DNA of 64,000 nucleotides from Methanomicrobiales archaeon HGW-Methanomicrobiales-1 (GTDB lineage: Archaea > Halobacteriota > Methanomicrobia > Methanomicrobiales > Methanospirillaceae): positions 414,111-478,110 of the forward strand of contig PGYM01000002.1 in NCBI GenBank assembly GCA_002839675.1, written 5' to 3'. Under the pieces are notes generated by a model. That model searched no databases. It had not been told where the DNA came from and was given only the letters and a program-made list of their open reading frames with translations. Shown piece by piece: positions 1 through 64,000 of this stretch. How positions within the stretch are numbered: the stretch's first letter is position 1; each line of letters opens with the position of its first letter. Both the position numbers and the translations under genes were made by a program.

Positions 1-366
1 CCCATTGTTCCTGCCGTAGCCATAGGTTTCAGTATGACCGGTATCCATGTTGGTCACTTTCATCTCAAACCAGCAGTAGATGGTGTTATCATTGAGCGGG
101 AGGACATCGAACTCGATTCCCCATGCAGGATTATCCACACGGAACTGCTTTACAATCACATCGTTCTCGCTCTGGAACGAGTACGACTCCTGCAGGTAGT
201 GGTCTCCCATGGTAAACGATGGTTTGGCATCGGTTGCGGTAACAACGGGAGTCGCAACGGACGTTGGCACCGGGGTTGCAGCAGGAGCCGCCGGGCTCTG
301 GGTGCAGCCGGCAACCATAACTCCTGCTATGAGAAGTGCAAGGATGACTAAGACACTGTGTTTCAT
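1..366 (-). CDS. Lipoprotein, 3' part missing (runs off the window)
   Basis: The reading frame starts with ATG at 366 and stays open to the window edge (122 codons). Residues 1-20 form a signal peptide ending in a lipobox (VAGC), so Cys20 is probably lipidated and the protein anchored outside the membrane. A Pro/Ala/Thr-rich linker follows (about residues 21-45), then a polar domain with several aromatic residues. I recognise no named domain. It belongs to the many short-signal, linker-bearing lipoproteins seen throughout this window. Function unknown. Confidence 0.75.
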   Translation of the reverse strand, partial: MKHSVLVILALLIAGVMVAGCTQSPAAPAATPVPTSVATPVVTATDAKPSFTMGDHYLQESYSFQSENDVIVKQFRVDNPAWGIEFDVLPLNDNTIYCWFEMKVTNMDTGHTETYGYGRNNG

Positions 367-439
367 GATGGTGAATGTTTGGATACCGGAATATATTATG
401 CTTATTTATGATTCCGGAGCCGGAATGGTCACGGCATAC

Positions 440-1645
440 CTAAAACAACGTGTCCTGCCGGGTTGGTTTTTTGATGTGCAGGACTTCGCAGGCAGCATCG
501 GCAACACGTTCCTGCTGCCCCGGAAGCGTGTAAACACCGAGACGCCACTGTTCGCGCCGGGTGGCATTAAGCGTCCGTACACGGGGAGAAAACTCTTCGA
601 AATCCACGATTGCATGCCGGTTCTTCACCCGGACACCCAGTGACATCTCGCTCGGGATCGAGGGGATGTCTACCAGCACTTCTTGGGGCTGGACACCGGC
701 CAGTTCAGCTATCCGGGTGGCAAAATCCCTGCATTTTTCGATCGGCACCCCTTCTTGGAATGTAACTATATTGACCTGGTCACTCCCGACGGAAAGGGCT
801 CGCTTGTAGAGCCGGCGTTGGTACAATCGTGCCGCAAGATCCCGTGCCACGGGTTTTTCTGAGGTTTGTAACGTATGCATGCACTCCGGATCATCCATAC
901 TCAGTATTTTTTGTGCATCGGCAGCTGTTGCACCGGTGAGATGTTCGAGAACGGCAAGCTGGAACATACATTCCCCGATCCGGCTCACGTGGTGGTAATA
1001 AACGGACGGTCGCATCAGCGTGCGGGCAATGAGCAGGGACTCGGCCGCATTCACACCGTTCTCATCGAGCACCGTCCCCTCAGGTGTCCGGATCAGGTAC
1101 CGGATAAGACGCTGGGCATCAACCGTACCATACGGGGCACCGGTGTAATACGCATCCCGGAGCAGGTAATCCATCCGGTCAACATCGAGATCGCCATGGA
1201 TAATACCGGACAGCGGGTGTTTTCCTTTCACCACCGAACAGAGTTCATCGGGATCAATATCCGAGGCGCGGAGCAGATCTCCCACCTGGTCCTCGACAAC
1301 CAGCTCGATATCATCATGGGTACGGTGCAGAAACTCTTCCATCAGGGGTTCGCTTGCATGGGAGAACGGACCGTGCCCGATATCATGGAGAAGTGCAGCG
1401 GCGACAACCAGCGTGCGCTCGGGATCGGATAGTTCGAACCGCCGGCAGGCAACATCGGCAAGAAACATAGTGCCCAGCGAGTGCTCGAACCGCGTGTGGT
1501 TTGCACCCGGATACACCAGAAATGAAAACCCGAGTTGCTTGATGTAGCGGAGGCGCTGCAGGGCCGGGGAATCCAGCAGGGCAAGCGCAAACTCTTCCAC
1601 TTCCACATAGCCATGGATCGGGTCTTTGATGATCTTCAAACTCAC
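440..1645 (-). CDS. HD-domain phosphohydrolase (dGTPase-like, COG1078 type)
   Basis: About 401 residues. The N-terminus (KIIKDPIHGYVEV) and the following LQRLRYIKQLG segment are typical of the COG1078 HD family. The metal-binding HD signature is clear: a His in FEHSLGT (about residue 56), then LLHDIGHGPFSH (about 82-93). Family members hydrolyse (deoxy)nucleoside triphosphates or related phosphates; the substrate here is not determinable. The frame is open further upstream, but that part would overlap cofD, and homology starts at KIIKDPIHG. I therefore place the start at GTG 1645, with TTG 1639 as an alternative. The gene is divergent from cofD with a spacer of only 39 bp. Confidence 0.88.
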   Translation of the reverse strand: MSLKIIKDPIHGYVEVEEFALALLDSPALQRLRYIKQLGFSFLVYPGANHTRFEHSLGTMFLADVACRRFELSDPERTLVVAAALLHDIGHGPFSHASEPLMEEFLHRTHDDIELVVEDQVGDLLRASDIDPDELCSVVKGKHPLSGIIHGDLDVDRMDYLLRDAYYTGAPYGTVDAQRLIRYLIRTPEGTVLDENGVNAAESLLIARTLMRPSVYYHHVSRIGECMFQLAVLEHLTGATAADAQKILSMDDPECMHTLQTSEKPVARDLAARLYQRRLYKRALSVGSDQVNIVTFQEGVPIEKCRDFATRIAELAGVQPQEVLVDIPSIPSEMSLGVRVKNRHAIVDFEEFSPRVRTLNATRREQWRLGVYTLPGQQERVADAACEVLHIKKPTRQDTLF

Positions 1646-1684
1646 TAAAGAATCTTCATATACATCGCATAAAAGTATTGAGTA
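1646..1684. promoter_or_regulatory. Compact divergent promoter region (HD gene / cofD)
   Basis: Only 39 bp separate the two divergent starts. AT-rich boxes occur on both strands: catataca near 1656-1663 for the plus strand and CTTTTATG near 1676-1669 for the minus strand. Each lies about 25 nt from the opposing start codon. That geometry fits two overlapping TATA promoters giving leaderless mRNAs. This is inferred from spacing only. Confidence 0.4.
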
Positions 1685-2587
1685 ATGATTACCTTCCTTT
1701 CGGGCGGGACTGGCACCCCGAAACTCCTGCGGGGCATGCAGAAAGTGATGGACCGGCACGAGATTTCGGTTATTGTCAATACGGCAGAAGACATCTGGAT
1801 CTCGGGAAACCACATCTCACCGGATGTTGACACCGTCATGTATCTCTTTGCCGGCATCCTCAACACCGATACGTGGTGGGGGGTCAGGAATGACACGTTC
1901 ATCACCCACGATGAGATCACACGGCTGGGTGTCGATGAGTTTATCGCGATCGGCGACCGGGACCGGGCAGTGCATGTTGCCCGGGGCGAGATGATGCGAA
2001 ACGGGATGCGCCTGACCAATGCAACAAAAATCCTCTGCGACCGTTTCGGGGTCCGGGAAAATGTGTTGCCCATGACCGATACCGAAGTGACGACCCAGGT
2101 CCAGACCGATCTCGGTCTCATTCATTTCCAGGAGTACTGGATCCGGGCAAAGGGTAAGATCGAGATCCAGAAAGTTGTGCGGAATTTTAATGAGCCCCCG
2201 GTGGCTACTGAAGAAGGACTGGCGGCAATCGAAGCGAGCGAAGCGGTCGTGATCGGCCCTTCCAATCCAATCACGAGCATCCTGCCCATCCTTGCCTGTG
2301 AAGGAATGAGAAACGCCCTCAAGGATAAATTCGTGATCGCGGTGAGTCCGTTCATCGGAAACGAACCGATCAGCGGCCCGGCGGGTGCCCTCATGAAAGC
2401 AGCGGGATACGAACCGAGCTCAATCGGCACGTTCAACTGTTACGGGGGGCTGACCGATCTTTTCATACAGGATATCCGCGATCCGGTCGAAGTAAACAAC
2501 GCGGTCAGGTTTGACACCCTGATGACTGACGAGGATAAGAGCGTTGCCCTGGCACGTGAGATCCTTGGCATGGTGAAAAAAGGTTGA
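1685..2587 (+). CDS. cofD: 2-phospho-L-lactate transferase (coenzyme F420 biosynthesis)
   Basis: 300 residues, full length. CofD transfers the phospholactyl group from lactyl(2)diphospho-5'-guanosine to 7,8-didemethyl-8-hydroxy-5-deazariboflavin (Fo), giving F420-0. F420 is the central hydride carrier of methanogenesis. The N-terminal [11 protein letters not shown] loop (residues 5-15), the NTAEDIW segment (about 38-44) and GPSNPITSI (about 196-204) match the family. No other F420 gene is adjacent. A T-rich tract follows the stop. Confidence 0.95.
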
Positions 2588-2605
2588 ATGCCATAATTTT
2601 CACCA

Positions 2606-2632
2606 ACCCCCTTATTTTTTTTGTTTTTGTTC
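2606..2632 (+). terminator. T-tract terminator after cofD
   Basis: Runs of 8 and 5 T residues, interrupted by single bases, follow the cofD stop within 45 bp. Archaeal RNA polymerase commonly terminates at such oligo-T tracts without a hairpin. Confidence 0.5.
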
Positions 2633-2707
2633 TCGATCCCTGAAGCCACGGCACGCTAGAGTGGCAAACCTATTTAACGCTGCGGAATAACGGTTATCGT
2701 GAGAGGC

Positions 2708-3646
2708 ATGAAGAGAATAATAAACGGTAAGACGGGCATAATCATCGTGGTTTTATTGATATTCCTTTCAGGGTGCGTATCAACTCCTGGTTCGGAGAAA
2801 GGTACGATCAGTCTTACTTCTTCACCTTCAGGCGCTGAGGTCTATCTCGACAACCAGTATCAGGGAAGCACCCCGGTTACGATCCCTGATGTTGTTGCAG
2901 GGCCGCACACGCTTGAATACCGTCATGCAGGATACCAGACATGGTCAACGGCTATCACCGTTACACCGGGTCCGTCCAACTATTATGCAGCATTAGTCCT
3001 AAAGGCAGTTACCCAGATACCCCAGATAGTAACTCAGACATTAACACCCGTGCCGGGACAGGCCGCAGTAACGATCGTGGCAGGGAAAAAGACGATGGTC
3101 ATCGGGGACTCGAATCTTTTTTCGGGGACTGCAACCGGAACGAACAGTCTGTTACTGACATTATACGGGCCGGGAAAATATTCAAACGGAGTATCCTTAG
3201 TCCAGCAAAATGTTGACGGGCTCGGCAGATGGAGTTACACGTGGAACCCGGGCACTTCTGTCCAGTCGGGTTCGTACACCATGATCGTATCTGATTCATG
3301 GAAAACCACCTCAGAGCGGACTGAATTTACCGTTATCGGGGGAGGCCTTGTCTCCATTTCACCGAGCAGTTACGCCGCGGCTCCTGGGAATACCGTTACT
3401 TTTTCGGGTCAGTGTACAACTGGCGCCCAGAATGTAATGCTGGGACTCTACGGGCCCGGGCAATTTTCCGGGGGGAGGGAATTCGGTCCCATATCTGTTT
3501 CAGCAGATAAAACCTGGAGTTTTCCGGTTACCCTCGATGGAACCATGCCAACCGGCTACTACACCATGTATGTGTATGATGTCCCGAAAACCGCCTCAGG
3601 CAATGTCCAGTTTTCCGTAGGATATGCATCGGCATCTTCATCATAA
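2708..3646 (+). CDS. PEGA-domain surface lipoprotein
   Basis: About 312 residues. A signal peptide ends in a lipobox (FLSGC). A PEGA domain follows (about residues 30-85: SLTSSPSGAEVYLDN, GSTPVTIPDV, AGPHTLEYRHAGY), a small beta-rich module common in surface proteins. Two related Ig-like repeats come next, each with a GPGKYS/GPGQFS motif, a W-S-Y/F core and a G-Y/S-Y-T-M stretch, as often seen in surface-layer-like proteins of Methanomicrobiales. Starts are possible at GTG 2699 or ATG 2708; I prefer ATG because it places basic residues directly before the hydrophobic segment. The protein is probably exported and membrane-anchored. Ligand unknown. Confidence 0.78.
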   Translation: MKRIINGKTGIIIVVLLIFLSGCVSTPGSEKGTISLTSSPSGAEVYLDNQYQGSTPVTIPDVVAGPHTLEYRHAGYQTWSTAITVTPGPSNYYAALVLKAVTQIPQIVTQTLTPVPGQAAVTIVAGKKTMVIGDSNLFSGTATGTNSLLLTLYGPGKYSNGVSLVQQNVDGLGRWSYTWNPGTSVQSGSYTMIVSDSWKTTSERTEFTVIGGGLVSISPSSYAAAPGNTVTFSGQCTTGAQNVMLGLYGPGQFSGGREFGPISVSADKTWSFPVTLDGTMPTGYYTMYVYDVPKTASGNVQFSVGYASASSS

Positions 3647-3873
3647 TTTTTTTACATCACATATTCCTGCTATTCCCTGGTTTTTTTATGAGGGACTGAT
3701 TCACCGGAATAATGGATTCATAAAACCCGAATCAGTGTGACAGGGTTGGTAAATCTCTTTTTCCAATCAGCATTTTTTCTTGAAAATTATGGAGGGAGTA
3801 GCAAAATTCGACGGATTGTCTATCCGATACCTATTTGAAGGATTTTATACTAATATTCGTTCGGAGAATTCCC

Positions 3874-5064
3874 ATGAGTATTATAAAGAAATTCCTCAAT
3901 ATGTTCAAATCAGGAAAGAGTGAGGAGGAAGAGCAGGCGCGTCGCCTTGCACAAAAGGAGCGCTACGATAATTTCCTCAATGCTCTTACGGATGGTGACC
4001 TTGATACACGCTGGAGTGCCGTTCGATCCGTCGGGGATCTCGGTGAGCCATTTATCGAACCGCTCATCCGCGGCCTGAAAGACGAGTACTGGATCATCAG
4101 GCGCGGATCGGCAGATACACTCGGCAAGATCGGTGCTCCTGCGGTAGCGCCCCTCATCAATGCACTCGATGAAACTTCGGACGATGTACGCCAGGAGACT
4201 ATCCGGGCACTCCAGTTAATCGGCGAGCCATCCGTTGGCCCCCTGATGCAGGCAGCAAAGCACACCCACCCGCTCATCCGCCGGGGTGCCGTGCAGGCAC
4301 TGGGTGTCATGGGTGAGACGCGGGCTGTCGGCCACCTTATTGAATCATTAAAAGATGCAGATCCTTATGTCCGTCACGAGGGTGCAGTAGCACTCGGCCG
4401 CATAGGCGATCCCCGGGCAGTCGGTCCTTTGATCGACAGCCTCAACGATGCAAGGGAGCATGTCAGGATGGCAGCGATGGCAACACTCTGCTCACTGGGA
4501 GAGCCTGCCATTGAACCGCTCATACGGGCACTCATTGATCCCAATGATGATGTTCAGCGCCGGGCGGGACTCGCGCTGGTTACCATCGGGGAACCCTCCG
4601 TAGATCCACTGATCAAGGCGCTTGGCGACCAGAACCCCGGTATCCGCAAGGGCGCTGCAGAAGTGCTCGGCCAGATCGGCAATACCCGGGCGATCTCTCC
4701 CATCATCGGGGCTCTTGATGATCCGGAGCGGCCGGTTCGCATAGAAGTTGTCAAGTCGCTGGCAGCACTCGGCGTGCCTGCTATCGCACCGCTCATGCAG
4801 ATCTTCCGCGAGAGTGATATCCGGATGCGGACCGGTGCCATGGAGGCACTCTGGATGCTCGGCCAGCCGGCAACCACTCCCCTCATCATGGTCTTAAAAG
4901 ACGGCCAGAGCGATGTCCGCAGGCGTGCGGTACTCCTTCTTGGCGAGATTGGCGACCAGAAGGCAGTAGATCACATCACCGGCCTCCTGTCCGATGAAAA
5001 TGTGTCGGTGCGCCGGGAAGCGTTCGAAGCGCTCGAAATGATCAAGAAACGAACTGCACAATAA
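3874..5064 (+). CDS. HEAT-repeat (PBS lyase type) protein
   Basis: 396 residues. After a basic N-terminus (MSIIKKFLNMFKSGK) and an acidic stretch, the rest is about 11 tandem 31-residue HEAT/PBS-lyase repeats. Each contains variants of VRxxAxxALGxIG and xAVxPLIxxL. These alpha-solenoids bind partner proteins. In archaea they are often found near signalling proteins or act as scaffolds, and there is no catalytic site. The start is set by GGAG at 3863-3866, eight bases before ATG 3874; an upstream in-frame ATG at 3835 lacks such a site. No signal peptide, so probably cytoplasmic. It stands alone between two short intergenic regions. Confidence 0.85.
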   Translation: MSIIKKFLNMFKSGKSEEEEQARRLAQKERYDNFLNALTDGDLDTRWSAVRSVGDLGEPFIEPLIRGLKDEYWIIRRGSADTLGKIGAPAVAPLINALDETSDDVRQETIRALQLIGEPSVGPLMQAAKHTHPLIRRGAVQALGVMGETRAVGHLIESLKDADPYVRHEGAVALGRIGDPRAVGPLIDSLNDAREHVRMAAMATLCSLGEPAIEPLIRALIDPNDDVQRRAGLALVTIGEPSVDPLIKALGDQNPGIRKGAAEVLGQIGNTRAISPIIGALDDPERPVRIEVVKSLAALGVPAIAPLMQIFRESDIRMRTGAMEALWMLGQPATTPLIMVLKDGQSDVRRRAVLLLGEIGDQKAVDHITGLLSDENVSVRREAFEALEMIKKRTAQ

Positions 5065-5250
5065 ACACCAGCAGTTCATCTTTTTTTTGTGAGAATGGTT
5101 CTGCCGTTTTCATGTGCAGTATGCTCGTAGCATCAGGAACCTTATGAGAGAACTGCAGGGCACCAGTATTTCAGATACAATACTGCTGCGATGGATTGAT
5201 ATGATAAGCCTGCCAGAGCATGCAAGTAAAGAAAAAAGAGGAAAACGATC

Positions 5251-5688
5251 ATGCGGCTTGTGGTGACCAGAAGAAACCGGGATGAGACACTCTCAATGGC
5301 AAAGGGAGATGCCTGCCGGGACATGCCCAATGATTCCTACCGGGAACGGTTAATCAAATATGTCCCTGTAGAGACGATCGCGCTTTTCATTGCCGTGTAT
5401 GGAATAATGTATTACCTGTCCGGTACCGAGTCCTGGTTTCCGGTAGTGGCCCGCTGGATCCTGCTCCTCTGTTTCCTGGGTACCGTGCTGTATCTCTGGA
5501 AAGCAGAGCATATTACCGATATAGTACAGCTGGGCATCTCTGCAATCGGATTTCTTATATGGGCGTATGCCCTCGGGGTAATCCCCATTGTATCCCTGCC
5601 ATTTTACCATGCGATTGTTGCCGGGCTGCTCCTTGTGGCATATGTCTTTCTGGCGCCATTAATCGATGGCATCCCTGATACCTGGTAA
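5251..5688 (+). CDS. Small four-helix membrane protein, unknown function
   Basis: 145 residues. A polar, charged N-terminus of about 37 residues precedes four hydrophobic segments (about 38-57, 64-83, 91-113, 118-137). GAGG lies about 8 bases before ATG 5251 and supports the start. I do not recognise the family. A 7-bp inverted repeat (CAGTATT/AATACTG, 5164-5185) lies 65 bp upstream and could be a regulatory site. The deaminase gene starts 55 bp downstream in the same direction, so the two may be cotranscribed. Confidence 0.65.
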   Translation: MRLVVTRRNRDETLSMAKGDACRDMPNDSYRERLIKYVPVETIALFIAVYGIMYYLSGTESWFPVVARWILLLCFLGTVLYLWKAEHITDIVQLGISAIGFLIWAYALGVIPIVSLPFYHAIVAGLLLVAYVFLAPLIDGIPDTW

Positions 5689-5743
5689 CAGCGCAATAAC
5701 AAAAACCGGAAAAAATCATGCAATCCGGAAGGATCGGTACGAT

Positions 5744-6178
5744 ATGGATCAGTTCATGCAGGAAGCGATTGAAGAAGCAAAGAAAGGGCTTGCAGAAGGG
5801 GGCATTCCCATCGGTTCGGTCCTGGTGCGGGAAAATACGATTATCGGCAGGGGGCATAACCGACGGGTGCAGGAAGGAGATCCGATCATCCATGCAGAGA
5901 TCGACTGCCTGCGTAAAGCCGGGCGGATCGGGACGTACCGGGATTCCGTGCTTTATTCCACGCTCATGCCCTGCTATCTCTGTGCGGGTGCCGCCGTCCA
6001 GTTCGGCATAAAAAAAGTCATTGTGGGCGAATCGCGGAATTTTGCCGGCGCCCGTGCCTTTATGGAAGAGCATAATATCGAAGTGATCGATCTGGATCTT
6101 GACGAATGTGCCACAATGATGCAGGAGTTCATTGCGCAGAACCCCCTGCTCTGGAACGAGGATATCGGCGAACTATAA
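5744..6178 (+). CDS. Cytosine/nucleoside deaminase, yeast FCY1-like
   Basis: 144 residues. A zinc-dependent CMP/dCMP-deaminase-fold enzyme: His50-Ala-Glu52 (zinc ligand and proton shuttle) plus Cys77 and Cys80 in PCYLC. The overall pattern (GGIPIGSVLV near 19-28, GRGHNRRVQ, the C-terminal LWNEDIGEL) closely resembles fungal cytosine deaminase, which converts cytosine to uracil, more than tRNA-adenosine or dCMP deaminases. From memory, fungal FCY1 has HGE where this protein has HAE. It would act in cytoplasmic pyrimidine salvage. The start ATG 5744 follows GGAAGGA with suitable spacing. Confidence 0.82.
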   Translation: MDQFMQEAIEEAKKGLAEGGIPIGSVLVRENTIIGRGHNRRVQEGDPIIHAEIDCLRKAGRIGTYRDSVLYSTLMPCYLCAGAAVQFGIKKVIVGESRNFAGARAFMEEHNIEVIDLDLDECATMMQEFIAQNPLLWNEDIGEL

Positions 6179-6247
6179 ACTCATTTTTACAAAAAAGGCT
6201 ATTGAGATTTTTTAACGGTTTTACTTTTTTATCGGGGTGTAAAAAAA

Positions 6248-6916
6248 TTATTTCAGTTCCCCTAACCCTTTCCAGTAATCGTACTCATGCTTCCAGAGAT
6301 CCTTGTTGAACGATACCATCCGTTTGAAATATTCCTTACGCTCAAGATGGATCTTCTCCTGTGCCGGATCATTTAACTTCGTTTTGATCGCATCGGCCAG
6401 TTTCCGTCCCAGTTCCTTTGCCTGTTTCTCCCCGCCCACGATCGCATTCGGATCAGCCCCCACAAGGACGCTGACTTTTCCTATGGTCGTTGCTCCGAAA
6501 TGGAGAAGGGCCATGTTCATGTAATCCGCTACCTCATCCGCATACGAACCGCCCGCTGTGCAGACCGAACAACCGTACTTGCCGGAGAGAGACTGGCAAT
6601 GAACCACATCTGCCATACGGTCGAGCATCGTCTTGAGCTGAGCAGTGACCTGGTTGATGTAATTCGGCGAGCCAAGTACGATGCCATCGGCATCCTGTAA
6701 CTTTTCAAGCAGCGCCGGGAAATCGTCGTCATGAATGCACTCGCCTTTCGCGTAACAGGTACCGCATGCCGTGCAGTACTTGATCTCAAGGCCACAGATA
6801 TCCACAAACGTGACATCTGCCCCACTCTGCCGTGCTCCCTCAAGGACTGCCATAACCAGCCTGCGGGTCTGGCTCTTCTCCCCTTTCGGGCTCGCGTTGA
6901 TGCCGATAATCTTCAT
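6248..6916 (-). CDS. Iron-sulfur flavoprotein (NADPH-dependent FMN reductase family)
   Basis: 222 residues. A flavodoxin-like fold with the FMN phosphate loop INASPKGEKSQTR (residues 6-18). The compact cysteine motif C48-x2-C51-x2-C54-x5-C60 is the signature of archaeal iron-sulfur flavoproteins (Isf), which bind a [4Fe-4S] cluster next to FMN. GSPNYIN (about 100-106) is the second FMN loop. In methanogens such proteins are linked to electron transfer and oxidative-stress defence; the true partner is unknown. The start ATG 6916 has GTGAG a few bases upstream. The frame is open another 34 codons, but those do not fit the family. Confidence 0.88.
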   Translation of the reverse strand: MKIIGINASPKGEKSQTRRLVMAVLEGARQSGADVTFVDICGLEIKYCTACGTCYAKGECIHDDDFPALLEKLQDADGIVLGSPNYINQVTAQLKTMLDRMADVVHCQSLSGKYGCSVCTAGGSYADEVADYMNMALLHFGATTIGKVSVLVGADPNAIVGGEKQAKELGRKLADAIKTKLNDPAQEKIHLERKEYFKRMVSFNKDLWKHEYDYWKGLGELK

Positions 6917-7109
6917 GATATTCTCACAAGGTAGTGGTGTTTTTCCGGAAGGATAAAGGTGTGCCAATAAGCCTTCCATCATCATTCTGTAATTATTACG
7001 GACAGGGGTCTGGTGCACCCGGCGATGCTGGTCGATCCTTCAGCAGCCGCAAAATCCTTTTTCCTTCCGGGGGGAAGAGTACTGATCACATGAACATTCC
7101 GGAGCTCCC

Positions 7110-7481
7110 ATGATCATCCGCGATATAGCCGATTTCTCCCATGAACAGGTCATCGACCGCTCACTCCTCTGCGAACTGCTGCATCCCGACAAAGTGACCG
7201 GGGCAGATGGTCTTGCATGCAGCGTTGCCCATGCCATCATCCCGCCCGGGGAGTCCACGCTCCCTCACACATTGGAAAAATCAACGGAACTCTATTACAT
7301 TCTTGAGGGAACAGGTGAGATGCACATCGGCCCTGAAACCGCAGCAGTGAGACAGGGCCAGATCATCCTGATCCCACCCCACGCCCGCCAGTGGATCCGG
7401 AATACCGGCAGGGATAATCTTGTATTTCTCTGCATAGTCTCACCCAAATGGCAGGCAGCAGATGAGAAACTTGTAGCATAA
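7110..7481 (+). CDS. Cupin-domain protein
   Basis: 123 residues forming a single small cupin barrel. Cupin motif 1 is around residues 43-65 (PPGESTLPHTLEKSTELYYIL) and motif 2 around 80-98 (GQIILIPPHARQWIRN). His53, Glu60 and His90 are plausible metal ligands. Function cannot be assigned. GGAG lies nine bases before ATG 7110. Monocistronic by position. Confidence 0.8.
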   Translation: MIIRDIADFSHEQVIDRSLLCELLHPDKVTGADGLACSVAHAIIPPGESTLPHTLEKSTELYYILEGTGEMHIGPETAAVRQGQIILIPPHARQWIRNTGRDNLVFLCIVSPKWQAADEKLVA

Positions 7482-7645
7482 AAATGTGCAGATTCCCTGA
7501 AAGGATCGCCGGGTACGCCTTTTTATACACTCACTTTTTATGGGGGATTGCCAGCGTGTCCTCCTGATTTTTCCTTCCCCGGAATGCCAAACAGATACAA
7601 AAGAGAGGTAAAAGATTTACCCGTATTCTAAGAATACTATACTAT

Positions 7646-8296
7646 ATGGGCGGACCTGAACAGGATAATCCCCACCGGATCTCGAAAGGGCGTCTCGAAA
7701 CCATGGTGGACACGATCTTTGCATTCGCGATGACTTTACTTGTACTCGGGATCGCGATGCCACAATTATCCGCAAGCCAGGCCCCAACTGAACTCCCCGC
7801 GTACCTTGAAAAATTATTACCGCAGTTTGTGCTCTTCATCATCGCGTTTTTGGTACTTGCCCTGTTCTGGATCGAACACCACCGCCAGTTTCACTACCTG
7901 CGGATCGTTGATCCATCAGTCCTTCGTTACAATATTGCCATTCTCATCTTCATTGTCCTGATCCCGTTCACCTCCGATGTGTCAGGAACCTATGACGGGG
8001 TGCTGATCGCAGTCCTCCTCTTCCATGTAAATATCCTGGTAATCGGGGGGCTGTTTCTTGGCCACTGGTTGCATATCTGCCAGTGCGACAATCTCTGTGA
8101 CAGGAAATCAGTTGCAGGTGAGGGGGGATACCGGTTCTGGATCCTCGCGGCCATTCCCGGTGTTGCCGGCCTCGGGATTGTAATAGCGCTTTTTTCACCC
8201 CCGTACTCCCTCTTAATCTATCTTCTTGTCCCTGTCATCATCGCCATCAGCAGGAAAAAGACAGCAGAATATCAGGAGCAAAACACAGGAGAATAA
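7646..8296 (+). CDS. TMEM175-type potassium channel family membrane protein
   Basis: 216 residues with about six hydrophobic helices. The first helix carries the family hallmark: Arg16 followed by DTIFAFAMTLLVLGIAMP (about residues 22-39). The conserved FWIEHHRQF after helix 3 also fits. Prokaryotic TMEM175 proteins (formerly DUF1211) form tetrameric K+ leak channels, with isoleucines of helix 1 lining the pore. The mRNA may be leaderless, because an AT-rich stretch with ctatactat directly precedes ATG 7646. It is convergent with the following minus-strand gene. Confidence 0.85.
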   Translation: MGGPEQDNPHRISKGRLETMVDTIFAFAMTLLVLGIAMPQLSASQAPTELPAYLEKLLPQFVLFIIAFLVLALFWIEHHRQFHYLRIVDPSVLRYNIAILIFIVLIPFTSDVSGTYDGVLIAVLLFHVNILVIGGLFLGHWLHICQCDNLCDRKSVAGEGGYRFWILAAIPGVAGLGIVIALFSPPYSLLIYLLVPVIIAISRKKTAEYQEQNTGE

Positions 8297-8337
8297 TTTT
8301 AAGACTGAAAAAAAAGATTGGGCCGGATGAAATCTGC

Positions 8338-8928
8338 CTATTCCCAGTAATACTTAACAAAGAGTTTTGATTTGCTGACTTTTGGCGTGAAGTGACGGAG
8401 TGCAAGCGGTACGATAATTGCAGTCACGATGACATTGCCCACAAGCCACGTCATAAAGACACTCCCGATCTGGCTGGAGGTGATGACATTTCCCAATGCG
8501 AGGGTGTAGGCACCCCAGGCTGCACCCACAATATTGTTGATAAGTACGCCAAAGAGCAGCAGCAGCGTCCAGTCGCGCCTGTTCTCGAGATTGAGATCCA
8601 CTTCAAAGGTTCGCAGGGCAACCAGCGGGATGAGAACCTGCAGCAGGCCGGCGATCGACCAGTAGATTGCAACATCCGCTGGAATGACCGGGCTGGTGGA
8701 GAGCAGTCCGGCACCAATAAAGGTACCTGCATAGGCAGCAATCGCACCATAGGCCCCAAACCAGAGAGTAAAGAGGATCATAAACGCTACCGCAAAAAAG
8801 AGGACTGATACTCCGCCGACATTTCCAGGCAAGGCAATCACACAGAGCCGGGCGAGGATGGCATTGGCCACGATAAGGACGAGAGTGAGAATGACAAAGG
8901 AATACGTTGGTTCATGGGCGTTCTTCAT
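8338..8928 (-). CDS. Integral membrane protein with MASE1-like features
   Basis: 196 residues with six or so transmembrane helices. The pattern (a Gly/Ala-rich loop with WFGAYGAIAAYAGTFIG, then FMTWLVGNVIVTAIIVPLAL) is reminiscent of MASE1-type sensory membrane domains, but no output domain follows. It could equally be a small transporter subunit; assignment is tentative. AGGTGG lies 6 bases before ATG 8928. A GTG three codons earlier overlaps that site and is less likely. Confidence 0.6.
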   Translation of the reverse strand: MKNAHEPTYSFVILTLVLIVANAILARLCVIALPGNVGGVSVLFFAVAFMILFTLWFGAYGAIAAYAGTFIGAGLLSTSPVIPADVAIYWSIAGLLQVLIPLVALRTFEVDLNLENRRDWTLLLLFGVLINNIVGAAWGAYTLALGNVITSSQIGSVFMTWLVGNVIVTAIIVPLALRHFTPKVSKSKLFVKYYWE

Positions 8929-9093
8929 ATTTTCCACCTTTATTTCATATTGTGTGCAGATATAAATAGTATTTATCGTCCGGGGAGTCCTGATTATCCG
9001 TAATCAACGGTTTTATTCATCCTTTTGCTCTGCATCCTTCGCAATTTTTATGATGGTGACACCGTATCTATACACAGGAGTATTTGCGGACAA

Positions 9094-10200
9094 ATGACCC
9101 CATCACAGGATTCTTCACTCGATTCTGCTTCGGAACAGGAAAATATCCTTATTGAGCAGGCCGCTGTGGCTCTGGACGAGCGCAGGGACGCCGGACTCGA
9201 AGGGCTTGTTGAAGGGCTTGATTCGGTCATCATCGCTGCCGAGACCGACAACCTCGTGCCCGCGGTCTATGAGATGCTCCGGTATACCGGACTCGCGTGC
9301 ACGGAAGCTTTCTTCGATGCGGATTCACAGAGCTACATCCTCTCCGTTCCCGGCTCGGCTTCGCTCATCATCCGGTCGCGGAGTGATGCTTCCAACCCGT
9401 TTACCGATGCGAACCGGGGGCGACTTTCCGGGCATCTTCCCAACACCCGGCTCGAAACGTTTGTCTTTTCCACGCCGGACATTAATGAGTGCGTGGCCAT
9501 CCAGAAGGAGCGCGGGGTACAGTTCCAGACACCCGGGCCCATTGTATCCGATTACTTCTCCTTTATCCAGACCGTTCCTTCTCCCTATACCGGGAATTCA
9601 ATCGGGTTTATTGAGTGGCTGGACGGGATGCAGGCCTATGCACCGGCGGGGGCGACTATCATATCCCCGGACATTGCCAAGCCTGAATACCAGCACCTGA
9701 AAAATATCGGGAGACTCGATCATGCTGCCACCCGGGTCAGGGCACAGGATCGCACCAATGCAATCTTAGAGTTCGTCTCGCTGACCAACTACCATTACGA
9801 TTTCGGCGTGCACGTCAAGTCACTCAATTCGATCACGAGCGTGGCCCGGCGCAACAAGGAGGACTTTGCCATGGTCTTCACTTCAGGAATCACCCCGTAC
9901 AGCAGTGACGAGACATCCGGACCGACCGAGAAATTTATCCAGAATTACGGGACGAGAGTTCACCACATGGCATTCCAGACCGAAAAGATCGAAGAGACGG
10001 TTGCCCTGCTCAAAAGAGAGGGTATGAAGTTCCTGCTGGAGCTCGTGGGTTCAGAGGAGGAGGGACTCAAACAGATCTTCTCCGAACCCTCACCACACAC
10101 CCTGCTGGTGAATGAATATATTCACCGGTACGGGGATTTCGACGGGTTTTTTACCCGGAGCAATGTGGAGAAACTGACCGAAGCAACGGCAAAACAATGA
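9094..10200 (+). CDS. 4-hydroxyphenylpyruvate dioxygenase-fold (VOC/HPPD) protein
   Basis: 368 residues, two tandem vicinal-oxygen-chelate domains. In HPPD-type enzymes Fe(II) is held by two His and one Glu. Candidates are visible here: His210 (RLDHAATRV), His291 (VHHMAFQT) and Glu341 (LLVNEYIHR). Substrate-site motifs of HPPD are also kept: LNS (244-246), QIF (327-329) and the C-terminal FDGFFTRSN. By family, the reaction would be O2-dependent conversion of 4-hydroxyphenylpyruvate to homogentisate, or to 4-hydroxymandelate. That is surprising in an anaerobe. The first about 40 residues are polar and not part of the fold. AGGAG lies 13 bases before ATG 9094, a rather long spacing. No other tyrosine-degradation genes are nearby. 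Confidence 0.75.
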   Translation: MTPSQDSSLDSASEQENILIEQAAVALDERRDAGLEGLVEGLDSVIIAAETDNLVPAVYEMLRYTGLACTEAFFDADSQSYILSVPGSASLIIRSRSDASNPFTDANRGRLSGHLPNTRLETFVFSTPDINECVAIQKERGVQFQTPGPIVSDYFSFIQTVPSPYTGNSIGFIEWLDGMQAYAPAGATIISPDIAKPEYQHLKNIGRLDHAATRVRAQDRTNAILEFVSLTNYHYDFGVHVKSLNSITSVARRNKEDFAMVFTSGITPYSSDETSGPTEKFIQNYGTRVHHMAFQTEKIEETVALLKREGMKFLLELVGSEEEGLKQIFSEPSPHTLLVNEYIHRYGDFDGFFTRSNVEKLTEATAKQ

Positions 10201-10276
10201 GCCGGCAGTCCATGGCGTGTTGTATGATTGATAAAACCCGGATAAACGAACTGAACGGTATGGTTCAGCACCTGCC

Positions 10277-10747
10277 ATGATAGTCATCGGTATTGATCCC
10301 GGCGTTGCGCGGCTCGGTTATGGCGTGATACGGGTTGACAAAGGAGTGATAACCCCCATCTGCTACGGGTGTATCGAAACAAAGGCAGGCCGGCGACAGG
10401 CGGAACGGCTGCTCGAAATTTTCACCGAGATTAACGCACTTTTTGCCCGGTATCCGCCGGATTTCCTGGCCATGGAAAAACTCTTTTTTTCCAAAAATGT
10501 CACGTCAGCTATGAGCGTGAGCGAGGTGCGGGGAGTGATACTCCTTGCCGCAGAGCAGCACAATCTCCCGGTCGAAGAGTACACCCCGAACCAGATCAAA
10601 CAGGCGATGACCGGATCCGGGCGGGCGGACAAGGCACAGGTGCAGGAGATGATCAAACGCCTGCTCCATCTCGATGAGATTCCCAAGCCGGACGATGCGG
10701 CCGATGGTCTTTCGATTGCCTTATGTCATATCCACATCATGAGATAG
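10277..10747 (+). CDS. ruvC: Crossover junction endodeoxyribonuclease RuvC
   Basis: 156 residues, full length. RuvC is a dimeric nuclease that resolves Holliday junctions. The catalytic acidic residues are visible as Asp7 (GIDPG), Glu67 (AMEKLFF), Asp140 and Asp143 (PDDAADGLSIALCH), matching D7/E66/D138/D141 of the bacterial enzyme. It is the first gene of a ruvC-ruvA-ruvB cluster, with ruvA starting 4 bases after its stop. Most archaea use Hjc-type resolvases, so a bacterial RuvC points to an ancient transfer. Confidence 0.95.
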   Translation: MIVIGIDPGVARLGYGVIRVDKGVITPICYGCIETKAGRRQAERLLEIFTEINALFARYPPDFLAMEKLFFSKNVTSAMSVSEVRGVILLAAEQHNLPVEEYTPNQIKQAMTGSGRADKAQVQEMIKRLLHLDEIPKPDDAADGLSIALCHIHIMR

Positions 10748-10751
10748 TACA

Positions 10752-11348
10752 ATGATCGCGTATCTGTACGGTGAACCGGCCGAGACCGGGGACCGGTGGG
10801 TGGTACTGGATGTCAACGGTATCGGGTACCGCGTGAATGTTCCCGGTCCCGAAGTTCAGGAGATCGCGGGCCGCAAAGGGAAAGTAAAACTCTTCACGCA
10901 TATGGCCGTGCGGGAAGATGCTATCACTCTCTACGGTTTCCTTCACCCGAGCGGGCGCGAGATTTTTTCCATCCTTATCGGGGTCTCCGGTATCGGCCCT
11001 CAGACGGCGCTCAATATCCTCTCCCAGATAACGATCGAAGACTTTGCCATGGCCATCCTCTCGGAAGACGAGAAGAGCCTGACCCGGGTCTCGGGAATCG
11101 GCAGCAAGGGCGCAAAGCGACTCATCCTTGAACTCCGGGACAAGATCAAAAAAGTACGCGATTCCCTGCCAAAAGCGGGAACCGGAAAAGGAGAGAACCT
11201 TATCCACGATGCAGCCAGTGCGCTGATCTCGCTGGGCTTTGCCGAGAAAGACTCGTACGATGCGGTCAAGATTTCCGCCGCAGGATTGAAAGAACCGTCC
11301 ATCCAGACCCTGATCAAGGCGGCACTGGTAAAACTCAAAGAACACTGA
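10752..11348 (+). CDS. ruvA: Holliday junction branch migration protein RuvA
   Basis: 198 residues. RuvA binds four-way junctions and loads RuvB. The N-terminal OB-fold ([11 protein letters not shown] ... [12 protein letters not shown]), the two helix-hairpin-helix motifs ([13 protein letters not shown] near 80-92 and [13 protein letters not shown] near 114-126) and the C-terminal three-helix RuvB-binding domain (about 150-198) are all present. It sits 4 bp after ruvC and 7 bp before ruvB, so the three genes are almost certainly one transcript. Confidence 0.96.
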
Positions 11349-11355
11349 CACGACC

Positions 11356-12357
11356 ATGAGCGAACGGATCATTTCTCCCGAACCCCTGCCGGATGAAGGC
11401 GAAGAGCTCACGCTCCGCCCGGCCTCGCTCGACGCGTTCATCGGGCAGACACAGGTCAAAGAGACCCTGAAGATCGCAATCGAAGCGGCACAGCGCCGGG
11501 GCGAACCGATCGATCATATCCTGTTCTCGGGACCGCCGGGGCTGGGAAAGACTACGCTCGCCTATATCATTGCGCACGAGATGGGCGCAGCGATCAGGAC
11601 AACGACCGGCCCGGTGCTGGAAAAGCCCGGCGATGTTGCAGCACTGGCTACGGCGCTCAAAAACGGGGACGTGCTCTTCATCGATGAGATTCATCGCATG
11701 AACCCGGTGGTTGAGGAGATTCTTTACCCCGCGATGGAGGATTTTTTCATCGATGTGATGATCGGTGAGGGTCCGAGCGCCCGCTCGATCAAACTCGAGC
11801 TCGAACATTTCACGCTGATCGGCGCAACCACCCGGCAGGGCCTGTTGAGTTCGCCCTTCCGGGACCGGTTTGGCATTATCATCCGCTTAAACCTGTATTC
11901 CCCGGCAGAACTTGTCGAGATCATCACCCGGAGCGCCGGCATCCTCAAAATTCCCATCACCCCGGACGGCGCTGCTGCAATCGCCCAGCGAAGCAGGGGC
12001 ACCCCGCGGATCGGCAACCGTCTGTTACGGAGAGTGCGGGACTTTGCCGTGGTAAAGGGAGATGGCACCATCACGGCAGAGATCGCAACAAGCGCTCTCT
12101 CCCTCATGCAGATCGACGATCTCGGGCTGGATGATCTCGACCGGCGCATCCTGTCAGTCATTGCCGAGGATTTCAATGGAGGGCCGGTCGGGGCAAAGAC
12201 CATTGCCATATCGGTAGGAGAAGAGACACGGACGATCGAAGAGGTATACGAACCGTACCTCATCCAGATCGGTTTTTTAAAAAGGACATCGCAGGGCAGG
12301 CAGACTACGCCGGCTGCGCAACGGCACCTGAAAAATCCCCAGAAAACGCTGTTCTGA
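11356..12357 (+). CDS. ruvB: Holliday junction branch migration helicase RuvB
   Basis: 333 residues, normal length. A hexameric AAA+ motor that drives branch migration with RuvA. Walker A is [11 protein letters not shown] (about residues 58-68) and Walker B/sensor is FIDEIHRM (about 108-115). Sensor 1 is the IGATTRQG segment, and the [17 protein letters not shown] box is typical of RuvB. The C-terminal winged helix (from [12 protein letters not shown]) is complete. It ends the ruvCAB cluster. Confidence 0.97.
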
Positions 12358-12487
12358 TAGCAAAGGATCCCGCTGGAAATACCGGCATTTTCAGACAATT
12401 CTGCAACCGGTTACCGATATCTTCGAATTTTTTCGAAGTCAACGCCAGATTCATCATCTTTTCCGGTGAAAAGAAACCTGATCAACT

Positions 12488-14638
12488 ATGGCGTGGAAGA
12501 AATACACCCTGGTCGCTCTCGCTGCTCTCCTCCTCGTGCTCACCGCAGTCATCGTAAGCGGGTGCATGAGCTCAACGGCAACAGCACCGGCCGGGGATAT
12601 TAAAAAATTCAGCTCCGCAGAAGAGATCCAGGAGTACATTAAGAACAACACCCAGCTCGCACAGGATTCGTACTATGCAACCGAAGGGGGATGGGCAATG
12701 GATCGCGTGGGAACTGTCCCGGCAATGGCTGCACAGGAGTCTTCAGCAAAGGGTGCAGCCCTCACAGCGGCTGTCCCGGCTGCCGGGGAAATTGGATCTG
12801 CCGATCACTCGCAGACCAATGTGCAGGTCGCCGGTGTCGATGAACCGGACTTTGTCAAGAACGATGCCCGGTACATCTACGTGATCTCGGGCAGCACGCT
12901 GACGATCGTGGATGCATACCCGGCATCATCGGCTTCCATCATTTCAAAAACCGAACTCGAAGACACCCCCCGCGAGATTTTCATAACCGGTGACCGGCTC
13001 GTGCTCTTAACAACCGGAACTTCTGATATCACAGAAAACGATGTGGTGCAGGCACCAGATACCGCAGCGAAGATGGCCATGATATCGCGGTACCCGTACT
13101 ACCGTTCGGCGCCGGTCACTCATGCGGTCTTTTACGATATCAGCGACCGTAAGGACCCGCAGCTGCTCAAAGACTATACCATTGATGGCGACTACACCGA
13201 CGCCCGGATGATCGGCGACACCGTGTACCTGCTCTCCCGCGAATCGGTATATCCGTACAATGATCGAATAATAGTCCCAGCAGTGTGGGAAAATGCAAAG
13301 GTTGTCATTTCACCGGACGTTTACTATTTCGACAATCCCGAACGCCAGTACGATTTTACTACTGTCACCTCGTTTGACGCGGGCACCGGCGCCACAAAAG
13401 ATGCAAAGACGTACCTGGTCGGCAGCGGCAACATCCTCTACGTTTCGCCCGATGCAATGTACGTGAGCTACCAGAAGTACCATAACATCTACCCGGTGCG
13501 GGGCATGGTGGGACCGGCAATCGGCGTAGTGCAGGGTTCCAGGGCATCCACGGGCGTTGCAGCACCGGTATCAGTGTCCTCTATTGTCGAGGATTTCAAC
13601 ACCATGAACGAGGCAGACAAACAGGCAGCCATCGCAGAATTGAAGAGCGGAGAGCAGGAAGCGATCCGCAACAAAGAGATCGAACAGACAACAACAGTCA
13701 TCCACAAGATCGGGATCGATAACGGTGCGATCACGTACCTTGCAAATGGTGAGGTGCCGGGATATCTCAAGAACCAGTTCGCCATGGATGAGTATGGCGG
13801 TAACCTGCGGGTCGCCACCACGTCCGATGTCTGGACAACCCGGGGCCAGTACGAGTACAACAATGTCTTTGTGCTCGACAGTGCGATGAAGACGATCGGT
13901 GAACTGACTCACATCGCCGAGCAGGAGAAAATCTACTCAACCCGGTTCATGGGTGACCGGCTCTATATGGTCACGTTCAAACGCATTGACCCGTTCTTTG
14001 TCATCGACCTTTCCACGCCAACAAGCCCGAAGATCCTCGGCAAGCTCAAGATCCCCGGCTACTCCGATTACCTCCATCCCTATGACAAGAACTATGTGAT
14101 CGGTCTTGGAAAAGAAACGGCAACGAACGACTGGGGCGGTGTCTCGGCACAGGGAATCAAGCTCGCCCTCTTTGACGTGAGCGATGTTGAGCACCCGAAG
14201 CTGGTGGGTAAAGTCGAGATTGGCGATGCCGGTTCGGATTCCGCAGCCCTGTCGGACCACAAGGCGTTCCTCTTTGACAAGGCAAAGAACCTCCTCGTGA
14301 TCCCGGCCCGGGTCGTGAAGATAGACACCAGTCAGAGCGACAAACTTCGCGGCGACCAGGCACAGGTCTGGTTCGGGGCGTATGTATTCGGGGTTACTCC
14401 CGAGACCGGCTTTACCCTGCGGGGCACGGTCGAACACGGAACGGGTGGCGGGGGATACTATTACTATGGCAGCTCCCGGGATGAAGTGAAACGCTCGCTC
14501 TACATCGGCGATACGCTCTACACGCTGTCGTCAGGAAAGATCCTCGCCAACCCGTTAAACCAGATCAATACAACGGTTGCAACGATTCATCTGGACGGGA
14601 AGGATGAAATTCTCTATCCCGTGATGAAAGGTGTCTGA
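12488..14638 (+). CDS. Secreted beta-propeller lipoprotein (PF09826-like)
   Basis: 716 residues. A signal peptide ends in a lipobox (VSGC). A low-complexity linker follows, then a long beta-rich region made of propeller-blade repeats (YIYVISGSTLTIVDAYP, RYPYYRSAPVTHAVFYDI, RVATTSDVWTT, FMGDRLYMVTFKR, NYVIGLGKET). The pattern matches secreted proteins with a C-terminal beta-propeller domain (COG4880), common in Methanomicrobia. It is likely anchored on the outer face of the membrane and may bind proteins or carbohydrate. A Gly/Tyr-rich patch occurs near residue 655. Function unknown. Confidence 0.82.
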   Translation: MAWKKYTLVALAALLLVLTAVIVSGCMSSTATAPAGDIKKFSSAEEIQEYIKNNTQLAQDSYYATEGGWAMDRVGTVPAMAAQESSAKGAALTAAVPAAGEIGSADHSQTNVQVAGVDEPDFVKNDARYIYVISGSTLTIVDAYPASSASIISKTELEDTPREIFITGDRLVLLTTGTSDITENDVVQAPDTAAKMAMISRYPYYRSAPVTHAVFYDISDRKDPQLLKDYTIDGDYTDARMIGDTVYLLSRESVYPYNDRIIVPAVWENAKVVISPDVYYFDNPERQYDFTTVTSFDAGTGATKDAKTYLVGSGNILYVSPDAMYVSYQKYHNIYPVRGMVGPAIGVVQGSRASTGVAAPVSVSSIVEDFNTMNEADKQAAIAELKSGEQEAIRNKEIEQTTTVIHKIGIDNGAITYLANGEVPGYLKNQFAMDEYGGNLRVATTSDVWTTRGQYEYNNVFVLDSAMKTIGELTHIAEQEKIYSTRFMGDRLYMVTFKRIDPFFVIDLSTPTSPKILGKLKIPGYSDYLHPYDKNYVIGLGKETATNDWGGVSAQGIKLALFDVSDVEHPKLVGKVEIGDAGSDSAALSDHKAFLFDKAKNLLVIPARVVKIDTSQSDKLRGDQAQVWFGAYVFGVTPETGFTLRGTVEHGTGGGGYYYYGSSRDEVKRSLYIGDTLYTLSSGKILANPLNQINTTVATIHLDGKDEILYPVMKGV

Positions 14639-14654
14639 TAGAAGATATAAAAAA

Positions 14655-14693
14655 ATCAGGAATTTTTTTTTAGTTTTTTTAAAATTTTTTTTA
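14655..14693. terminator. Bidirectional T/A-rich terminator between convergent genes
   Basis: The 55-bp gap between two convergent stop codons holds three long T runs on the plus strand. These include A-tracts that read as T-tracts on the minus strand, so they can serve both genes. Confidence 0.5.
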
Positions 14694-15200
14694 TCAGATG
14701 GGCTGGGCACCCATGCTGGGTGGGATCAGCTTGCTGATGACCATCTCAGGAACCTGCTTCGAAGTCCTGACCGTCATATCAAAGAGGGCATTACTTCCCG
14801 AAGGTCCGAGATACTTGAGCGTGATCTGGAAATCGGTATCCATGAGCGGTATGCCAAGCGCAGTGATCCGGGCATAACGCGGGTTGATGACGCGTTCCTG
14901 GCCAACCGTCAGCGTCTCTTTGGTCCCGTCAACAGAGACATCGACACCATCCGGCATCGTGAGAACAAGAATCGAGGTGGTCCCGATAGCGACCGGCTGC
15001 CCGTCGGGCAGAGAAACCCGGTAGCTGGTGCTATAGGGGAATGAAGTTCCGGTCTGCGAATCGATGACCGCGACTGTCAGGGTGATTACGGCGAGGATGG
15101 AAACAACAGCCACAACAGCAATGATTCCAACGAGAACCTTCGTCCCGGTGCTCCAACCGCCAATATCTGAAGGGTTGGATTTTTCAGCATTATTTGTCAT
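14694..15200 (-). CDS. Membrane-anchored protein with extracytoplasmic beta domain
   Basis: 168 residues. A polar N-terminus (about 20) is followed by one strong transmembrane helix (about 25-48) and a hydrophilic beta-rich C-terminal domain (about 50-168), with no cysteines. Topology is probably N-in, with the domain outside. I recognise no family. GGAG sits 6 bases before ATG 15200 and supports the start. Confidence 0.65.
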   Translation of the reverse strand: MTNNAEKSNPSDIGGWSTGTKVLVGIIAVVAVVSILAVITLTVAVIDSQTGTSFPYSTSYRVSLPDGQPVAIGTTSILVLTMPDGVDVSVDGTKETLTVGQERVINPRYARITALGIPLMDTDFQITLKYLGPSGSNALFDMTVRTSKQVPEMVISKLIPPSMGAQPI

Positions 15201-15318
15201 TTTATCTCCTATCGTATAAACGAGGGGACGAAATATAAAGATGGCGGGTTTTTCGTTTGGGTTGGGGAAATTCCCATAAAGTCCATAATCCCTCCCGGCC
15301 CATTGTTATAGGATTTTG

Positions 15319-16611
15319 ATGCGTATACCCATACAGTCAGTCACACCGGAAACCGGGCACGCGGAAGTCTGCGGGTTTGTCCATGAGGTCAGGGACCTCG
15401 GCGGCCTTGCCTTCTTTTTGATCCGCGACCGGACCGGCATCCTGCAGGTGACCATTCCGAAGAAGAAAGTGAGCGAAGCAGTCCTTGCCGCGGCAAAAGC
15501 TGTTTCCCGCGAATCCGTAGTACGGATCAGCGGTCAGGTCAAGGCCGTGGACAAAGCACCCGGCGGGCGCGAGCTCGTGCCGGAGACATTTGAGATCATC
15601 AGCCTTGCCGAGTCCCCGCTGCCGCTCGATGTCTCGGAGAAGGTCCTGGCAGAACTCGACACCCGGCTCGATGGCCGCTTCCTTGACGTGCGGCGACCCC
15701 GCGTTGCCGCCGTCTTTGCGATCCGCAGCGCCGCCATGCACGCGATCAATGATTACTTCCACAAAGAAGGGTTCATCTCGATCACGACCCCCAAGATCGT
15801 GGCCGCTGCAACCGAAGGTGGCACCGAACTCTTCCCGATCGCGTACTTCGATAAGGAAGCCTACCTCAACCAGAGCCCGCAGCTCTTCAAACAGATGATG
15901 ATGGCTGCCGGCCTTGAGAAGGTGTACGAGATCGGGCCGATCTTCCGGGCCGAGGAGCACAACACCACCAAGCACCTCAACGAGGCAACGAGCATCGATA
16001 TCGAAGTCTCGTACGCGGATCACATCGAAGTGATGCGCATCCTCGAAGATGTCCTGATAAAAACCTACGAATACGTGGACAAGACCTGCTCCGACCATCT
16101 CGCGAACATGGATATCACGGACTTTGCGGTGCCCAAGGGCCCGTTCCCCCGCCTACCCTACAGCGAAGCGATCGAGATCGCAAAGAAAAAGATCGAAGAC
16201 CCGATCAAGTATGGCGACGACATCGGCAGCGCTGCCGAGCGGGCGATCGGTGCCGAGATGGGTGGTCACTACTTTATCGTGGACTGGCCCACCGAGATCC
16301 GGCCGTACTATGCGATGCCCTACGAGAACGATCCCACCATCTGCAAGGCGTTCGATCTCATGCACCCGAGGATGGAACTCTCCAGCGGTGCCCAGAGGGT
16401 CCACAACCACGACCAGCTCGTGCAGCAGATCGCAAAGAAGGGCCTCAACCCTGAGAGCTTTGACTTCTATCTCAAGCCGTTCCGGTACGGCATGCCCCCC
16501 CACGCAGGCTGGGGACTGGGCGCAGACCGGCTCGTGATGACGATGCTGGGGCTGTCCAATGTCCGGGAAGCCGTTCTCTTCCCCCGCGATATGCACCGGC
16601 TCGTGCCATAA
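15319..16611 (+). CDS. aspS: Aspartyl-tRNA synthetase, archaeal (probably non-discriminating) type
   Basis: 430 residues, archaeal/eukaryotic length without the bacterial insertion domain. An OB-fold anticodon-binding domain (about 1-105) precedes a class II catalytic core: motif 2 ([14 protein letters not shown] near 200-213) and motif 3 ([14 protein letters not shown] near 398-411). Many methanogens use an AspRS that also charges tRNA-Asn, later amidated by GatCAB. Whether this enzyme discriminates cannot be read with certainty. AGGA lies 5-6 bases before ATG 15319. Confidence 0.96.
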
Positions 16612-16683
16612 TTCCCTGACCAATTACTATTTTTGCATCCGGGTCAACCGTAAGTACAACAAAAAAGGAGCACCGGACCAGTT

Positions 16684-17589
16684 ATGGCAAAGGAGTATTT
16701 CATCAATAAAGTGCTGGCGACAACCGTAGTTGGCAGCTACCCGGTGGTCAAAGGCGGGGGTTTGAAAAGCCTCTTTGATCCGCTCCACTCCGCAGTCGAG
16801 ACTGCGGTTGCCGACCAGATGAATGCCGGCATCGATATCATCTCGGACGGGCAGGTGCGGGGCGATATGATAGGGGCATTCACCGCAAAATTGCCCGGCA
16901 TCCGGGAACAGCAGGTGATCGGGAAGGTGCAGCCTGCCGATGGGGCGATAACGGTTGCTGACACAAAATATGCCGTGTCAAAATCCCCGAAAGTCAAGGG
17001 CATCATCACCGGGCCGTCCACGCTCGCCCACGGCCTGCACATCAGCACGCCGATGTACCGGAACAAAGAAGAGCTTGCACTCGATCTCGCTTCCGCCCTT
17101 ATTGTCGAAGCCCGCAGCCTTGAAGCGGCCGGCATCACCCTGCTCCAGATCGATGAACCGATCTTCTCGACCGGCATCGCGGACCTGAGCGTGGGTAAGC
17201 AGGCGATCGAGGCGATCACAAAAGCGGTCCGCATCCCGACCTGCATGCATGTCTGCGGGGGTCTCGGTAATGTAATCGACGAGATCCTCAAGTTCAACGT
17301 GAACGTGTTTGACTTCGAGTTTGCCAACAACGCGGCCAACATCGACCTCCTCTCCCGGCGGGACCTTGGCGGGCGGATGATCGGCTTTGGCTGTGTGGAC
17401 TCATCCATCGAGCAGGTCGAGACCGTTCCCGAGATCCGCAAACGGATCGAAAAAGGCGTAGAGATCTTCGGGCCCAAGACGATGCTCATCGATCCCGACT
17501 GCGGGATGCGGATGCGAAGCCGGGAGTCGGCCTACTGGAAACTCAAGAATATGTGCGATGCGGCAAAGGAAGTGCGGATCGCGCTGTAG
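16684..17589 (+). CDS. Core-type methionine synthase (methylcorrinoid:homocysteine methyltransferase, MetE C-terminal family)
   Basis: 301 residues, corresponding only to the catalytic C-terminal half of cobalamin-independent methionine synthase. Zinc ligands are expected from MHVCGG (about 196-201), the Glu in FDFEFANN and the Cys in DPDCGM (about 277). Archaeal short MetE proteins lack the folate-binding half and take the methyl group from a methylated corrinoid protein rather than methyl-tetrahydrofolate, which suits a methanogen. Probably the cell's methionine synthase. T-rich runs just after the stop should terminate transcription. Confidence 0.85.
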   Translation: MAKEYFINKVLATTVVGSYPVVKGGGLKSLFDPLHSAVETAVADQMNAGIDIISDGQVRGDMIGAFTAKLPGIREQQVIGKVQPADGAITVADTKYAVSKSPKVKGIITGPSTLAHGLHISTPMYRNKEELALDLASALIVEARSLEAAGITLLQIDEPIFSTGIADLSVGKQAIEAITKAVRIPTCMHVCGGLGNVIDEILKFNVNVFDFEFANNAANIDLLSRRDLGGRMIGFGCVDSSIEQVETVPEIRKRIEKGVEIFGPKTMLIDPDCGMRMRSRESAYWKLKNMCDAAKEVRIAL

Positions 17590-17622
17590 ATTTTTTTCAA
17601 TTTTTTTCGTTTTTTTATTTAC
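17590..17622 (+). terminator. T-tract terminator after metE-like gene
   Basis: Three runs of 7 T residues separated by short spacers directly follow the stop codon. Confidence 0.55.
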
Positions 17623-17715
17623 TCTATCGTTTGCAAAGAATTATTTTCAGGCTTCGCCAAAATAACTGACAAGCCGGTTTTTCTTCCTGATCGATCGGTT
17701 TTAAGAGGATCTTCC

Positions 17716-18603
17716 ATGAACAAGAAATTCATAGCAATTCTGGCGATTGTCTTTACTATCTGCTTTCTCGCGGTGGCAGGGTGTACGAATAATTCCGGTA
17801 CCTGCCCGGCACCCGCAGCAGGTCAGGTAATACTGCAACCGAGTCCTGTTTCGATCAATGCAACACCTGTCCAGTACAAAGAGGTCAACGGCATCAGGCT
17901 GGCTTACTGGGAATTTGGATCATCCGGCGAACCGATCCTGCTTATAGAGGGGTTCGGCGGAACAGCGGCTAATGCAACACCCCTGAAAGATTCGTGGAAC
18001 GAGACCTTCCTCGGCATCCTTTCCTCGAAATACCATGTCTACGCCTATGACCACCGGGGGATGGGATACAGCAGTGACAGTAACGTAACGCACACGATTC
18101 CCCTGTATGCAGACGATGCAGCCGGGCTGATCAAGGCCCTCGGTTATGACAGCATGCATGTCTACGGGGCATCCATGGGATCCTCAACTGCCCAGCAGCT
18201 GGTCATCGATCACCCGGAACGCGTACGAAAACTGATCCTGGACTCCAACACCTACGATGCACGGATTCCTGAATGCAAGAACCTGCTTGCCGTCCTTAAA
18301 GCTGATGCTTACGATCCCAACCAGACTGCGGGCGTCCGAAACGAGGCTCAGGCAAATCTTGCCTGGAACGGGACCTGGGATGGCCTTTCCGGAATCCACA
18401 AGGATGTCATGCTCGTGGTAGGCACTAGTGATGTGCTGACTCCTGACCCGGTCTCAGTCCGGATGGCCGGGCAGATCAACGGCTCTTGGCTCGTGCGGTT
18501 CAAGGGTCTCCCGCATGTCGGCTCCCATTACGCACCTGTCCAGTACGGGGAGAACGCTCTCTATTTCCTCGGCATGAATGAGTCGCCGCTTGGAACCCAG
18601 TAA
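17716..18603 (+). CDS. Alpha/beta-hydrolase lipoprotein
   Basis: 295 residues. A signal peptide ends in a lipobox (VAGC), then a short linker. The remainder is an alpha/beta-hydrolase: the oxyanion-region Gly cluster EGFGGT, YDHRGMGYS, nucleophile elbow GASMGSS (about residues 154-160), an Asp candidate in VLTPDPV and the catalytic His in GLPHVGSHY (about 272-275). Likely an exported serine esterase, peptidase or lipase anchored outside the cell. Substrate unknown. GAGG lies 7 bases before ATG 17716. The gene is followed by a 10-T run. Confidence 0.85.
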   Translation: MNKKFIAILAIVFTICFLAVAGCTNNSGTCPAPAAGQVILQPSPVSINATPVQYKEVNGIRLAYWEFGSSGEPILLIEGFGGTAANATPLKDSWNETFLGILSSKYHVYAYDHRGMGYSSDSNVTHTIPLYADDAAGLIKALGYDSMHVYGASMGSSTAQQLVIDHPERVRKLILDSNTYDARIPECKNLLAVLKADAYDPNQTAGVRNEAQANLAWNGTWDGLSGIHKDVMLVVGTSDVLTPDPVSVRMAGQINGSWLVRFKGLPHVGSHYAPVQYGENALYFLGMNESPLGTQ

Positions 18604-18605
18604 AT

Positions 18606-18618
18606 CCTTTTTTTTTTA
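18606..18618 (+). terminator. T-tract terminator
   Basis: A run of ten T residues a few bases after the hydrolase stop codon. The rest of the 226-bp gap to the next gene holds no recognisable gene. Confidence 0.5.
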
Positions 18619-18829
18619 ACTATTCACCTGTATACCCCCCACAGGGTTTTATCCTGAACCCGGGTTTTTACCATCCGACCTGACGTTCTGATTTCAGGTA
18701 CGGTCCCCATCAGTAACCGCATATTCCCTGTCACTTACAACGAATCGTACCACCTTAAAAGGGAGTCATTACATCCAAGACCACAAGCCCGAAATATCCC
18801 GGGTAAACAATAGTTATCCAGATAAAGCT

Positions 18830-19528
18830 ATGACGGGAGAACAGGAACATCCAATCCGGGTCAGGGCATTCCAGCACACCCCCTCAGAACCGCTCGGCTT
18901 TTTTGAACAGATCTTCACGGAACATAATGTCCCGTTCGAATACACCCGGCTCTGGGAAGGAGATCGCGTCAGCATGGATGGCGCTACGCACCTCATCTTC
19001 CTGGGCGGCCCGATGAGCGTGAACGATGAGCAGGAACTCCCGTGGCTCAAAGCAGAAAAAGAGCTGATCCGGCGGGCGGTAAAGAAGCGGGTGCCGGTGC
19101 TCGGCCTCTGCCTCGGCGCCCAGCTGATCGCGTCGGCCCATGGTGCCACCGTGTACCGGTTCGTGAACGAGACCGGTTGGTACCCGGTCCACACGACCCC
19201 CGATGCCACCAGCGTTTTTTCATCGTTCCCGGATACATTCCGCGTCTTCCAGATGCATGGCGAGACCTTCCACCTGCCAGTACGGGCAAGACTCCAGTGC
19301 CGGGGCGACCAGGTACCCCACCAGGGCTTCCGGCTCGGTTCGGCACTCGGGCTCCAGTTCCATCTCGAGATGACCGGAGACCTGATCCGGGACTGGATAA
19401 AAAATGAGAGAACATTCCTCCGGCAAAAGATCGGGCACGATACGGAACGGTACCTTGCTGAGAGCAACCGGCTGTGCCGGCAGGTGGCAGGAGAATTCCT
19501 GTACGGGAATGTGCGGAAAACCCGCTGA
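18830..19528 (+). CDS. Class I glutamine amidotransferase (GMP synthase-like)
   Basis: 232 residues. The nucleophile Cys94 sits in VLGLCLGAQLIA, and the His-x-Glu of the triad is in GLQFHLEMT (about 182-190). The GGPMSVND loop (about 59-66) forms the oxyanion region. This is a stand-alone glutaminase domain of the kind often annotated as GMP synthase-like or gamma-glutamyl-peptidase-like. No synthase partner is adjacent, so it may hydrolyse gamma-glutamyl compounds. Confidence 0.85.
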   Translation: MTGEQEHPIRVRAFQHTPSEPLGFFEQIFTEHNVPFEYTRLWEGDRVSMDGATHLIFLGGPMSVNDEQELPWLKAEKELIRRAVKKRVPVLGLCLGAQLIASAHGATVYRFVNETGWYPVHTTPDATSVFSSFPDTFRVFQMHGETFHLPVRARLQCRGDQVPHQGFRLGSALGLQFHLEMTGDLIRDWIKNERTFLRQKIGHDTERYLAESNRLCRQVAGEFLYGNVRKTR

Positions 19529-19637
19529 TCCTCAAAGAAAAATGCGTCACCTGATCCAGACTGGTTCGACTGCGTGTAAGGTTGGCAGTGATGAGGGGGG
19601 GCAGAAGTTTTAATCCGTGACCGCTGACATTCTCTGC

Positions 19638-20132
19638 ATGAAGAATATCCTCCGCCTCCTCATACCGCTCACCCTCATCCTCTGCGTTCTTGCCATGGGA
19701 TGTACACAGCCGGCCCCTGCCCCCGCTCCCGTCCCGGTACCTGCAACGCCGCTGCCGGTCGCCACGACCCTGCAAGTACCGGTCTCACCCACCGCACAAA
19801 CCTGCTCGCTCACTCCCGGCCCCACGCAGCAGGTGCCGGAGGACGAGTCGGTCAGCATCACGGTTAACCGGAACACGATTAGCGAGAACCCGACCATCAC
19901 CACGAGATTCAATGGCGGCCTGGGCCTTGGCATGATCCAGAGGATGGCAGTTACCGTCATCCGCTCGGACTGCGTCACCGAACAGGGCCTGCAGGACGCT
20001 CCGGGGATAGGGGCCAGTGTAACCCTGATGGGCACAACCAAAACCGATCGCGTGATCGTGGTAGTGACCATGACCTCTGGCGACCAGTACACGGTCATTG
20101 ACAACGATTACCCGTTCCCGAAGGCGATGTAA
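19638..20132 (+). CDS. Small lipoprotein
   Basis: 164 residues. A signal peptide ends in LAMGC, followed by a Pro/Ala-rich linker (about 22-60) and a beta-rich domain (about 65-164) with two Cys that could form a disulfide with one in the linker. No family recognised. ATG 19638 is chosen over the upstream GTG 19617 because it gives a normal lipoprotein signal. Confidence 0.7.
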   Translation: MKNILRLLIPLTLILCVLAMGCTQPAPAPAPVPVPATPLPVATTLQVPVSPTAQTCSLTPGPTQQVPEDESVSITVNRNTISENPTITTRFNGGLGLGMIQRMAVTVIRSDCVTEQGLQDAPGIGASVTLMGTTKTDRVIVVVTMTSGDQYTVIDNDYPFPKAM

Positions 20133-20150
20133 TCCGGGATCCGGGTTTCA

Positions 20151-20189
20151 GAATTTATAAAAAAATCCGTTTTTTTATTTTATAAAATT
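20151..20189. terminator. Bidirectional terminator between convergent genes
   Basis: An imperfect inverted repeat of AATTTTATAAAA type with T runs on both strands (7 A, 7 T) lies between the stop codons. It overlaps the last codons of the response regulator. Confidence 0.5.
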
Positions 20190-21410
20190 AAGGGTGACAC
20201 GGAGATCCGTATCCGTGAAGGGCTTGACAATAAATCCCGCGGGCTCGACTTCCTTTGCCCGGTCAAGGATATCCTGGTCGCTGTTCCCCGAGAAAAAAAT
20301 GATCTGGGCATTTGAATTGGCTTTAATTATCCGGGCCGCACTAATCCCATCCAGTTTTCCGGGCATCATGATGTCCATGAACACGAGATCGGGGTTTGTC
20401 TGCTCCGAGAGTTTCACCGCCTCTTCGCCGGATTCTGCCATGGCACAGGTCTCATAGCCAAGCATTTTCAGCCGCAGCTGCATAAGATTCCGGATAATCT
20501 CGTCATCATCAACGATCATGACTTTCTCTTTTTTGGTGACCGGGTAAGAGACGGGCTTTGATGAGGTGTTCCGGGTCGGAGAGCCGGGTGTACTCACGGT
20601 ATCCGGCTTCGCTTTTTTACCGGCGGTTGCTTTTGCCGCCGGAGCTGAAACGCTTTTTAACTTAACAGGAGCATCGCCCTGTGCACCGTCAGCCTCATCC
20701 ATACTGGTCGTCTTTATGGCAGGGTTGAAATTGAACACGTTCCGGTCCTTGGAGCCATACTGCCGCACCCCGGGGGAGAACTCAGAGAATACTTCGAGAG
20801 CGTTTCTCCCCATTCGTTTTCGTGTCATGACCTGCCGGAGGTCCTCTTTTGAGAACACCATTTCTATAGCGTCAAGGTCAGGCACACTCAGATCACCCAG
20901 GCCGAGGAGAACAAACAGGGGAGGGATATCCCGGTAATCATAGACACTGGAGAGCAGAACTTTTCCGGCCTTTTTTATCAGCGCTGGTCGGACCCGCTTG
21001 TCGCAGGCAGTAACGAGCATGTGGAGCCCGGTTGATCGTTCATACTCAAATCCGGCAATATCTGCAAGGTCTGCGATCATAACGAGCGCAGCCCGGTCCA
21101 TCATCCCGCCTTTTTTTATAACGTTCAGGACGAAAACGCCCCTGCTGGCGCAGTCAGCTTTGATAAATTCGCTGAGCATCTGCTCATTGTCATCGCCAAG
21201 CTGGTGTTCCCCCTTCTCCATCGAGTCTATCAGCTCTTCCGGCGTCAGGTACAACTTGTTAAAGAGGGTTGCCCAGGCTTCATACAACAGACCGTGCTCG
21301 GGCTTCATGGATCCCGTCTTTAAGCAGGCCTCGAATATGCTGAGCAACTGCTCGGGGGTATATCTCTCCATTTGCGTGATATTTGAAGTCGGTATGGGAG
21401 TGTGGAGCAT
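20175..21410 (-). CDS. Response regulator with long N-terminal helical domain
   Basis: 411 residues. The C-terminal about 120 residues are a CheY-like receiver: VMIVDDDE acidic pocket, phospho-acceptor Asp in DLVFMDIMMP, Ser in FFSGNSD and Lys in IVKPF. The N-terminal about 215 residues are mostly helical and not recognised. A low-complexity Lys/Ala/Ser/Pro linker (about 225-290) joins the two. A receiver at the C-terminus with no DNA-binding domain suggests regulation by protein contact. Start ATG 21410 is open to doubt; an internal ATG at 21371 (MERYTPEQ) is the alternative. Confidence 0.75.
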   Translation of the reverse strand: MLHTPIPTSNITQMERYTPEQLLSIFEACLKTGSMKPEHGLLYEAWATLFNKLYLTPEELIDSMEKGEHQLGDDNEQMLSEFIKADCASRGVFVLNVIKKGGMMDRAALVMIADLADIAGFEYERSTGLHMLVTACDKRVRPALIKKAGKVLLSSVYDYRDIPPLFVLLGLGDLSVPDLDAIEMVFSKEDLRQVMTRKRMGRNALEVFSEFSPGVRQYGSKDRNVFNFNPAIKTTSMDEADGAQGDAPVKLKSVSAPAAKATAGKKAKPDTVSTPGSPTRNTSSKPVSYPVTKKEKVMIVDDDEIIRNLMQLRLKMLGYETCAMAESGEEAVKLSEQTNPDLVFMDIMMPGKLDGISAARIIKANSNAQIIFFSGNSDQDILDRAKEVEPAGFIVKPFTDTDLRVTLNFIK

Positions 21411-21582
21411 TTTTTGTCGACTATAAATATCGTCCTTAACCGCGAATATATGTTTTTATTTTGAATAAATTTCCCCGTGGTGGCTGAACCTGCATCATCA
21501 GCAACCCGGAACCAGTATAATACCTGACGTGCCGGGCTGGAAAAAGAAAAAATCCGGCGGGATCGGATCCGCCGGCAGGGAA

Positions 21583-22206
21583 TTACACGACCCGCGAGGT
21601 GGTCGAGGCTTCGATGCCCTTATCGGTGATGATGAACGGCAGGAGCCGCTGGGGAGCGGCCGCATCTTTTATTTTATGAACCGCGAGCGTTCGCTCGATC
21701 TCGGCCTGGTGAATATCGGTCTTGAACTCGATGACGAGATCGGCAGCCCGCATGATCCTCGTCATTTCCATCTGCGGGTGGATATCGGTATACACTACAA
21801 ACAACATGTTTGCGCCGCGTTTCCTCATCTCTTCACGGGTCTTTTTCAAAAATTTGAGGGCTTCTTCAATCCCGTACTTGATGATGATGGTCGAGAGCGA
21901 ATCGACAATGATCCTGCCTCCTGCCATCTGGGGGATGTACATCTCCGGGTGGAGATCCGTAGCGTCGATCATCCCCACCTCAATATCCCCTTCATTCATC
22001 AGGTACGTTCCCTCTTCTCCGCCTTCTGCCTGCCAGAACTGCTTGGATGCCAGATCGACACCGGCAAGCGGCGTCCCGTAGATCATGATGAGGGTCCCCT
22101 CAGGAAAACCACCGTCAAGGAGCAGGTTGAGCCCCACGATACCGGTGGTCCGCTTCTTGACCTTCCCGCTGAAGGGAATGTCCTGGATGCGGCTTTTTAC
22201 GTCCAT
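21583..22206 (-). CDS. KaiC/RadA-like RecA-fold protein with degenerate P-loop
   Basis: 207 residues. It starts RIQDIPFSGK then TTGIVGLNLLLDGGFPEGTLIMIYG, typical of archaeal KaiC-like proteins. The Walker A position reads GTPLAGVDLAS, lacking the Gly-Lys-Thr/Ser needed for ATP binding. A Walker B-like strand remains as RIIVDSLS (about 98-105). It is probably a non-hydrolysing regulator or partner of another RecA-fold protein. The mRNA may be leaderless (AT-rich GTAAATAAT about 30 bp before ATG 22206). It lies between a response regulator and an acyl-CoA synthetase on the same strand. Confidence 0.78.
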   Translation of the reverse strand: MDVKSRIQDIPFSGKVKKRTTGIVGLNLLLDGGFPEGTLIMIYGTPLAGVDLASKQFWQAEGGEEGTYLMNEGDIEVGMIDATDLHPEMYIPQMAGGRIIVDSLSTIIIKYGIEEALKFLKKTREEMRKRGANMLFVVYTDIHPQMEMTRIMRAADLVIEFKTDIHQAEIERTLAVHKIKDAAAPQRLLPFIITDKGIEASTTSRVV

Positions 22207-22299
22207 AAAAAATACTTAATTCTAATATTATTTACAGCGAGATTAAAAGGTTTGTGGGGGTGCGCGGGATTTTGTCGCAGAATATCCCGCCAAATTGCA

Positions 22300-23841
22300 T
22301 TACGAGCCCGATTCGCGGAACTTTTCCCGGAGGTCCCTGCGCAGCAGTTTCCAGCCATGGACGCGGGGCAGTGCATCAACGAGGACCAGTTTTCTTGGAA
22401 TCTTGTAACCGGCAAGGTGTTCCCGGCAATAGGTTTCCAGATCGGCTTCCGTGAGTGCCATGCCGGGTTTCAGGACGATCGCAGCGACCGGCACTTCGCC
22501 TTTGCGTTCCTCGGGAATACCGAACACGGCCACATCGGCAACGGCCGGGTGGCGGATGATCACGTTCTCGACTTCGGTCGGGTAGATCTTCCAGCCCGAC
22601 ATGATGATCATGTCTTTTTTCCGGTCCGTGATGATCAGGATACCGTCTTCATCAATGTACCCGATATCCCCGGTCAGGAACCAGCCGTCGTGCCGGAACA
22701 CTTCGGCCGTTGCCTCCGGCATCTGCCAGTAGCCCTGCGCGACCGACGGGCCGCGAAGCGCAACCTCGCCGGTTTCGGCAGGAGCCATCTCCGTCTCCGG
22801 GTTTTCCGTATCAACGATCTTAACTTCCGCATACCCGACAGCAACGCCAACACTCTGGTATTTTTTGGTCAGGTGCGGGTACTCGGGAAGCGTAGTCGTG
22901 CCCGATCCTATGACGATCGTCTCGGAGAGCCCGTACGAGTTGGCAACCGGGATGTGATACCGTTTGTCAAAAACTTCCCAGACTGAAGGGAGGAGCTGGC
23001 CGCCCCCGGATATGATCACCCGGGCAGACCCGAGACGTTCTTCCGTGCCCGGCGGAGCGGTATTGAGCGAGTGAATGACCGGGGGCATGCCCGCCAGCAC
23101 GGTGACCCGGTACTGCTCGGAGAGCGTGAGGTACTGGTCGAGATCGAAACGTTCCATCATCACATAGGTGCCACCGGAGCGGAGTATGGCAAGCCCCCAC
23201 GAGAACCCGACGTGGCCCATCGGGTAAATACCGAGATACACATCCTCAGGGCGCATGCGAAGTGCGTCGCGCTCGGCATCGAGTGCCATCATCCAGTTGC
23301 CGTGCGAGAGCATCGCGCCTTTGGGTTTGCCGGTGGTGCCGGCAGTGTACTGGATATGGCAGAGATCTTCAGGCACGCTGTTGATCGCACGCATATTGGC
23401 CGGGGCATCGGGAAAGGAAGACCATGCAACCGATCCCGTGCAGGAACCCGACGTGCAGATGATATGCGCAACAGTGGGAGACTGCGCCCGTATCCCGGCA
23501 ATAACCCCAATACCCTGGCCATCGGTTATCACCGCAACGGCGCCGGCATTATTGATCGTGTGCAACAGTTCCTCGCCCCGGTACACAATATTGGTAGGAA
23601 CGGCAACTGCCCCGATCCGCCAGATCGCAAAGTAGCTGATCAGGTACTCGGGCGAGCTGTCAAGGTAGAGGCAGACCCGGTCGCCTTTTTTCACCCCAAG
23701 GTTCAGGAGACCCAGACCGATCCGGTTCATCTCGTGCCGGAGTTTTCCATAGCTGTAGGTCTCGTTGCGGGAGGGGCAGATGAGCGCAGCCTTGGCTTCG
23801 GGAACGCTCTTTGAATCAAGCAGGGTGGTTATATTGGACAT
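22300..23841 (-). CDS. Acyl-CoA synthetase (class I adenylate-forming enzyme)
   Basis: 513 residues. It activates a carboxylic acid with ATP to the acyl-adenylate and transfers it to CoA. The P-loop-like A3 motif YTAGTTGKPKGAM (about 158-170) is clear, as are NSYGLSE (A5), the TGDIGYIDEDG stretch (A7) and DRKKDMIIMSGWKIYPTEVE (A8). The last lysine motif, usually GK, reads RVHGWKLLRRDL but keeps the Lys. The substrate cannot be predicted. The start ATG 23841 gives the family-typical N-terminus; an in-frame GTG/ATG exists up to 23910. Confidence 0.85.
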   Translation of the reverse strand: MSNITTLLDSKSVPEAKAALICPSRNETYSYGKLRHEMNRIGLGLLNLGVKKGDRVCLYLDSSPEYLISYFAIWRIGAVAVPTNIVYRGEELLHTINNAGAVAVITDGQGIGVIAGIRAQSPTVAHIICTSGSCTGSVAWSSFPDAPANMRAINSVPEDLCHIQYTAGTTGKPKGAMLSHGNWMMALDAERDALRMRPEDVYLGIYPMGHVGFSWGLAILRSGGTYVMMERFDLDQYLTLSEQYRVTVLAGMPPVIHSLNTAPPGTEERLGSARVIISGGGQLLPSVWEVFDKRYHIPVANSYGLSETIVIGSGTTTLPEYPHLTKKYQSVGVAVGYAEVKIVDTENPETEMAPAETGEVALRGPSVAQGYWQMPEATAEVFRHDGWFLTGDIGYIDEDGILIITDRKKDMIIMSGWKIYPTEVENVIIRHPAVADVAVFGIPEERKGEVPVAAIVLKPGMALTEADLETYCREHLAGYKIPRKLVLVDALPRVHGWKLLRRDLREKFRESGS

Positions 23842-24105
23842 GGCTGGACGAACGGATTCCGGTGATACAATTTTAGACGTTGATGTATTTAGGTGTGCAT
23901 TATTCAACAATCTGCATTGCGGTTTGTCCAGCGCGAGTCCCGCCCGAATTGCTCACTTGAGTTTGTTTTGAGGCGTCACGGTTTTTTTATCTCCGGCGGT
24001 TTATCGGCTGCAAAAAGATGAAAAAATTTCTCGTGCACGGCCTTGCCGGAAAAATCGGGGCAAACTATTTCTGTAACCAACCCCGTATTATTTGTCCTGA
24101 CACAT

Positions 24106-24414
24106 ATGGCTGAAGATACCCCCAATACTCAACCATCCCAACCCGCGCAAAATCCGCAAAATCCCCAGCAGCCGCGGCGGGATGCTCCCCGGCACCAGGG
24201 CAGCCGCAGGCACCACAACTACCGGAACCAGGCCCCGCGACCGGCTGAGAAGCCGGCTGAAAAACCACAGGAATCAAAAGATCTCAGTCTCGAGGATGAA
24301 GAGACCGAGCAGGACCGGAGCGCTGCCCCGTCCCGGCAGTCCCGGGGAGGCGGCCGGGGCAAGCCACCGAAACGGGTCATCGAGGAATGGGCCAGCGATA
24401 TCTATTGCGAATAA
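24106..24414 (+). CDS. Disordered Pro/Gln/Arg-rich basic protein
   Basis: 102 residues. Residues 1-75 are low complexity (Q/P/N then R/H-rich, then PAEKPAEKP), with an SRGGGRGKPP stretch and a distinct C-terminal tail RVIEEWASDIYCE. RGG/basic composition suggests nucleic-acid binding; this is inference. ATG 24106 follows an AT-rich cgtattattt box by about 20 bp, consistent with a leaderless transcript. A strong hairpin terminator lies right after the stop. Confidence 0.6.
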   Translation: MAEDTPNTQPSQPAQNPQNPQQPRRDAPRHQGSRRHHNYRNQAPRPAEKPAEKPQESKDLSLEDEETEQDRSAAPSRQSRGGGRGKPPKRVIEEWASDIYCE

Positions 24415-24423
24415 CGGGACTTT

Positions 24424-24460
24424 GGATACCGGCGTATCCGAAAATCTGGATCTTTTTTTT
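24424..24460 (+). terminator. Hairpin plus T-run terminator
   Basis: A perfect 6-bp stem GGATAC/GTATCC with a CGGC loop (24424-24439), followed after 13 bases by eight T residues. Confidence 0.6.
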
Positions 24461-24635
24461 CAGACATTTTCATTCACTGCATATATGCACCGCATCGTTT
24501 TTCCTTAAGAACGGTGAGAGCCCCCTATCGGGAACAGATCATACCCGACTCTCAATCCTGCAAGGATGAACCGGGATCGTTTGCGAGAATATTTCACAGG
24601 ATTACCTTTATCGGCGTTCCTGACGTTGGAATGAT

Positions 24636-25340
24636 ATGAGCTCGCACGCGCTGCTGTTCTGGTTCGTAATCCTGACAACTCTCCTGCTCGTTGCCGTACC
24701 GGGTGTATCCGGCTGGACCCTCCAGAGCTGGTCAACGACCCCGTCCGGGTCAGAACTGCCCCCGGGCACGCCCGTGACGGCGGCCTACAGTATTCACTTT
24801 GACTCGTGGGCAACCGGCTCGACCTTCGACCAGGGCAACACGCTTACCATGTACACGGATCTCACAAACCCGCACTGGGTAGTGAAGAAGATCGAGACCC
24901 TGGAGGATCAGCCCTCGGTTATCGAAGAGATCCCGGTCCGCCAGTCTGCACAGGTACGGCTGGACAGCTGGACGCTGAGTTACTCAAGCAAGCGGTTCGA
25001 TATCAACGTGGAGCTGACCGGCACAACGCCGGCAACGGACCAGTCCCGGGACATCAGTGTCGTAAAGTTGCAACAGCTCACCTCAAGCGCCACCCCGGTT
25101 TCCGGTACACTGATTAATAAAAAGATACAGGTCCTGGTGCCGACACCGGAGCCTACTGTCACCACAAGTACGCCGACCATCGATGCAACCCCTGCGGAAA
25201 ATATCGAGGTTACAATGGTACCAATGGTCCAGGAGACCCCCACGAAAAAGGTGACCTATTCTCCCGGGCCGGAGCCGCTGCTTATCGCAGGATTGTTAGC
25301 CGGGCTGGTGTGCGTTATGGCAATGTTACGCAGAAAATAA
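24636..25340 (+). CDS. Surface protein with signal peptide and C-terminal membrane anchor
   Basis: 234 residues. An N-terminal signal sequence (about 1-26, ending PGVSG) precedes a beta-rich domain (27-170), a Thr/Pro-rich stalk (about 168-205) and a C-terminal transmembrane helix ending in MLRRK. This architecture (exported domain, Thr/Pro stalk, C-terminal anchor) is typical of archaeal surface proteins. The N-terminal domain resembles proteins found repeatedly in Methanomicrobiales, but its function is unknown. Confidence 0.7.
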   Translation: MSSHALLFWFVILTTLLLVAVPGVSGWTLQSWSTTPSGSELPPGTPVTAAYSIHFDSWATGSTFDQGNTLTMYTDLTNPHWVVKKIETLEDQPSVIEEIPVRQSAQVRLDSWTLSYSSKRFDINVELTGTTPATDQSRDISVVKLQQLTSSATPVSGTLINKKIQVLVPTPEPTVTTSTPTIDATPAENIEVTMVPMVQETPTKKVTYSPGPEPLLIAGLLAGLVCVMAMLRRK

Positions 25341-25473
25341 TAAGATTTTTCCAGGCCGGGTTCCTGACAGGACCGGCTGGAGTATCTTAACCCCGCAGAT
25401 AATTTTTTAAAACCGTAAATTTTTTCCTGAACATCGGTTCGTGCGGCTGACGGATGTACCGGACTTAAAACAA

Positions 25474-26046
25474 TTACCGGCTATCCAGCAGTCCCGCCAC
25501 ATCCACCGTCTTGACAATCCGGACACCAATGTTCTGCATGTCCCGGACATTGGTCAGGTGTACTTCGTTGGAGGCCGCCCCGGTTGCATCGCCGACCAGC
25601 ACCACCGGGTAATTGTGCGCAATGCCGTCAAAGACCGTTGTCCGGATGCAGTTCGGGGTCTGGATGCCGCAGACCACGAGCGAACTAACGCCGAGATTCC
25701 TGAGCATCAGGTCGAGTTCCGTGCCGATGAACGCACTCATCCGGGTCTTGGTGAGGACATGCTCTCCCGGCCGGGGTGCGAGTTCGTCGATGACTGCGGC
25801 CCCGTGGGTGCCGGCAACGGCAAACGGCTGTTTCCGGAAGAGATCCTGCCGGGTGATCTCCACGTCCGAGCCGTCCGGCCGGTGCACCCGCAGGATATGA
25901 AAGACCGGCAGCTTTTTGTTCCGGAACTCGGCGAGCACAGACTGTATTTTTGGTATTACGGCAGAGGCACCCGCAACTTTGAGCGGTTTATCCTCCAGAA
26001 CGAAATCGTTCTGCATATCGATGATGAGCAGGGCTGGTCGTCCCAT
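25474..26046 (-). CDS. Cysteine hydrolase, isochorismatase family
   Basis: 190 residues. The catalytic triad is visible: Asp10 (LLIIDMQNDF), Lys100 (LTKTRMSAF) and Cys133 (IQTPNCIRTT), with the usual cis-peptide before the Cys region. Family members hydrolyse nicotinamide, isochorismate, ureidoacrylate, N-carbamoyl compounds and others; the substrate is not predictable. It is divergent from the TauE-like transporter with a 68-bp spacer. Confidence 0.88.
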   Translation of the reverse strand: MGRPALLIIDMQNDFVLEDKPLKVAGASAVIPKIQSVLAEFRNKKLPVFHILRVHRPDGSDVEITRQDLFRKQPFAVAGTHGAAVIDELAPRPGEHVLTKTRMSAFIGTELDLMLRNLGVSSLVVCGIQTPNCIRTTVFDGIAHNYPVVLVGDATGAASNEVHLTNVRDMQNIGVRIVKTVDVAGLLDSR

Positions 26047-26114
26047 GATTGTTCCCGTTAGACTATTGATACCCGGAACATAATAACTCTGTAGCAGATT
26101 TCAGAGAAGCGCTC

Positions 26115-26921
26115 ATGGACTCCATCCTGCATTTCGCCATTCTCATCGTCACCGGTATCACTGCCGGGACTGCCTCCGGGCTCTTCGGGGTCGGCGGCGG
26201 GTTTTTAATGACGCCGGTCCAGTACTGGCTCTCCCTCTCGGGCGGCATGGACAGCACGCTTGCCACCCGGCTTGCGTTCGGCACCTCGCTTGCGGTGATG
26301 ATCCCGACCATGATCAGCGGGGCACTCGCCCACAACAGTCGCGGGGCAGTGAACTGGAAAGCCGCCGTCACCATGGGCTGTGCTGCCATCTTCGGGGGTC
26401 TTGCCGGGGGCACGCTTGCTGCCCACCTGCCGGGCATCGTGCTCCGGACATTCTTTGCCCTCCTGATCATCTTCATGGCTGTCCGCATGGTCTGGCACAT
26501 CCACAGCTGTCCGGCCTGCGAGCCCGGCGGATCAACCGGGATCTATATCGCCATCGGGTTTTTCATCGGCATCATCTCCGGCCTGGCCGGGATTGGCGGG
26601 GGCGTCCTGCTGGTGCCGGTGCTCGTGATACTCCTCGGTTACCCGATGCACAAGGCAGTCGGCACCTCATCGGCCTGCCTCATCTTTTCATCCGCCGGTG
26701 CCGTGACTGCGTATATCATCAACGGCTGGGGAGTTGCCGGGCTCTCGCCATACTCGATTGGCTACGTGGATCTCGTGACCTTTGCGATCCTTGCTGCAAC
26801 CACTATCCCGCTCGCCCGGTTCGGAGTGCGATGCGCCCACAGGTTCTCCGGCCGGCATTTGCAGATCGTGTTTGCGGGTCTGCTGATCGTTATCGGGATT
26901 CTGATGCTGGTGGAAGGGTGA
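26115..26921 (+). CDS. TauE/SafE family anion (sulfite/organosulfonate) permease
   Basis: 268 residues with about eight transmembrane helices. Two internally repeated halves each start with a Gly-rich motif: GTASGLFGVGGGFLMTP (about 17-33) and GIISGLAGIGGGVLLVP (about 154-170). This is the signature of the family. Members move sulfite, sulfoacetate or related anions, and the direction is uncertain. In a methanogen it might serve sulfur or coenzyme M metabolism; that is inference. It is the last GC-rich gene before the accessory island. Confidence 0.88.
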   Translation: MDSILHFAILIVTGITAGTASGLFGVGGGFLMTPVQYWLSLSGGMDSTLATRLAFGTSLAVMIPTMISGALAHNSRGAVNWKAAVTMGCAAIFGGLAGGTLAAHLPGIVLRTFFALLIIFMAVRMVWHIHSCPACEPGGSTGIYIAIGFFIGIISGLAGIGGGVLLVPVLVILLGYPMHKAVGTSSACLIFSSAGAVTAYIINGWGVAGLSPYSIGYVDLVTFAILAATTIPLARFGVRCAHRFSGRHLQIVFAGLLIVIGILMLVEG

Positions 26922-27224
26922 GAGATACCCTTTCAGGATCTTTTGCGGTAAATTGCCCGGGTAGCGTTCGAGCAGGATCATTTCAACCGGAATTTGAATC
27001 ATTATTTTTAGCCGGATCCAGACGCAAAATTTTTCAGCAGACTTTGATTCAAAAAATGCATCAAACTTTAATTTTATTTTTTTCAACCGGAGCTTAATTC
27101 AAAAATTTTGAGTGGGTCTTGATGGGAATTTTTTTATGATTTTAAAAAAAATTGACTCCATTGAAAGGAAACAAATTAAAAATTATACAAATATGTTTAA
27201 AGTCTATGGATGGTTTAATTCATT
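26922..27224. other. AT-rich intergenic region at the left edge of the accessory island
   Basis: No gene is seen in these 303 bp. Base composition drops sharply to AT-rich. It contains degenerate copies of a short dispersed motif (CCGGA..., followed by ...TTGAATC/TTGATTCAAAA) near 26983-27010, 27038-27060 and 27083-27105. Related sequences recur at 28.06, 29.4, 32.0 and 34.2 kb. Confidence 0.6.
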
Positions 27225-27941
27225 ATGCCTAATGCATCAGCGATTTGTGATGCAGTCCCATCGTTTTTCAATACATGTCCTTGGAGCATTTTAACCAATA
27301 TTTTTGGGAGTTTAATACTAGGAGTATTGGCAGGTCTTTTATCAAGTTTTTTAATCTACAAATATACTGCAAAACAACAAATTGCGATTCAATTGAATGA
27401 AAATATGGATAGATGCTTATTTGAAATTACTAATAATTTTAAAAAACTCAACGATCAAGAAATTAATGAACAATTAAAACGCATCAGCGAAATTGTTGAA
27501 AGGAAGAGAAAAAATCGAGATTTAAATGAATGGGCAGCATTTGCGAAGGTGGAAGCTGCTTTTTCAGAATCAAATTATTATCAATACTTGTTGGTTGACA
27601 ATATTCGCTATTTTATTTTACAAGTTGCACCAGTATACCCGAAAAAATCCACGAGAATTAATGAGATTAATCATCTATATCGATTATCTGAAGATTTCAA
27701 TTCAAAATTACAAGATTTTGAAAGGATGTTACTTGGTCAGATAAATGCTTTGATTTTACAAGATGAGAGCCGAAAAATAGACTACGATAATGTCGTAAAA
27801 ATGCATAAAGAGGCCTTTTTTAATTATTTCTCAAACTTTCGGCAAGAATATTACTCTCACTATCGTTTATTAGATCCTGAACATCCAAGAGAAATAAAAG
27901 TAAAAGTGTCTTTGAACATTTTTAATCCTAAACTATACTAG
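27225..27941 (+). CDS. AT-rich orphan: single transmembrane helix plus long cytoplasmic helical domain
   Basis: 238 residues. A transmembrane helix lies at about residues 24-46, followed by a charged, mostly helical domain (about 48-238) rich in Lys, Glu, Asn and Ile. Codon use is AT-rich, unlike genes upstream, which suggests recent acquisition. I recognise no family. The topology resembles membrane-tethered effector proteins of defence loci, but there is no direct evidence of that function. It stands alone. Confidence 0.6.
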   Translation: MPNASAICDAVPSFFNTCPWSILTNIFGSLILGVLAGLLSSFLIYKYTAKQQIAIQLNENMDRCLFEITNNFKKLNDQEINEQLKRISEIVERKRKNRDLNEWAAFAKVEAAFSESNYYQYLLVDNIRYFILQVAPVYPKKSTRINEINHLYRLSEDFNSKLQDFERMLLGQINALILQDESRKIDYDNVVKMHKEAFFNYFSNFRQEYYSHYRLLDPEHPREIKVKVSLNIFNPKLY

Positions 27942-28014
27942 ATCTACATAGCGAAATCCATAATAATAAATTCCAATTTTTTGATTTACTTCTCGTTCTT
28001 CACTTTCCTATTGA

Positions 28015-28030
28015 CATCCATCGATGGATG
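28015..28030. repeat. Perfect 16-bp palindrome
   Basis: CATCCATCGATGGATG is its own reverse complement. It lies in the 263-bp intergenic region between an AT-rich orphan gene and a lipoprotein gene. A CCGGATC-type dispersed motif (28071-28099) follows. The palindrome may be a dimeric-protein site or a terminator remnant. Confidence 0.5.
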
Positions 28031-28204
28031 ATGAGCCTGTACCAGCGCATCCAAGACATTTTGAATTTGAATTTTCAACCGGATCCTGCTTGAAAAAATC
28101 CGGGCAGACGGTAATTTTATTTCACAAAGAAGGGAATAAAGGGAAATCTCCGGGCATACATCCCTGACAAACATTAATCGCGTTATACGGGGGTACACAT
28201 AGAC

Positions 28205-28804
28205 ATGAAAAAACAGTCCCTGTCTTTCATGATCTTTTTAATGACCTGTTTCGTCATTATCTCCCTGGGTATTGCAGGATGTACCTCGCAGGCCCCGGCT
28301 GCATCAAAAACATCAACGATCGAGCCCTCGGAAATAATATTACAGCCTTCAGAGATCCCGGTGAATTTCACCCTGCTGGAAAAAGGTGAAAGAAATGTTT
28401 CTGACATGAGTGAGTGGTCACTCGACCACGGCTGGAAAAAAGGATATTATGCCGTCTTCCTGAACAATGATCCAAATGCAATTCCCGGAACGGTCATTGA
28501 ACAGTACATCTCTGTGTATACCGCTGAAAATATCACGCTCATTGTTCCCGATACGGTAAGCGGCTGGAAAAACTGGACAGTCGAAGAAAACGATGCAAAT
28601 CTATCCTTTGAAGAATTATCCCTGCCAGCCATCGGGGATTCCAGCGCTGCAATGAAAGTTACCAATACAAGTGATATGTCACAGATGTACTCAGTTTCAT
28701 TTACCAAAAAGGACGTATACCAGCAGTTCATGACCAATGGAACTGCAACAGATTATGAAACCGTCAAACAACTGGCGGGTATTGCAGCAGCAAAAATCAA
28801 GTAA
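28205..28804 (+). CDS. Lipoprotein of unknown function
   Basis: 199 residues. A signal peptide ends in IAGC. A mature domain of about 170 residues follows with a WSLDHGWKKGYYAVFLN segment and a balanced alpha/beta pattern. It resembles small secreted domains of methanogens that I cannot name. Base composition is intermediate between island and core. Confidence 0.7.
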   Translation: MKKQSLSFMIFLMTCFVIISLGIAGCTSQAPAASKTSTIEPSEIILQPSEIPVNFTLLEKGERNVSDMSEWSLDHGWKKGYYAVFLNNDPNAIPGTVIEQYISVYTAENITLIVPDTVSGWKNWTVEENDANLSFEELSLPAIGDSSAAMKVTNTSDMSQMYSVSFTKKDVYQQFMTNGTATDYETVKQLAGIAAAKIK

Positions 28805-28907
28805 TTTTTTTTTCAGGAATTTTTAAAAAATAATAATTAAAATTCAGAATATCTCAGGATCTTCCGGAGGAAGCGGTTTTCCCCGACATCAGCCGGGTAC
28901 CGGGCAG

Positions 28908-29339
28908 TTATTCGCCGGAAAACGATTGCCCCGGAGCCTGTCCGGTGTTGGGCACAGAGAGGTGAAGCTGCGTAATCAGCCAGCGACTCCCGGTATTTCT
29001 CAGTCCCAGTGTCATCCTTACCCTCATCGTCTGCTTGTCGTTGCCCACAGTCCCGAACGTACAATTGCAGCCGCTCATTACCCACGCGGTCCGGCCATCG
29101 CCAGTAATTTCCAGATCCGAAAATTCAAGGAAGATCGATGTTGCCTGCATCAGGTCACGTTTTACCAGCGGTGCGTACTCTTTCCGGTTCCTGAAATGCT
29201 CATCCGGCCCGGCACCATACCCGCTGATATCCGGGGAGAATAACGCCAGCAGGGCTTTGAGATCCTTTCTCTGGTATGCCGCACAATACCTGCCAAGAGT
29301 CTCGCTGACCTCTGCCTTCTGCTCTTCGGTGAATGTCAT
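28908..29339 (-). CDS. SnoaL/NTF2-like protein
   Basis: 143 residues forming a single cone-shaped NTF2-like domain. The N-terminal helix with YCAAYQRKDLKALLALFSPDI is the standard opening of SnoaL/DUF4440 proteins, and the final strands (RVRMTLGLRNTGSRWLITQLHLSVP) are likewise typical. The family includes small-molecule-binding proteins and isomerases. No catalytic residues can be named. Followed downstream by an AT-rich gap. Confidence 0.75.
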   Translation of the reverse strand: MTFTEEQKAEVSETLGRYCAAYQRKDLKALLALFSPDISGYGAGPDEHFRNRKEYAPLVKRDLMQATSIFLEFSDLEITGDGRTAWVMSGCNCTFGTVGNDKQTMRVRMTLGLRNTGSRWLITQLHLSVPNTGQAPGQSFSGE

Positions 29340-29503
29340 AGTAGTGATACGGTATGATGTGAAGATATTTTTTTTTAGAGACCCTCCGGTGCTCTGCCGG
29401 ATCTATTTGTATTGTTATTTTTCAACCGGATCTCATCGGATTGAAAAAATGACCGGAATCTGGGTGAAACCCAAAAAAAAGAGCGAGGCAGCTTAAAGGC
29501 CGC

Positions 29504-29641
29504 TCACTTGAGCTTTTTCTCGAGTTTCTTGAGCTTCTTCTTGGCTTCCGCGCTGCCCCCGGCCGCTGCCTTCGAGAGCTCTTCTGCCTTGACCTTCTTT
29601 GCCTGGTTCAGCTTCACCAATTGCTTCTTACTTGTTGGCAT
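29504..29641 (-). CDS. Very small basic protein, 45 residues
   Basis: ATG at 29641 is preceded by AAGGTGA, a good ribosome-binding site about 5 bases away. The 45-residue product is almost one third Lys: it opens MPTSKKQLVKLNQAKK and ends KKKLKKLEKKLK. An Ala/Gly hinge (AAAGGSA) separates two amphipathic, probably helical halves. Codon choice is GC-rich and strongly biased for AAG, like highly expressed core genes, unlike the surrounding AT-rich gaps. It could be a nucleoid- or ribosome-associated protein; function unknown. Confidence 0.7.
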   Translation of the reverse strand: MPTSKKQLVKLNQAKKVKAEELSKAAAGGSAEAKKKLKKLEKKLK

Positions 29642-29820
29642 ATAGTCACCTTAATTAGCTTTTTTCCTTCTTAAAATATTCCTGTATCGATATACCGGCC
29701 GGTAAAAACTTCGAATGAACGAAAAGCTGACCGGTGATTCTCCGAAAAACTTCCGGAAAGCCGTCCTGACTTTCCGTTCGTCCGGGAATGCCGGGCCCGG
29801 GTAACCATAAAAGATGAAAA

Positions 29821-30372
29821 TTATTGAGTGGTTCCCACGACCGCTGGTGCCGGATTCATCGGCCCTTCATAGACGCCGGATCCAAGCCACCAGTCGTCAT
29901 CTATCGGTACACCATACCCGAGTTTTGATTCGAGCGTGTTGTTGTGGAGGGGATTGACGTACACGAACCGGTAATAACCACTGCCATTCCGGATCACGGC
30001 ACCCATTTCCCTGACAAAAACCCCATTGGCTCCCTCACGGAGTTTTCCCACCGACTCGGGGTTGACCGGGTGGGCAAGGGTCGTGCCGTTGAAGGCATAG
30101 GCATAGATGTAGAGTTCCCCCTGGATGAACGAGCCATTTTTATTATTGAATTCTGCAAGGGCTTTCTCCCGGCCCTGTGCTTTTTCATAGGCAACTGCGC
30201 TGTCGACAAAGGCTACGAGCGTTTCATTGGAGGTGTAGGTCACCTGCGGGACGATTCCTGTACTGGCCGGTGCCGGGGAAGAAACGCCGGCCTGATCCTG
30301 TGTACAGCCTGCGGTTACCAAAAACAGGCTGATAAAAAAGATACACAGGAATGAAAATAATATTTTTTTCAT
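29821..30372 (-). CDS. Cache-domain (sCache_2-like) lipoprotein
   Basis: 183 residues. A signal peptide ends in VTAGC. The rest is a small-molecule-binding Cache-type domain: FVDSAVAYEKAQGREKALAEFNNKNGSF (about 54-81), then ELYIYAYAFNGTTLAHP and YYRFVYVNP. This is the classic single-Cache pattern found in the extracytoplasmic parts of sensor kinases and chemoreceptors. Here it is free-standing, without signalling domains. It might be a ligand-binding accessory to a separate sensor. Start ATG 30372. Confidence 0.8.
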   Translation of the reverse strand: MKKILFSFLCIFFISLFLVTAGCTQDQAGVSSPAPASTGIVPQVTYTSNETLVAFVDSAVAYEKAQGREKALAEFNNKNGSFIQGELYIYAYAFNGTTLAHPVNPESVGKLREGANGVFVREMGAVIRNGSGYYRFVYVNPLHNNTLESKLGYGVPIDDDWWLGSGVYEGPMNPAPAVVGTTQ

Positions 30373-30654
30373 TAGAGTGATTTGGTTTTCTTTGCATAAA
30401 ACAAAAATGATCGCGTACAGGTATTTGCCGTGGGGATAATTATTTTTTTCAAAAAGTACCAGGATGTGCTCACGGCATACATACAACAATTATCAGATTA
30501 ACGCCAGTAAAAAAAATCCAGGACTATAATGGAAAAAAGATGGAAAAAAGTGCAGGGCAATTTACATTCTGGTTTCCTTGAAAAACGTTTCTGGAAAATT
30601 TTCTTCGTGAAAAATTAAAAATTAACAAGTTTTAAAAAAGGTCTGGAGAGCCAC

Positions 30655-31824
30655 TCACGCGGAAAAATTGATCTCTATCCCAAAGACATCCCGGTAAAAT
30701 TTGGAGATCCGGTCAAGAATCATCTTTTGTATATCGGTCTCCCGGACTTCACCTCCATTCTGATAGCCTTGTGCTGCGATCTTTGCATCGTAATCGGAAT
30801 TTATTGTCAGGGCCGGAGAGATAATTGTCGCAGGGGATGTAGTGGGTGCTGTCGTAAAATTGGTTATTGGTGTCGGGGATTTTGCCGGTATTGCACTATT
30901 CTGCGATGTGGTTGTGGCTGCAATGTTTGTCTGCCGGGTCTCTTCGGTTATGGAAAATGTGTGGGATTGTTTTGGGGTTTGCGGGGGGATTGAAGACGGG
31001 GTCCCATACTTCCCGATCTTCCAAAGAGGGTCTGACTGCCAGAGGGCGTATATATTTCCGGACGAATCGACGGCGACATCATTGGTATTTCCGCCGGTAT
31101 TGCATGTTGACATATATTCCCCGAGCGTGGTGAACTTCTGGATCCGGGAGGTGAGATCGGCCACGTAGACATTGCCCCAGGAATCAACGGTGATGCCGGT
31201 CGGGGTCAGGATTTGTCCGTCGCCGGTTCCTGAAGTACCCCATTTTGCGAGAAACGCACCGGAGGGATGGAATTTTTGTATCCGTTTGTTGCCCGTATCA
31301 GCAACATACACAAGGCCGTATGAATCAACGGCGATACCCGTCGGTGCATTAAACACCCCGTCGGTGAACCCATACGATCCCCATTTCATGACATATGTTC
31401 CGGTGGGAGTGAATTTTTGTATCCTGTTATTGCCGGTATCTGCAACATACACATTGCCGGAAGAGTCCACGGCGATACCGGTGGGATGGGAAAATTGCCC
31501 GTCACCGGTCCCCTCACTACCCCATACCTCACTCCCGCGGTATGTGAACTTGATGACCGTGTTGTTCATACGGTCGGTAATATACACATTTTGGGCTGAA
31601 TCAACGGCGATCCCATAGGGGACCTTGGCCTGTCTGTATTCGGATTCCCTGAGATCCCAGAAGGTTATCAATGACCCTTCGGAGGTGTATTCCAGGATCC
31701 TGTTGTTGCCCGTGTCGGTCACGTAGATATTGTCGGAAGCATCAGCGGCAATACCATTGGCTGTTGTATTGGATCCCCACATCCGGATAAATGTGCAGGA
31801 CTCTTCTGCAAAAACACCCTGCAC
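30655..31824 (-). CDS. NHL-repeat (beta-propeller) protein, start unclear
   Basis: 389 residues from GTG 31824. About six NHL-type repeats of 45-50 residues, each with GIAVDSxGNVYVADTGNNRIQKF, form a beta-propeller (residues about 20-270). They are followed by a Thr/Pro-rich linker and a short C-terminal segment. Upstream of the GTG the frame continues open and encodes a textbook signal-peptide core (RILLGILILIVLVQGVFA), but no ATG, GTG or TTG precedes it. A strong GGGGGTG sits just before ATT codons at 31896 and 31893. Either translation starts at ATT or the start codon has been lost. The protein is expected to be exported. Confidence 0.75.
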   Translation of the reverse strand: MQGVFAEESCTFIRMWGSNTTANGIAADASDNIYVTDTGNNRILEYTSEGSLITFWDLRESEYRQAKVPYGIAVDSAQNVYITDRMNNTVIKFTYRGSEVWGSEGTGDGQFSHPTGIAVDSSGNVYVADTGNNRIQKFTPTGTYVMKWGSYGFTDGVFNAPTGIAVDSYGLVYVADTGNKRIQKFHPSGAFLAKWGTSGTGDGQILTPTGITVDSWGNVYVADLTSRIQKFTTLGEYMSTCNTGGNTNDVAVDSSGNIYALWQSDPLWKIGKYGTPSSIPPQTPKQSHTFSITEETRQTNIAATTTSQNSAIPAKSPTPITNFTTAPTTSPATIISPALTINSDYDAKIAAQGYQNGGEVRETDIQKMILDRISKFYRDVFGIEINFSA

Positions 31825-31896
31825 CAGTACGATGAGAATGAGAATCCCGAGCAGGATCCTCCCTGAATTCCTGATGACGAAAATATCCTGAATAAT

Positions 31897-32195
31897 CGTT
31901 CTGCACCCCCGGATCTGATTTTGTCCGATAAAAGTATTGAGTAATTGAATATATTTGGGTGAATCGATCCGTCCCGCAGGCAGGAACCCTGCCGGTTTTT
32001 TGAGATACAGGCCACTGGACTTTGATTGAAAAAAAATTTACCAGATCCTGAACGAAAAAATTTCGCCGCGATCATAATTGTTTTTGAAAAATTTCCGGAT
32101 CAATCGATCCACTCTGCAGCACAATCGAGCGTGACCCCCTCTCTCCCCCAGTGGGGGAGGCGGCCCAAGAGGAGCACCACGTTGTCGCGTATCAT
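31897..32195. other. Intergenic region with dispersed repeat X (copy 1)
   Basis: No gene in about 300 bp. At its left edge is an archaeal TATA-like aaatatatt (near 31948-31956) for the NHL gene. The right part holds repeat X copy 1 (about 32068-32180): a TTTCCGGATCAAT segment followed by a C/G-rich hairpin (CTCCCCC/GGGGGAG, 32142-32158) and GGCCCAAG. Related copies lie at 34.3 and 40.9 kb. Confidence 0.6.
32068..32180 (+). repeat. Dispersed repeat X, copy 1
   Basis: Shares with copies 2 and 3 the order GAAAAA-TTTCCGGATCAAT, GCGTGACCCCCTCTCT, a G/C hairpin and GGCCCAAG. Diverges after 32180. Confidence 0.6.
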
Positions 32196-33869
32196 CTACC
32201 CGTCTGCATCTGCAAACCGGTATGTCCCTTTTGGTACCGATATTTCGAATCGGGCGCCTTTTCCGGGCTCGCCATTTTCCACAATGGTGATGTTGGTGAC
32301 TGAAAGGATCTCCCGGGCAAGAAAGAGGCTGTTGCCCTCCCCTTTCTGCCGGTTTTGCCGGGAAAAGATCTTCTCTTTCTGATCGGCCGGGATACCGGGG
32401 CCATTGTTCTCGATGATGATGGTGACACTGTCCGGGTTTTCCCGGTACCGGATGTTTACTTCCGTGGCGCCGGCCCCCCACTGGAGGACATTTTCCATCA
32501 GCGTTACAAAGACATCCTCAAGAAGGGGGTCTGCATAGATCTCGAGATTCGATAAATCAACATTCCGCCGGATCCGGGAAAAATCAAGATGGGAGATCGC
32601 GGTGAGCAGGATATAATTCACGTTCTGCCACTTGTGCTGCTGAATCCCGAGATTCTGGTATTTCTTTGCAAATGCAAGCGATTCTGATAGGGACAGGAGT
32701 ATCCCTTGACACTTTTTCAGGCTGGCCTGTATGGCATCTTGCTCTGTTTGCTCTTTTGCAATCTCGATGAAGCCGGAGAGAGAGAAGATCCCGCTCTCGA
32801 TATCCTGGAACGTAACCGTGTTCAGCAGGCTGAGTTTGGATCTTGCCTGTATGAGCGCCTGATCGCTCCTGCCAAGCTCCTGGTATTTTGTCCTGAGCTC
32901 CTGGCCGGTTGCGGAGAGCTGCCCGTATGCAGCACGGAGTTCTTCGTTCTGCCGTGACAACTCCGCAGTCTTGCACCGGACTTCCCGCCGCAGGAATAAA
33001 TTTATCCCGAAAAAGAGGAGGGCGACGACTACGACCGCTGCGAGGCCCAGAACCAGCCAGATGGGGATGAACGAGCCGGTCTTGACCCCAAACCACGTCT
33101 GCATTGCCCGGCTGTATGTTGACGAGGGATCGTCCTTTCCTTTTGCAATGTACGGGTCAATGGCAGAAAGAAGGTCTTTGTTCGTTCCTTTCTTTACTGC
33201 AAAACCAAACGGGGTTGGATTGAACATCACGGGAGTTGCAGCAAGGCCGTAGGTCACAGCATTATCATGACCCGCTGTATTGTATACAACAAGGGCATCT
33301 GCTTGCCCCGAGGCTGTTGCAGCAAAGATCTCTACCGGGGTATCCTTTTCAATGTACGTGGCATTGACGCCGAACTTCTGCGCATAATCCTTAAAGGCAA
33401 TCCCGCTCTGGGCTCCCCGGGTCATTGCTATCCGTTTTCCCTCAAGGTCAAGGATCGTACTGATGCCAGACCCGGGGCGTGCATATACCAGGGACCATAC
33501 AGAAAGTGCCGACTCGCGGCTGAAATCGATCTGGGTTACCCGCTCTGGGGTACTGACCACTCCCGGCAGGAGATCGATCTCCCCTGTCAACAAGCGATTC
33601 CAGCTCTCGGAGAGCGTTCCGGGGACCCAGATGACATTCCAGCCCTCCTGCGCAGCGACATCGGTGATAAGATCCACAAAAAATCCGACCGGCTTTCCCT
33701 GGTCATCGGTATACAGGCTGGGCTTGAGCTCCGTGAGGCCCACTTTTACGTCACGGGTTGCAGCGGCAGGGCAGCAGAGTGCGGCAACCAGGAACAGGAT
33801 TGCCAGAATGCAGAGTTCCCTCTTCAGATACGGCAGGTTCCGGTTTTTTCTGTCAGCTGGCAAAATCAT
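32196..33869 (-). CDS. Sensor kinase-like protein with SBP sensor domain; phospho-His replaced
   Basis: 557 residues. A signal/transmembrane segment (about 18-37) is followed by an extracytoplasmic type 3 solute-binding domain (about 40-265; GLTELKPSLYTDDQGKPVGFFVDLI, GEIDLLPGV, GKRIAMTRGAQSG). Then come a transmembrane helix (about 275-300), a coiled coil (about 300-345) and a kinase core. In archaeal kinases of this type the dimerisation helix carries RHDI. Here the aligned residues are FQDI, so the phospho-accepting His is missing. The ATPase domain keeps N (MENVLQWG) and G boxes (NNGPGIPADQKEKIFS). It probably senses an amino-acid-like ligand but cannot autophosphorylate canonically. Confidence 0.82.
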   Translation of the reverse strand: MILPADRKNRNLPYLKRELCILAILFLVAALCCPAAATRDVKVGLTELKPSLYTDDQGKPVGFFVDLITDVAAQEGWNVIWVPGTLSESWNRLLTGEIDLLPGVVSTPERVTQIDFSRESALSVWSLVYARPGSGISTILDLEGKRIAMTRGAQSGIAFKDYAQKFGVNATYIEKDTPVEIFAATASGQADALVVYNTAGHDNAVTYGLAATPVMFNPTPFGFAVKKGTNKDLLSAIDPYIAKGKDDPSSTYSRAMQTWFGVKTGSFIPIWLVLGLAAVVVVALLFFGINLFLRREVRCKTAELSRQNEELRAAYGQLSATGQELRTKYQELGRSDQALIQARSKLSLLNTVTFQDIESGIFSLSGFIEIAKEQTEQDAIQASLKKCQGILLSLSESLAFAKKYQNLGIQQHKWQNVNYILLTAISHLDFSRIRRNVDLSNLEIYADPLLEDVFVTLMENVLQWGAGATEVNIRYRENPDSVTIIIENNGPGIPADQKEKIFSRQNRQKGEGNSLFLAREILSVTNITIVENGEPGKGARFEISVPKGTYRFADADG

Positions 33870-34249
33870 TGAGGGGATCAGCTCCGCTTCCTCAGGAAGT
33901 GCGACTGCCAGGAAGGTTCTGAGTTATTGTGTAATATCCTGCGGAATCACTTATTCTTTTGGGGCGGGAAGACTGGTTCTGAGGGGCTGTCAAACCGGAT
34001 CGCTTTGCATCCGCCCAATCGTCCGGCAATTCCATCCGCGGTGAGCAGGGCCGGGTTCTGCCGGTCGATATTGGTCTCGCTGAAATTTTTTTTACCGCAC
34101 TGGTCTCCGCCGGCAAAATTTTTCCGGGAAAAATGTTTTTTTTAATTTTCAGCAGGCTTTGATTTTATTTTTTACCGGATCGCGTTTGAAAAAATCCGGG
34201 CGGGCTTTGAAAGAAAAATTTTAACCGGACCTTACAAGAAAAAATTTGC

Positions 34250-34380
34250 CGCAATCATGATTGTGTTTGAAAAAAATTTCCGGATCAATCCGCTCTGATA
34301 ACGTAGCGAGCGTGACCCCCTCTCTCCCCCAGAGGGGGAGGCAGCCCAAGGGTAGCAACCCCTAGACCCCCATTTTGGAG
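34250..34380 (+). repeat. Dispersed repeat X, copy 2
   Basis: The fullest copy: TTTCCGGATCAATC at 34277-34290, CGTGACCCCCTCTCTCCCCC from 34311, a CTCCCCC-AGA-GGGGGAG hairpin, then GCAGCCCAAGGGTAGCAACC and further C-rich sequence. Confidence 0.6.
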
Positions 34381-34430
34381 GTTCTCATCTGACCAAATCC
34401 ACTTGGACTCCCGGGGGTTACCCGATCCCG

Positions 34431-34698
34431 GGATGATCTATTCCGGGCCCGTTACGGGCTCCGTTTGCCCATTTCCGGATCCACTTTTCACAATAAAGTG
34501 CTCCAAGTGTCCACCACCCGGAAAAACTCTGTTTTAACCGATTATTTCTCAAAAATAACTGATTTGCAAGCGATTTCCCCGTGCTCTTTAGCGGGCTCCG
34601 GTTGATCGCATTTTCTGCCACCCCATTTCAGGTCATGGGGGGCGAAAAAGGCGATGGAAAGGGGCACTGTTGGCTGATAATGCGGTCACGTCGGAGGG
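34431..34698 (+). repeat. Repeat R, copy 1 (268 bp)
   Basis: Closely related to copy 2 at 36867 (roughly 88% identical by eye, nearly ungapped) and more distantly to copy 3 at 37190, all in the same orientation. Hairpins: GCCCG-TTA-CGGGC, CACTTT/AAAGTG, TTATTT/AAATAA and CCCCAT/ATGGGG. Confidence 0.7.
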
Positions 34699-34988
34699 AT
34701 GTAAGGTGAAGGGAATTTAAGCCACTAACGTTTACTCAGGATCTCTGAAAATCGTTCAATACGAGAGTCCCCGGCCTCAGGTTCCTGTTCAACGTAAGGT
34801 GAACCTTTTTCTGTGTCTCCTCGAAGTATTTCATAGATACGATCGTCTGGTTGTAACAGAGAGTAAGCACACCGGACTCGTGCCGCGATGTGCCGGAACT
34901 GTACCGGAACGATCTCAAATATTCTGCCACCGTTTGCAAAAAAACTAAATTTATCACACACAAGCCAGGGACAGGCTGTTTCTTATTA

Positions 34989-35019
34989 TGCCGCGATGTG
35001 CCGCGATCATGCCGCGATG
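34989..35019. repeat. Three phased TGCCGCGATG iterons
   Basis: TGCCGCGAT(G/C) occurs at 34989, 34999 and 35010, that is at 10- and 11-bp spacing (one helical turn), with a fourth copy at 34881. The group lies about 90 bp beyond the 3' end of the AlbA_2 gene. Such phasing is typical of protein-binding iterons. Confidence 0.55.
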
Positions 35020-35107
35020 GTAATCCAATAGAAAAAGAAAAGAGAATGTCTGATTATTCGGTCAAATCTCAAAGATTCACGATTTTTACCGAGATTCATC
35101 TCAAATA

Positions 35108-36499
35108 CTAAATAGGGAAATAACGGAACGCAGGAAGCAACAGGTACCGGGTAATCTTTCCCTCTTTTCTTGTCTCGACGGCATTCCACTCAACCAATTT
35201 GCTGAGGTCCTGGCGGGCGGTGCGTTCGGCACATCCAGCCATATGAGCCTGTTCAGCGGAAGTGATCGACTCATGGGTCTTCAGGTACTCAATCGCCTGC
35301 TTCTGCCGCTCGTTCAACAGCTGAGGCTGGTCGAGAAGAACATTCACTGAAGAGCGCCGGAATGTCACCATGAAATCCTCATCCTGCTCGCGAAACTCCG
35401 GTTCCGGTACCCCGCGCTCCCGGCAGACGCGGATCATCTTTGTCGTTCCGGAGCCAAATTTTTCAATGTACTTGATCTTGAACAGGATCTCCGCGATGAG
35501 CCGGTTCCTCGGCTTCGAACTGTGTCGCCGTTTCAGCGATTCGATAGTGAGCGTTGAAGGTAACAGCCCGGGGTTCAGGATCTCCAGCGAGTTTGTGAAG
35601 ATGCTGACCTGCACATTCCCCGATGACTGGTAATCCCGGTGGCAGACCGCGTTGATGACCGCTTCGCGGAAGGCATCCGGCGGGTACTCCCAGGACTCTT
35701 CCCGCTCGAATTTTTCCTTCGGAATCCATGCGGCTTTTGCGATATTATCCCGGATGAACTGCTCGGTCTGATCAATCTGGGCAACAATCGCACCCCGGAT
35801 AACTTTCATATTCGAGTATGGCTGAGTAACATCATCACCCCGGAATTTTGCGCAGCGGATCTCTGCCTGATCAACAAATTTCTGCGGATTCCTGCCAAAG
35901 AGAAGGATCGCGGCATTGGTAAGTTTCCCCTCTTTGAGTAGTTCGAGCGATTCCAGAGCGGTCTCTACCGGAGTGTCCGGGTCGAGATCAATATGCCGGA
36001 CCTGCAGGGCCCGGGCCAGGTAGGATTTCACCAGAGCGGGATCGATATCCTGCAAGCTGGCACCCGCACAGATGTCGCGGTCCCAGGAATATCCCTGCTG
36101 CTCCATAATTAGGCGGGTAAGTACATCCGGAGGCATCTTCACGCTCTCGCTACCGCTTCGGATGTATGCAACCCCGTCAACAAAATAGGGTTTGTGAGTA
36201 CCTTCGCTGATGATCACTTCGATGATAGATCTGCCACCATCAGACCGCTCCTTAATTTCCGGTATGATCTCGGGTTTGAGTTTCTGCCGTACTTTCTGGG
36301 AAATTTTCAGGAATGTGGAATCGGCGACGGTGAGCCCGACTACGCGGCCATCGGGTCTCACGCCAAAATAAAGTTTGCCGCCCCGGTGATTCAGTAATGC
36401 GCAGATATCGACAAGAGCAGCATCCAGCTCAGCAAGAGATGCTTTGAGTTCTGTCGTTTCAGATTCCTGGTAGTTCATCGCTGGCAGTCCTGAGTTCAT
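35108..36499 (-). CDS. AlbA_2 (Schlafen-type) domain regulator with C-terminal HTH, COG2865
   Basis: Up to 463 residues. The N-terminal AlbA_2 domain (ESETTELKASL, ICALLNHRGGKLYFGVRPDGRVVG; about residues 12-130) is followed by the RecG-like COG2865 region (FREAVINAVCHRDYQSSGNVQVSIFTNSLEILNPG, about 280-315). A C-terminal winged helix (about 395-445, AGCAERTARQDLSKLVEWNAV) completes it. Proteins of this type are predicted transcriptional regulators or ATP-binding proteins and are frequent in mobile regions. Start could be ATG 36499 or ATG 36478 (MNYQESETTELK), the latter matching the family better. GC-rich codons contrast with the R-M genes to the right. Repeat R copies 1 and 2 lie on either side. 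Confidence 0.82.
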   Translation of the reverse strand: MNSGLPAMNYQESETTELKASLAELDAALVDICALLNHRGGKLYFGVRPDGRVVGLTVADSTFLKISQKVRQKLKPEIIPEIKERSDGGRSIIEVIISEGTHKPYFVDGVAYIRSGSESVKMPPDVLTRLIMEQQGYSWDRDICAGASLQDIDPALVKSYLARALQVRHIDLDPDTPVETALESLELLKEGKLTNAAILLFGRNPQKFVDQAEIRCAKFRGDDVTQPYSNMKVIRGAIVAQIDQTEQFIRDNIAKAAWIPKEKFEREESWEYPPDAFREAVINAVCHRDYQSSGNVQVSIFTNSLEILNPGLLPSTLTIESLKRRHSSKPRNRLIAEILFKIKYIEKFGSGTTKMIRVCRERGVPEPEFREQDEDFMVTFRRSSVNVLLDQPQLLNERQKQAIEYLKTHESITSAEQAHMAGCAERTARQDLSKLVEWNAVETRKEGKITRYLLLPAFRYFPI

Positions 36500-36866
36500 G
36501 GTACTCTACGCATGCGTCCCAGTCCGGTTGTTAGATGCCGCCACATAAAAATAGTATTATGCGTTTTTCCGGTATTGTTGCTCAAAATAAAAAACAGATT
36601 TGCTTTTGCTGAAATCGCATGAATACTTTTAACCTGATCTCCCGGATTGTGGTATTTTCCCCTCCCAAAAACCGGGTTAACTCCGATCGAAAAAACCCCC
36701 ATTCCGGGCATTTTGCGGGCTTTTATTTTTATAACTCGCCAAAATGGGCTCCGATTGGGTGAAAATGAGACCCTGTTTGATCGAAAACTCCTGGAGGAAT
36801 TGCATAAACAGGGGGTCCGGTTAAGGTCGGACAAAACCGGACACCGGGCGATCCTGAGGGTCCGGA

Positions 36867-37132
36867 GATGATCTATTCCGGGCCCTTTACGGGCTCCGTT
36901 TGCCCATTTCCGGATCCGTTTTTCACAATAACGTGCTCCAAATGTCCACCGCACAAAAAAATTCTGTTTTAACCGGTTATTTCTCAAAAATAACGGGTTT
37001 GCAAGCGATTTGCCCCTGCTCTTTAGCGAGCGCCGGTTGATCGCGTTTTCTGCCACCCCATTTCAGGTCATGGGGGGCGAAAAAGGCGATGGAAAGGGGC
37101 ACTGTTGCATGATTATGCGATCACGTCGGAGA
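36867..37132 (+). repeat. Repeat R, copy 2 (266 bp)
   Basis: Nearly colinear with copy 1. Hairpin 2 is changed on both sides (CGTT/AACG instead of CACTTT/AAAGTG). Hairpin 3 is GTTATTT/AAATAAC. Confidence 0.7.
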
Positions 37133-37189
37133 ATATGAGATGAAAAGATGAATATTCAGGTTTTTTGGTAGCGATTGTCCTAGCCCGGA

Positions 37190-37455
37190 GATGATCTATT
37201 CCGGGCCCTTTACAGGCTCCGTTTGCCACTTTTTGGATCCGTTTTTCCGGTTCCAGTGGAAACGGTGCCAACGCCCACAAAAAATATCAGTTTAATCGAT
37301 TATTTTTCGAAAATACGCGTTTAAAACAGAATTATACCGTGCAATTTAGCGGGCTTTGGTTGGTCGTGTTTTTTGTCATTTCATTGCAGGTAATTTGGGG
37401 GGAGAGAGGCGATGGAAATGGGCACTGTTGGCTGATGATGCGATCACGTCGGAGG
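37190..37455 (+). repeat. Repeat R, copy 3 (266 bp, diverged)
   Basis: Same start (GATGATCTATTCCGGGCCC), same end (GCGATCACGTCGGAGG) and same length as the others, but internally diverged. Hairpin 2 is CCGTTT/AAACGG and hairpin 3 TATTTT/AAAATA. Hairpin 4 is lost. Confidence 0.65.
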
Positions 37456-37597
37456 ATTTGGGGGGAGGAACTATTTGTATTTAATATGTGGCTACATTGT
37501 ATTGAATTTTTTGGGCATATATGGTCTCACTTTGTAATTACTAAATGATTTAAAAAGATGCCAATGTATTTATGTTGTAGATACATATTGAAAATTA

Positions 37598-37765
37598 ATG
37601 AATCATTTAATGAAAGCCGAAGTTTCTGGCTATGAAATAATAGAGAAGATGGTCAGACCGTCTGGAAACTCTGGTAGGGTTTATGTTCCAGCTAATTGGA
37701 TTGGAAAAAAAGTCAAAATAGTATTGCTTGACCCAGTGGAGGGTAAAAATGACCGGCTCCAGTAG
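37598..37765 (+). CDS. DUF2080-type transposon-associated small protein
   Basis: 55 residues, too short for most gene finders but clearly coding. The core GYEIIEKMVRPSGNSGRVYV then PANWIGKKVKIVLLDP matches the DUF2080 family of archaeal transposon-encoded proteins (AbrB-like fold predicted). Family members usually sit beside a transposase, and none is present here, suggesting a decayed or moved element. It ends 21 bp before the DNA methyltransferase and is probably cotranscribed, so it could also regulate the R-M locus. Confidence 0.78.
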   Translation: MNHLMKAEVSGYEIIEKMVRPSGNSGRVYVPANWIGKKVKIVLLDPVEGKNDRLQ

Positions 37766-37786
37766 AAACTATAGGGGGTGTGGGTT

Positions 37787-39046
37787 ATGCCAGAAAGTTT
37801 AACCGAATCCGTTCAATATACACCGGAATCAAAAATGGGAATACCGAACGATATCGAAAACGATAGGGATTTTTTAAAACCCGAATACAAAAAATTGGTT
37901 GTAAAAATGGAAACACCATTGAACCCGGCAGAAAAAATAATATTAAATAAAATCCAGAAAAAATTTTCGAAAAATGGCTTTCAGATGGATATAAAAGAAT
38001 TTGAAATTATTTTATACCTTCATTCGATTGATCTTGAAGCCTTTAAAACATATATTCACGGTTTGCTAAGCATTACAACATCCGAATCTATCGATAAAAC
38101 TGTGTTCCTACATATTATCGAGAAAATTTCAAGGATAAGAAGTTACGGGATCAAGGGCGGAAAGAGATTTTATGTAACATATAACGATGAAAGAAAAGTT
38201 GAAAATCGGCAATCCAAAGTAAATAATAGAGGACTATATTATTACGCTCAAAATAACAACTTCTCGAAAGTAAATACATCTCTCCCAGAAAAATATGAAA
38301 ATCAAATAATATGTAATGACAGCGGATTTGTTTTGAAGCAGTTGCCCGATAATTGCGTTGATATGATTATCACATCTCCACCTTACAATTTCGGATTGGA
38401 GTATGGTAGTACTTCAAAAGACGGAGTAGACTGGGAAAAATACTTCCAACAATTATTTGAGATTTTTGACGAATGTATCCGCGTTCTAAAATATGGCGGA
38501 AGAATAATCGTTAATATTCAGCCATTATTTTCAGATTATATCCCAAGCCATCACATCATTTCAAATCATTTCATGGAACAGAAAATGATCTGGAAGGGCG
38601 AAATCCTCTGGGAAAAAAATAACTACAACTGTAAATATTGTGCGTGGGGAAGCTGGAAAAGTCCGAGTAGCCCTTATCTAAAATATACCTGGGAGTTTTT
38701 GGAGATCTTTGCAAAAGGAGATTTGAAGAAAGAGGGATTAGCTGAAAATATCGATATCAATGAAGACGAATTTAAAAAATGGGTTGTCGCAAAGTGGTCA
38801 ATTGCCCCGGAAAGAAAAATGGTTCAATATGATCATCCTGCAATGTTCCCAGAAGACCTGGTAGAAAGGGCCCTGAAACTGTTTAGTTTCGAAGGTGATG
38901 TTATTTTAGATCCATTCAACGGGGTTGGTACAACTTGTGTTGTTGCAAAAAGGTTCAATAGAAAATATATCGGGATTGATGTATCCCAAAAATATTGTAG
39001 CGTTGCTAAAAAAAGATTGAAGGAAATTTTACCCGGAACCAGTTAA
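37787..39046 (+). CDS. Type II DNA methyltransferase (beta class, N4-cytosine or N6-adenine)
   Basis: 419 residues. Catalytic motif IV TSPPYN (about 196-201) precedes the AdoMet-binding motif I LDPFNGVGTTCVVAKRF (about 374-390). This order defines beta-class amino-methyltransferases, and SPPY is most common in N4-cytosine or N6-adenine enzymes. The N-terminal 180 residues are probably the target-recognition part. GGGGGTG lies 6 bases before ATG 37787. AT-rich codon use. It is convergent with, and overlaps by 4 bases, the restriction endonuclease gene, so the pair forms one R-M system that protects host DNA from self-cleavage. Confidence 0.88.
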   Translation: MPESLTESVQYTPESKMGIPNDIENDRDFLKPEYKKLVVKMETPLNPAEKIILNKIQKKFSKNGFQMDIKEFEIILYLHSIDLEAFKTYIHGLLSITTSESIDKTVFLHIIEKISRIRSYGIKGGKRFYVTYNDERKVENRQSKVNNRGLYYYAQNNNFSKVNTSLPEKYENQIICNDSGFVLKQLPDNCVDMIITSPPYNFGLEYGSTSKDGVDWEKYFQQLFEIFDECIRVLKYGGRIIVNIQPLFSDYIPSHHIISNHFMEQKMIWKGEILWEKNNYNCKYCAWGSWKSPSSPYLKYTWEFLEIFAKGDLKKEGLAENIDINEDEFKKWVVAKWSIAPERKMVQYDHPAMFPEDLVERALKLFSFEGDVILDPFNGVGTTCVVAKRFNRKYIGIDVSQKYCSVAKKRLKEILPGTS

Positions 39047-39831
39047 TCGGGTAAAATTCCACCAATTTTTATCCTTGTAACATCACGGGATATTTTTTCT
39101 AATGCGGTTTTTATCTCACTAAAAAATTCAAAAACCGCATCGTTTTCAATAGGATTTGTTGGGATTCCACGAATAATGAAAATTTGATCTAAAGGTGTTC
39201 TTCCTTTTGTTGGAATTTCGTTGACATCAATTTCATTTCTCTCAGAGACACAATAGACTTTAACATTTGGAGAACCCTGTTTCATTTTTTGGGCTGTAAA
39301 TTGTGCTTCGCTTAACATCGTTTTGTCGATATAAGTTTTACATTCAATTGCAATAACAGGGATAATGATGTGGTGTTGATCTACACCAATATTAACATCG
39401 AATTTTTTGCCAATGCAAAAATCAATATCCTTTGTTTTGATTTTGGCATTTCCTTCCCGATCTAATACAATTCCTGCAAAAACACCTTTATTAAAAAAAT
39501 CAAGATTTAATCTTCTAATTTCCGGAATATCTTTAAGGAGATGCCCACAAAATTCTTCCAAAACGGTCGGTCGAAATTTTGCTTGAGAGGTTATTCGATG
39601 CATTGATACGAAGGCATCAACATGAGGGTAATAATTATTTAAAATGGATACTTTCCTATCAATATCCCTCTTGGTTATCCCAGTTATTGCTACCTGTGAT
39701 TCTTTGTAAGGGGTGTAGTAATCACGTTTAAATTCGACACATTGTTGAAATATTCGTCTGTAGGTATTTCCTTTAAGATCGCGACATTTTCCATCAATGT
39801 TACTTTCGTGATAAAAATAATTACCTACCAT
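39043..39831 (-). CDS. Type II restriction endonuclease, Bpu10I-like PD-(D/E)xK family
   Basis: 262 residues. The catalytic core is readable: an Asp in KDIDFCIG (about 135-137), then IPVIAIECKTYIDK with Glu163-Cys-Lys165, giving D-x(about 25)-E-x-K. The arrangement and the MLSEAQFTAQKMKQ helix that follows resemble the Bpu10I family, whose founder cuts an asymmetric 7-bp site; specificity here is unknown. Tail-to-tail with the methyltransferase, stops overlapping. Confidence that it is the cognate nuclease is high from position, moderate for the exact family. Confidence 0.78.
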   Translation of the reverse strand: MVGNYFYHESNIDGKCRDLKGNTYRRIFQQCVEFKRDYYTPYKESQVAITGITKRDIDRKVSILNNYYPHVDAFVSMHRITSQAKFRPTVLEEFCGHLLKDIPEIRRLNLDFFNKGVFAGIVLDREGNAKIKTKDIDFCIGKKFDVNIGVDQHHIIIPVIAIECKTYIDKTMLSEAQFTAQKMKQGSPNVKVYCVSERNEIDVNEIPTKGRTPLDQIFIIRGIPTNPIENDAVFEFFSEIKTALEKISRDVTRIKIGGILPD

Positions 39832-39849
39832 ATATTTTAGAATCTTTTT

Positions 39850-40200
39850 TTATCCATATCTTCTTTGCGAAATTTCAAAATCAATCGAAATTTCTTTTTG
39901 TAAATCGATCCAAAGCCGATCTTCTTTTTTTGCATTTGCTATAGCCTCAAATATTACATTTGTGACTTGCATGGCTCTATCATAAAAACAGCTATGCCAA
40001 GAAATATTATCAGAATCATAATCTGGATTCGGATTAACTCCTACCTCCAAACAAATTTGTAATATTCTAGCATTGCTCGGTCGAACAATAAATTCTATCC
40101 AATCATCTTTTCCGGTAGCATCCATCTGCTGAAAAGATATTGAGAAAACATTGTCAAGATTAATCCAATCATCATCTTGGCAATTTTTTATCCAAACCAT
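39850..40200 (-). CDS. Small acidic protein, unknown, R-M neighbour
   Basis: 116 residues, acidic, Trp-rich at the start (MVWIKNCQDDDWINL) with mixed alpha/beta pattern and no membrane segment. AT-rich. It lies 18 bp upstream of the restriction endonuclease on the same strand, so the two are likely cotranscribed. It might be a controller or accessory factor, but I see no HTH motif. Confidence 0.6.
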   Translation of the reverse strand: MVWIKNCQDDDWINLDNVFSISFQQMDATGKDDWIEFIVRPSNARILQICLEVGVNPNPDYDSDNISWHSCFYDRAMQVTNVIFEAIANAKKEDRLWIDLQKEISIDFEISQRRYG

Positions 40201-40431
40201 AATAGAAAACTAAAATCTACGATTCTATAACATTCTATCTGTTTATCATTAATTATGCAAATTTTATTTCATTTTATAAGATAATCGCTGCGCGCCCCTT
40301 ATTTGTAATAATCCTAGAAAGATAATTTACAAAAAGAAGCCCAAATTGAGAGTTTTGAAAAAAGGGGTGCGAAATCCCTATAAATGAGTGCCAGCTGACC
40401 TGAGACTAAGCGAGTCCAGAGATTTCGCTTG

Positions 40432-40683
40432 ATGGTAAAAATGAAAAAGCAAAAGTCAGATGGAAATGAAATTTGTGAAAAATGTAAAATAAAAATGAAA
40501 GTTATTGAATGTTCTCGACGTTTATTAGATCCGGATGAATTGGGTGGAAACCTTTCGGATGGAGAAAAATCAGAATACATAGCTGCCGAATGTGGTGGGG
40601 ATGATACAGGGGAATTCTCAATAAATCAAATTACATACGAATGCCCAAAATGTCACCAAATAAAATGTGTTGAACACTTGTAA
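40432..40683 (+). CDS. Small zinc-ribbon-like protein
   Basis: 83 residues. Two CxxC knuckles (CEKC near 15-18; CPKC near 72-75) and further Cys residues suggest a zinc-binding fold. A polar loop separates them. Starts at ATG 40432 or 40441. AT-rich and isolated between the R-M locus and the TIR locus. Function unknown; comparable proteins in islands are often nucleic-acid-binding. Confidence 0.6.
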   Translation: MVKMKKQKSDGNEICEKCKIKMKVIECSRRLLDPDELGGNLSDGEKSEYIAAECGGDDTGEFSINQITYECPKCHQIKCVEHL

Positions 40684-40796
40684 AAAAAACAAATAATCAT
40701 TTTTATTCTCGACAGAATTTTTCCGTTAAAACCTGTTTACTTGAATTATTATTAATTGATTTTTTTTAAATAGCGATAAATTGTGTTAAAAAAATT

Positions 40797-40838
40797 TTAT
40801 CGATATTCCGGCGGCAGCTTCGGTAACCCGCCCTTGAA
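40797..40838 (-). pseudogene. Displaced 3'-terminal fragment of cdc48
   Basis: On the minus strand it reads FKGGLPKLPPEYR then stop, nearly the same as the true cdc48 end [15 protein letters not shown] then stop (two codons shorter). Similarity continues past the stop (aattgtgt followed by an A run) in both places. There is no similarity upstream of the Phe codon. Interpreted as a relic of an insertion at the cdc48 3' end or of an older duplication. Confidence 0.65.
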
Positions 40839-40884
40839 ACAATTTCTTGAACCATTTGCAAAAAATATGTCGAAACAATGCTCG

Positions 40885-41005
40885 TGATTGAAAAAATTAT
40901 CCGGAACAATAGATTCTCTCAGCGGCAATTAGGTGAGAGTCACCCCCTCTCTCCCCTTGAGAGGGGCATCCCAAGGGGGGCACCCCCTTTGATCCCCGTT
41001 TCGCG
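40885..41005 (+). repeat. Dispersed repeat X, copy 3
   Basis: GAAAAAATTATCCGGAACAAT, then CACCCCCTCTCTCCCCTTGAGAGGGG: the hairpin is kept (CCCCTCTC/GAGAGGGG), though the paired bases differ from copies 1 and 2. CCCAAGGGGGGCACCCCC follows. Confidence 0.55.
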
Positions 41006-41161
41006 GATAAGACTCGTCAACCTAGCAATGGGCTACGTGGGGGAATATAGAATTTTGCAAGAGACTCGATTAACTGATTGAGGAACTTTAACATGTAACC
41101 TAATAGACAAGAAATTCAATTAGAAATATATTTTGTATTTGAAAGTGATTATTATCATCAG

Positions 41162-41857
41162 ATGAATCTTGATGCACCTCTGTATGATCTTCAACGAATC
41201 AAGATTTTTTTAAGTTATTCCACAAAAGACAAACATACAGCGGGGACAATAAAATATCAATTAGTAAAACTCGGATATGATGTTTTTTTAGCTCACCATG
41301 ATCTCGAACCTAGTCAGGTTTGGGTTGAAGAGATTTTACGAAATCTTGATAATTGTGATATTTTTCTTCCTTTTTTAACTGAAAATTGTTTTAATTCTTT
41401 TTGGGTAAATCAAGAAATCGGCATTGGATTCATAAAAAATAAATTGATAATGCCATTTACAATTAATCGTATTCCTTGGGGATTCATCTCTCACATACAA
41501 GCATATTGTCTTGATGCTTCAAGTGCCACAAATTTGTATAATGACATTCAAAATGCATGTTCTAAAATTGAAAAAATAATGACTAGTAAAGACCCAGAAA
41601 AAATGAGAGATACATTAATTTTTGCTTTAGACAAAAGTGGTTCATATGAAACTTCGAATAAAATCGCAATTTCTCTCATGAAATGTGGGTTAATCTCTGC
41701 TGATCAGGTTAATGAAATTATTAGAATTTTTTTAAAGAATGATCAAGTAAATCAAGCATATGAAGGACGAAATTTAATTTTAGACTTATTCACCAATTAT
41801 TACGATGCAATTGATTCTGAATTTGAAGAGATTTTAAGAGACAATTGGGATTTTTAA
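41162..41857 (+). CDS. TIR-domain protein (probable NAD-cleaving defence effector)
   Basis: 231 residues. The TIR domain covers about residues 12-140: IKIFLSYSTKDKHTAGTI (box 1), then GYDVFLAHHDLEPSQVW. The candidate catalytic Glu85 is in FWVNQEIGIGF, at the position used by NADase-active bacterial and archaeal TIRs. The C-terminal 90 residues are a helical domain (EKMRDTLIFALDKSGSYETSN...) that I do not recognise; it may sense the trigger. Strongly AT-rich. Followed after 146 bp by a membrane-protein gene, and located between a displaced cdc48 tail and cdc48. NAD depletion on infection is the family-based inference. Confidence 0.82.
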   Translation: MNLDAPLYDLQRIKIFLSYSTKDKHTAGTIKYQLVKLGYDVFLAHHDLEPSQVWVEEILRNLDNCDIFLPFLTENCFNSFWVNQEIGIGFIKNKLIMPFTINRIPWGFISHIQAYCLDASSATNLYNDIQNACSKIEKIMTSKDPEKMRDTLIFALDKSGSYETSNKIAISLMKCGLISADQVNEIIRIFLKNDQVNQAYEGRNLILDLFTNYYDAIDSEFEEILRDNWDF

Positions 41858-41881
41858 AAATTCAATAGAAAATTTCTTTTT

Positions 41882-41905
41882 ATTCACAGACGATTGTGTA
41901 TTTCC
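41882..41905. repeat. Palindromic motif P, copy 1
   Basis: ATTCACAGACGATTGTGTAT..., with a CACA...TGTG dyad. Related copies are at 42477 and 42534. Located between the TIR and membrane-protein genes. Confidence 0.5.
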
Positions 41906-42003
41906 CGATGTTTTTACTCTCAGGTATATTTGAGAGATTCAGATAGAAGAATTGAAAACGGTATAAAAATGAATGTGGAGTTGTCGTTGTATAAGGTCTC
42001 ATT

Positions 42004-42441
42004 ATGGAATCAACTGAATTGTTACTTGAAGAATGGAAAATCACTAAAGATAGAATTAGTCATTTTGATGAAATTGTAATCAGATTAAGACTTGAAGGCA
42101 TAAGTTTGGCCCTTTTAATTATTGGAATCGGTTTTATGATTGTTCAATATGCTCCTGAAGTACATATCAAAGAAATTAATTTTAGTGCAGCCGGATTAGT
42201 TTTTGTTTTTGCATCAGCATATTTAATTCCGATTTTTTTCTTCGATCTGCTTCATTATCATTTATTAGTCCTATCTGTTGAGCACAGTATCAGTATTGAG
42301 AAAAAGATATTCCCTGATAGGAAATCAATTACTCAAAAACTTACTTCAAATTTTTTAACAACGATTCATTCGGTTCTTTTCATTGCATTGTATCTGATAA
42401 TTATTTCAATGGGTTTCATTCTTGGGTATTTATTCAGTTAA
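42004..42441 (+). CDS. Three-helix membrane protein paired with TIR gene
   Basis: 145 residues. An amphipathic, charged N-terminus (about 1-30, LLLEEWKITKDRISHFDEIV) precedes three transmembrane helices (about 31-50, 60-82, 122-144), with a basic cytosolic loop between helices 2 and 3. The layout recalls small membrane effectors of defence systems, but no family can be named. It shares AT-rich codon use and orientation with the TIR gene. Whether they act together is inference. Confidence 0.68.
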   Translation: MESTELLLEEWKITKDRISHFDEIVIRLRLEGISLALLIIGIGFMIVQYAPEVHIKEINFSAAGLVFVFASAYLIPIFFFDLLHYHLLVLSVEHSISIEKKIFPDRKSITQKLTSNFLTTIHSVLFIALYLIIISMGFILGYLFS

Positions 42442-42476
42442 TGTATTTAAAAAATGGAAATCGTGGAAATTTGATA

Positions 42477-42500
42477 ATTCACAGTTGACTGTGTATCCAC
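42477..42500. repeat. Palindromic motif P, copy 2
   Basis: ATTCACAGTTGACTGTGTAT..., with a CACAGT/ACTGTG dyad; follows the membrane-protein gene. Confidence 0.5.
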
Positions 42501-42528
42501 TGATGAGATTTTCATCAAATATTTTTTT
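42501..42528 (+). terminator. Hairpin plus T-run terminator after the TIR/membrane locus
   Basis: Stem TGATGA/TCATCA with a 5-base loop (42501-42517), then AAATATTTTTTT. Confidence 0.6.
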
Positions 42529-42533
42529 CCATT

Positions 42534-42556
42534 ATCCACAATCAATTGTGTAAAAA
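42534..42556. repeat. Palindromic motif P, copy 3
   Basis: ATCCACAATCAATTGTGTAA..., just past the 3' end of cdc48. A half-copy (AAATTGTGTTA) accompanies the displaced cdc48 tail at 40778. Confidence 0.5.
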
Positions 42557-42562
42557 AAATAG

Positions 42563-44986
42563 TTACTGATATTCCGGCGGCTGCACCTGCTTGGGCAACC
42601 CGCCTTTGAAGTGCTGCTGGATTCTCGTGTAATATTCCCGGAGACGCTCGTTCATCATCGGGTGCACCTTCTTCTGCGCTTCCTCAAAGTGACGCGTCGC
42701 AACGGCTGCTGCGTTCTCCCGCAGCGCCAGCATCCCCGCCTCGCGGCAGATCGATTCAAGGTCCGAGCCTACGAAACCTTCCGTGATGGCGGCCAGGTTG
42801 ACTGCAAGGATTTCGCGGGCGGGATCGGTGACGGTGAGATTCTTTTCTCCCAGCAGCTCGATGAGCCGCCGGCGCCGGGTCCCGGCAGGAATGCCGGCAG
42901 CATCATCGGTGGCTGGCGTGATCGCGGCTTTCATCTCGTCGGCCGTAATCGTCTTGTCCTTCCCGAGCTTCTCCACCAGTTCGGCAAGCATCTCTTCTGA
43001 ATATTTCCCGCAGAGGCTGACAACCTCTTCGAGCGCCGAGCCTTCGAGCGGCATGAAGCGGCTGTGGATATTGATGATCTTCTTCCGGTCCTCGGTCGTG
43101 GGCTCGCCGATATACACGAGCCGGTCGAAGCGTCCTGCACGGAGCAGGGCCGGGTCCACGATGTCCGGGCGGTTCGTTGCGCCCATGACCACGACATCCT
43201 TGAGTTCCTCGAGGCCGTCCATCTCGGTTAAGATCTGGTTGAGCACATTGTCGCTGACATGCGAATCGCTGTTCGATCCCCGGGCCGGGGCAAGGGCATC
43301 GATCTCATCGAAGAAGATGATCGACGGCGCAACCTGCCGGGCCTTCTTGAAGACCTCGCGGACCGCCCGTTCGCTCTCGCCCACCCACTTGGATAAGAGC
43401 TGGGGTCCCCGGACGGGGATGAAATTCGCGCCGCTCTCGGACGCGACTGCCTTTGCAATCAGGGTCTTTCCTGTTCCCGGCGGACCGTAGAGCAGGATAC
43501 CCCGCGGGGGCTGGATGCCAAGATCTTCGAATTTCTGCCGGTCGGTGAGCGGGAGCTCGACGGCTTCGCGCACTTCTGTTTTTGCGGTCTCCAGCCCGCC
43601 CACGTTCTGCCATTTTACATGCGAGACTTCGAGCATCACTTCGCGCATCGCGCTCGGCCCCACATCGCGCTGGGCGCTGCGGAAGTCACTGGCATAGACC
43701 TTGAGCGTATCGAGAATCTCCTGCGGGATCTCCTCGGCATCGAGATGTTCGGAGAGGTCGGGCAGGTACCTGCGCAGGGCGCGGATGGCCGCCTCGCGGG
43801 CAAGGGCTGCAAGGTCTGCGCCGACAAACCCGTGGGTCTGCTGGGCAAGAACCTCAAGGCTCACGTCTTCCGAGAGTGGCATGCCCCGGCAGTGGATCTT
43901 CAGGATATCGATCCGGTCCGGTTCGCCCGGCACCCCGATCTCGATCTCCCGGTCAAAGCGGCCGGGCCGGCGGAGTGCGGCATCGATCGCATCTACGCGG
44001 TTCGTTGCGCCGATCACGACCACCTGCCCGCGTTCCTCGAGCCCGTCCATCATGGTTAAGAGCTGGGCAACAACCCGGCGCTCAACTTCCCCGGTCACTT
44101 CCTCGCGCCGGGGGGCAATGGAGTCGAGTTCGTCGATGAAGATGATCGAGGGAGCGTTCTCCCGCGCCTCTTCAAAGACCTCGCGGAGCCGCTGCTCGCT
44201 CTCACCGTAATATTTCGAGATGACCTCGGGGCCGGCGATTGAGATGAAATGCGCCCCGCTCTCGCTGGCAACCGCCTTTGCGATCAGGGTCTTTCCTGTG
44301 CCCGGCGGACCGTACAGGAGCACGCCCTTGGGGGGTTCGATGCCCAGTTTCTGGAAAAGTTCCGGGTGCCGGAGCGGGAGCTCGATCGTTTCGCGGAGCC
44401 GCTGGAGCTCGTCTTTCAGGCCGCCGATGTCCTCGTATGAGAACCGCTTGATGCCTTCAAAGCCGGCTGCGGGTTTGTCCGAGAACTCGATCGTGGTATT
44501 CTTGGTGATGATGACGGCTTCTTCCGGCTCGATCTCCACGACCTTGAATGCCACGATCTGGGGCTGGATAAAGGGAAGCCCCAGCATGATCGGCACGGAA
44601 TCGTTGATGGTCACGGGGAAATCGATCAGGCCGTTGACCACGTGCGGGTTATTTGCTATCGGTATTTTCTTCGGGAGATCTTCCGGGGGAGCAAGCACGA
44701 CCCGCCTGGCTTCTACTTCCTCGGAGATTTTTATGACCTTGACCGTATCGCCAATCGCGACACCGGCATTCTGCCGGGTAAAATTATCGATCCGGATCTT
44801 GCGCTGGTTCCAGTCCTCGACAAGAGCCCTCCAGACCTTGGCCACGGTGCGGCGCTTTCCTTCGATTGCCACCAGATCGCCGGGCGAGATCTTCAGCAGG
44901 AGCATCGTCTCAGGATCGAGCCGGGCCTTTCCGCCACCCTGGTCGCCGGGGTACGCGGAATCCACTCTCAATTGAACTTCAGGCAT
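42563..44986 (-). CDS. CDC48/VAT-type AAA+ ATPase
   Basis: About 807 residues. The N-terminal double-psi barrel and 4-beta domain (about 1-185) bind substrates. Domain D1 has [15 protein letters not shown] and [13 protein letters not shown]. Domain D2 has a second GPPGTGKT and [13 protein letters not shown], each with its arginine-finger region. Archaeal VAT/CDC48 hexamers unfold proteins, feeding the proteasome. An about 65-residue insert after the D2 sensor (around 625-690) follows [10 protein letters not shown]. The start is ATG 44986 (MPEVQLRV); ATG 45001 is possible but lies close to the TATA box (TTATAAATC, 45019-45011). Divergent from larC. Confidence 0.95.
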
Positions 44987-45004
44987 TACCTTAAAGGTCA
45001 TATA

Positions 45005-45028
45005 CGCAGGGATTTATAAGTACTGTAA
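45005..45028. promoter_or_regulatory. Shared TATA region between cdc48 and larC
   Basis: GATTTATAAG (45011-45020) reads as a TATA-like box on both strands in the 42-bp divergent spacer. For cdc48 it predicts initiation near 44990, giving a very short leader before ATG 44986. Confidence 0.4.
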
Positions 45029-46243
45029 ATGCGTATCCTCGTTTTCGATCCATTCCACGGCGCGGCAGGCGACATGATCACAGGAGCCCTGCTCGACTGC
45101 GGGGCGGACCGCCCGCTCGTCCTTAAGGCCATGCAGGCCGTGGTTGCCGAGCCGGGGATATCAACGGTGAACCGGGCCGGCATCCGGGCCCTGAAAGTCG
45201 ATACCCACGCCACGCCGGTCCACCGGACGCTGGCCGAGGTGATGCAGCGGATCGATACCGCAGCCGGGGACGTGCCGGGCCCGGCCCTTGCGATGGCCCG
45301 CCGGGTCTTTGCACGGATTAACGCAGCCGAAGAAGAAGTCCACGGGGCCCATGCCCACTTCCACGAGGTCGGTGCTGATGATGCGATTGCCGATATCATC
45401 GGGGCCTGCACGGCCCTGCACTCGCTTGCAGTTGACGGCGTCATGGTTATGCCCATCACGACCGGCCACGGGACTGCCACCGGGTCGCACGGAACATTCC
45501 CCATCCCGGCACCGGCAACCGCCCTGATCCTGAAAGCTGTCGGCCTCATCTCCGCTCCCGGGAGCCACATGGGAGAACTCTGCACGCCCACCGGCGCTGC
45601 ACTTCTCGCGGAATTTGCCACGCTCGCGGTTCCCCGGCCCGCTGCCTACACGATTCTCTCGGTAGGGTACGGTGCGGGAACCCGGGATCCCCAGCACGCC
45701 CCCAATGTCCTGCGGGCCATGCTCGTGGAACCAGCTCCCGAAACCGGGGAGATGGCCGAGGACTGCGTAGACATCCTCGAAACCAATGTTGATGACGTGA
45801 CCGGCGAAGTGATCGCCCACGCAATCACCCGCTTCATGGAAGCCGGTGCCCGCGACGCAAGCGCCCAGCCGGTGATCATGAAGAAGGGAAGGCCCGGGTA
45901 TCTCATCCGGGTCATCAGCCTCCGGGAGACGAGTCCCGCCCTTGCCGAACTAATGGCACGCGAGCTCGGCACACTGGGCATCCGGTGTTCCCCGGCGATC
46001 CACCGCTTCATCGCTGAGCGCACCATTGACGAAATCAATGTCACCATCGCAGGACAGCAGCGGACAATGCCGGTCAAGTGCGGGTGGATGCACGGCGAAT
46101 GCTACACGCTCAAGGCAGAGTTCGACCCGGCCCGCGACTGGGCCGGCGAGCTGGGAATCCCGATCAAAGATGTGCTCCGGGCGATCGAAGAAGCGGGATG
46201 GAAGAACCTCCGCACTAAAAACAATGGCGCCGGTGACCCATGA
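45029..46243 (+). CDS. larC: LarC family nickel-insertion protein
   Basis: 404 residues. It opens with FDPFHGAAGDMITGALLDCG, the family signature, and has a conserved HAHFHEVGADDAIADIIG (about 108-125) plus TTGHGT and LCTPTGAALL. In bacteria LarC puts nickel into the pyridinium pincer cofactor using CTP. Archaeal homologues are common, but their physiological partner is unsettled, and no LarB or LarE is in this window. Both halves (LarC1 and LarC2) are in a single reading frame. It overlaps radB by 4 bases (ATGA), so they are probably cotranscribed. Confidence 0.9.
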   Translation: MRILVFDPFHGAAGDMITGALLDCGADRPLVLKAMQAVVAEPGISTVNRAGIRALKVDTHATPVHRTLAEVMQRIDTAAGDVPGPALAMARRVFARINAAEEEVHGAHAHFHEVGADDAIADIIGACTALHSLAVDGVMVMPITTGHGTATGSHGTFPIPAPATALILKAVGLISAPGSHMGELCTPTGAALLAEFATLAVPRPAAYTILSVGYGAGTRDPQHAPNVLRAMLVEPAPETGEMAEDCVDILETNVDDVTGEVIAHAITRFMEAGARDASAQPVIMKKGRPGYLIRVISLRETSPALAELMARELGTLGIRCSPAIHRFIAERTIDEINVTIAGQQRTMPVKCGWMHGECYTLKAEFDPARDWAGELGIPIKDVLRAIEEAGWKNLRTKNNGAGDP

Positions 46244-46914
46244 AGACCGATAAGCAGACCAGCGGGAATGCGGCATTCGACAAGCTGCTGGGCGGCGGGC
46301 TCGAAGTGCGGACCGTCACGCAGCTCTATGGCGAACCGGCGAGCGGGAAGAGTACGCTCTGCACGATTGCCGCTGTCGCTACCCTCCGGGCGGGCCAGGC
46401 GGTCGTGTACATCGACTCCGAAGGCTTCTCCATCGAGCGGTTCCGGCAGATTGCCGGGGAAGATACCGAGAAGATCGCCGACCGGCTCTTCCTCTTCGAA
46501 CCCCTTGACTTCGAACACCAGGGACAGGTAATTTCAGAAGCGGAAAAAATTCTCAAGACGCAGAAAGTGGGACTGCTGGTCATGGACTCGGCAACCGCAC
46601 TCTACCGCACCGATCTGGAAAAAGGCCGGGATGCAATCCAGCTCCTCACCAAGCAGATGATCCACCTGCTGGGATATGCCAAGCGCTACGGCATGCCGGT
46701 CATCATCACCAACCAGGTATACATGGACACCGGCAAGAACACCTGGTACGGCCTCGGGGGATTTGCACTCGAACACCTCTCGAAAATTATTGTCCGCATC
46801 GAAAAGACGGACATACAGGGGCGCCGCCGGGCCCGGCTCGTCAAGCACCGGTCCCAGCCCGAGGGGGCATCGTTCGAGTTCGAGATCGTGGAAGAGGGCA
46901 TCGCGGTAAAATAA
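46240..46914 (+). CDS. radB: DNA repair and recombination protein RadB
   Basis: 224 residues, RecA-fold with no N-terminal helix-hairpin-helix domain, as expected for the euryarchaeal RadA paralogue RadB. Walker A is GEPASGKSTL (about 28-37), Walker B LLVMDSATAL (about 109-118). RadB mediates RadA loading and recombination. Start ATG 46240 overlaps the larC stop. Confidence 0.95.
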   Translation: MKTDKQTSGNAAFDKLLGGGLEVRTVTQLYGEPASGKSTLCTIAAVATLRAGQAVVYIDSEGFSIERFRQIAGEDTEKIADRLFLFEPLDFEHQGQVISEAEKILKTQKVGLLVMDSATALYRTDLEKGRDAIQLLTKQMIHLLGYAKRYGMPVIITNQVYMDTGKNTWYGLGGFALEHLSKIIVRIEKTDIQGRRRARLVKHRSQPEGASFEFEIVEEGIAVK

Positions 46915-46931
46915 AGCCGACGGGGCACCGC

Positions 46932-46950
46932 ACATTCTTTTTTTTAATAT
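46932..46950 (+). terminator. T-tract terminator after radB
   Basis: A nine-T run followed by ATATTTTT within 20-40 bases of the stop. Confidence 0.45.
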
Positions 46951-47019
46951 TTTTATAAAAGTACGGGAACTATAAAATTGTAACAATTATATCAGAATAC
47001 TGCGAATAATGGAAGACCC

Positions 47020-48729
47020 ATGGCACTGAGCAGGGAAAATATCACAAAGATAACCGATCTTCTGAAGCAAAATCCCCAGGGACTCAGTATAACCAATATC
47101 GTCAAAGAAACCGGTATCAACCGGAACACGGCCGGGCGGTACTTAGAACGCCTTCTCATCTCCGGCCAGGTAGAGATGCGCCATTTCGGCATGGCAAAGA
47201 TTTACACCGCCGCGCAGCGGGTCCCGGTCTCTGCAATGCTCTCGATCTCTTCCGATCTCGTCATGCAGCTGGACAGCGGACTCCGGATTATTTTTGCCAA
47301 CAAGCCTTTCTTAAATCTGCTGGGCGTCACATCAGAAGAACTGCTGGGGAAAAATATCGAATATACCGCAGCGGCAACCGTGTTTGATGATGCACTGGAA
47401 AATTTCATCAAACATCTCAATAATGGGATCAAAGGAGAAGAGTGGGGCAGTACGCTCACGCTGAACAATGGCGAGCGGGTTTTTTCCTCTCATATATCTC
47501 CCATCACGTTTAATGACGGGCGCAAGGGGGTCTCGGTTCTCCTGGAAGATGTTACCGAGATGCGGCAAAAAGAGCGCGAACTGCGCGAGAGCGAAGAGCG
47601 GTTCCGCACACTGGTTGAGATTTCTCCGGATGCCGTGATCCTTCACCGTGACGGAAAAATTATCTATGCGAATCCTGCAGCCCTAAAACTCCTTGGCGCT
47701 TCAAAAGCCGGTGAAATAACCGGTAAGAGAGTTCTTGATTTTGTTGATCCCCGCTTCCGCGGGATCCTGATGGAGAATATCCGGAAAGATCTTGACGGAG
47801 GACACTCCCCAAACATGGAATTGCCGGTACTCCGGCTCGATGGTACACCCGTGATTGTTGAGGGAAGGGGGGCAAAGACATCCATTGAGGGAAAACCTGC
47901 AGTAATAGTAACGCTGCGGGACATTACTGACCGCAAGCAGGCCGAGGAAAAACTGTTCAACTCCCGCCAGATGCTCCAGCTGGTGCTGGACACGATACCG
48001 GTAAGGGTATTCTGGAAAGATCGGGATCTGGTATTTCTCGGTGCCAACCAGGCCCTTGCCCGTGACGCCGGCTATACCAACCCGGAAGATCTTTTGGGAA
48101 AAACCGATTACGATACCGCTTTTGCAGCAACCGCGGACCAGTACCAGGCTGACGATCTCCAGGTGATGGAGACAGGAACGCCGAAACTGAATTTTGAAGA
48201 GCGCCAGGAGAGACGGGGAGGGAGCCAGGCATGGCTCCGGACAAGTAAGGTTCCCCTGCGCAACAAGTCCGGGGATGTGATCGGGATTCTTGGCACCTAT
48301 GAAGATATCACCGAAAGCAAAATGCTGGAGAATGAGTTGAACGCAACCGCAGAGCGGTACAAACAACTTGCCGAATGTTCGCTCGATGCTCTCGTCATCA
48401 CCGATCCCCGGGGAATAATTATCACCACCAACAAGGCAGCGCTGACGTTAGTCGAGCTTGAGGATCAAACCGAAATGCAGGGAACTTCAGTCTTCCGGTT
48501 TGTGGCCCCCGAATCACGGGAGCATGCAAAGCGGGATTTCGCAGCGGTGAACCCGTCACGAAAGGCGATTATGCGAACGTATGCCGGTATCACTGCCCGC
48601 GGCAACCATATCACCGTTGAAGTAATGGCTAATCCAATCACGTACAAAGGCAGTCCTGCCGCCATCATATCCATCCGTGAGATCAGCAAACGTACCGCTG
48701 CCGGGAAAAACCTCAAAAAAGATGAGTGA
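47020..48729 (+). CDS. HTH-PAS multidomain regulator
   Basis: 569 residues. Residues about 5-65 form a winged helix-turn-helix (ITNIVKETGINRNTAGRYLERLLISGQVEMRHFG). Four PAS domains follow at about 75-185, 197-305, 320-435 and 445-555 (repeated N-P/xAALxLLG-type cores and DITDRKQAE/DITESKMLE linkers). No kinase, receiver or enzymatic domain follows, so the PAS array probably controls DNA binding of the N-terminal HTH directly. HTH-plus-PAS proteins are frequent in methanogens. Ligands or redox cofactors cannot be predicted. It stands alone, preceded by a 105-bp gap. Confidence 0.82.
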   Translation: MALSRENITKITDLLKQNPQGLSITNIVKETGINRNTAGRYLERLLISGQVEMRHFGMAKIYTAAQRVPVSAMLSISSDLVMQLDSGLRIIFANKPFLNLLGVTSEELLGKNIEYTAAATVFDDALENFIKHLNNGIKGEEWGSTLTLNNGERVFSSHISPITFNDGRKGVSVLLEDVTEMRQKERELRESEERFRTLVEISPDAVILHRDGKIIYANPAALKLLGASKAGEITGKRVLDFVDPRFRGILMENIRKDLDGGHSPNMELPVLRLDGTPVIVEGRGAKTSIEGKPAVIVTLRDITDRKQAEEKLFNSRQMLQLVLDTIPVRVFWKDRDLVFLGANQALARDAGYTNPEDLLGKTDYDTAFAATADQYQADDLQVMETGTPKLNFEERQERRGGSQAWLRTSKVPLRNKSGDVIGILGTYEDITESKMLENELNATAERYKQLAECSLDALVITDPRGIIITTNKAALTLVELEDQTEMQGTSVFRFVAPESREHAKRDFAAVNPSRKAIMRTYAGITARGNHITVEVMANPITYKGSPAAIISIREISKRTAAGKNLKKDE

Positions 48730-48829
48730 ATGTTCCGGCTGATGACACGAACTCCCGGAATAAAATATATTCATTATTCCCGGGAAAAACCCGGAAGTTT
48801 GTGTTTGTTTTTTTTTAAATTAAAAAAAA

Positions 48830-49648
48830 TCAGAACCGGATGACGCCGGAAAAAACGGTCTCGGCCGGGCCTTCCATCTTTGCGCCGTCTTTTAAGTAAA
48901 TGACCAGCGGTCCGCCCTCGGTCTCCACCTTCACCGTTTCCCCTCTAAGCCCGAGGTGGTGGACGACTGCTGCCGATGCCGTTGCCCCGGTGCCGCAGGA
49001 GAGCGTCTCTCCCTCAACCCCGCGTTCGAACGTGCGGATCCGGATGCTGTCATCACCGGTCTTCTGGACGAAGTTCACGTTTGCGCCTTTGGTAAACGAT
49101 TCATGGTGGCGGATGGGCGGTGCGAGCGCTTCGACATTCACGTTCTCCACATCATCAACAACCACGACCGCGTGCGGGACGCCGGTGTTGGCGGCATAGA
49201 CATCGAAAACACCGATATGTTCTTTGTATTCGCCCTTGCCCGGTGCGGGAATATCCGGCCTGCCGAACTTCGGGGTAGGCATGCTGATGGTGGCAACGAA
49301 GGTATCGTTGCGGTACGCCATCTCAACGCCCACGGGACCGGCAAGGGTATCGACCGTGCAGGAACCTTTGGCATAACCGGCATCGAAGGCATATTTTGCC
49401 AGGCACCGGATGCCATTGCCGCACATCTCGGCTTCGCTCTCATCGGGCTGGAGGATGCGCATCCGCAGGTTCCCGTTTTCGGATTTCATCAAATACAGGA
49501 TCCCGTCAGCGCCGATCCCGAACCGGCGGTCGCAATAAGTTTTTGCAAAACCGGCTTTCATATCGTCGGGAATGATCGTCTTTTCGTATTCATCGATCAG
49601 CACAAAATCATTGCCATTGCCCTGCAGTTTGGTGAATGGTATTTCCAT
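48830..49648 (-). CDS. dapF: Diaminopimelate epimerase
   Basis: 272 residues, typical length. It interconverts LL- and meso-diaminopimelate on the lysine pathway. The two catalytic Cys are in MCGNGIRC (about 75) and SCGTGATAS (about 217), and KLQGNGNDF opens the family pattern. GAGGAA sits 6 bases before ATG 49648. The next gene lies 40 bp upstream on the same strand, so the two may be cotranscribed. Confidence 0.95.
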   Translation of the reverse strand: MEIPFTKLQGNGNDFVLIDEYEKTIIPDDMKAGFAKTYCDRRFGIGADGILYLMKSENGNLRMRILQPDESEAEMCGNGIRCLAKYAFDAGYAKGSCTVDTLAGPVGVEMAYRNDTFVATISMPTPKFGRPDIPAPGKGEYKEHIGVFDVYAANTGVPHAVVVVDDVENVNVEALAPPIRHHESFTKGANVNFVQKTGDDSIRIRTFERGVEGETLSCGTGATASAAVVHHLGLRGETVKVETEGGPLVIYLKDGAKMEGPAETVFSGVIRF

Positions 49649-49688
49649 AATTCCTCATTTTCTCCGGGGGATGCGATGCTCAGCGGAT

Positions 49689-50651
49689 CTATTCGCTTTG
49701 TACGGTATTCATCTCAAAGGTTTTATTGAATTCGCCGATGTCCCAGCCAAGATACTCCTTGATGATCACGTACGCCATCTGGGGGGGAATCGCACCCTGC
49801 TCGGTTACGATCAGATCGATATACTCCGCAGGAGTGACATCGAACGCCGGGTTGCGGACGGTCACGTAGGGCAGGGTCCGCGCAATCTCATCCGGCAGTA
49901 CCTCTGCTGCTGCCCGTTCCTCTATCTGGATCATTTCGCCGATGATCGTGCGGGGCGCAAACTTGTACGTCTCGGCAGCCACGAGCACATTCACCCGCGC
50001 CTCATGCGCCGAATGCGCTACCTGTGAGGTGCCGATCTTGTTGACCACCGCTCCGTTCACGGTCACCGCATCGGCCCCGACAATGACAAGGTCGATGTCG
50101 TTGATGAACGACCGCACGGCAGAATCCACAATGTAATTCGTCTTAATGCCCACATCGTTGAGGGTCCGGAGGGTGATGAGCCCCTGGTTTCTCGGGCGCA
50201 CTTCGGTAGCAAAGACCTCGATATCCTTTCCGCTCCGGTGCGCCTCGATGATGCACGCGAGTGCTACTTCCGAGTTGCAGTGCGTGAGGATCGTGTCGCC
50301 ATCGCGGATATGCCGGGCGCCGAACTCTGCGATCTTCTCCACCGCGTGCTGGGAGGACTGGATAAACGCATCCGCCCGCTGGACAACACTGGCCCGTGCC
50401 TCATCCACGGTCTTTGCCCGGTCGAGACCGGCCATCACCATATGGACTGCATTCGGGAGCGAGACTGCCGTGGGCCGGGTTGCAACCAGCAGCTCCGCGG
50501 CCCGCTCCATCTCAACCGTGAATGCTGCGGTGATCAATGCTTTCGAGCCCAGGGCCTCATTTTTCAGGGCATCGGCTGCTGCCCGCGCAATCCGGCCCGC
50601 ACCCCGGATCTCCATGCTCTTTATCTTCTCTGCAGTTTCAACAGGTAACAT
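49689..50651 (-). CDS. Ribose 1,5-bisphosphate isomerase (eIF2B-like fold)
   Basis: 320 residues. Catalytic residues expected from the Thermococcus enzyme are seen: Cys125 (LTHCNSEVA) and Asp194 (VGADAVTVNG). RPRNQG (about 152-157) is the phosphate-binding segment. It isomerises ribose-1,5-bisphosphate to ribulose-1,5-bisphosphate in archaeal AMP/pentose-bisphosphate metabolism, feeding type III RuBisCO, which is not in this window. Divergent from the HAD gene. Confidence 0.9.
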   Translation of the reverse strand: MLPVETAEKIKSMEIRGAGRIARAAADALKNEALGSKALITAAFTVEMERAAELLVATRPTAVSLPNAVHMVMAGLDRAKTVDEARASVVQRADAFIQSSQHAVEKIAEFGARHIRDGDTILTHCNSEVALACIIEAHRSGKDIEVFATEVRPRNQGLITLRTLNDVGIKTNYIVDSAVRSFINDIDLVIVGADAVTVNGAVVNKIGTSQVAHSAHEARVNVLVAAETYKFAPRTIIGEMIQIEERAAAEVLPDEIARTLPYVTVRNPAFDVTPAEYIDLIVTEQGAIPPQMAYVIIKEYLGWDIGEFNKTFEMNTVQSE

Positions 50652-50710
50652 TCAGCTTCATTGATTGAATAGAAACGTGAAGTAAATATAAGTTTATTAC
50701 CGGGTGCCCC

Positions 50711-51538
50711 ATGTCGGTTGCCGTAGTCTTTGACAGTGCAGGAACGCTCCTCAACACCTACCGGGTGGCAAAGGATATCTGCAACAAAAAACTTCTGCCG
50801 GGTATCGAGACCACCACGCTCACGTTCAGTTCGCCAGACCGCGTCCTCGTCGTGCTGCCCGTGCACTCCCAGGAGATGATCAGCACACCGCCCGATACGC
50901 TCCTTTCCGAATATCTCGTCAAACACGACATGGGCTTTGGGGTCAGCTGCACCCGCAAGATCACCACCGCAGAAGAGATCGGCGACATCCTCTACGCGGA
51001 CACGCGGGCGACGGTGGGCGACTTACAGGAATGTATCCGCAATGTCTGGACCGTCTGCAAAGCAGAAGAAGTGGTCACGATGAACAGCGGGGCGATCATC
51101 AACATGGCGCTCGGGGCGATCGAATTTACCATCACGGCCGGCGGCTGGCCGTTTGACGGGGCAAAAGAGACGATCACCTCCCTGCACCGCATGGGCGTCC
51201 CGACCTTCATTGCCTCGGGCGACCGGGTCACCAAGCTGGAGAAGATGGCAGACCATCTCGGCATCCCCCGGGACCGGGTGTACGGGGTTGCCACGCCAAC
51301 AGTCAAAGCGCAGATCGTCAGCGACCTGCGGCAGGAATATGACAAGGTACTGATGGTGGGCGACGGGATCAATGATATCTGCGCTCTGCGGAATGCCGAC
51401 ATCGCGATCCTCACCATCCAGCAGGCAGGCGATCGCCCCGAGGAACTCTATGCAGCAGCCGATTACGTGGTAAAGGATGTCGGCGCAGTGCTGCCGATTG
51501 TCCAGGATCTCCTCACATCGCAAAAGTGTTCAGAATAA
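50711..51538 (+). CDS. Soluble HAD phosphatase resembling P-type ATPase core
   Basis: 275 residues. Motif I is VVFDSAGTLLNTY (DxxGT, the second Asp of ordinary HAD phosphatases replaced by Ala). Motif IV is MVGDGINDICALRNADIAI, nearly identical to P-type ATPase hinge motifs. Thr/Lys motifs IASGDR and TPTVKAQ lie between. There are no membrane helices. A region of about 120 residues between motif I and the core acts as a cap. It sits just upstream of atwA in the same direction, 88 bp apart and with a separate TATA box between. Confidence 0.8.
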   Translation: MSVAVVFDSAGTLLNTYRVAKDICNKKLLPGIETTTLTFSSPDRVLVVLPVHSQEMISTPPDTLLSEYLVKHDMGFGVSCTRKITTAEEIGDILYADTRATVGDLQECIRNVWTVCKAEEVVTMNSGAIINMALGAIEFTITAGGWPFDGAKETITSLHRMGVPTFIASGDRVTKLEKMADHLGIPRDRVYGVATPTVKAQIVSDLRQEYDKVLMVGDGINDICALRNADIAILTIQQAGDRPEELYAAADYVVKDVGAVLPIVQDLLTSQKCSE

Positions 51539-51578
51539 GTGTTCCGGATTATTTGCGATCGTGACGGAGTGGTGAAGC

Positions 51579-51588
51579 ATATAAAAGA
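51579..51588 (+). promoter_or_regulatory. TATA box of the MCR activation operon
   Basis: CATATAAAAG lies 39-48 bp before the atwA start, at a spacing that predicts a short leader of about 20 nt with a GGGAA ribosome-binding site. Confidence 0.5.
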
Positions 51589-51626
51589 TAATATGACACC
51601 AGTAGCACATTAGATACAAGGGAATT

Positions 51627-53240
51627 ATGAAGGCTCCATTGATCACGGTCGACAACCTCTGCATGGATTTCGATGGGCAGAGAATACTCAAGAATATTTC
51701 TTTTGAGATCGCAGAAGGCGAGATCCTCGGGATTATCGGCAGGAGCGGGGCCGGTAAGACCGTGCTGATGCACCTGATGCGCGGCGTGGAACAGCCCCCC
51801 ACGAGCGGCACCATTGTCTTTCACGTAGCGGCCTGCGGCAGCTGCGACTTTATGGATGTGGGGAGTTCTGCGGGCAAACCCTGTCCCCACTGCGGTGCCA
51901 AGCTCACGGCGCTCAATATCGATCTCTGGAACGAGAAAAACGAGGAACTGCGGCGCCGGCTCATGCGCCGTACCGCGATCATGTTCCAGCGCACCTTCGC
52001 CCTGTACGGCGATGATCGTGTGATCGAAAATGTCCTTCATGCACTTGACGATATCAGTTACCCGCAGGAACTGGCGATCAACCGGGCAGCGGACTTAATC
52101 GACCAGGTCCGGCTCTCGCACCGGATGATGCATATCGCCCGGGACCTTTCGGGTGGTGAGAAACAGCGGGTCGTGCTGGCCCGCCAGCTTGCAAAAGAGC
52201 CGTTCTTACTCTTTGCCGACGAACCGACCGGCACGCTCGATCCCGGCACGGCCAAGATCGTCCATGCCATGCTCATCGAAGCGTCAAAGACCAATAATAT
52301 GGGCATCATCGTCACCTCTCACTTCTCGCAGGTCATAGAGGATGTGGCCAACCGCGCTATCCTTCTCGTGAATGGCAGCATTGCAAAACTCGGGTCGCCC
52401 AAAGAAGTTATCGCCGAGTTCATGAAAGGCTGCGACGATTCCGAAAAGTTCGAAGCAGCGGAGCTGGGCGAGCATGTCGTTGTTGCCCGGGACTTGGTGA
52501 AACGCTACATTTCTGTTGACCGCGGGGTAATCAAGGCAGTCAACGGCGTCAGCTTTGACGTATCAACCAAGGAGATCTTCGGGATCATCGGCAAGAGCGG
52601 GGCCGGGAAGACCACGCTCTCCGGTATTATCGCCGGCCTTATCGAGCCCACCAGCGGGGAGATGAACATCCGTATCGGCGAAGAGTGGATCGATATGACC
52701 AAGCCGGGGATTGATCAGCGGGGACGGGCAACCTGCTATATCGGACTCCTGCACCAGGAATACGACCTGTTCCCGCACCGGACGGTGCTGGACAACCTGA
52801 CCGATGCCATCGGCCTGGAATTCCCGAAAGAGCTTGCCATGCGAAAAGCGTTAGTCACGCTCAAGATGGCCGGATTCACCGATGAAAAGAGCAAGGAAAT
52901 TCTCAACCGGATGCCTTCCCAGCTCTCAGAGGGCGAGAGACACCGCGTGGCATTGGCACAGGTGCTGATCCGCGAGCCGCGTATCGTAATCCTCGATGAG
53001 CCGACCGGCACCATGGACCCGATCACCAAGATCGATGTGAAACATTCGATCCTCCATGCCCGCGAGGAGATGGAAGAGACGTTCATCGTCGTCTCCCATG
53101 ATATGGAATTCGTGCGGGACATCTGCGACCGCCTTGCCCTGATGCGAGGCGGCAAGATCGTGCAGATCGGAAAGACTGCAGATGTGCTTGCAATCCTGAC
53201 CGAAGAAGAACGCAAGGTCATGACCCTGCCAGTCGCGTGA
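51627..53240 (+). CDS. atwA: MCR activation component A2, tandem ABC ATPase
   Basis: 537 residues with two ABC cassettes. First Walker A GRSGAGKTVL (about 38-47), with a Cys-rich insert after it (Cys70, 73, 86, 89; likely zinc-binding) and LSGGEKQRVVLARQL. Second GKSGAGKTTLS (about 323-333) and LSEGERHRVALAQVL. No transmembrane helices. Component A2 hydrolyses ATP to drive reduction of Ni in coenzyme F430 of methyl-coenzyme M reductase. It leads a run of tightly packed mmp genes. Confidence 0.95.
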   Translation: MKAPLITVDNLCMDFDGQRILKNISFEIAEGEILGIIGRSGAGKTVLMHLMRGVEQPPTSGTIVFHVAACGSCDFMDVGSSAGKPCPHCGAKLTALNIDLWNEKNEELRRRLMRRTAIMFQRTFALYGDDRVIENVLHALDDISYPQELAINRAADLIDQVRLSHRMMHIARDLSGGEKQRVVLARQLAKEPFLLFADEPTGTLDPGTAKIVHAMLIEASKTNNMGIIVTSHFSQVIEDVANRAILLVNGSIAKLGSPKEVIAEFMKGCDDSEKFEAAELGEHVVVARDLVKRYISVDRGVIKAVNGVSFDVSTKEIFGIIGKSGAGKTTLSGIIAGLIEPTSGEMNIRIGEEWIDMTKPGIDQRGRATCYIGLLHQEYDLFPHRTVLDNLTDAIGLEFPKELAMRKALVTLKMAGFTDEKSKEILNRMPSQLSEGERHRVALAQVLIREPRIVILDEPTGTMDPITKIDVKHSILHAREEMEETFIVVSHDMEFVRDICDRLALMRGGKIVQIGKTADVLAILTEEERKVMTLPVA

Positions 53241-53248
53241 GGCGATTC

Positions 53249-54778
53249 ATGATCACCATCCACCTCGATGGAGAGAGGCTGGAGACCGGCGAGGGCGGCA
53301 CGCTTGCATCGATCCTTTCCGGCCACGAAACGGGCTGCTGCGTGGCGATCATCCGCCCGGCCATCAAAGAGAAGGCAAAGACCAGCAGTCTTGCGATCAC
53401 CACCACGGCGGGCGAAGTCATCATTGAAGTGCAGGGGCAGGCCGCAGCTTTTCTTGAATCCCCCGGTATCATCGGGCAGCTCGGGCTTCACTGGACCGAC
53501 CGGTACGCCACCGCATTTGGTCCCTTTCCTTCCGGCATCCGCCCCCAGAGAAAACCGCATCTCTATGATCGCGGGGATGTGATCCTTGGTTGCGGCGGGT
53601 ATGAACCGGCACGATCCTATCTCCTCTTCTCCCGGGTCCGGCATTCCGCTGACCACGGGGCAGATGAGAGCGGCGGGGTAGTAGGAACAATCGTGAGTGG
53701 CAGGGCCGTGCTCGACCGCTTTTCTTCGGGTGACAGGGTCACCAAAATCGAACCGGTCATGAGCTGGGCCGACACGAGCCGCTCGTTCACCACGAATGAC
53801 CTGAGCCTTGTGCTGGAAGACGGGATGCAGGTCGTCACCCGCGTAAAGATCATGGCACAGGGGTATACTCCTGATAAGATTACCACAGAAGCTGCCGGCA
53901 GCGTAGAGCATATGCTGCTCGCACTCCATGCAGGAAAGTATACCGTGGGGAGGGCAACCAGTACCCATATCCTCGACCAGCGGCTGGCAGGAACCGAGGA
54001 TGTGCCCCGGGAGTTCCGCCGTCCCCGCCGCGAAGGGACCGTCACGGTGCGGTCTGCCGGAAAGACTGCGGGCGGAGTCTACATCTACCGGGCAGATGTT
54101 CCGGCAAGCCTGGTCCACAGCGTGGTTGGCCAGGTGGTGCAGGGCATCGAACTGGTAAAACTGGCCAAAGAGCATGACATCTTTTCCGTCAGCGTGGAGC
54201 CGGTACGCATCGACCTGCTGGGTCTCCCGTTCAGCAGGGCCCAGGAGATCTGCGCTGCACGGGGAGTAACGCTGGTCTCCGACAAGCAGGATGCAGAAAG
54301 GATCATCGTCTCGCAGGAACCGTGGACGACCCTCGATGTGCTTGCAGAGAAGGCAGTGAAAGTAACAACTGCACCGCTGGAGAAGGTGATCGATATCGCA
54401 CTCGATGATGTGGCTGCTCCGCTCAGCTGCGACGTATTCCGCCGGGTTACCGGGCTCATCCAGCACGATGCCGGCATGATGCCGGTCTTCTTCAAGTTCG
54501 ACGATGTTGTCCTCTTTAAGCCAATGATCCCCCCGGGCCTGAAACTTATCCCGGAAAACATGCCAACGGACGAAGCTGCGGCAGCTGCACTGGCCATCAC
54601 CAACGATTCCCGCAAAGGCACCGGGCTCGTAGGAGTGCGCCTCTCGGCGAACAAAGAGTTCGGCCCGACCTCCGAACCGTTCGAAGGGACCAATATCATC
54701 GGGCGCGTGATCGATACCGACAAACTCAAGAAAGTGCGGGAGAAAGAGACCGTGTATATCCGTGAGGTGAAGCAGTGA
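53249..54778 (+). CDS. mmp3: Methanogenesis marker protein 3
   Basis: 509 residues. It starts with a small beta-grasp-like domain (MITIHLDGERLETGEGGTLASIL), then a longer region with a HFAGT-type barrel pattern (NTVTV/VTKIEPV; DVFRRVTGLIQHDAGMMPVFFKF near residue 400) and a C-terminal VGVRLSANKEFGPTSEPFEGTNIIG. This matches the methanogen-only marker 3 (UPF0288) family. Reported to be part of the MCR activation machinery. GTGAGG six bases before ATG 53249 marks the start, 8 bp after the atwA stop. Confidence 0.92.
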   Translation: MITIHLDGERLETGEGGTLASILSGHETGCCVAIIRPAIKEKAKTSSLAITTTAGEVIIEVQGQAAAFLESPGIIGQLGLHWTDRYATAFGPFPSGIRPQRKPHLYDRGDVILGCGGYEPARSYLLFSRVRHSADHGADESGGVVGTIVSGRAVLDRFSSGDRVTKIEPVMSWADTSRSFTTNDLSLVLEDGMQVVTRVKIMAQGYTPDKITTEAAGSVEHMLLALHAGKYTVGRATSTHILDQRLAGTEDVPREFRRPRREGTVTVRSAGKTAGGVYIYRADVPASLVHSVVGQVVQGIELVKLAKEHDIFSVSVEPVRIDLLGLPFSRAQEICAARGVTLVSDKQDAERIIVSQEPWTTLDVLAEKAVKVTTAPLEKVIDIALDDVAAPLSCDVFRRVTGLIQHDAGMMPVFFKFDDVVLFKPMIPPGLKLIPENMPTDEAAAAALAITNDSRKGTGLVGVRLSANKEFGPTSEPFEGTNIIGRVIDTDKLKKVREKETVYIREVKQ

Positions 54779-55233
54779 CAGAATATACACCAACCCACAT
54801 CGGCAGCGTGACAAAATACGTGGTGGTGGAGTCGTTCGAGATCACCCCGGCAGACCTTGCGGCCCGGGGATACGAGATCTCGAACGGGGTGATGATAAAA
54901 GAGACCTGTTTTGGTCTCGTCATCAGCGGGAAAGCAGAGGAAGTCGAGCTCATTGTCACCGAACTGCGGAAGATCGATCCCGATCATATTTTTGTAAAAG
55001 ACCGGGGCTTTCCTCCCGGCGATTCACGTCGCTGCCGGGCAAACCTTGGCGGGGCCCGGCCCGGGTACAATGGTATGGAGTTCGAGATGACCGTGATCCC
55101 GTACGTCTCCCACGGGCTTGAAGAACTCAACAAGAAAGACGCAACGACCGTTCCTCCTATGGAAAACCCGCTGGAGCGCCCGTTGCTCGATATCAATAAA
55201 CTCAAAAAACTGATCGATGCACAGGAGTCCTGA
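54775..55233 (+). CDS. mmp6: Methanogenesis marker protein 6
   Basis: 152 residues starting with GTG (GAGGTGA 5 bases upstream), overlapping the mmp3 stop by 4 bases. Contains ESFEITPADLAARGYEI and a Cys/Pro/Arg-rich loop DRGFPPGDSRRCRANLGGARPGYNG, typical of marker 6 proteins, found only with MCR. Molecular role is not settled; it is encoded with the activation factors. Confidence 0.9.
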   Translation: MTEYTPTHIGSVTKYVVVESFEITPADLAARGYEISNGVMIKETCFGLVISGKAEEVELIVTELRKIDPDHIFVKDRGFPPGDSRRCRANLGGARPGYNGMEFEMTVIPYVSHGLEELNKKDATTVPPMENPLERPLLDINKLKKLIDAQES

Positions 55234-55234
55234 A

Positions 55235-55681
55235 ATGGTAAAAGTATTCATCTACCCGGCAACGAGCCTGATCCTCTCTGACATGGTGGCACGCTTCGGG
55301 CACACGCCCCTTTCGTCTGCCATCGCCATCCGCGAACGCATCCAGACCGCAGGACTCGAATCCCCGCCGCTCCAGATCACGCCCGAAGAGCCCAAGAAAG
55401 GGCTGAAGTGGGCAGCCGTCGAAGTGCCTGCCGGGATACGGGGGCGCATGTCGCTCTACGGGCCGATGATCGAGGAGGCCGAGGCGGCGATCATCATCAA
55501 CGATGCAGATTTCGCATTCGGTTGCATGGGGTGTGCCCGCACCAACGAGCTGATCAAGTTCCTCCTCCACCAGAAGGAGATGCCCCGGCTCGAGCTGAAT
55601 TACCCGAAGAATGAGGAAGAAGGCGTGAAATTCGTAGCAGCAATCAAGCGGTTCTTAACCGAACTGGGAGGGGCGAAATGA
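55235..55681 (+). CDS. mmp5: Methanogenesis marker protein 5
   Basis: 148 residues. Start ATG 55235 has AGGAG 8 bases upstream; an earlier in-frame ATG at 55217 would overlap mmp6 further. The segments [17 protein letters not shown] and [22 protein letters not shown] fit the family. A conserved CMGC motif may bind metal or substrate. Overlaps mmp15 by 4 bases. Confidence 0.9.
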
Positions 55682-56916
55682 CGCAACCGGTGCGGATTGC
55701 ACAACTTTCGTGCGGGCCGGAGTACTCCGGTATCCAGAACGAGATCAATGAAGCGGCCCGGGAGGTCGGCGGCGAGATCTTCTTCCCGGATGTTGCCTTA
55801 AAAGACATTCGCCGGGATTTCGATAAGTTCGGCCTCGATGTCAAGAGCCCGGACTTGAAACTCGCGATTGCCCGGGCCATGGCCCTTGTCGAAGGGCGGG
55901 TTGAAGCCGATGCGGTCTTCATCGCCACCTGCTTCCGGTGCGCCGAGGCGGCGATTGTGAGAAACGAACTCCGGCGCTACATCAACGAGCACTCCCGGCT
56001 CCCGGTGGTCAGCTATTCGTTTACCGAGCGCACGACTGCCGGAACCCTCCTCACCCGGATGGAAGCCCTCACGACCATTGCCCGGCGCCGTGCCCTGCTC
56101 GCCCGGGAAACCCAGAGCGGTCTCACCCTCGGCCTTGACTCGGGTTCTGCGACGACAAAAGCGGTCGTGATGCGGGACAACAAGATCATCGGCACGGGCT
56201 GGCAGCCCACGACCGAAGTCCTGAAAAGTGCCAATGAAGTGATCGCCCACGCCCTTGCCGAAGCAGGGGTCACCCGCGACGAGATCCAGGCTGTCGGGAC
56301 AACCGGCTATGGCCGTTTCCTTGTCGGCAAGGAGATCAAAGCGGACCTCATCCAGGAAGAACTGACGGTCAACTCCAAAGGGGCAGTCTATCTCGCGGAC
56401 CGCCAGCACGGCCCCGCCACCGTGATCGATATCGGGGGTATGGACAATAAGGCGATCTCGGTGATGGACGGGATCCCCGGCGTCTTTACCATGGGTGGGA
56501 TCTGTGCCGGGGCAAGCGGGAGATTCCTTGAGATGACCGCGAAACGGCTCGGCGTCGACATTACCGAACTCGGCCCGCTCTCCATGAAAGGCATGGGCGG
56601 ACGCGTGCCGATGAACAGCTATTGTATCGTCTTTGGCACGCAGAGCCTGGTCAATGCCCTTGCTGCCGGTAGTACCCGGGAAGATGTGGCTGCTGCTGCC
56701 TGTCACAGTGTGGCCGAGCAGGTATACGAGCAGCAGCTGCAGGAAGTGGATATCAAGGAGCCGGTGATCATGGTCGGGGGCACGTCCCTCATCGAGGGAC
56801 TTGTCTTTGCGATGGGCGAACTGCTCCAGACAAAGGTGGTCGTGCCGCCATACTCGCAGTATATCGGTGCCGTGGGATCTGCACTCCTTGCATCAGGATT
56901 CATAAAGGACGATTAG
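55678..56916 (+). CDS. mmp15: Methanogenesis marker protein 15 (BadF/HgdC-type activator)
   Basis: 412 residues. An N-terminal domain of about 145 residues is followed by an ASKHA-fold activator domain ([15 protein letters not shown] near 150-164; [37 protein letters not shown]). The family relates to 2-hydroxyacyl-CoA dehydratase activators that bind a [4Fe-4S] cluster at a dimer interface and use ATP for electron transfer. That logic fits delivery of low-potential electrons to F430, though the exact role is not shown. Confidence 0.92.
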
Positions 56917-57498
56917 ATGCTCGCCGTTGAGTACTTTGAAGTGGAATGCCCCGAGCCGGTGGGTGCGGAGTACTACAAGCAGATCACCAACGATGTCCTG
57001 TTGGATCACAATCTCCTCAAGGTGATCGAGAAGATCCATGTCTATATCGACCCGAAGATCCCGCTCTTTATCGCCGTCGGCATCCTCAAACCGATCACGA
57101 ACGTGGTCCGCGTGGGAGATATTGCCAACATCAACCCGCAGGAAGGTAAGATGACGCTCGTCATTACGGATGAAACCTACCTTGCTTCGATGCTCAAGAT
57201 TTTCTGGGAGCGGTTTGGCAAGGACAAGGTCGAACAGCCGGACCGGTTCACGGTAGTCCTCTACGGGGTTCAGGCAGATCCCCAAGAGATCGAGCAGATC
57301 GTGATCGGCCATCCCGGTGAGTCCGTAAACCGGGACCTCATCTACGCCCTCCGGTGCGTGGCGCCGGAAGGCTTCCGGCTCCGGAGCGAGCGGTTCGAGA
57401 ACGGGAAGTTCTCGTTCGTTGCCAGCGAGAACACGCTTACTGAGAACATCGATGAACTGGTTAAGGCGAAGTTTGCCCTGATGGGAGAAGTACCATGA
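56917..57498 (+). CDS. mmp17: Methanogenesis marker protein 17
   Basis: 193 residues. Begins directly after the mmp15 stop and overlaps mmp7 by 4 bases. The opening YFEVECPEPVGAEYYKQITNDVLLDH and the VLYGVQADPQEIEQIVIGH segment match marker 17. Reported in the MCR activation complex. Confidence 0.9.
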   Translation: MLAVEYFEVECPEPVGAEYYKQITNDVLLDHNLLKVIEKIHVYIDPKIPLFIAVGILKPITNVVRVGDIANINPQEGKMTLVITDETYLASMLKIFWERFGKDKVEQPDRFTVVLYGVQADPQEIEQIVIGHPGESVNRDLIYALRCVAPEGFRLRSERFENGKFSFVASENTLTENIDELVKAKFALMGEVP

Positions 57499-58433
57499 TG
57501 CTTGTTCCCGTCACCTACAAGGGCGGCATCTACCAGCACGATATCGTGATCGATCTCATTGAGGACCTCGGGGGCTACGTTGTCCAGAAACACGTGCTCG
57601 CCCAGGAAGTGGTACTCCAGTGCTTTGTGCCCAAAGACGATATCGAACTGATCCGGGAGATCTCCCGGCCGATCTTCGGCGAAGTAACGGACTCACCGCT
57701 GGTCGGGACCGAGATCGCAGTTGTCAGCATGAGCCTGGAGATCCACCACCTCCCCCACCCGTCCTGCGACATAGCCGAATACGTCCGCCGCATCGGAGCC
57801 AAGAGCAACATGGTGAGCCTTGCCCGGGGGCCCGGCAAAAGGATCGCCGGGCTCAATGACGAGGAGCGGGATGTTATCAACGAGCACGATATCGCCGTCT
57901 TTCTGATGGGCAACTTCGAGACCTGCATCGAGTTCAAGATGCCCAAGCTCCTGCGGGGAATCGAGGTGCCGGTCGTGGTCTGCGGAGGGCCGGATAAGGA
58001 GACGTTGATCCGGATCGTCGACCCCCCGGTCGAGGGATACGTGGGCGGAGTCGGGCGGTTTATGCGGCGAACCAAGGAAGCCGACCAGCTCGACAAGCTC
58101 GATGAGATCATCGACGAGATCACCCGGGTGCTGGAGAAGAAACGCGAAAACATTGCAAAAGATCCGCTCTCGGTGTCCCCGGCCCGGCTCATGAACCTGA
58201 TCCGGGAGAAGATACCCGCGATCCTTGACGTGACCTCTCCCACCCCGCTCACGGTCCAGATGGCGGGGCTCCGGGTGAAACTGCCGTACGATACGTTCGC
58301 CCCGCAGCTCCGGGCAATGGAGATCGAGGATGGCATCACGCTCGGGGAAGTGGCAGAGATCGTGCCCTCCCGGATGCGGGACTATATTCTGGTAAAAGTT
58401 CTGCCCTTCTCCGAGACCAATATTGCGATATAA
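57495..58433 (+). CDS. mmp7: Methanogenesis marker protein 7
   Basis: 312 residues. VTYKGGIYQHDIVIDLIEDLGGYVVQKH at the N-terminus, then PHPSCDIAEYVRRIGAKSNMVSLARGPGKRI and NFETCIEFKMPKLLRGIEVPVVVCGGPD with Cys residues that could ligate a cluster. Matches marker 7, reported as an iron-sulfur-bearing activation-complex subunit. Last of the overlapping set. Confidence 0.9.
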   Translation: MMLVPVTYKGGIYQHDIVIDLIEDLGGYVVQKHVLAQEVVLQCFVPKDDIELIREISRPIFGEVTDSPLVGTEIAVVSMSLEIHHLPHPSCDIAEYVRRIGAKSNMVSLARGPGKRIAGLNDEERDVINEHDIAVFLMGNFETCIEFKMPKLLRGIEVPVVVCGGPDKETLIRIVDPPVEGYVGGVGRFMRRTKEADQLDKLDEIIDEITRVLEKKRENIAKDPLSVSPARLMNLIREKIPAILDVTSPTPLTVQMAGLRVKLPYDTFAPQLRAMEIEDGITLGEVAEIVPSRMRDYILVKVLPFSETNIAI

Positions 58434-58470
58434 CACGTTGCGATAAAACACGACAACGTCAGAAGGTGAT

Positions 58471-59013
58471 ATGATGGTAAAGAAAGTTTCAGCACAATCC
58501 ACCAGGGACCAGTTCGAGGATAAACTTGCACTCATTGTCAGGCAGGGCGCTGATGTCACGGCTGAAGAGTGGCTCAAGGCGATCGAGGAGGAATACGGTA
58601 AAGTGCCGCTCGTATTCAGGAGGATGGGCGAGCGCCCCGAAGTGCTCATCTCCCACCTGCTCTACAAGGGGACGGTAGCCCAGACCAGCCCGCTCGATCC
58701 CAAGTTCGTGGAACTGATCAGCATGGCTGTGGGTGCCGCCCTCAAGTGCCCGCACTGTACCGGCTACCACATGCAGGCCGCGATGATGATGGGAGCCACC
58801 CGTGAAGAAGTGCTTGAAGTCATCCTTTTAGCGGGTATGATCTCGAACTCTTCGGTGCTGGCCAATGCGTACCGGATCATTGACGATAAGCTGGAGAAGT
58901 GCATCCCGTGTGAGACGAAAGGGCCGGTGCGGGGGGCTGCTAAGAAGGCGGCCGGGAAGGCTGCTGCAAAGAAGAAGCCGGTGCGGAAAGCAGTGCCGGT
59001 GAAGCGGAAGTAG
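58471..59013 (+). CDS. Carboxymuconolactone decarboxylase/AhpD-like protein with basic tail
   Basis: 180 residues. An AhpD-fold domain (about 10-150) has the redox motif C93-x2-C96 and His100 (LKCPHCTGYHMQAAMMMGATREEVLEVILLAG). A Lys/Ala-rich tail follows (about 150-180, KKAAGKAAAKKKP type), probably disordered and able to bind nucleic acid. AAGGTGA precedes the ATG 58471/58474 pair. It starts 37 bp after mmp7 in the same direction, so it may share the transcript. A thiol peroxidase-like or MCR-linked redox role is inference. Confidence 0.8.
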   Translation: MMVKKVSAQSTRDQFEDKLALIVRQGADVTAEEWLKAIEEEYGKVPLVFRRMGERPEVLISHLLYKGTVAQTSPLDPKFVELISMAVGAALKCPHCTGYHMQAAMMMGATREEVLEVILLAGMISNSSVLANAYRIIDDKLEKCIPCETKGPVRGAAKKAAGKAAAKKKPVRKAVPVKRK

Positions 59014-59185
59014 AGAGGACAGAACTGATCTTTTTTTCAGGCATTCAGACGAGCATCTCTCCCTGCACGGAATAACAATCCTGATGCACAAAAAATATTT
59101 TCCGATAAGTATGGAGCCTTCCATCACTACAACTTTTTTCGAAGTCAAAGGTATGTATAAACCGATCCGATCACCATCTTTGATC

Positions 59186-59992
59186 ATGACATCATCACCA
59201 CGTCACTCCGGGCGATTCCTGCCCGGGATCATCGGACTGGGGCTCATGCTGGTACTGGTGCTGTTCGTCAGCGGGTGCACCCAGCCGGCAGCTGAATCCC
59301 CGGCCCCAACCCAGGTATCGGTTGCAACCCCGGCACCCACCGACATGACAACGATGGCAGCAGGAGAAAAGAAGATGGTCACCTTCACCGAAGCAGATAA
59401 CGGGAAAACCGGAGAAATAGCACAGACTACGCGGTTTGCTGTCGAACTTGCAGAAAACCCGACCACCGGATTCCAGTGGAATGCAACCCTGTCACCCGGT
59501 CTTGAACTCCAGTCATCGGACTACCGCATGAATGAGGCGGCCCCGGGTATGACGGGCGTGGGCGGGACCCGCACCTGGGTCATCATCGCAAAGGATCCCG
59601 GCGCCCAGAAGTTCTCTGCATCGTACCTGCGTTCATGGGAGCCGGTAACCGGCAACGAGACGGCCTACAGCGTGAACATCAACGTTGTGAGGATCGTTAC
59701 AGTTCAGCTACCACCAAATAATGTCACTTCAAATCCAGCGCAACCAGAATCTTCCTCAGATATGGCAAATCAGATCACGATGCAGGTTATACTGGTAGAC
59801 GAAAATGCAAATGCTGAATATACTACAATCTGGCTTACTCCATCTCAACGCATTTACACACTTGCAAAAAATATTCCAGACTACAAGAGATATATCGGTT
59901 TAATGGAAAAATCCAAAAAAGATGGCTCGCTTCTCACTTTTACCCTTGCTACCGATGACCCTTCTGTAATTAAAAGCATTGTCACAGTCTAG
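59186..59992 (+). CDS. Chagasin-type (I42) protease-inhibitor lipoprotein with extra C-terminal segment
   Basis: About 268 residues from ATG 59186, which lies about 25 bp after a TATA-like gtataaa, so a leaderless mRNA is likely. A signal peptide ends in VSGC, then a linker. Residues about 70-165 carry the I42 pattern: the NPTTGFQW loop, GTRTWVI and LRSWEPV, which together block papain-like cysteine proteases. After about residue 170 a segment of roughly 95 residues of different, more AT-rich composition follows (from near 59700). The N-terminal frame is open further upstream, without a signal. Confidence 0.82.
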   Translation: MTSSPRHSGRFLPGIIGLGLMLVLVLFVSGCTQPAAESPAPTQVSVATPAPTDMTTMAAGEKKMVTFTEADNGKTGEIAQTTRFAVELAENPTTGFQWNATLSPGLELQSSDYRMNEAAPGMTGVGGTRTWVIIAKDPGAQKFSASYLRSWEPVTGNETAYSVNINVVRIVTVQLPPNNVTSNPAQPESSSDMANQITMQVILVDENANAEYTTIWLTPSQRIYTLAKNIPDYKRYIGLMEKSKKDGSLLTFTLATDDPSVIKSIVTV

Positions 59993-60196
59993 CTACCCCC
60001 AAAATTGCCCCAACAATCTTTTTTCGTAACGGGTCACAATTCCGCCGCAGTACGACACAACAGCAGCCGAGATATACCAGATGCCAAAGTATGTTCAAAA
60101 AACATACAGCAGGCCGATATCAAATAGGGAAGAGACCATCCCGATCAGGAAGAACCCTCACATCTTTTTAATCCCATACCACCCAACTTTACCATA

Positions 60197-62032
60197 ATGT
60201 GCGGCATTGCAGGGCAGTACTGTCTGGACGGAAAAGAGCCGGATACAAAGCTTCTCTCGGTCATGTCCGAACGGCTCGCCCACCGGGGACCGGATGGTGA
60301 ACGTACCCATATCAGCGGCCCGATAGCCCTTGCCCACCGCAGGCTCGCAATCATCGATCTCTCATCTGAGGGTCTCCAGCCGATGACCAATGAGGATGGC
60401 ACACTCTGGCTGGTCTTCAATGGCGAGATTTACAATTTTGTCGAGCTCCGCGAGGAGCTTATCGAAAAAGGCCACCGGTTCCATTCAAAATCCGATACTG
60501 AAGTGATCCTCCATGCCTACGAGGAATGGGGACATAAGTGCCTCGAACGGTTCAATGGCATGTGGGCGTTTGCCCTCTGGGATAACCAGCGGCAGGAGCT
60601 GTTCTGCGCCCGGGACCGGTTCGGGATCAAACCATTCTATTACACTGATACCGGAGATTCTTTCCTGTTTGCCTCAGAGATCAAAGCGCTGCTCGCTCAC
60701 CCGGCTGTCGGCACGAAACCGGACGATGCCACGCTGGGCACGTACCTTGCATGGGGAGTGCTCGACCATTCTGAACGAACGATGTTTGACGGCATCCTCC
60801 AGCTGAGGCCTGCTCATGCAATAGTTGTAACAAAGGAGGGGGCTCAACCACCGTTCCGGTACTGGGACGTGAAGGTCAACGCAGAAATTCACTCCAGTGT
60901 ACCAGATGCAGAGGTGGCATCGAAGCTCCGTTCCCTGCTGCACGATGCAACCAGCATCCACCTCCGGAGCGATGTCGCTGTTGGTACCTGCCTGTCCGGG
61001 GGCATTGATTCGTCAGCACTTACCGCGATCATCAATGGTCTCATAAGGGAAGAGGCACCGGCAAGCATCGGGGCACGGCAGAAGACCTTCTCCGTGGTCT
61101 TCTCCGACAAACGGTTCGATGAGAGCCGGTATATCGATGAAGTTGTTGCCGCAACAGGAGTGGACGCTCATCGTACCGAACCTTCCCCGGAAAAACTCTG
61201 GGATGATATCGACCGGTTGGTCTACATGCAGGACGAGCCGTTTGGTTCGCTCTCGATCTATGCCCAGTACTGCGTGATGCGGCTTGCCCGCGAGCAGGTC
61301 AAAGTTGTGCTCGACGGGCAGGGGGCAGATGAGCTGCTGGCCGGGTATCTTGCGTACCAGGGCAGTTATATCAGGGGACTGTTCCGCTCGTTCCATACAT
61401 TGACCGGGTTCCGGGAGATCATCGGAAGCCTCAGGCACCATCGTGGCTTTTTCCGTTCAGCAGCAGAACAACTGTTCGTCCGCAAAGGACGCAGGGGGCT
61501 CCTGAAATGTACCGCACCACGGGTAGACCGCTACGGGGGCAGGCTTGACGAGGTACTTATCCACGAACTGACCAGCACCAACCTGCCGGCACTCCTCCAC
61601 TACGAGGATCGGAATTCCATGGCATTTTCGATCGAGTCCCGGGTGCCCTATCTCGATGTGCGGTTTGTGGAGTACGTAACGTCACTCCCGCTTAACCAGA
61701 AAATTCGTAGTGGCGTTACCAAGATTGCCCTCCGGAATGCTATCAGGGGGATAATTCCTGAGTCAATCCGCTGCCGGATGGACAAGATGGGATTTGTCAC
61801 ACCGGAAGAGGTCTGGATGAGAGAGACACTCCGCCCATTTGTGCTGGAATTGATAAGCTCTGCCGGGTTCCATGCACGCCCGTACTGGGATGCCGATGCA
61901 GTAATTAAAAATTATCTTTCATTTCTTGAGGGGAGATCGGCCTACTCGCCGGAGATCTGGAGAATTGTCTGTACTGAACTCTGGCTGAGGAAATTTTTCG
62001 ATCTGCCTGCCGTCACCTCCTCAGGTTCCTGA
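60197..62032 (+). CDS. asnB: Asparagine synthase (glutamine-hydrolysing)
   Basis: 611 residues. N-terminal glutaminase: Cys2 nucleophile (MCGIAGQ), then RGPDGE and NGEIYN. C-terminal synthetase: PP-loop SGGIDSSALTAI (about 266-277) and GQGADELLAGY. It makes asparagine from aspartate, ATP and glutamine, or amidates sugar/peptide substrates in surface-glycan loci, as in some archaea. It may be cotranscribed with the downstream sugar nucleotidyltransferase (110 bp apart). Confidence 0.92.
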   Translation: MCGIAGQYCLDGKEPDTKLLSVMSERLAHRGPDGERTHISGPIALAHRRLAIIDLSSEGLQPMTNEDGTLWLVFNGEIYNFVELREELIEKGHRFHSKSDTEVILHAYEEWGHKCLERFNGMWAFALWDNQRQELFCARDRFGIKPFYYTDTGDSFLFASEIKALLAHPAVGTKPDDATLGTYLAWGVLDHSERTMFDGILQLRPAHAIVVTKEGAQPPFRYWDVKVNAEIHSSVPDAEVASKLRSLLHDATSIHLRSDVAVGTCLSGGIDSSALTAIINGLIREEAPASIGARQKTFSVVFSDKRFDESRYIDEVVAATGVDAHRTEPSPEKLWDDIDRLVYMQDEPFGSLSIYAQYCVMRLAREQVKVVLDGQGADELLAGYLAYQGSYIRGLFRSFHTLTGFREIIGSLRHHRGFFRSAAEQLFVRKGRRGLLKCTAPRVDRYGGRLDEVLIHELTSTNLPALLHYEDRNSMAFSIESRVPYLDVRFVEYVTSLPLNQKIRSGVTKIALRNAIRGIIPESIRCRMDKMGFVTPEEVWMRETLRPFVLELISSAGFHARPYWDADAVIKNYLSFLEGRSAYSPEIWRIVCTELWLRKFFDLPAVTSSGS

Positions 62033-62142
62033 TCTCCCGGCCAAGTGAGATCGAATCCTATAAATGGTGAATCCGGACAGATCTATGTGCTATAACCCCG
62101 TCCAAAGAGTGATTATCACTTGGCACGGGATCACGGTGATCT

Positions 62143-63492
62143 ATGAAATCCATTATTCTTGCCGGCGGTGTCGGGACCCGTCTCTGGCCACTTTCCCGTG
62201 AGTACTATCCCAAGCAGTTCATCCAGATGGATGGTCTCTCGCTCTTCCAGAGGACCTGCGAGCGGGCAGCCCTGCTTTCAGGGTACGACGGGATCTATGT
62301 GGTAACAAACGAGATCCACCACTACCTGGTCCGGAACCAGATAGAAGAACTGGGATATTCACTTCCCGATGATCATCTCCTTGCAGAACCTGCGGGAAAA
62401 AATACTCTTCCTGCCATCGCATGGGCAATGCAGCAGGTCCGGGCAGACGACCCTTCGGCATCTGCCGTCGTCTTCCCCAGCGATCACCTCCTCGGCGATG
62501 CTGCTCTCGACCAGATCCGGGCAGCCGAACCGCTTGCCGGTCAATATCTTGTGACATTCGGTGTCAGACCCACATCACCCCACACCGGTTACGGGTACAT
62601 CAAACCGGGAAAACCTCTCTCGGTTGGCAGTGTTGTTGATGCCTTTAAGGAAAAACCCGATGAGAAGACTGCCGAAGAATATGTGAAGAGCGGGTATCTC
62701 TGGAACAGCGGGATATTCCTCCTGTCTGTGTGCTGCTTTTTTGAGGAACTGAAACAGTACCGCCCTGATATCTTCGCTGCATTCTCTCCCGATATGACCC
62801 CCGATTATGCGAATCTTGAATCCATCTCGATCGATTACGGGCTGCTCGAGCATTCGCAGCGTGTAGCGGTTGTCCCGCTTGACGCTCCATGGAGTGATCT
62901 GGGGACATTCAAGGCGCTTTACGATGTCGAGCATCACGATGCACAGGGCAACGTAGGGAAGGCAGAGTACATCTCGGCGAAAAATAACTATGTTTACGCT
63001 TCAGGAAAGCATGTCGGGCTTATCGGGGTTCACGATCTGGTTGTGGTGGACACGACCGATGCACTCCTTATCTGCGACAATAAGCATACCGAGCAGGTGA
63101 AAAAACTCGTCAGCCTGTACAATAAAGCAGATGATCCAATCACCCGCTTCCACCGGCAGGTACACCGCCCGTGGGGCTCATATACCGTGCTCGAAGAGTC
63201 CGGAGTCTATAAAATCAAACGGGTCACCGTGCGGCCAGGCCAGAAACTCTCCCTCCAGCTCCACCATCACCGGAGTGAGCACTGGGTAGTGGTGAGCGGG
63301 ACCGCAGAAGTAGTGCTCGATGGGGAGACCCGTCTGCTCCGGAAGGGAGAGAGTACCTTTGTCCGCAGCGGGATGAAGCACCGGCTGAAAAATCCGGGTG
63401 TCATTCCGCTTGAGGTAATAGAGGTGCAGCTGGGCGAATATCTTGAAGAGGATGATATCGTCCGGTTTGAGGACGATTATGGCAGGGAGTAA
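62143..63492 (+). CDS. Mannose-1-phosphate guanylyltransferase / mannose-6-phosphate isomerase
   Basis: 449 residues. N-terminal nucleotidyltransferase: GGVGTRLWPLSREYYPKQF (about 8-26), FPSDHLL. C-terminal type II PMI cupin: RPWGSYTVLEE, then HHHRSEHWVVVSGTAEV (metal-binding His and Glu) and KHRLKNPG. It produces GDP-mannose, used for surface glycans and N-glycosylation. Bifunctionality is inferred from the two domains. GGTGAT before ATG 62143 is the ribosome-binding site. Confidence 0.92.
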   Translation: MKSIILAGGVGTRLWPLSREYYPKQFIQMDGLSLFQRTCERAALLSGYDGIYVVTNEIHHYLVRNQIEELGYSLPDDHLLAEPAGKNTLPAIAWAMQQVRADDPSASAVVFPSDHLLGDAALDQIRAAEPLAGQYLVTFGVRPTSPHTGYGYIKPGKPLSVGSVVDAFKEKPDEKTAEEYVKSGYLWNSGIFLLSVCCFFEELKQYRPDIFAAFSPDMTPDYANLESISIDYGLLEHSQRVAVVPLDAPWSDLGTFKALYDVEHHDAQGNVGKAEYISAKNNYVYASGKHVGLIGVHDLVVVDTTDALLICDNKHTEQVKKLVSLYNKADDPITRFHRQVHRPWGSYTVLEESGVYKIKRVTVRPGQKLSLQLHHHRSEHWVVVSGTAEVVLDGETRLLRKGESTFVRSGMKHRLKNPGVIPLEVIEVQLGEYLEEDDIVRFEDDYGRE

Positions 63493-63640
63493 TTTTCCCA
63501 TTCACCAGACTTTTATGAGAAAATCCCCTATAGTTGTGAGAAAGATCTGAGAATTTTTGGGATACTTTTCCCAACGAGATTATTATTTTTCAGACCGTGG
63601 TGGAAAAAACCCCAAAAAAACGGTATTTTGACCCATAAAC

Positions 63641-63656
63641 CGTATAGTGCTATACG
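63641..63656. repeat. Perfect inverted repeat, 7-bp arms
   Basis: CGTATAG-TG-CTATACG in the 208-bp gap between two convergent genes. It could act as a terminator hairpin or binding site. No T-run follows on the plus strand. Confidence 0.4.
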
Positions 63657-63700
63657 TAAGGCCGGGTTTTCCGGTCAGGCAAGAAACGTTTGAAACCGGG

Positions 63701-64000
63701 TTATTTTTTCGTTCCGCGATATTTTGTCAGGAATTGGCGATTTCCCCGGTCTTCCGCTGCAACAAGACATTCGTTTCCAGGGCCGATGAGATCGGTTCTG
63801 CCGGCAGCCCTGAGCCCTTCGATTACTAATTCCCTGTTGCGGGGATCGCGGTACTGCATCAGTGCCCGCTGGACCCTCTTCTCCTGCCCTTTGGGCACAT
63901 GCACTGGTTCGAGCGTGAACGGGTTAAGTCCGGTGTAATACATGCAGGTTGAGACGCTCATCGGAGTGGGAGTAAAGTCCTGCACCTGTTCCGTGTAGAG
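63701..64000 (-). CDS. YgiQ-type radical SAM protein, C-terminal end only
   Basis: Open to the window edge on the minus strand; 99 codons are visible. The segment [34 protein letters not shown] and [15 protein letters not shown] matches the C-terminus of the YgiQ (UPF0313) radical SAM family. The SAM/cluster domain lies outside the window. Function of the family is unknown. Confidence 0.82.

Follow-up and report, generated by a model that had tools for sequence, protein, structure and literature searches.

The three direct repeats described here belong to a real family of interspersed, non-coding repeats of Methanoregula, which is old, scattered between genes and apparently hitherto undescribed, since a literature search found no description of it. 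The structure conserved among its copies appears to lie at the level of the DNA, in A/T tracts phased with the helical turn and in the curvature that a model predicts for them. On the basis of this calculated curvature, we give about even chances to the reading that the element is a DNA-architecture or target site, that is, an interspersed repeat whose core, predicted to be intrinsically curved, would be wrapped by a protein.

Comparison of the sequences within the window (the whole stretch of 64,000 nucleotides that was analysed) gave three direct repeats of 266-268 bp, all on the plus strand and with common ends; the earlier note had described them with this length and orientation, and its positions are right within 1-2 nt. 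The unit that they share is called module M:

34431..34698, plus strand: copy 1, M module (268 bp), the reference copy; HMM score 246
36865..37132, plus strand: copy 2, M module, 92% identity to copy 1; HMM score 251
37188..37455, plus strand: copy 3, M module, 75% identity to copy 1; HMM score 238

Identities are those of BLAST, in which copy 1 retrieved copy 2 from its own genome with E = 5e-106 and copy 3 with E = 2e-42, far beyond chance. The borders of the unit are sharp, as identity among the window copies falls off on both sides, and copies 2 and 3 form a tandem pair, the latter starting about 55 bp past the former. Copy 3 has outer parts as in copies 1 and 2 and a centre as in the copies of two other genomes (L034 and L036); in the alignment this centre is a second subtype common to the three, which the tree also groups together. 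Judged from these sequences, this suggests that the core of copy 3 was exchanged for that of another subtype.

The search of the copies against related genomes, recommended in the earlier note, revealed a dispersed family. Nucleotide matches were found in 28 of 100 related genomes, the own genome included, and a profile derived from the sequences alone of 23 full copies had matches in 37 of the 39 Methanoregula genomes (0-34 copies per genome), weaker matches beyond the genus within its family, and hardly any in the other families of the order. Several divergent subtypes coexist in many genomes. An origin from plasmids or phages was discarded, because no match to the element was found among them; one viral contig has the 3' end box described below, but without the element.

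M begins with a GC-rich 5' hairpin, followed by a central A/T-rich core, by TGCAATTTAGCGG and by a 3' end box, TCACGTCGGAGA, which is among the best conserved parts of M in the alignment of 44 full copies. Similarity extends beyond M by about 230 bp upstream and about 165 bp downstream in roughly two out of three full copies. Profiles of the upstream module (U), of M and of the downstream module (D) show that the order U-M-D is fixed and that neighbouring modules are mostly separated by a few bases, for about 690 bp altogether; among the full copies examined, about two thirds have U ahead of M. Within the window U occurs only at copy 2, copies 1 and 3 consisting of M alone. U contains an inverted repeat, whose arms GACCCCCTGTTC/GAACAGGGGGTC recur in orthologous loci. 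The parts located in the window are the following:

34445..34461, plus strand: 5' hairpin of copy 1, GGGCCC/GGGCTC; paired in 92% of the cells of the 44-copy alignment
36880..36896, plus strand: 5' hairpin of copy 2 (sequence and hairpin count)
37203..37219, plus strand: 5' hairpin of copy 3, GGGCCC/AGGCTC (sequence and hairpin count)
34686..34696, plus strand: 3' end box TCACGTCGGAG of copy 1, near-invariant in the 44 copies
37121..37131, plus strand: 3' end box TCACGTCGGAG of copy 2 (44-copy alignment; genome-wide pattern matches)
37444..37454, plus strand: 3' end box TCACGTCGGAG of copy 3 (44-copy alignment)
36630..36856, plus strand: upstream module U, directly before copy 2; U profile score 222
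36770..36816, plus strand: inverted repeat within U, ACCCTGTTT ... AAACAGGGGGT (sequence)

Tandem M copies, with a spacing of 310-370 bp, were found at at least six other loci. The three copies of the earlier note are real, but they are not peculiar to this locus, being part of a genus-wide family, and their 268 bp are one module of a composite. The 3' box is also present in other, apparently shuffled, intergenic repeats of Methanoregula. Five further intergenic mosaics of the genus (L286, L288, L275, L280 and L278) have short direct repeats, then TTTCACGTCGGAGA, and also a motif resembling TTTAGC, arranged in another order. A second, different family of intergenic repeats, with CCCCTCTCTCCCC...GGGGGAGG palindromes, occurs in the window at 32126-32176, 34307-34357 and 40932-40982, and is adjoined by a repeat at 32054-32104, 34239-34289 and 40860-40910.

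The earlier note had considered an unknown family of structured RNA, based on the observation that a second hairpin seemed to remain paired through compensating changes and that a third was likewise kept. Pairing was counted in the 44 aligned full copies, with shuffles and slid versions of the helices as controls. Hairpin 2 is paired in 36% of cells overall, no better than slid controls, and its three inner pairs in 7-20% of sequences; hairpin 3 is paired in 56% of cells. Jointly the two reach 51%, against 42-51% for slid controls, so that this control fails to separate them, although they exceed simple shuffles, a control that ignores relatedness. Neither hairpin can thus be regarded as kept. 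Wide conservation is limited to two helices, the 5' hairpin with 92% of cells paired and a central dyad with 74%, for neither of which covariation in the 44 copies clearly exceeds that of shuffles; the 5' hairpin pairs mostly through sequence identity, and its short palindrome is enriched genome-wide. The covariation test that had been suggested was carried out in a manner similar to R-scape (APC-corrected G statistics, tree-based substitution null) on the same 44 copies, and no pair with E < 0.05 was found, the best E being 0.68; this is the outcome that the earlier note had named as refuting its proposal. RNAalifold gave -3.4 kcal/mol with 5 pairs, an energy near zero, and fold z-scores of the central segment in 68 copies averaged -0.7 and -0.3 on the two strands. 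As hairpin counts, covariation test, RNAalifold and fold z-scores all fail it, an RNA fold is unsupported. Some properties would suit a gene for a non-coding RNA with a conserved fold, namely the intergenic position, the discrete length, the copies in tandem, a T-rich stretch past the 3' end and fold z-scores below -3 in a few single copies; however, besides the results above, Rfam contains no relevant match to the element and no TATA-like promoter was seen upstream when judged by eye, and we regard such a gene family as very improbable. The apparently compensating hairpins may come from A-tracts alternating with T-tracts, which give locally matching arms.

A protein reading is also unsupported, because the minus-strand frame at 34418-34621 has no Pfam match. 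The earlier proposal that selection acts on RNA or DNA structure rather than on a protein can therefore be retained as far as the element is non-coding and its structure seemingly lies in the DNA, while a structured RNA is unsupported.

The conserved part of M is its central portion of about 80 bp, where six to seven A/T tracts follow each other one helical turn apart, phased at 10.5 bp. Model positions 85-165, mapped onto the window, give the coordinates of this core; the bend was calculated with one wedge model over 63 bp:

34512..34592, plus strand: core of copy 1, with A/T tracts in helical phase; a bend of about 151 degrees is predicted over 63 bp
36947..37027, plus strand: core of copy 2; predicted bend about 118 degrees
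37270..37350, plus strand: core of copy 3, the most divergent sequence; predicted bend about 85 degrees

The power of WW dinucleotides at 10.5 bp has z = 39 in 47 strong copies and z = 30 in 43 diverged ones, compared with -0.3 in the window background. These values are overstated, since the copies share descent and the phasing may be partly inherited through it; for this reason substitutions were examined too. In the tract columns of the core, 62% of the changes from A or T stay A/T (58/93), as compared with 46% (98/214) in the other A/T-rich columns of M (Fisher p = 0.009). Over 63 bp, the median predicted bend of the 90 cores is 100 degrees (114 among the strong copies, 80 among the diverged ones), compared with 47 for AT-matched background. 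The 95th percentile of the AT-matched background is exceeded by 96% of the strong copies and by 44% of the diverged ones, and that of intergenic DNA of like composition by 93% and 44%, respectively. Predicted bending is strongest in the core; it is unremarkable in U, in most of D and in the 5' part of M, and one subtype (L109/L110) has an ordinary value of 20-55 degrees. The element resembles known curved DNA with phased A-tracts (PMC3940949, PMC3431218) in its A/T runs with a period of about 10.5 bp and in its predicted bend; it differs in that the bend sits in a discrete homologous family and not in a diffuse genome-wide periodicity.

The bend and the end boxes might instead be sites for a transposase, encoded elsewhere or lost, if the element were a degenerate non-autonomous (MITE-like) element, as the earlier note had also suggested. 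Homologous copies are dispersed over many unrelated loci and neighbour genes, between copies 1 and 2 only M is duplicated and its borders are sharp, tandem copies recur at other loci, and copy 3 is followed at about 140 bp by a gene for DUF2080, a domain annotated as transposon-encoded. On the other hand, neither terminal inverted repeats nor target duplications were seen in the alignments, and no clean empty site was found in the one case of gain or loss compared (G018/G021 at L125), where the region is non-syntenic. Orthologous copies are mostly stable between related species, and full copies within one genome are at most about 92% alike in the tree, so that no recent burst of copies has occurred. 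The search for a partner transposase, made for the Y1 type (PF01797), found none in 34 of the 39 genus genomes. The element is similar to the MITEs of Sulfolobus islandicus (PMC3718332) as a short, dispersed, non-coding archaeal repeat, but terminal inverted repeats, target duplications and a partner insertion sequence were not found for it. We give this origin roughly a quarter of the likelihood and consider it doubtful.

The conservation of the end box could also indicate an integron- or att-like site of recombination or attachment, in which TCACGTCGGAGA would form the core where crossover takes place. One ortholog pair loses synteny exactly at the 3' end, where G021 has a gene-bearing insert of 1665 bp and G018 has 209 bp; CGGAGA-like sequences stand at both ends of some copies, and copies of one locus usually have the same orientation. 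In that pair (L123:507-2172 versus L124:843-1052) the gene inserted exactly at the 3' end of the element in G021 is CBS-domain-like, as judged by eye, and the 209 bp of G018 are a different sequence. However, other orthologous copies of the same genome pair are unbroken and the neighbours are mostly ordinary housekeeping genes. Integron attC arrays consist of same-orientation repeats, some of them in tandem. The element is like them in these respects and in its single synteny break at a 3' end; it is longer, an attC-type core was not seen, and its neighbours are mostly ordinary. We therefore hold a site of this kind to be unlikely.

Two further systems were compared on account of short motifs. 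An archaeal REP/BIME system, mobilised by a Y1 transposase of the RAYT type, would fit the palindrome TCCGGGC-n7-GGGCTCCG, which is commoner than a reversed-pattern control in 10 of 10 genus genomes tested, and the pairs of palindromes spaced by about 41-43 bp in G011. With REP/BIME mosaics (PMC2817692, PMC12306157) the element shares an intergenic, non-coding and modular nature and a GC-rich palindrome repeated genome-wide, whereas it is far longer (268-690 bp versus 20-40 bp), has fewer copies, possesses a curved core and is mostly without RAYT. The Y1 transposase is missing from 34 of the 39 genus genomes, the own one included, which largely refutes such a system and leaves it extremely improbable. 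Dispersed, origin-like binding sites for Orc1/Cdc6 were considered because one subtype has TTCCAGTGGAAA, the dyad of origin recognition boxes. Nevertheless, the boxes at orc1 genes (G000, G011) read TTCCA-n-GAA-n-GGGGT, and the repeats, compared by eye in the element alignment with the boxes upstream of orc1, are without the G-tract at the right spacing; this identity was rejected and hardly any credence is left to it. Likely replication origins with such boxes lie beside orc1 at L263:92-510 and L302:92-280 (own genome and G011). In G021 and G018 the element matches are concentrated around the contig ends, in a stretch that makes up about a quarter of the chromosome (13 of the 15 matches listed in G021); copies near coordinate 0 cannot be read as clustering at the origin, because these contigs do not begin at orc1.

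The surroundings of the copies were also inspected. The window has a restriction- or defence-like neighbourhood at 35108-41857, with the following genes:

35108-36499: SLFN/RecG-like protein
37598-37765: DUF2080, annotated as transposon-encoded, after copy 3
37778-39046: N6/N4 DNA methylase
39043-39831: Bpu10I-type endonuclease
41162-41857: TIR-domain protein

Although this neighbourhood is rich in defence genes, neighbours elsewhere are varied, many of them housekeeping, and the 89 neighbour proteins scanned in all gave few restriction-modification matches, so the element was rejected as a marker of defence islands. Copies lie between convergent genes in 25 cases and between divergent ones in 12, a marginal excess (p = 0.047) with genes called as simple ORFs; as downstream genes are more often convergent, a regulator in the 5'-UTR was set aside.

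Returning to the DNA-architecture or target site, M is a modular DNA element, its 5' palindrome, core of predicted curvature and 3' end box being joined by U and D in some copies, and the core would owe its conservation to a protein that wraps or bends it. New copies would arise via occasional local duplication, gene conversion or transposition. Candidates for the wrapping protein are one of the two histone-fold proteins that the own genome encodes, another nucleoid protein, or a recombinase. MC1 was ruled out, since the own genome has no MC1 gene. Archaeal nucleosomes prefer a 10-bp WW periodicity and exclude pentamers made of A/T only (PMC3691661). The core resembles these positioning sequences in that, over about 60-80 bp, AA/TT/AT/TA recur every 10 bp and alternate with G/C, yet it has runs of 6-7 A/T columns, and by that standard it does not qualify as a histone site (PMC3691661). 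Being full of the A/T-only pentamers that archaeal nucleosomes avoid, the core is not a clean fit to an ordinary histone site, and it is equally possible that another nucleoid protein or a recombinase reads the bend. More speculatively, and with a probability that we judge low, each copy could be a pre-bent landing site that nucleates a complex of histones or nucleoid proteins and marks chromosome domains or the ends of convergent genes.

These results call for caution, as alternating A- and T-tracts can mimic compensating RNA hairpins when just three copies are compared. The family shows a helical phasing of A/T kept while the letters change, and proposed RNA hairpins without covariation. If the bend is real, a genome offers up to about 30 natural copies on which one could test directly whether archaea place chromatin proteins or recombination events by means of pre-bent DNA.
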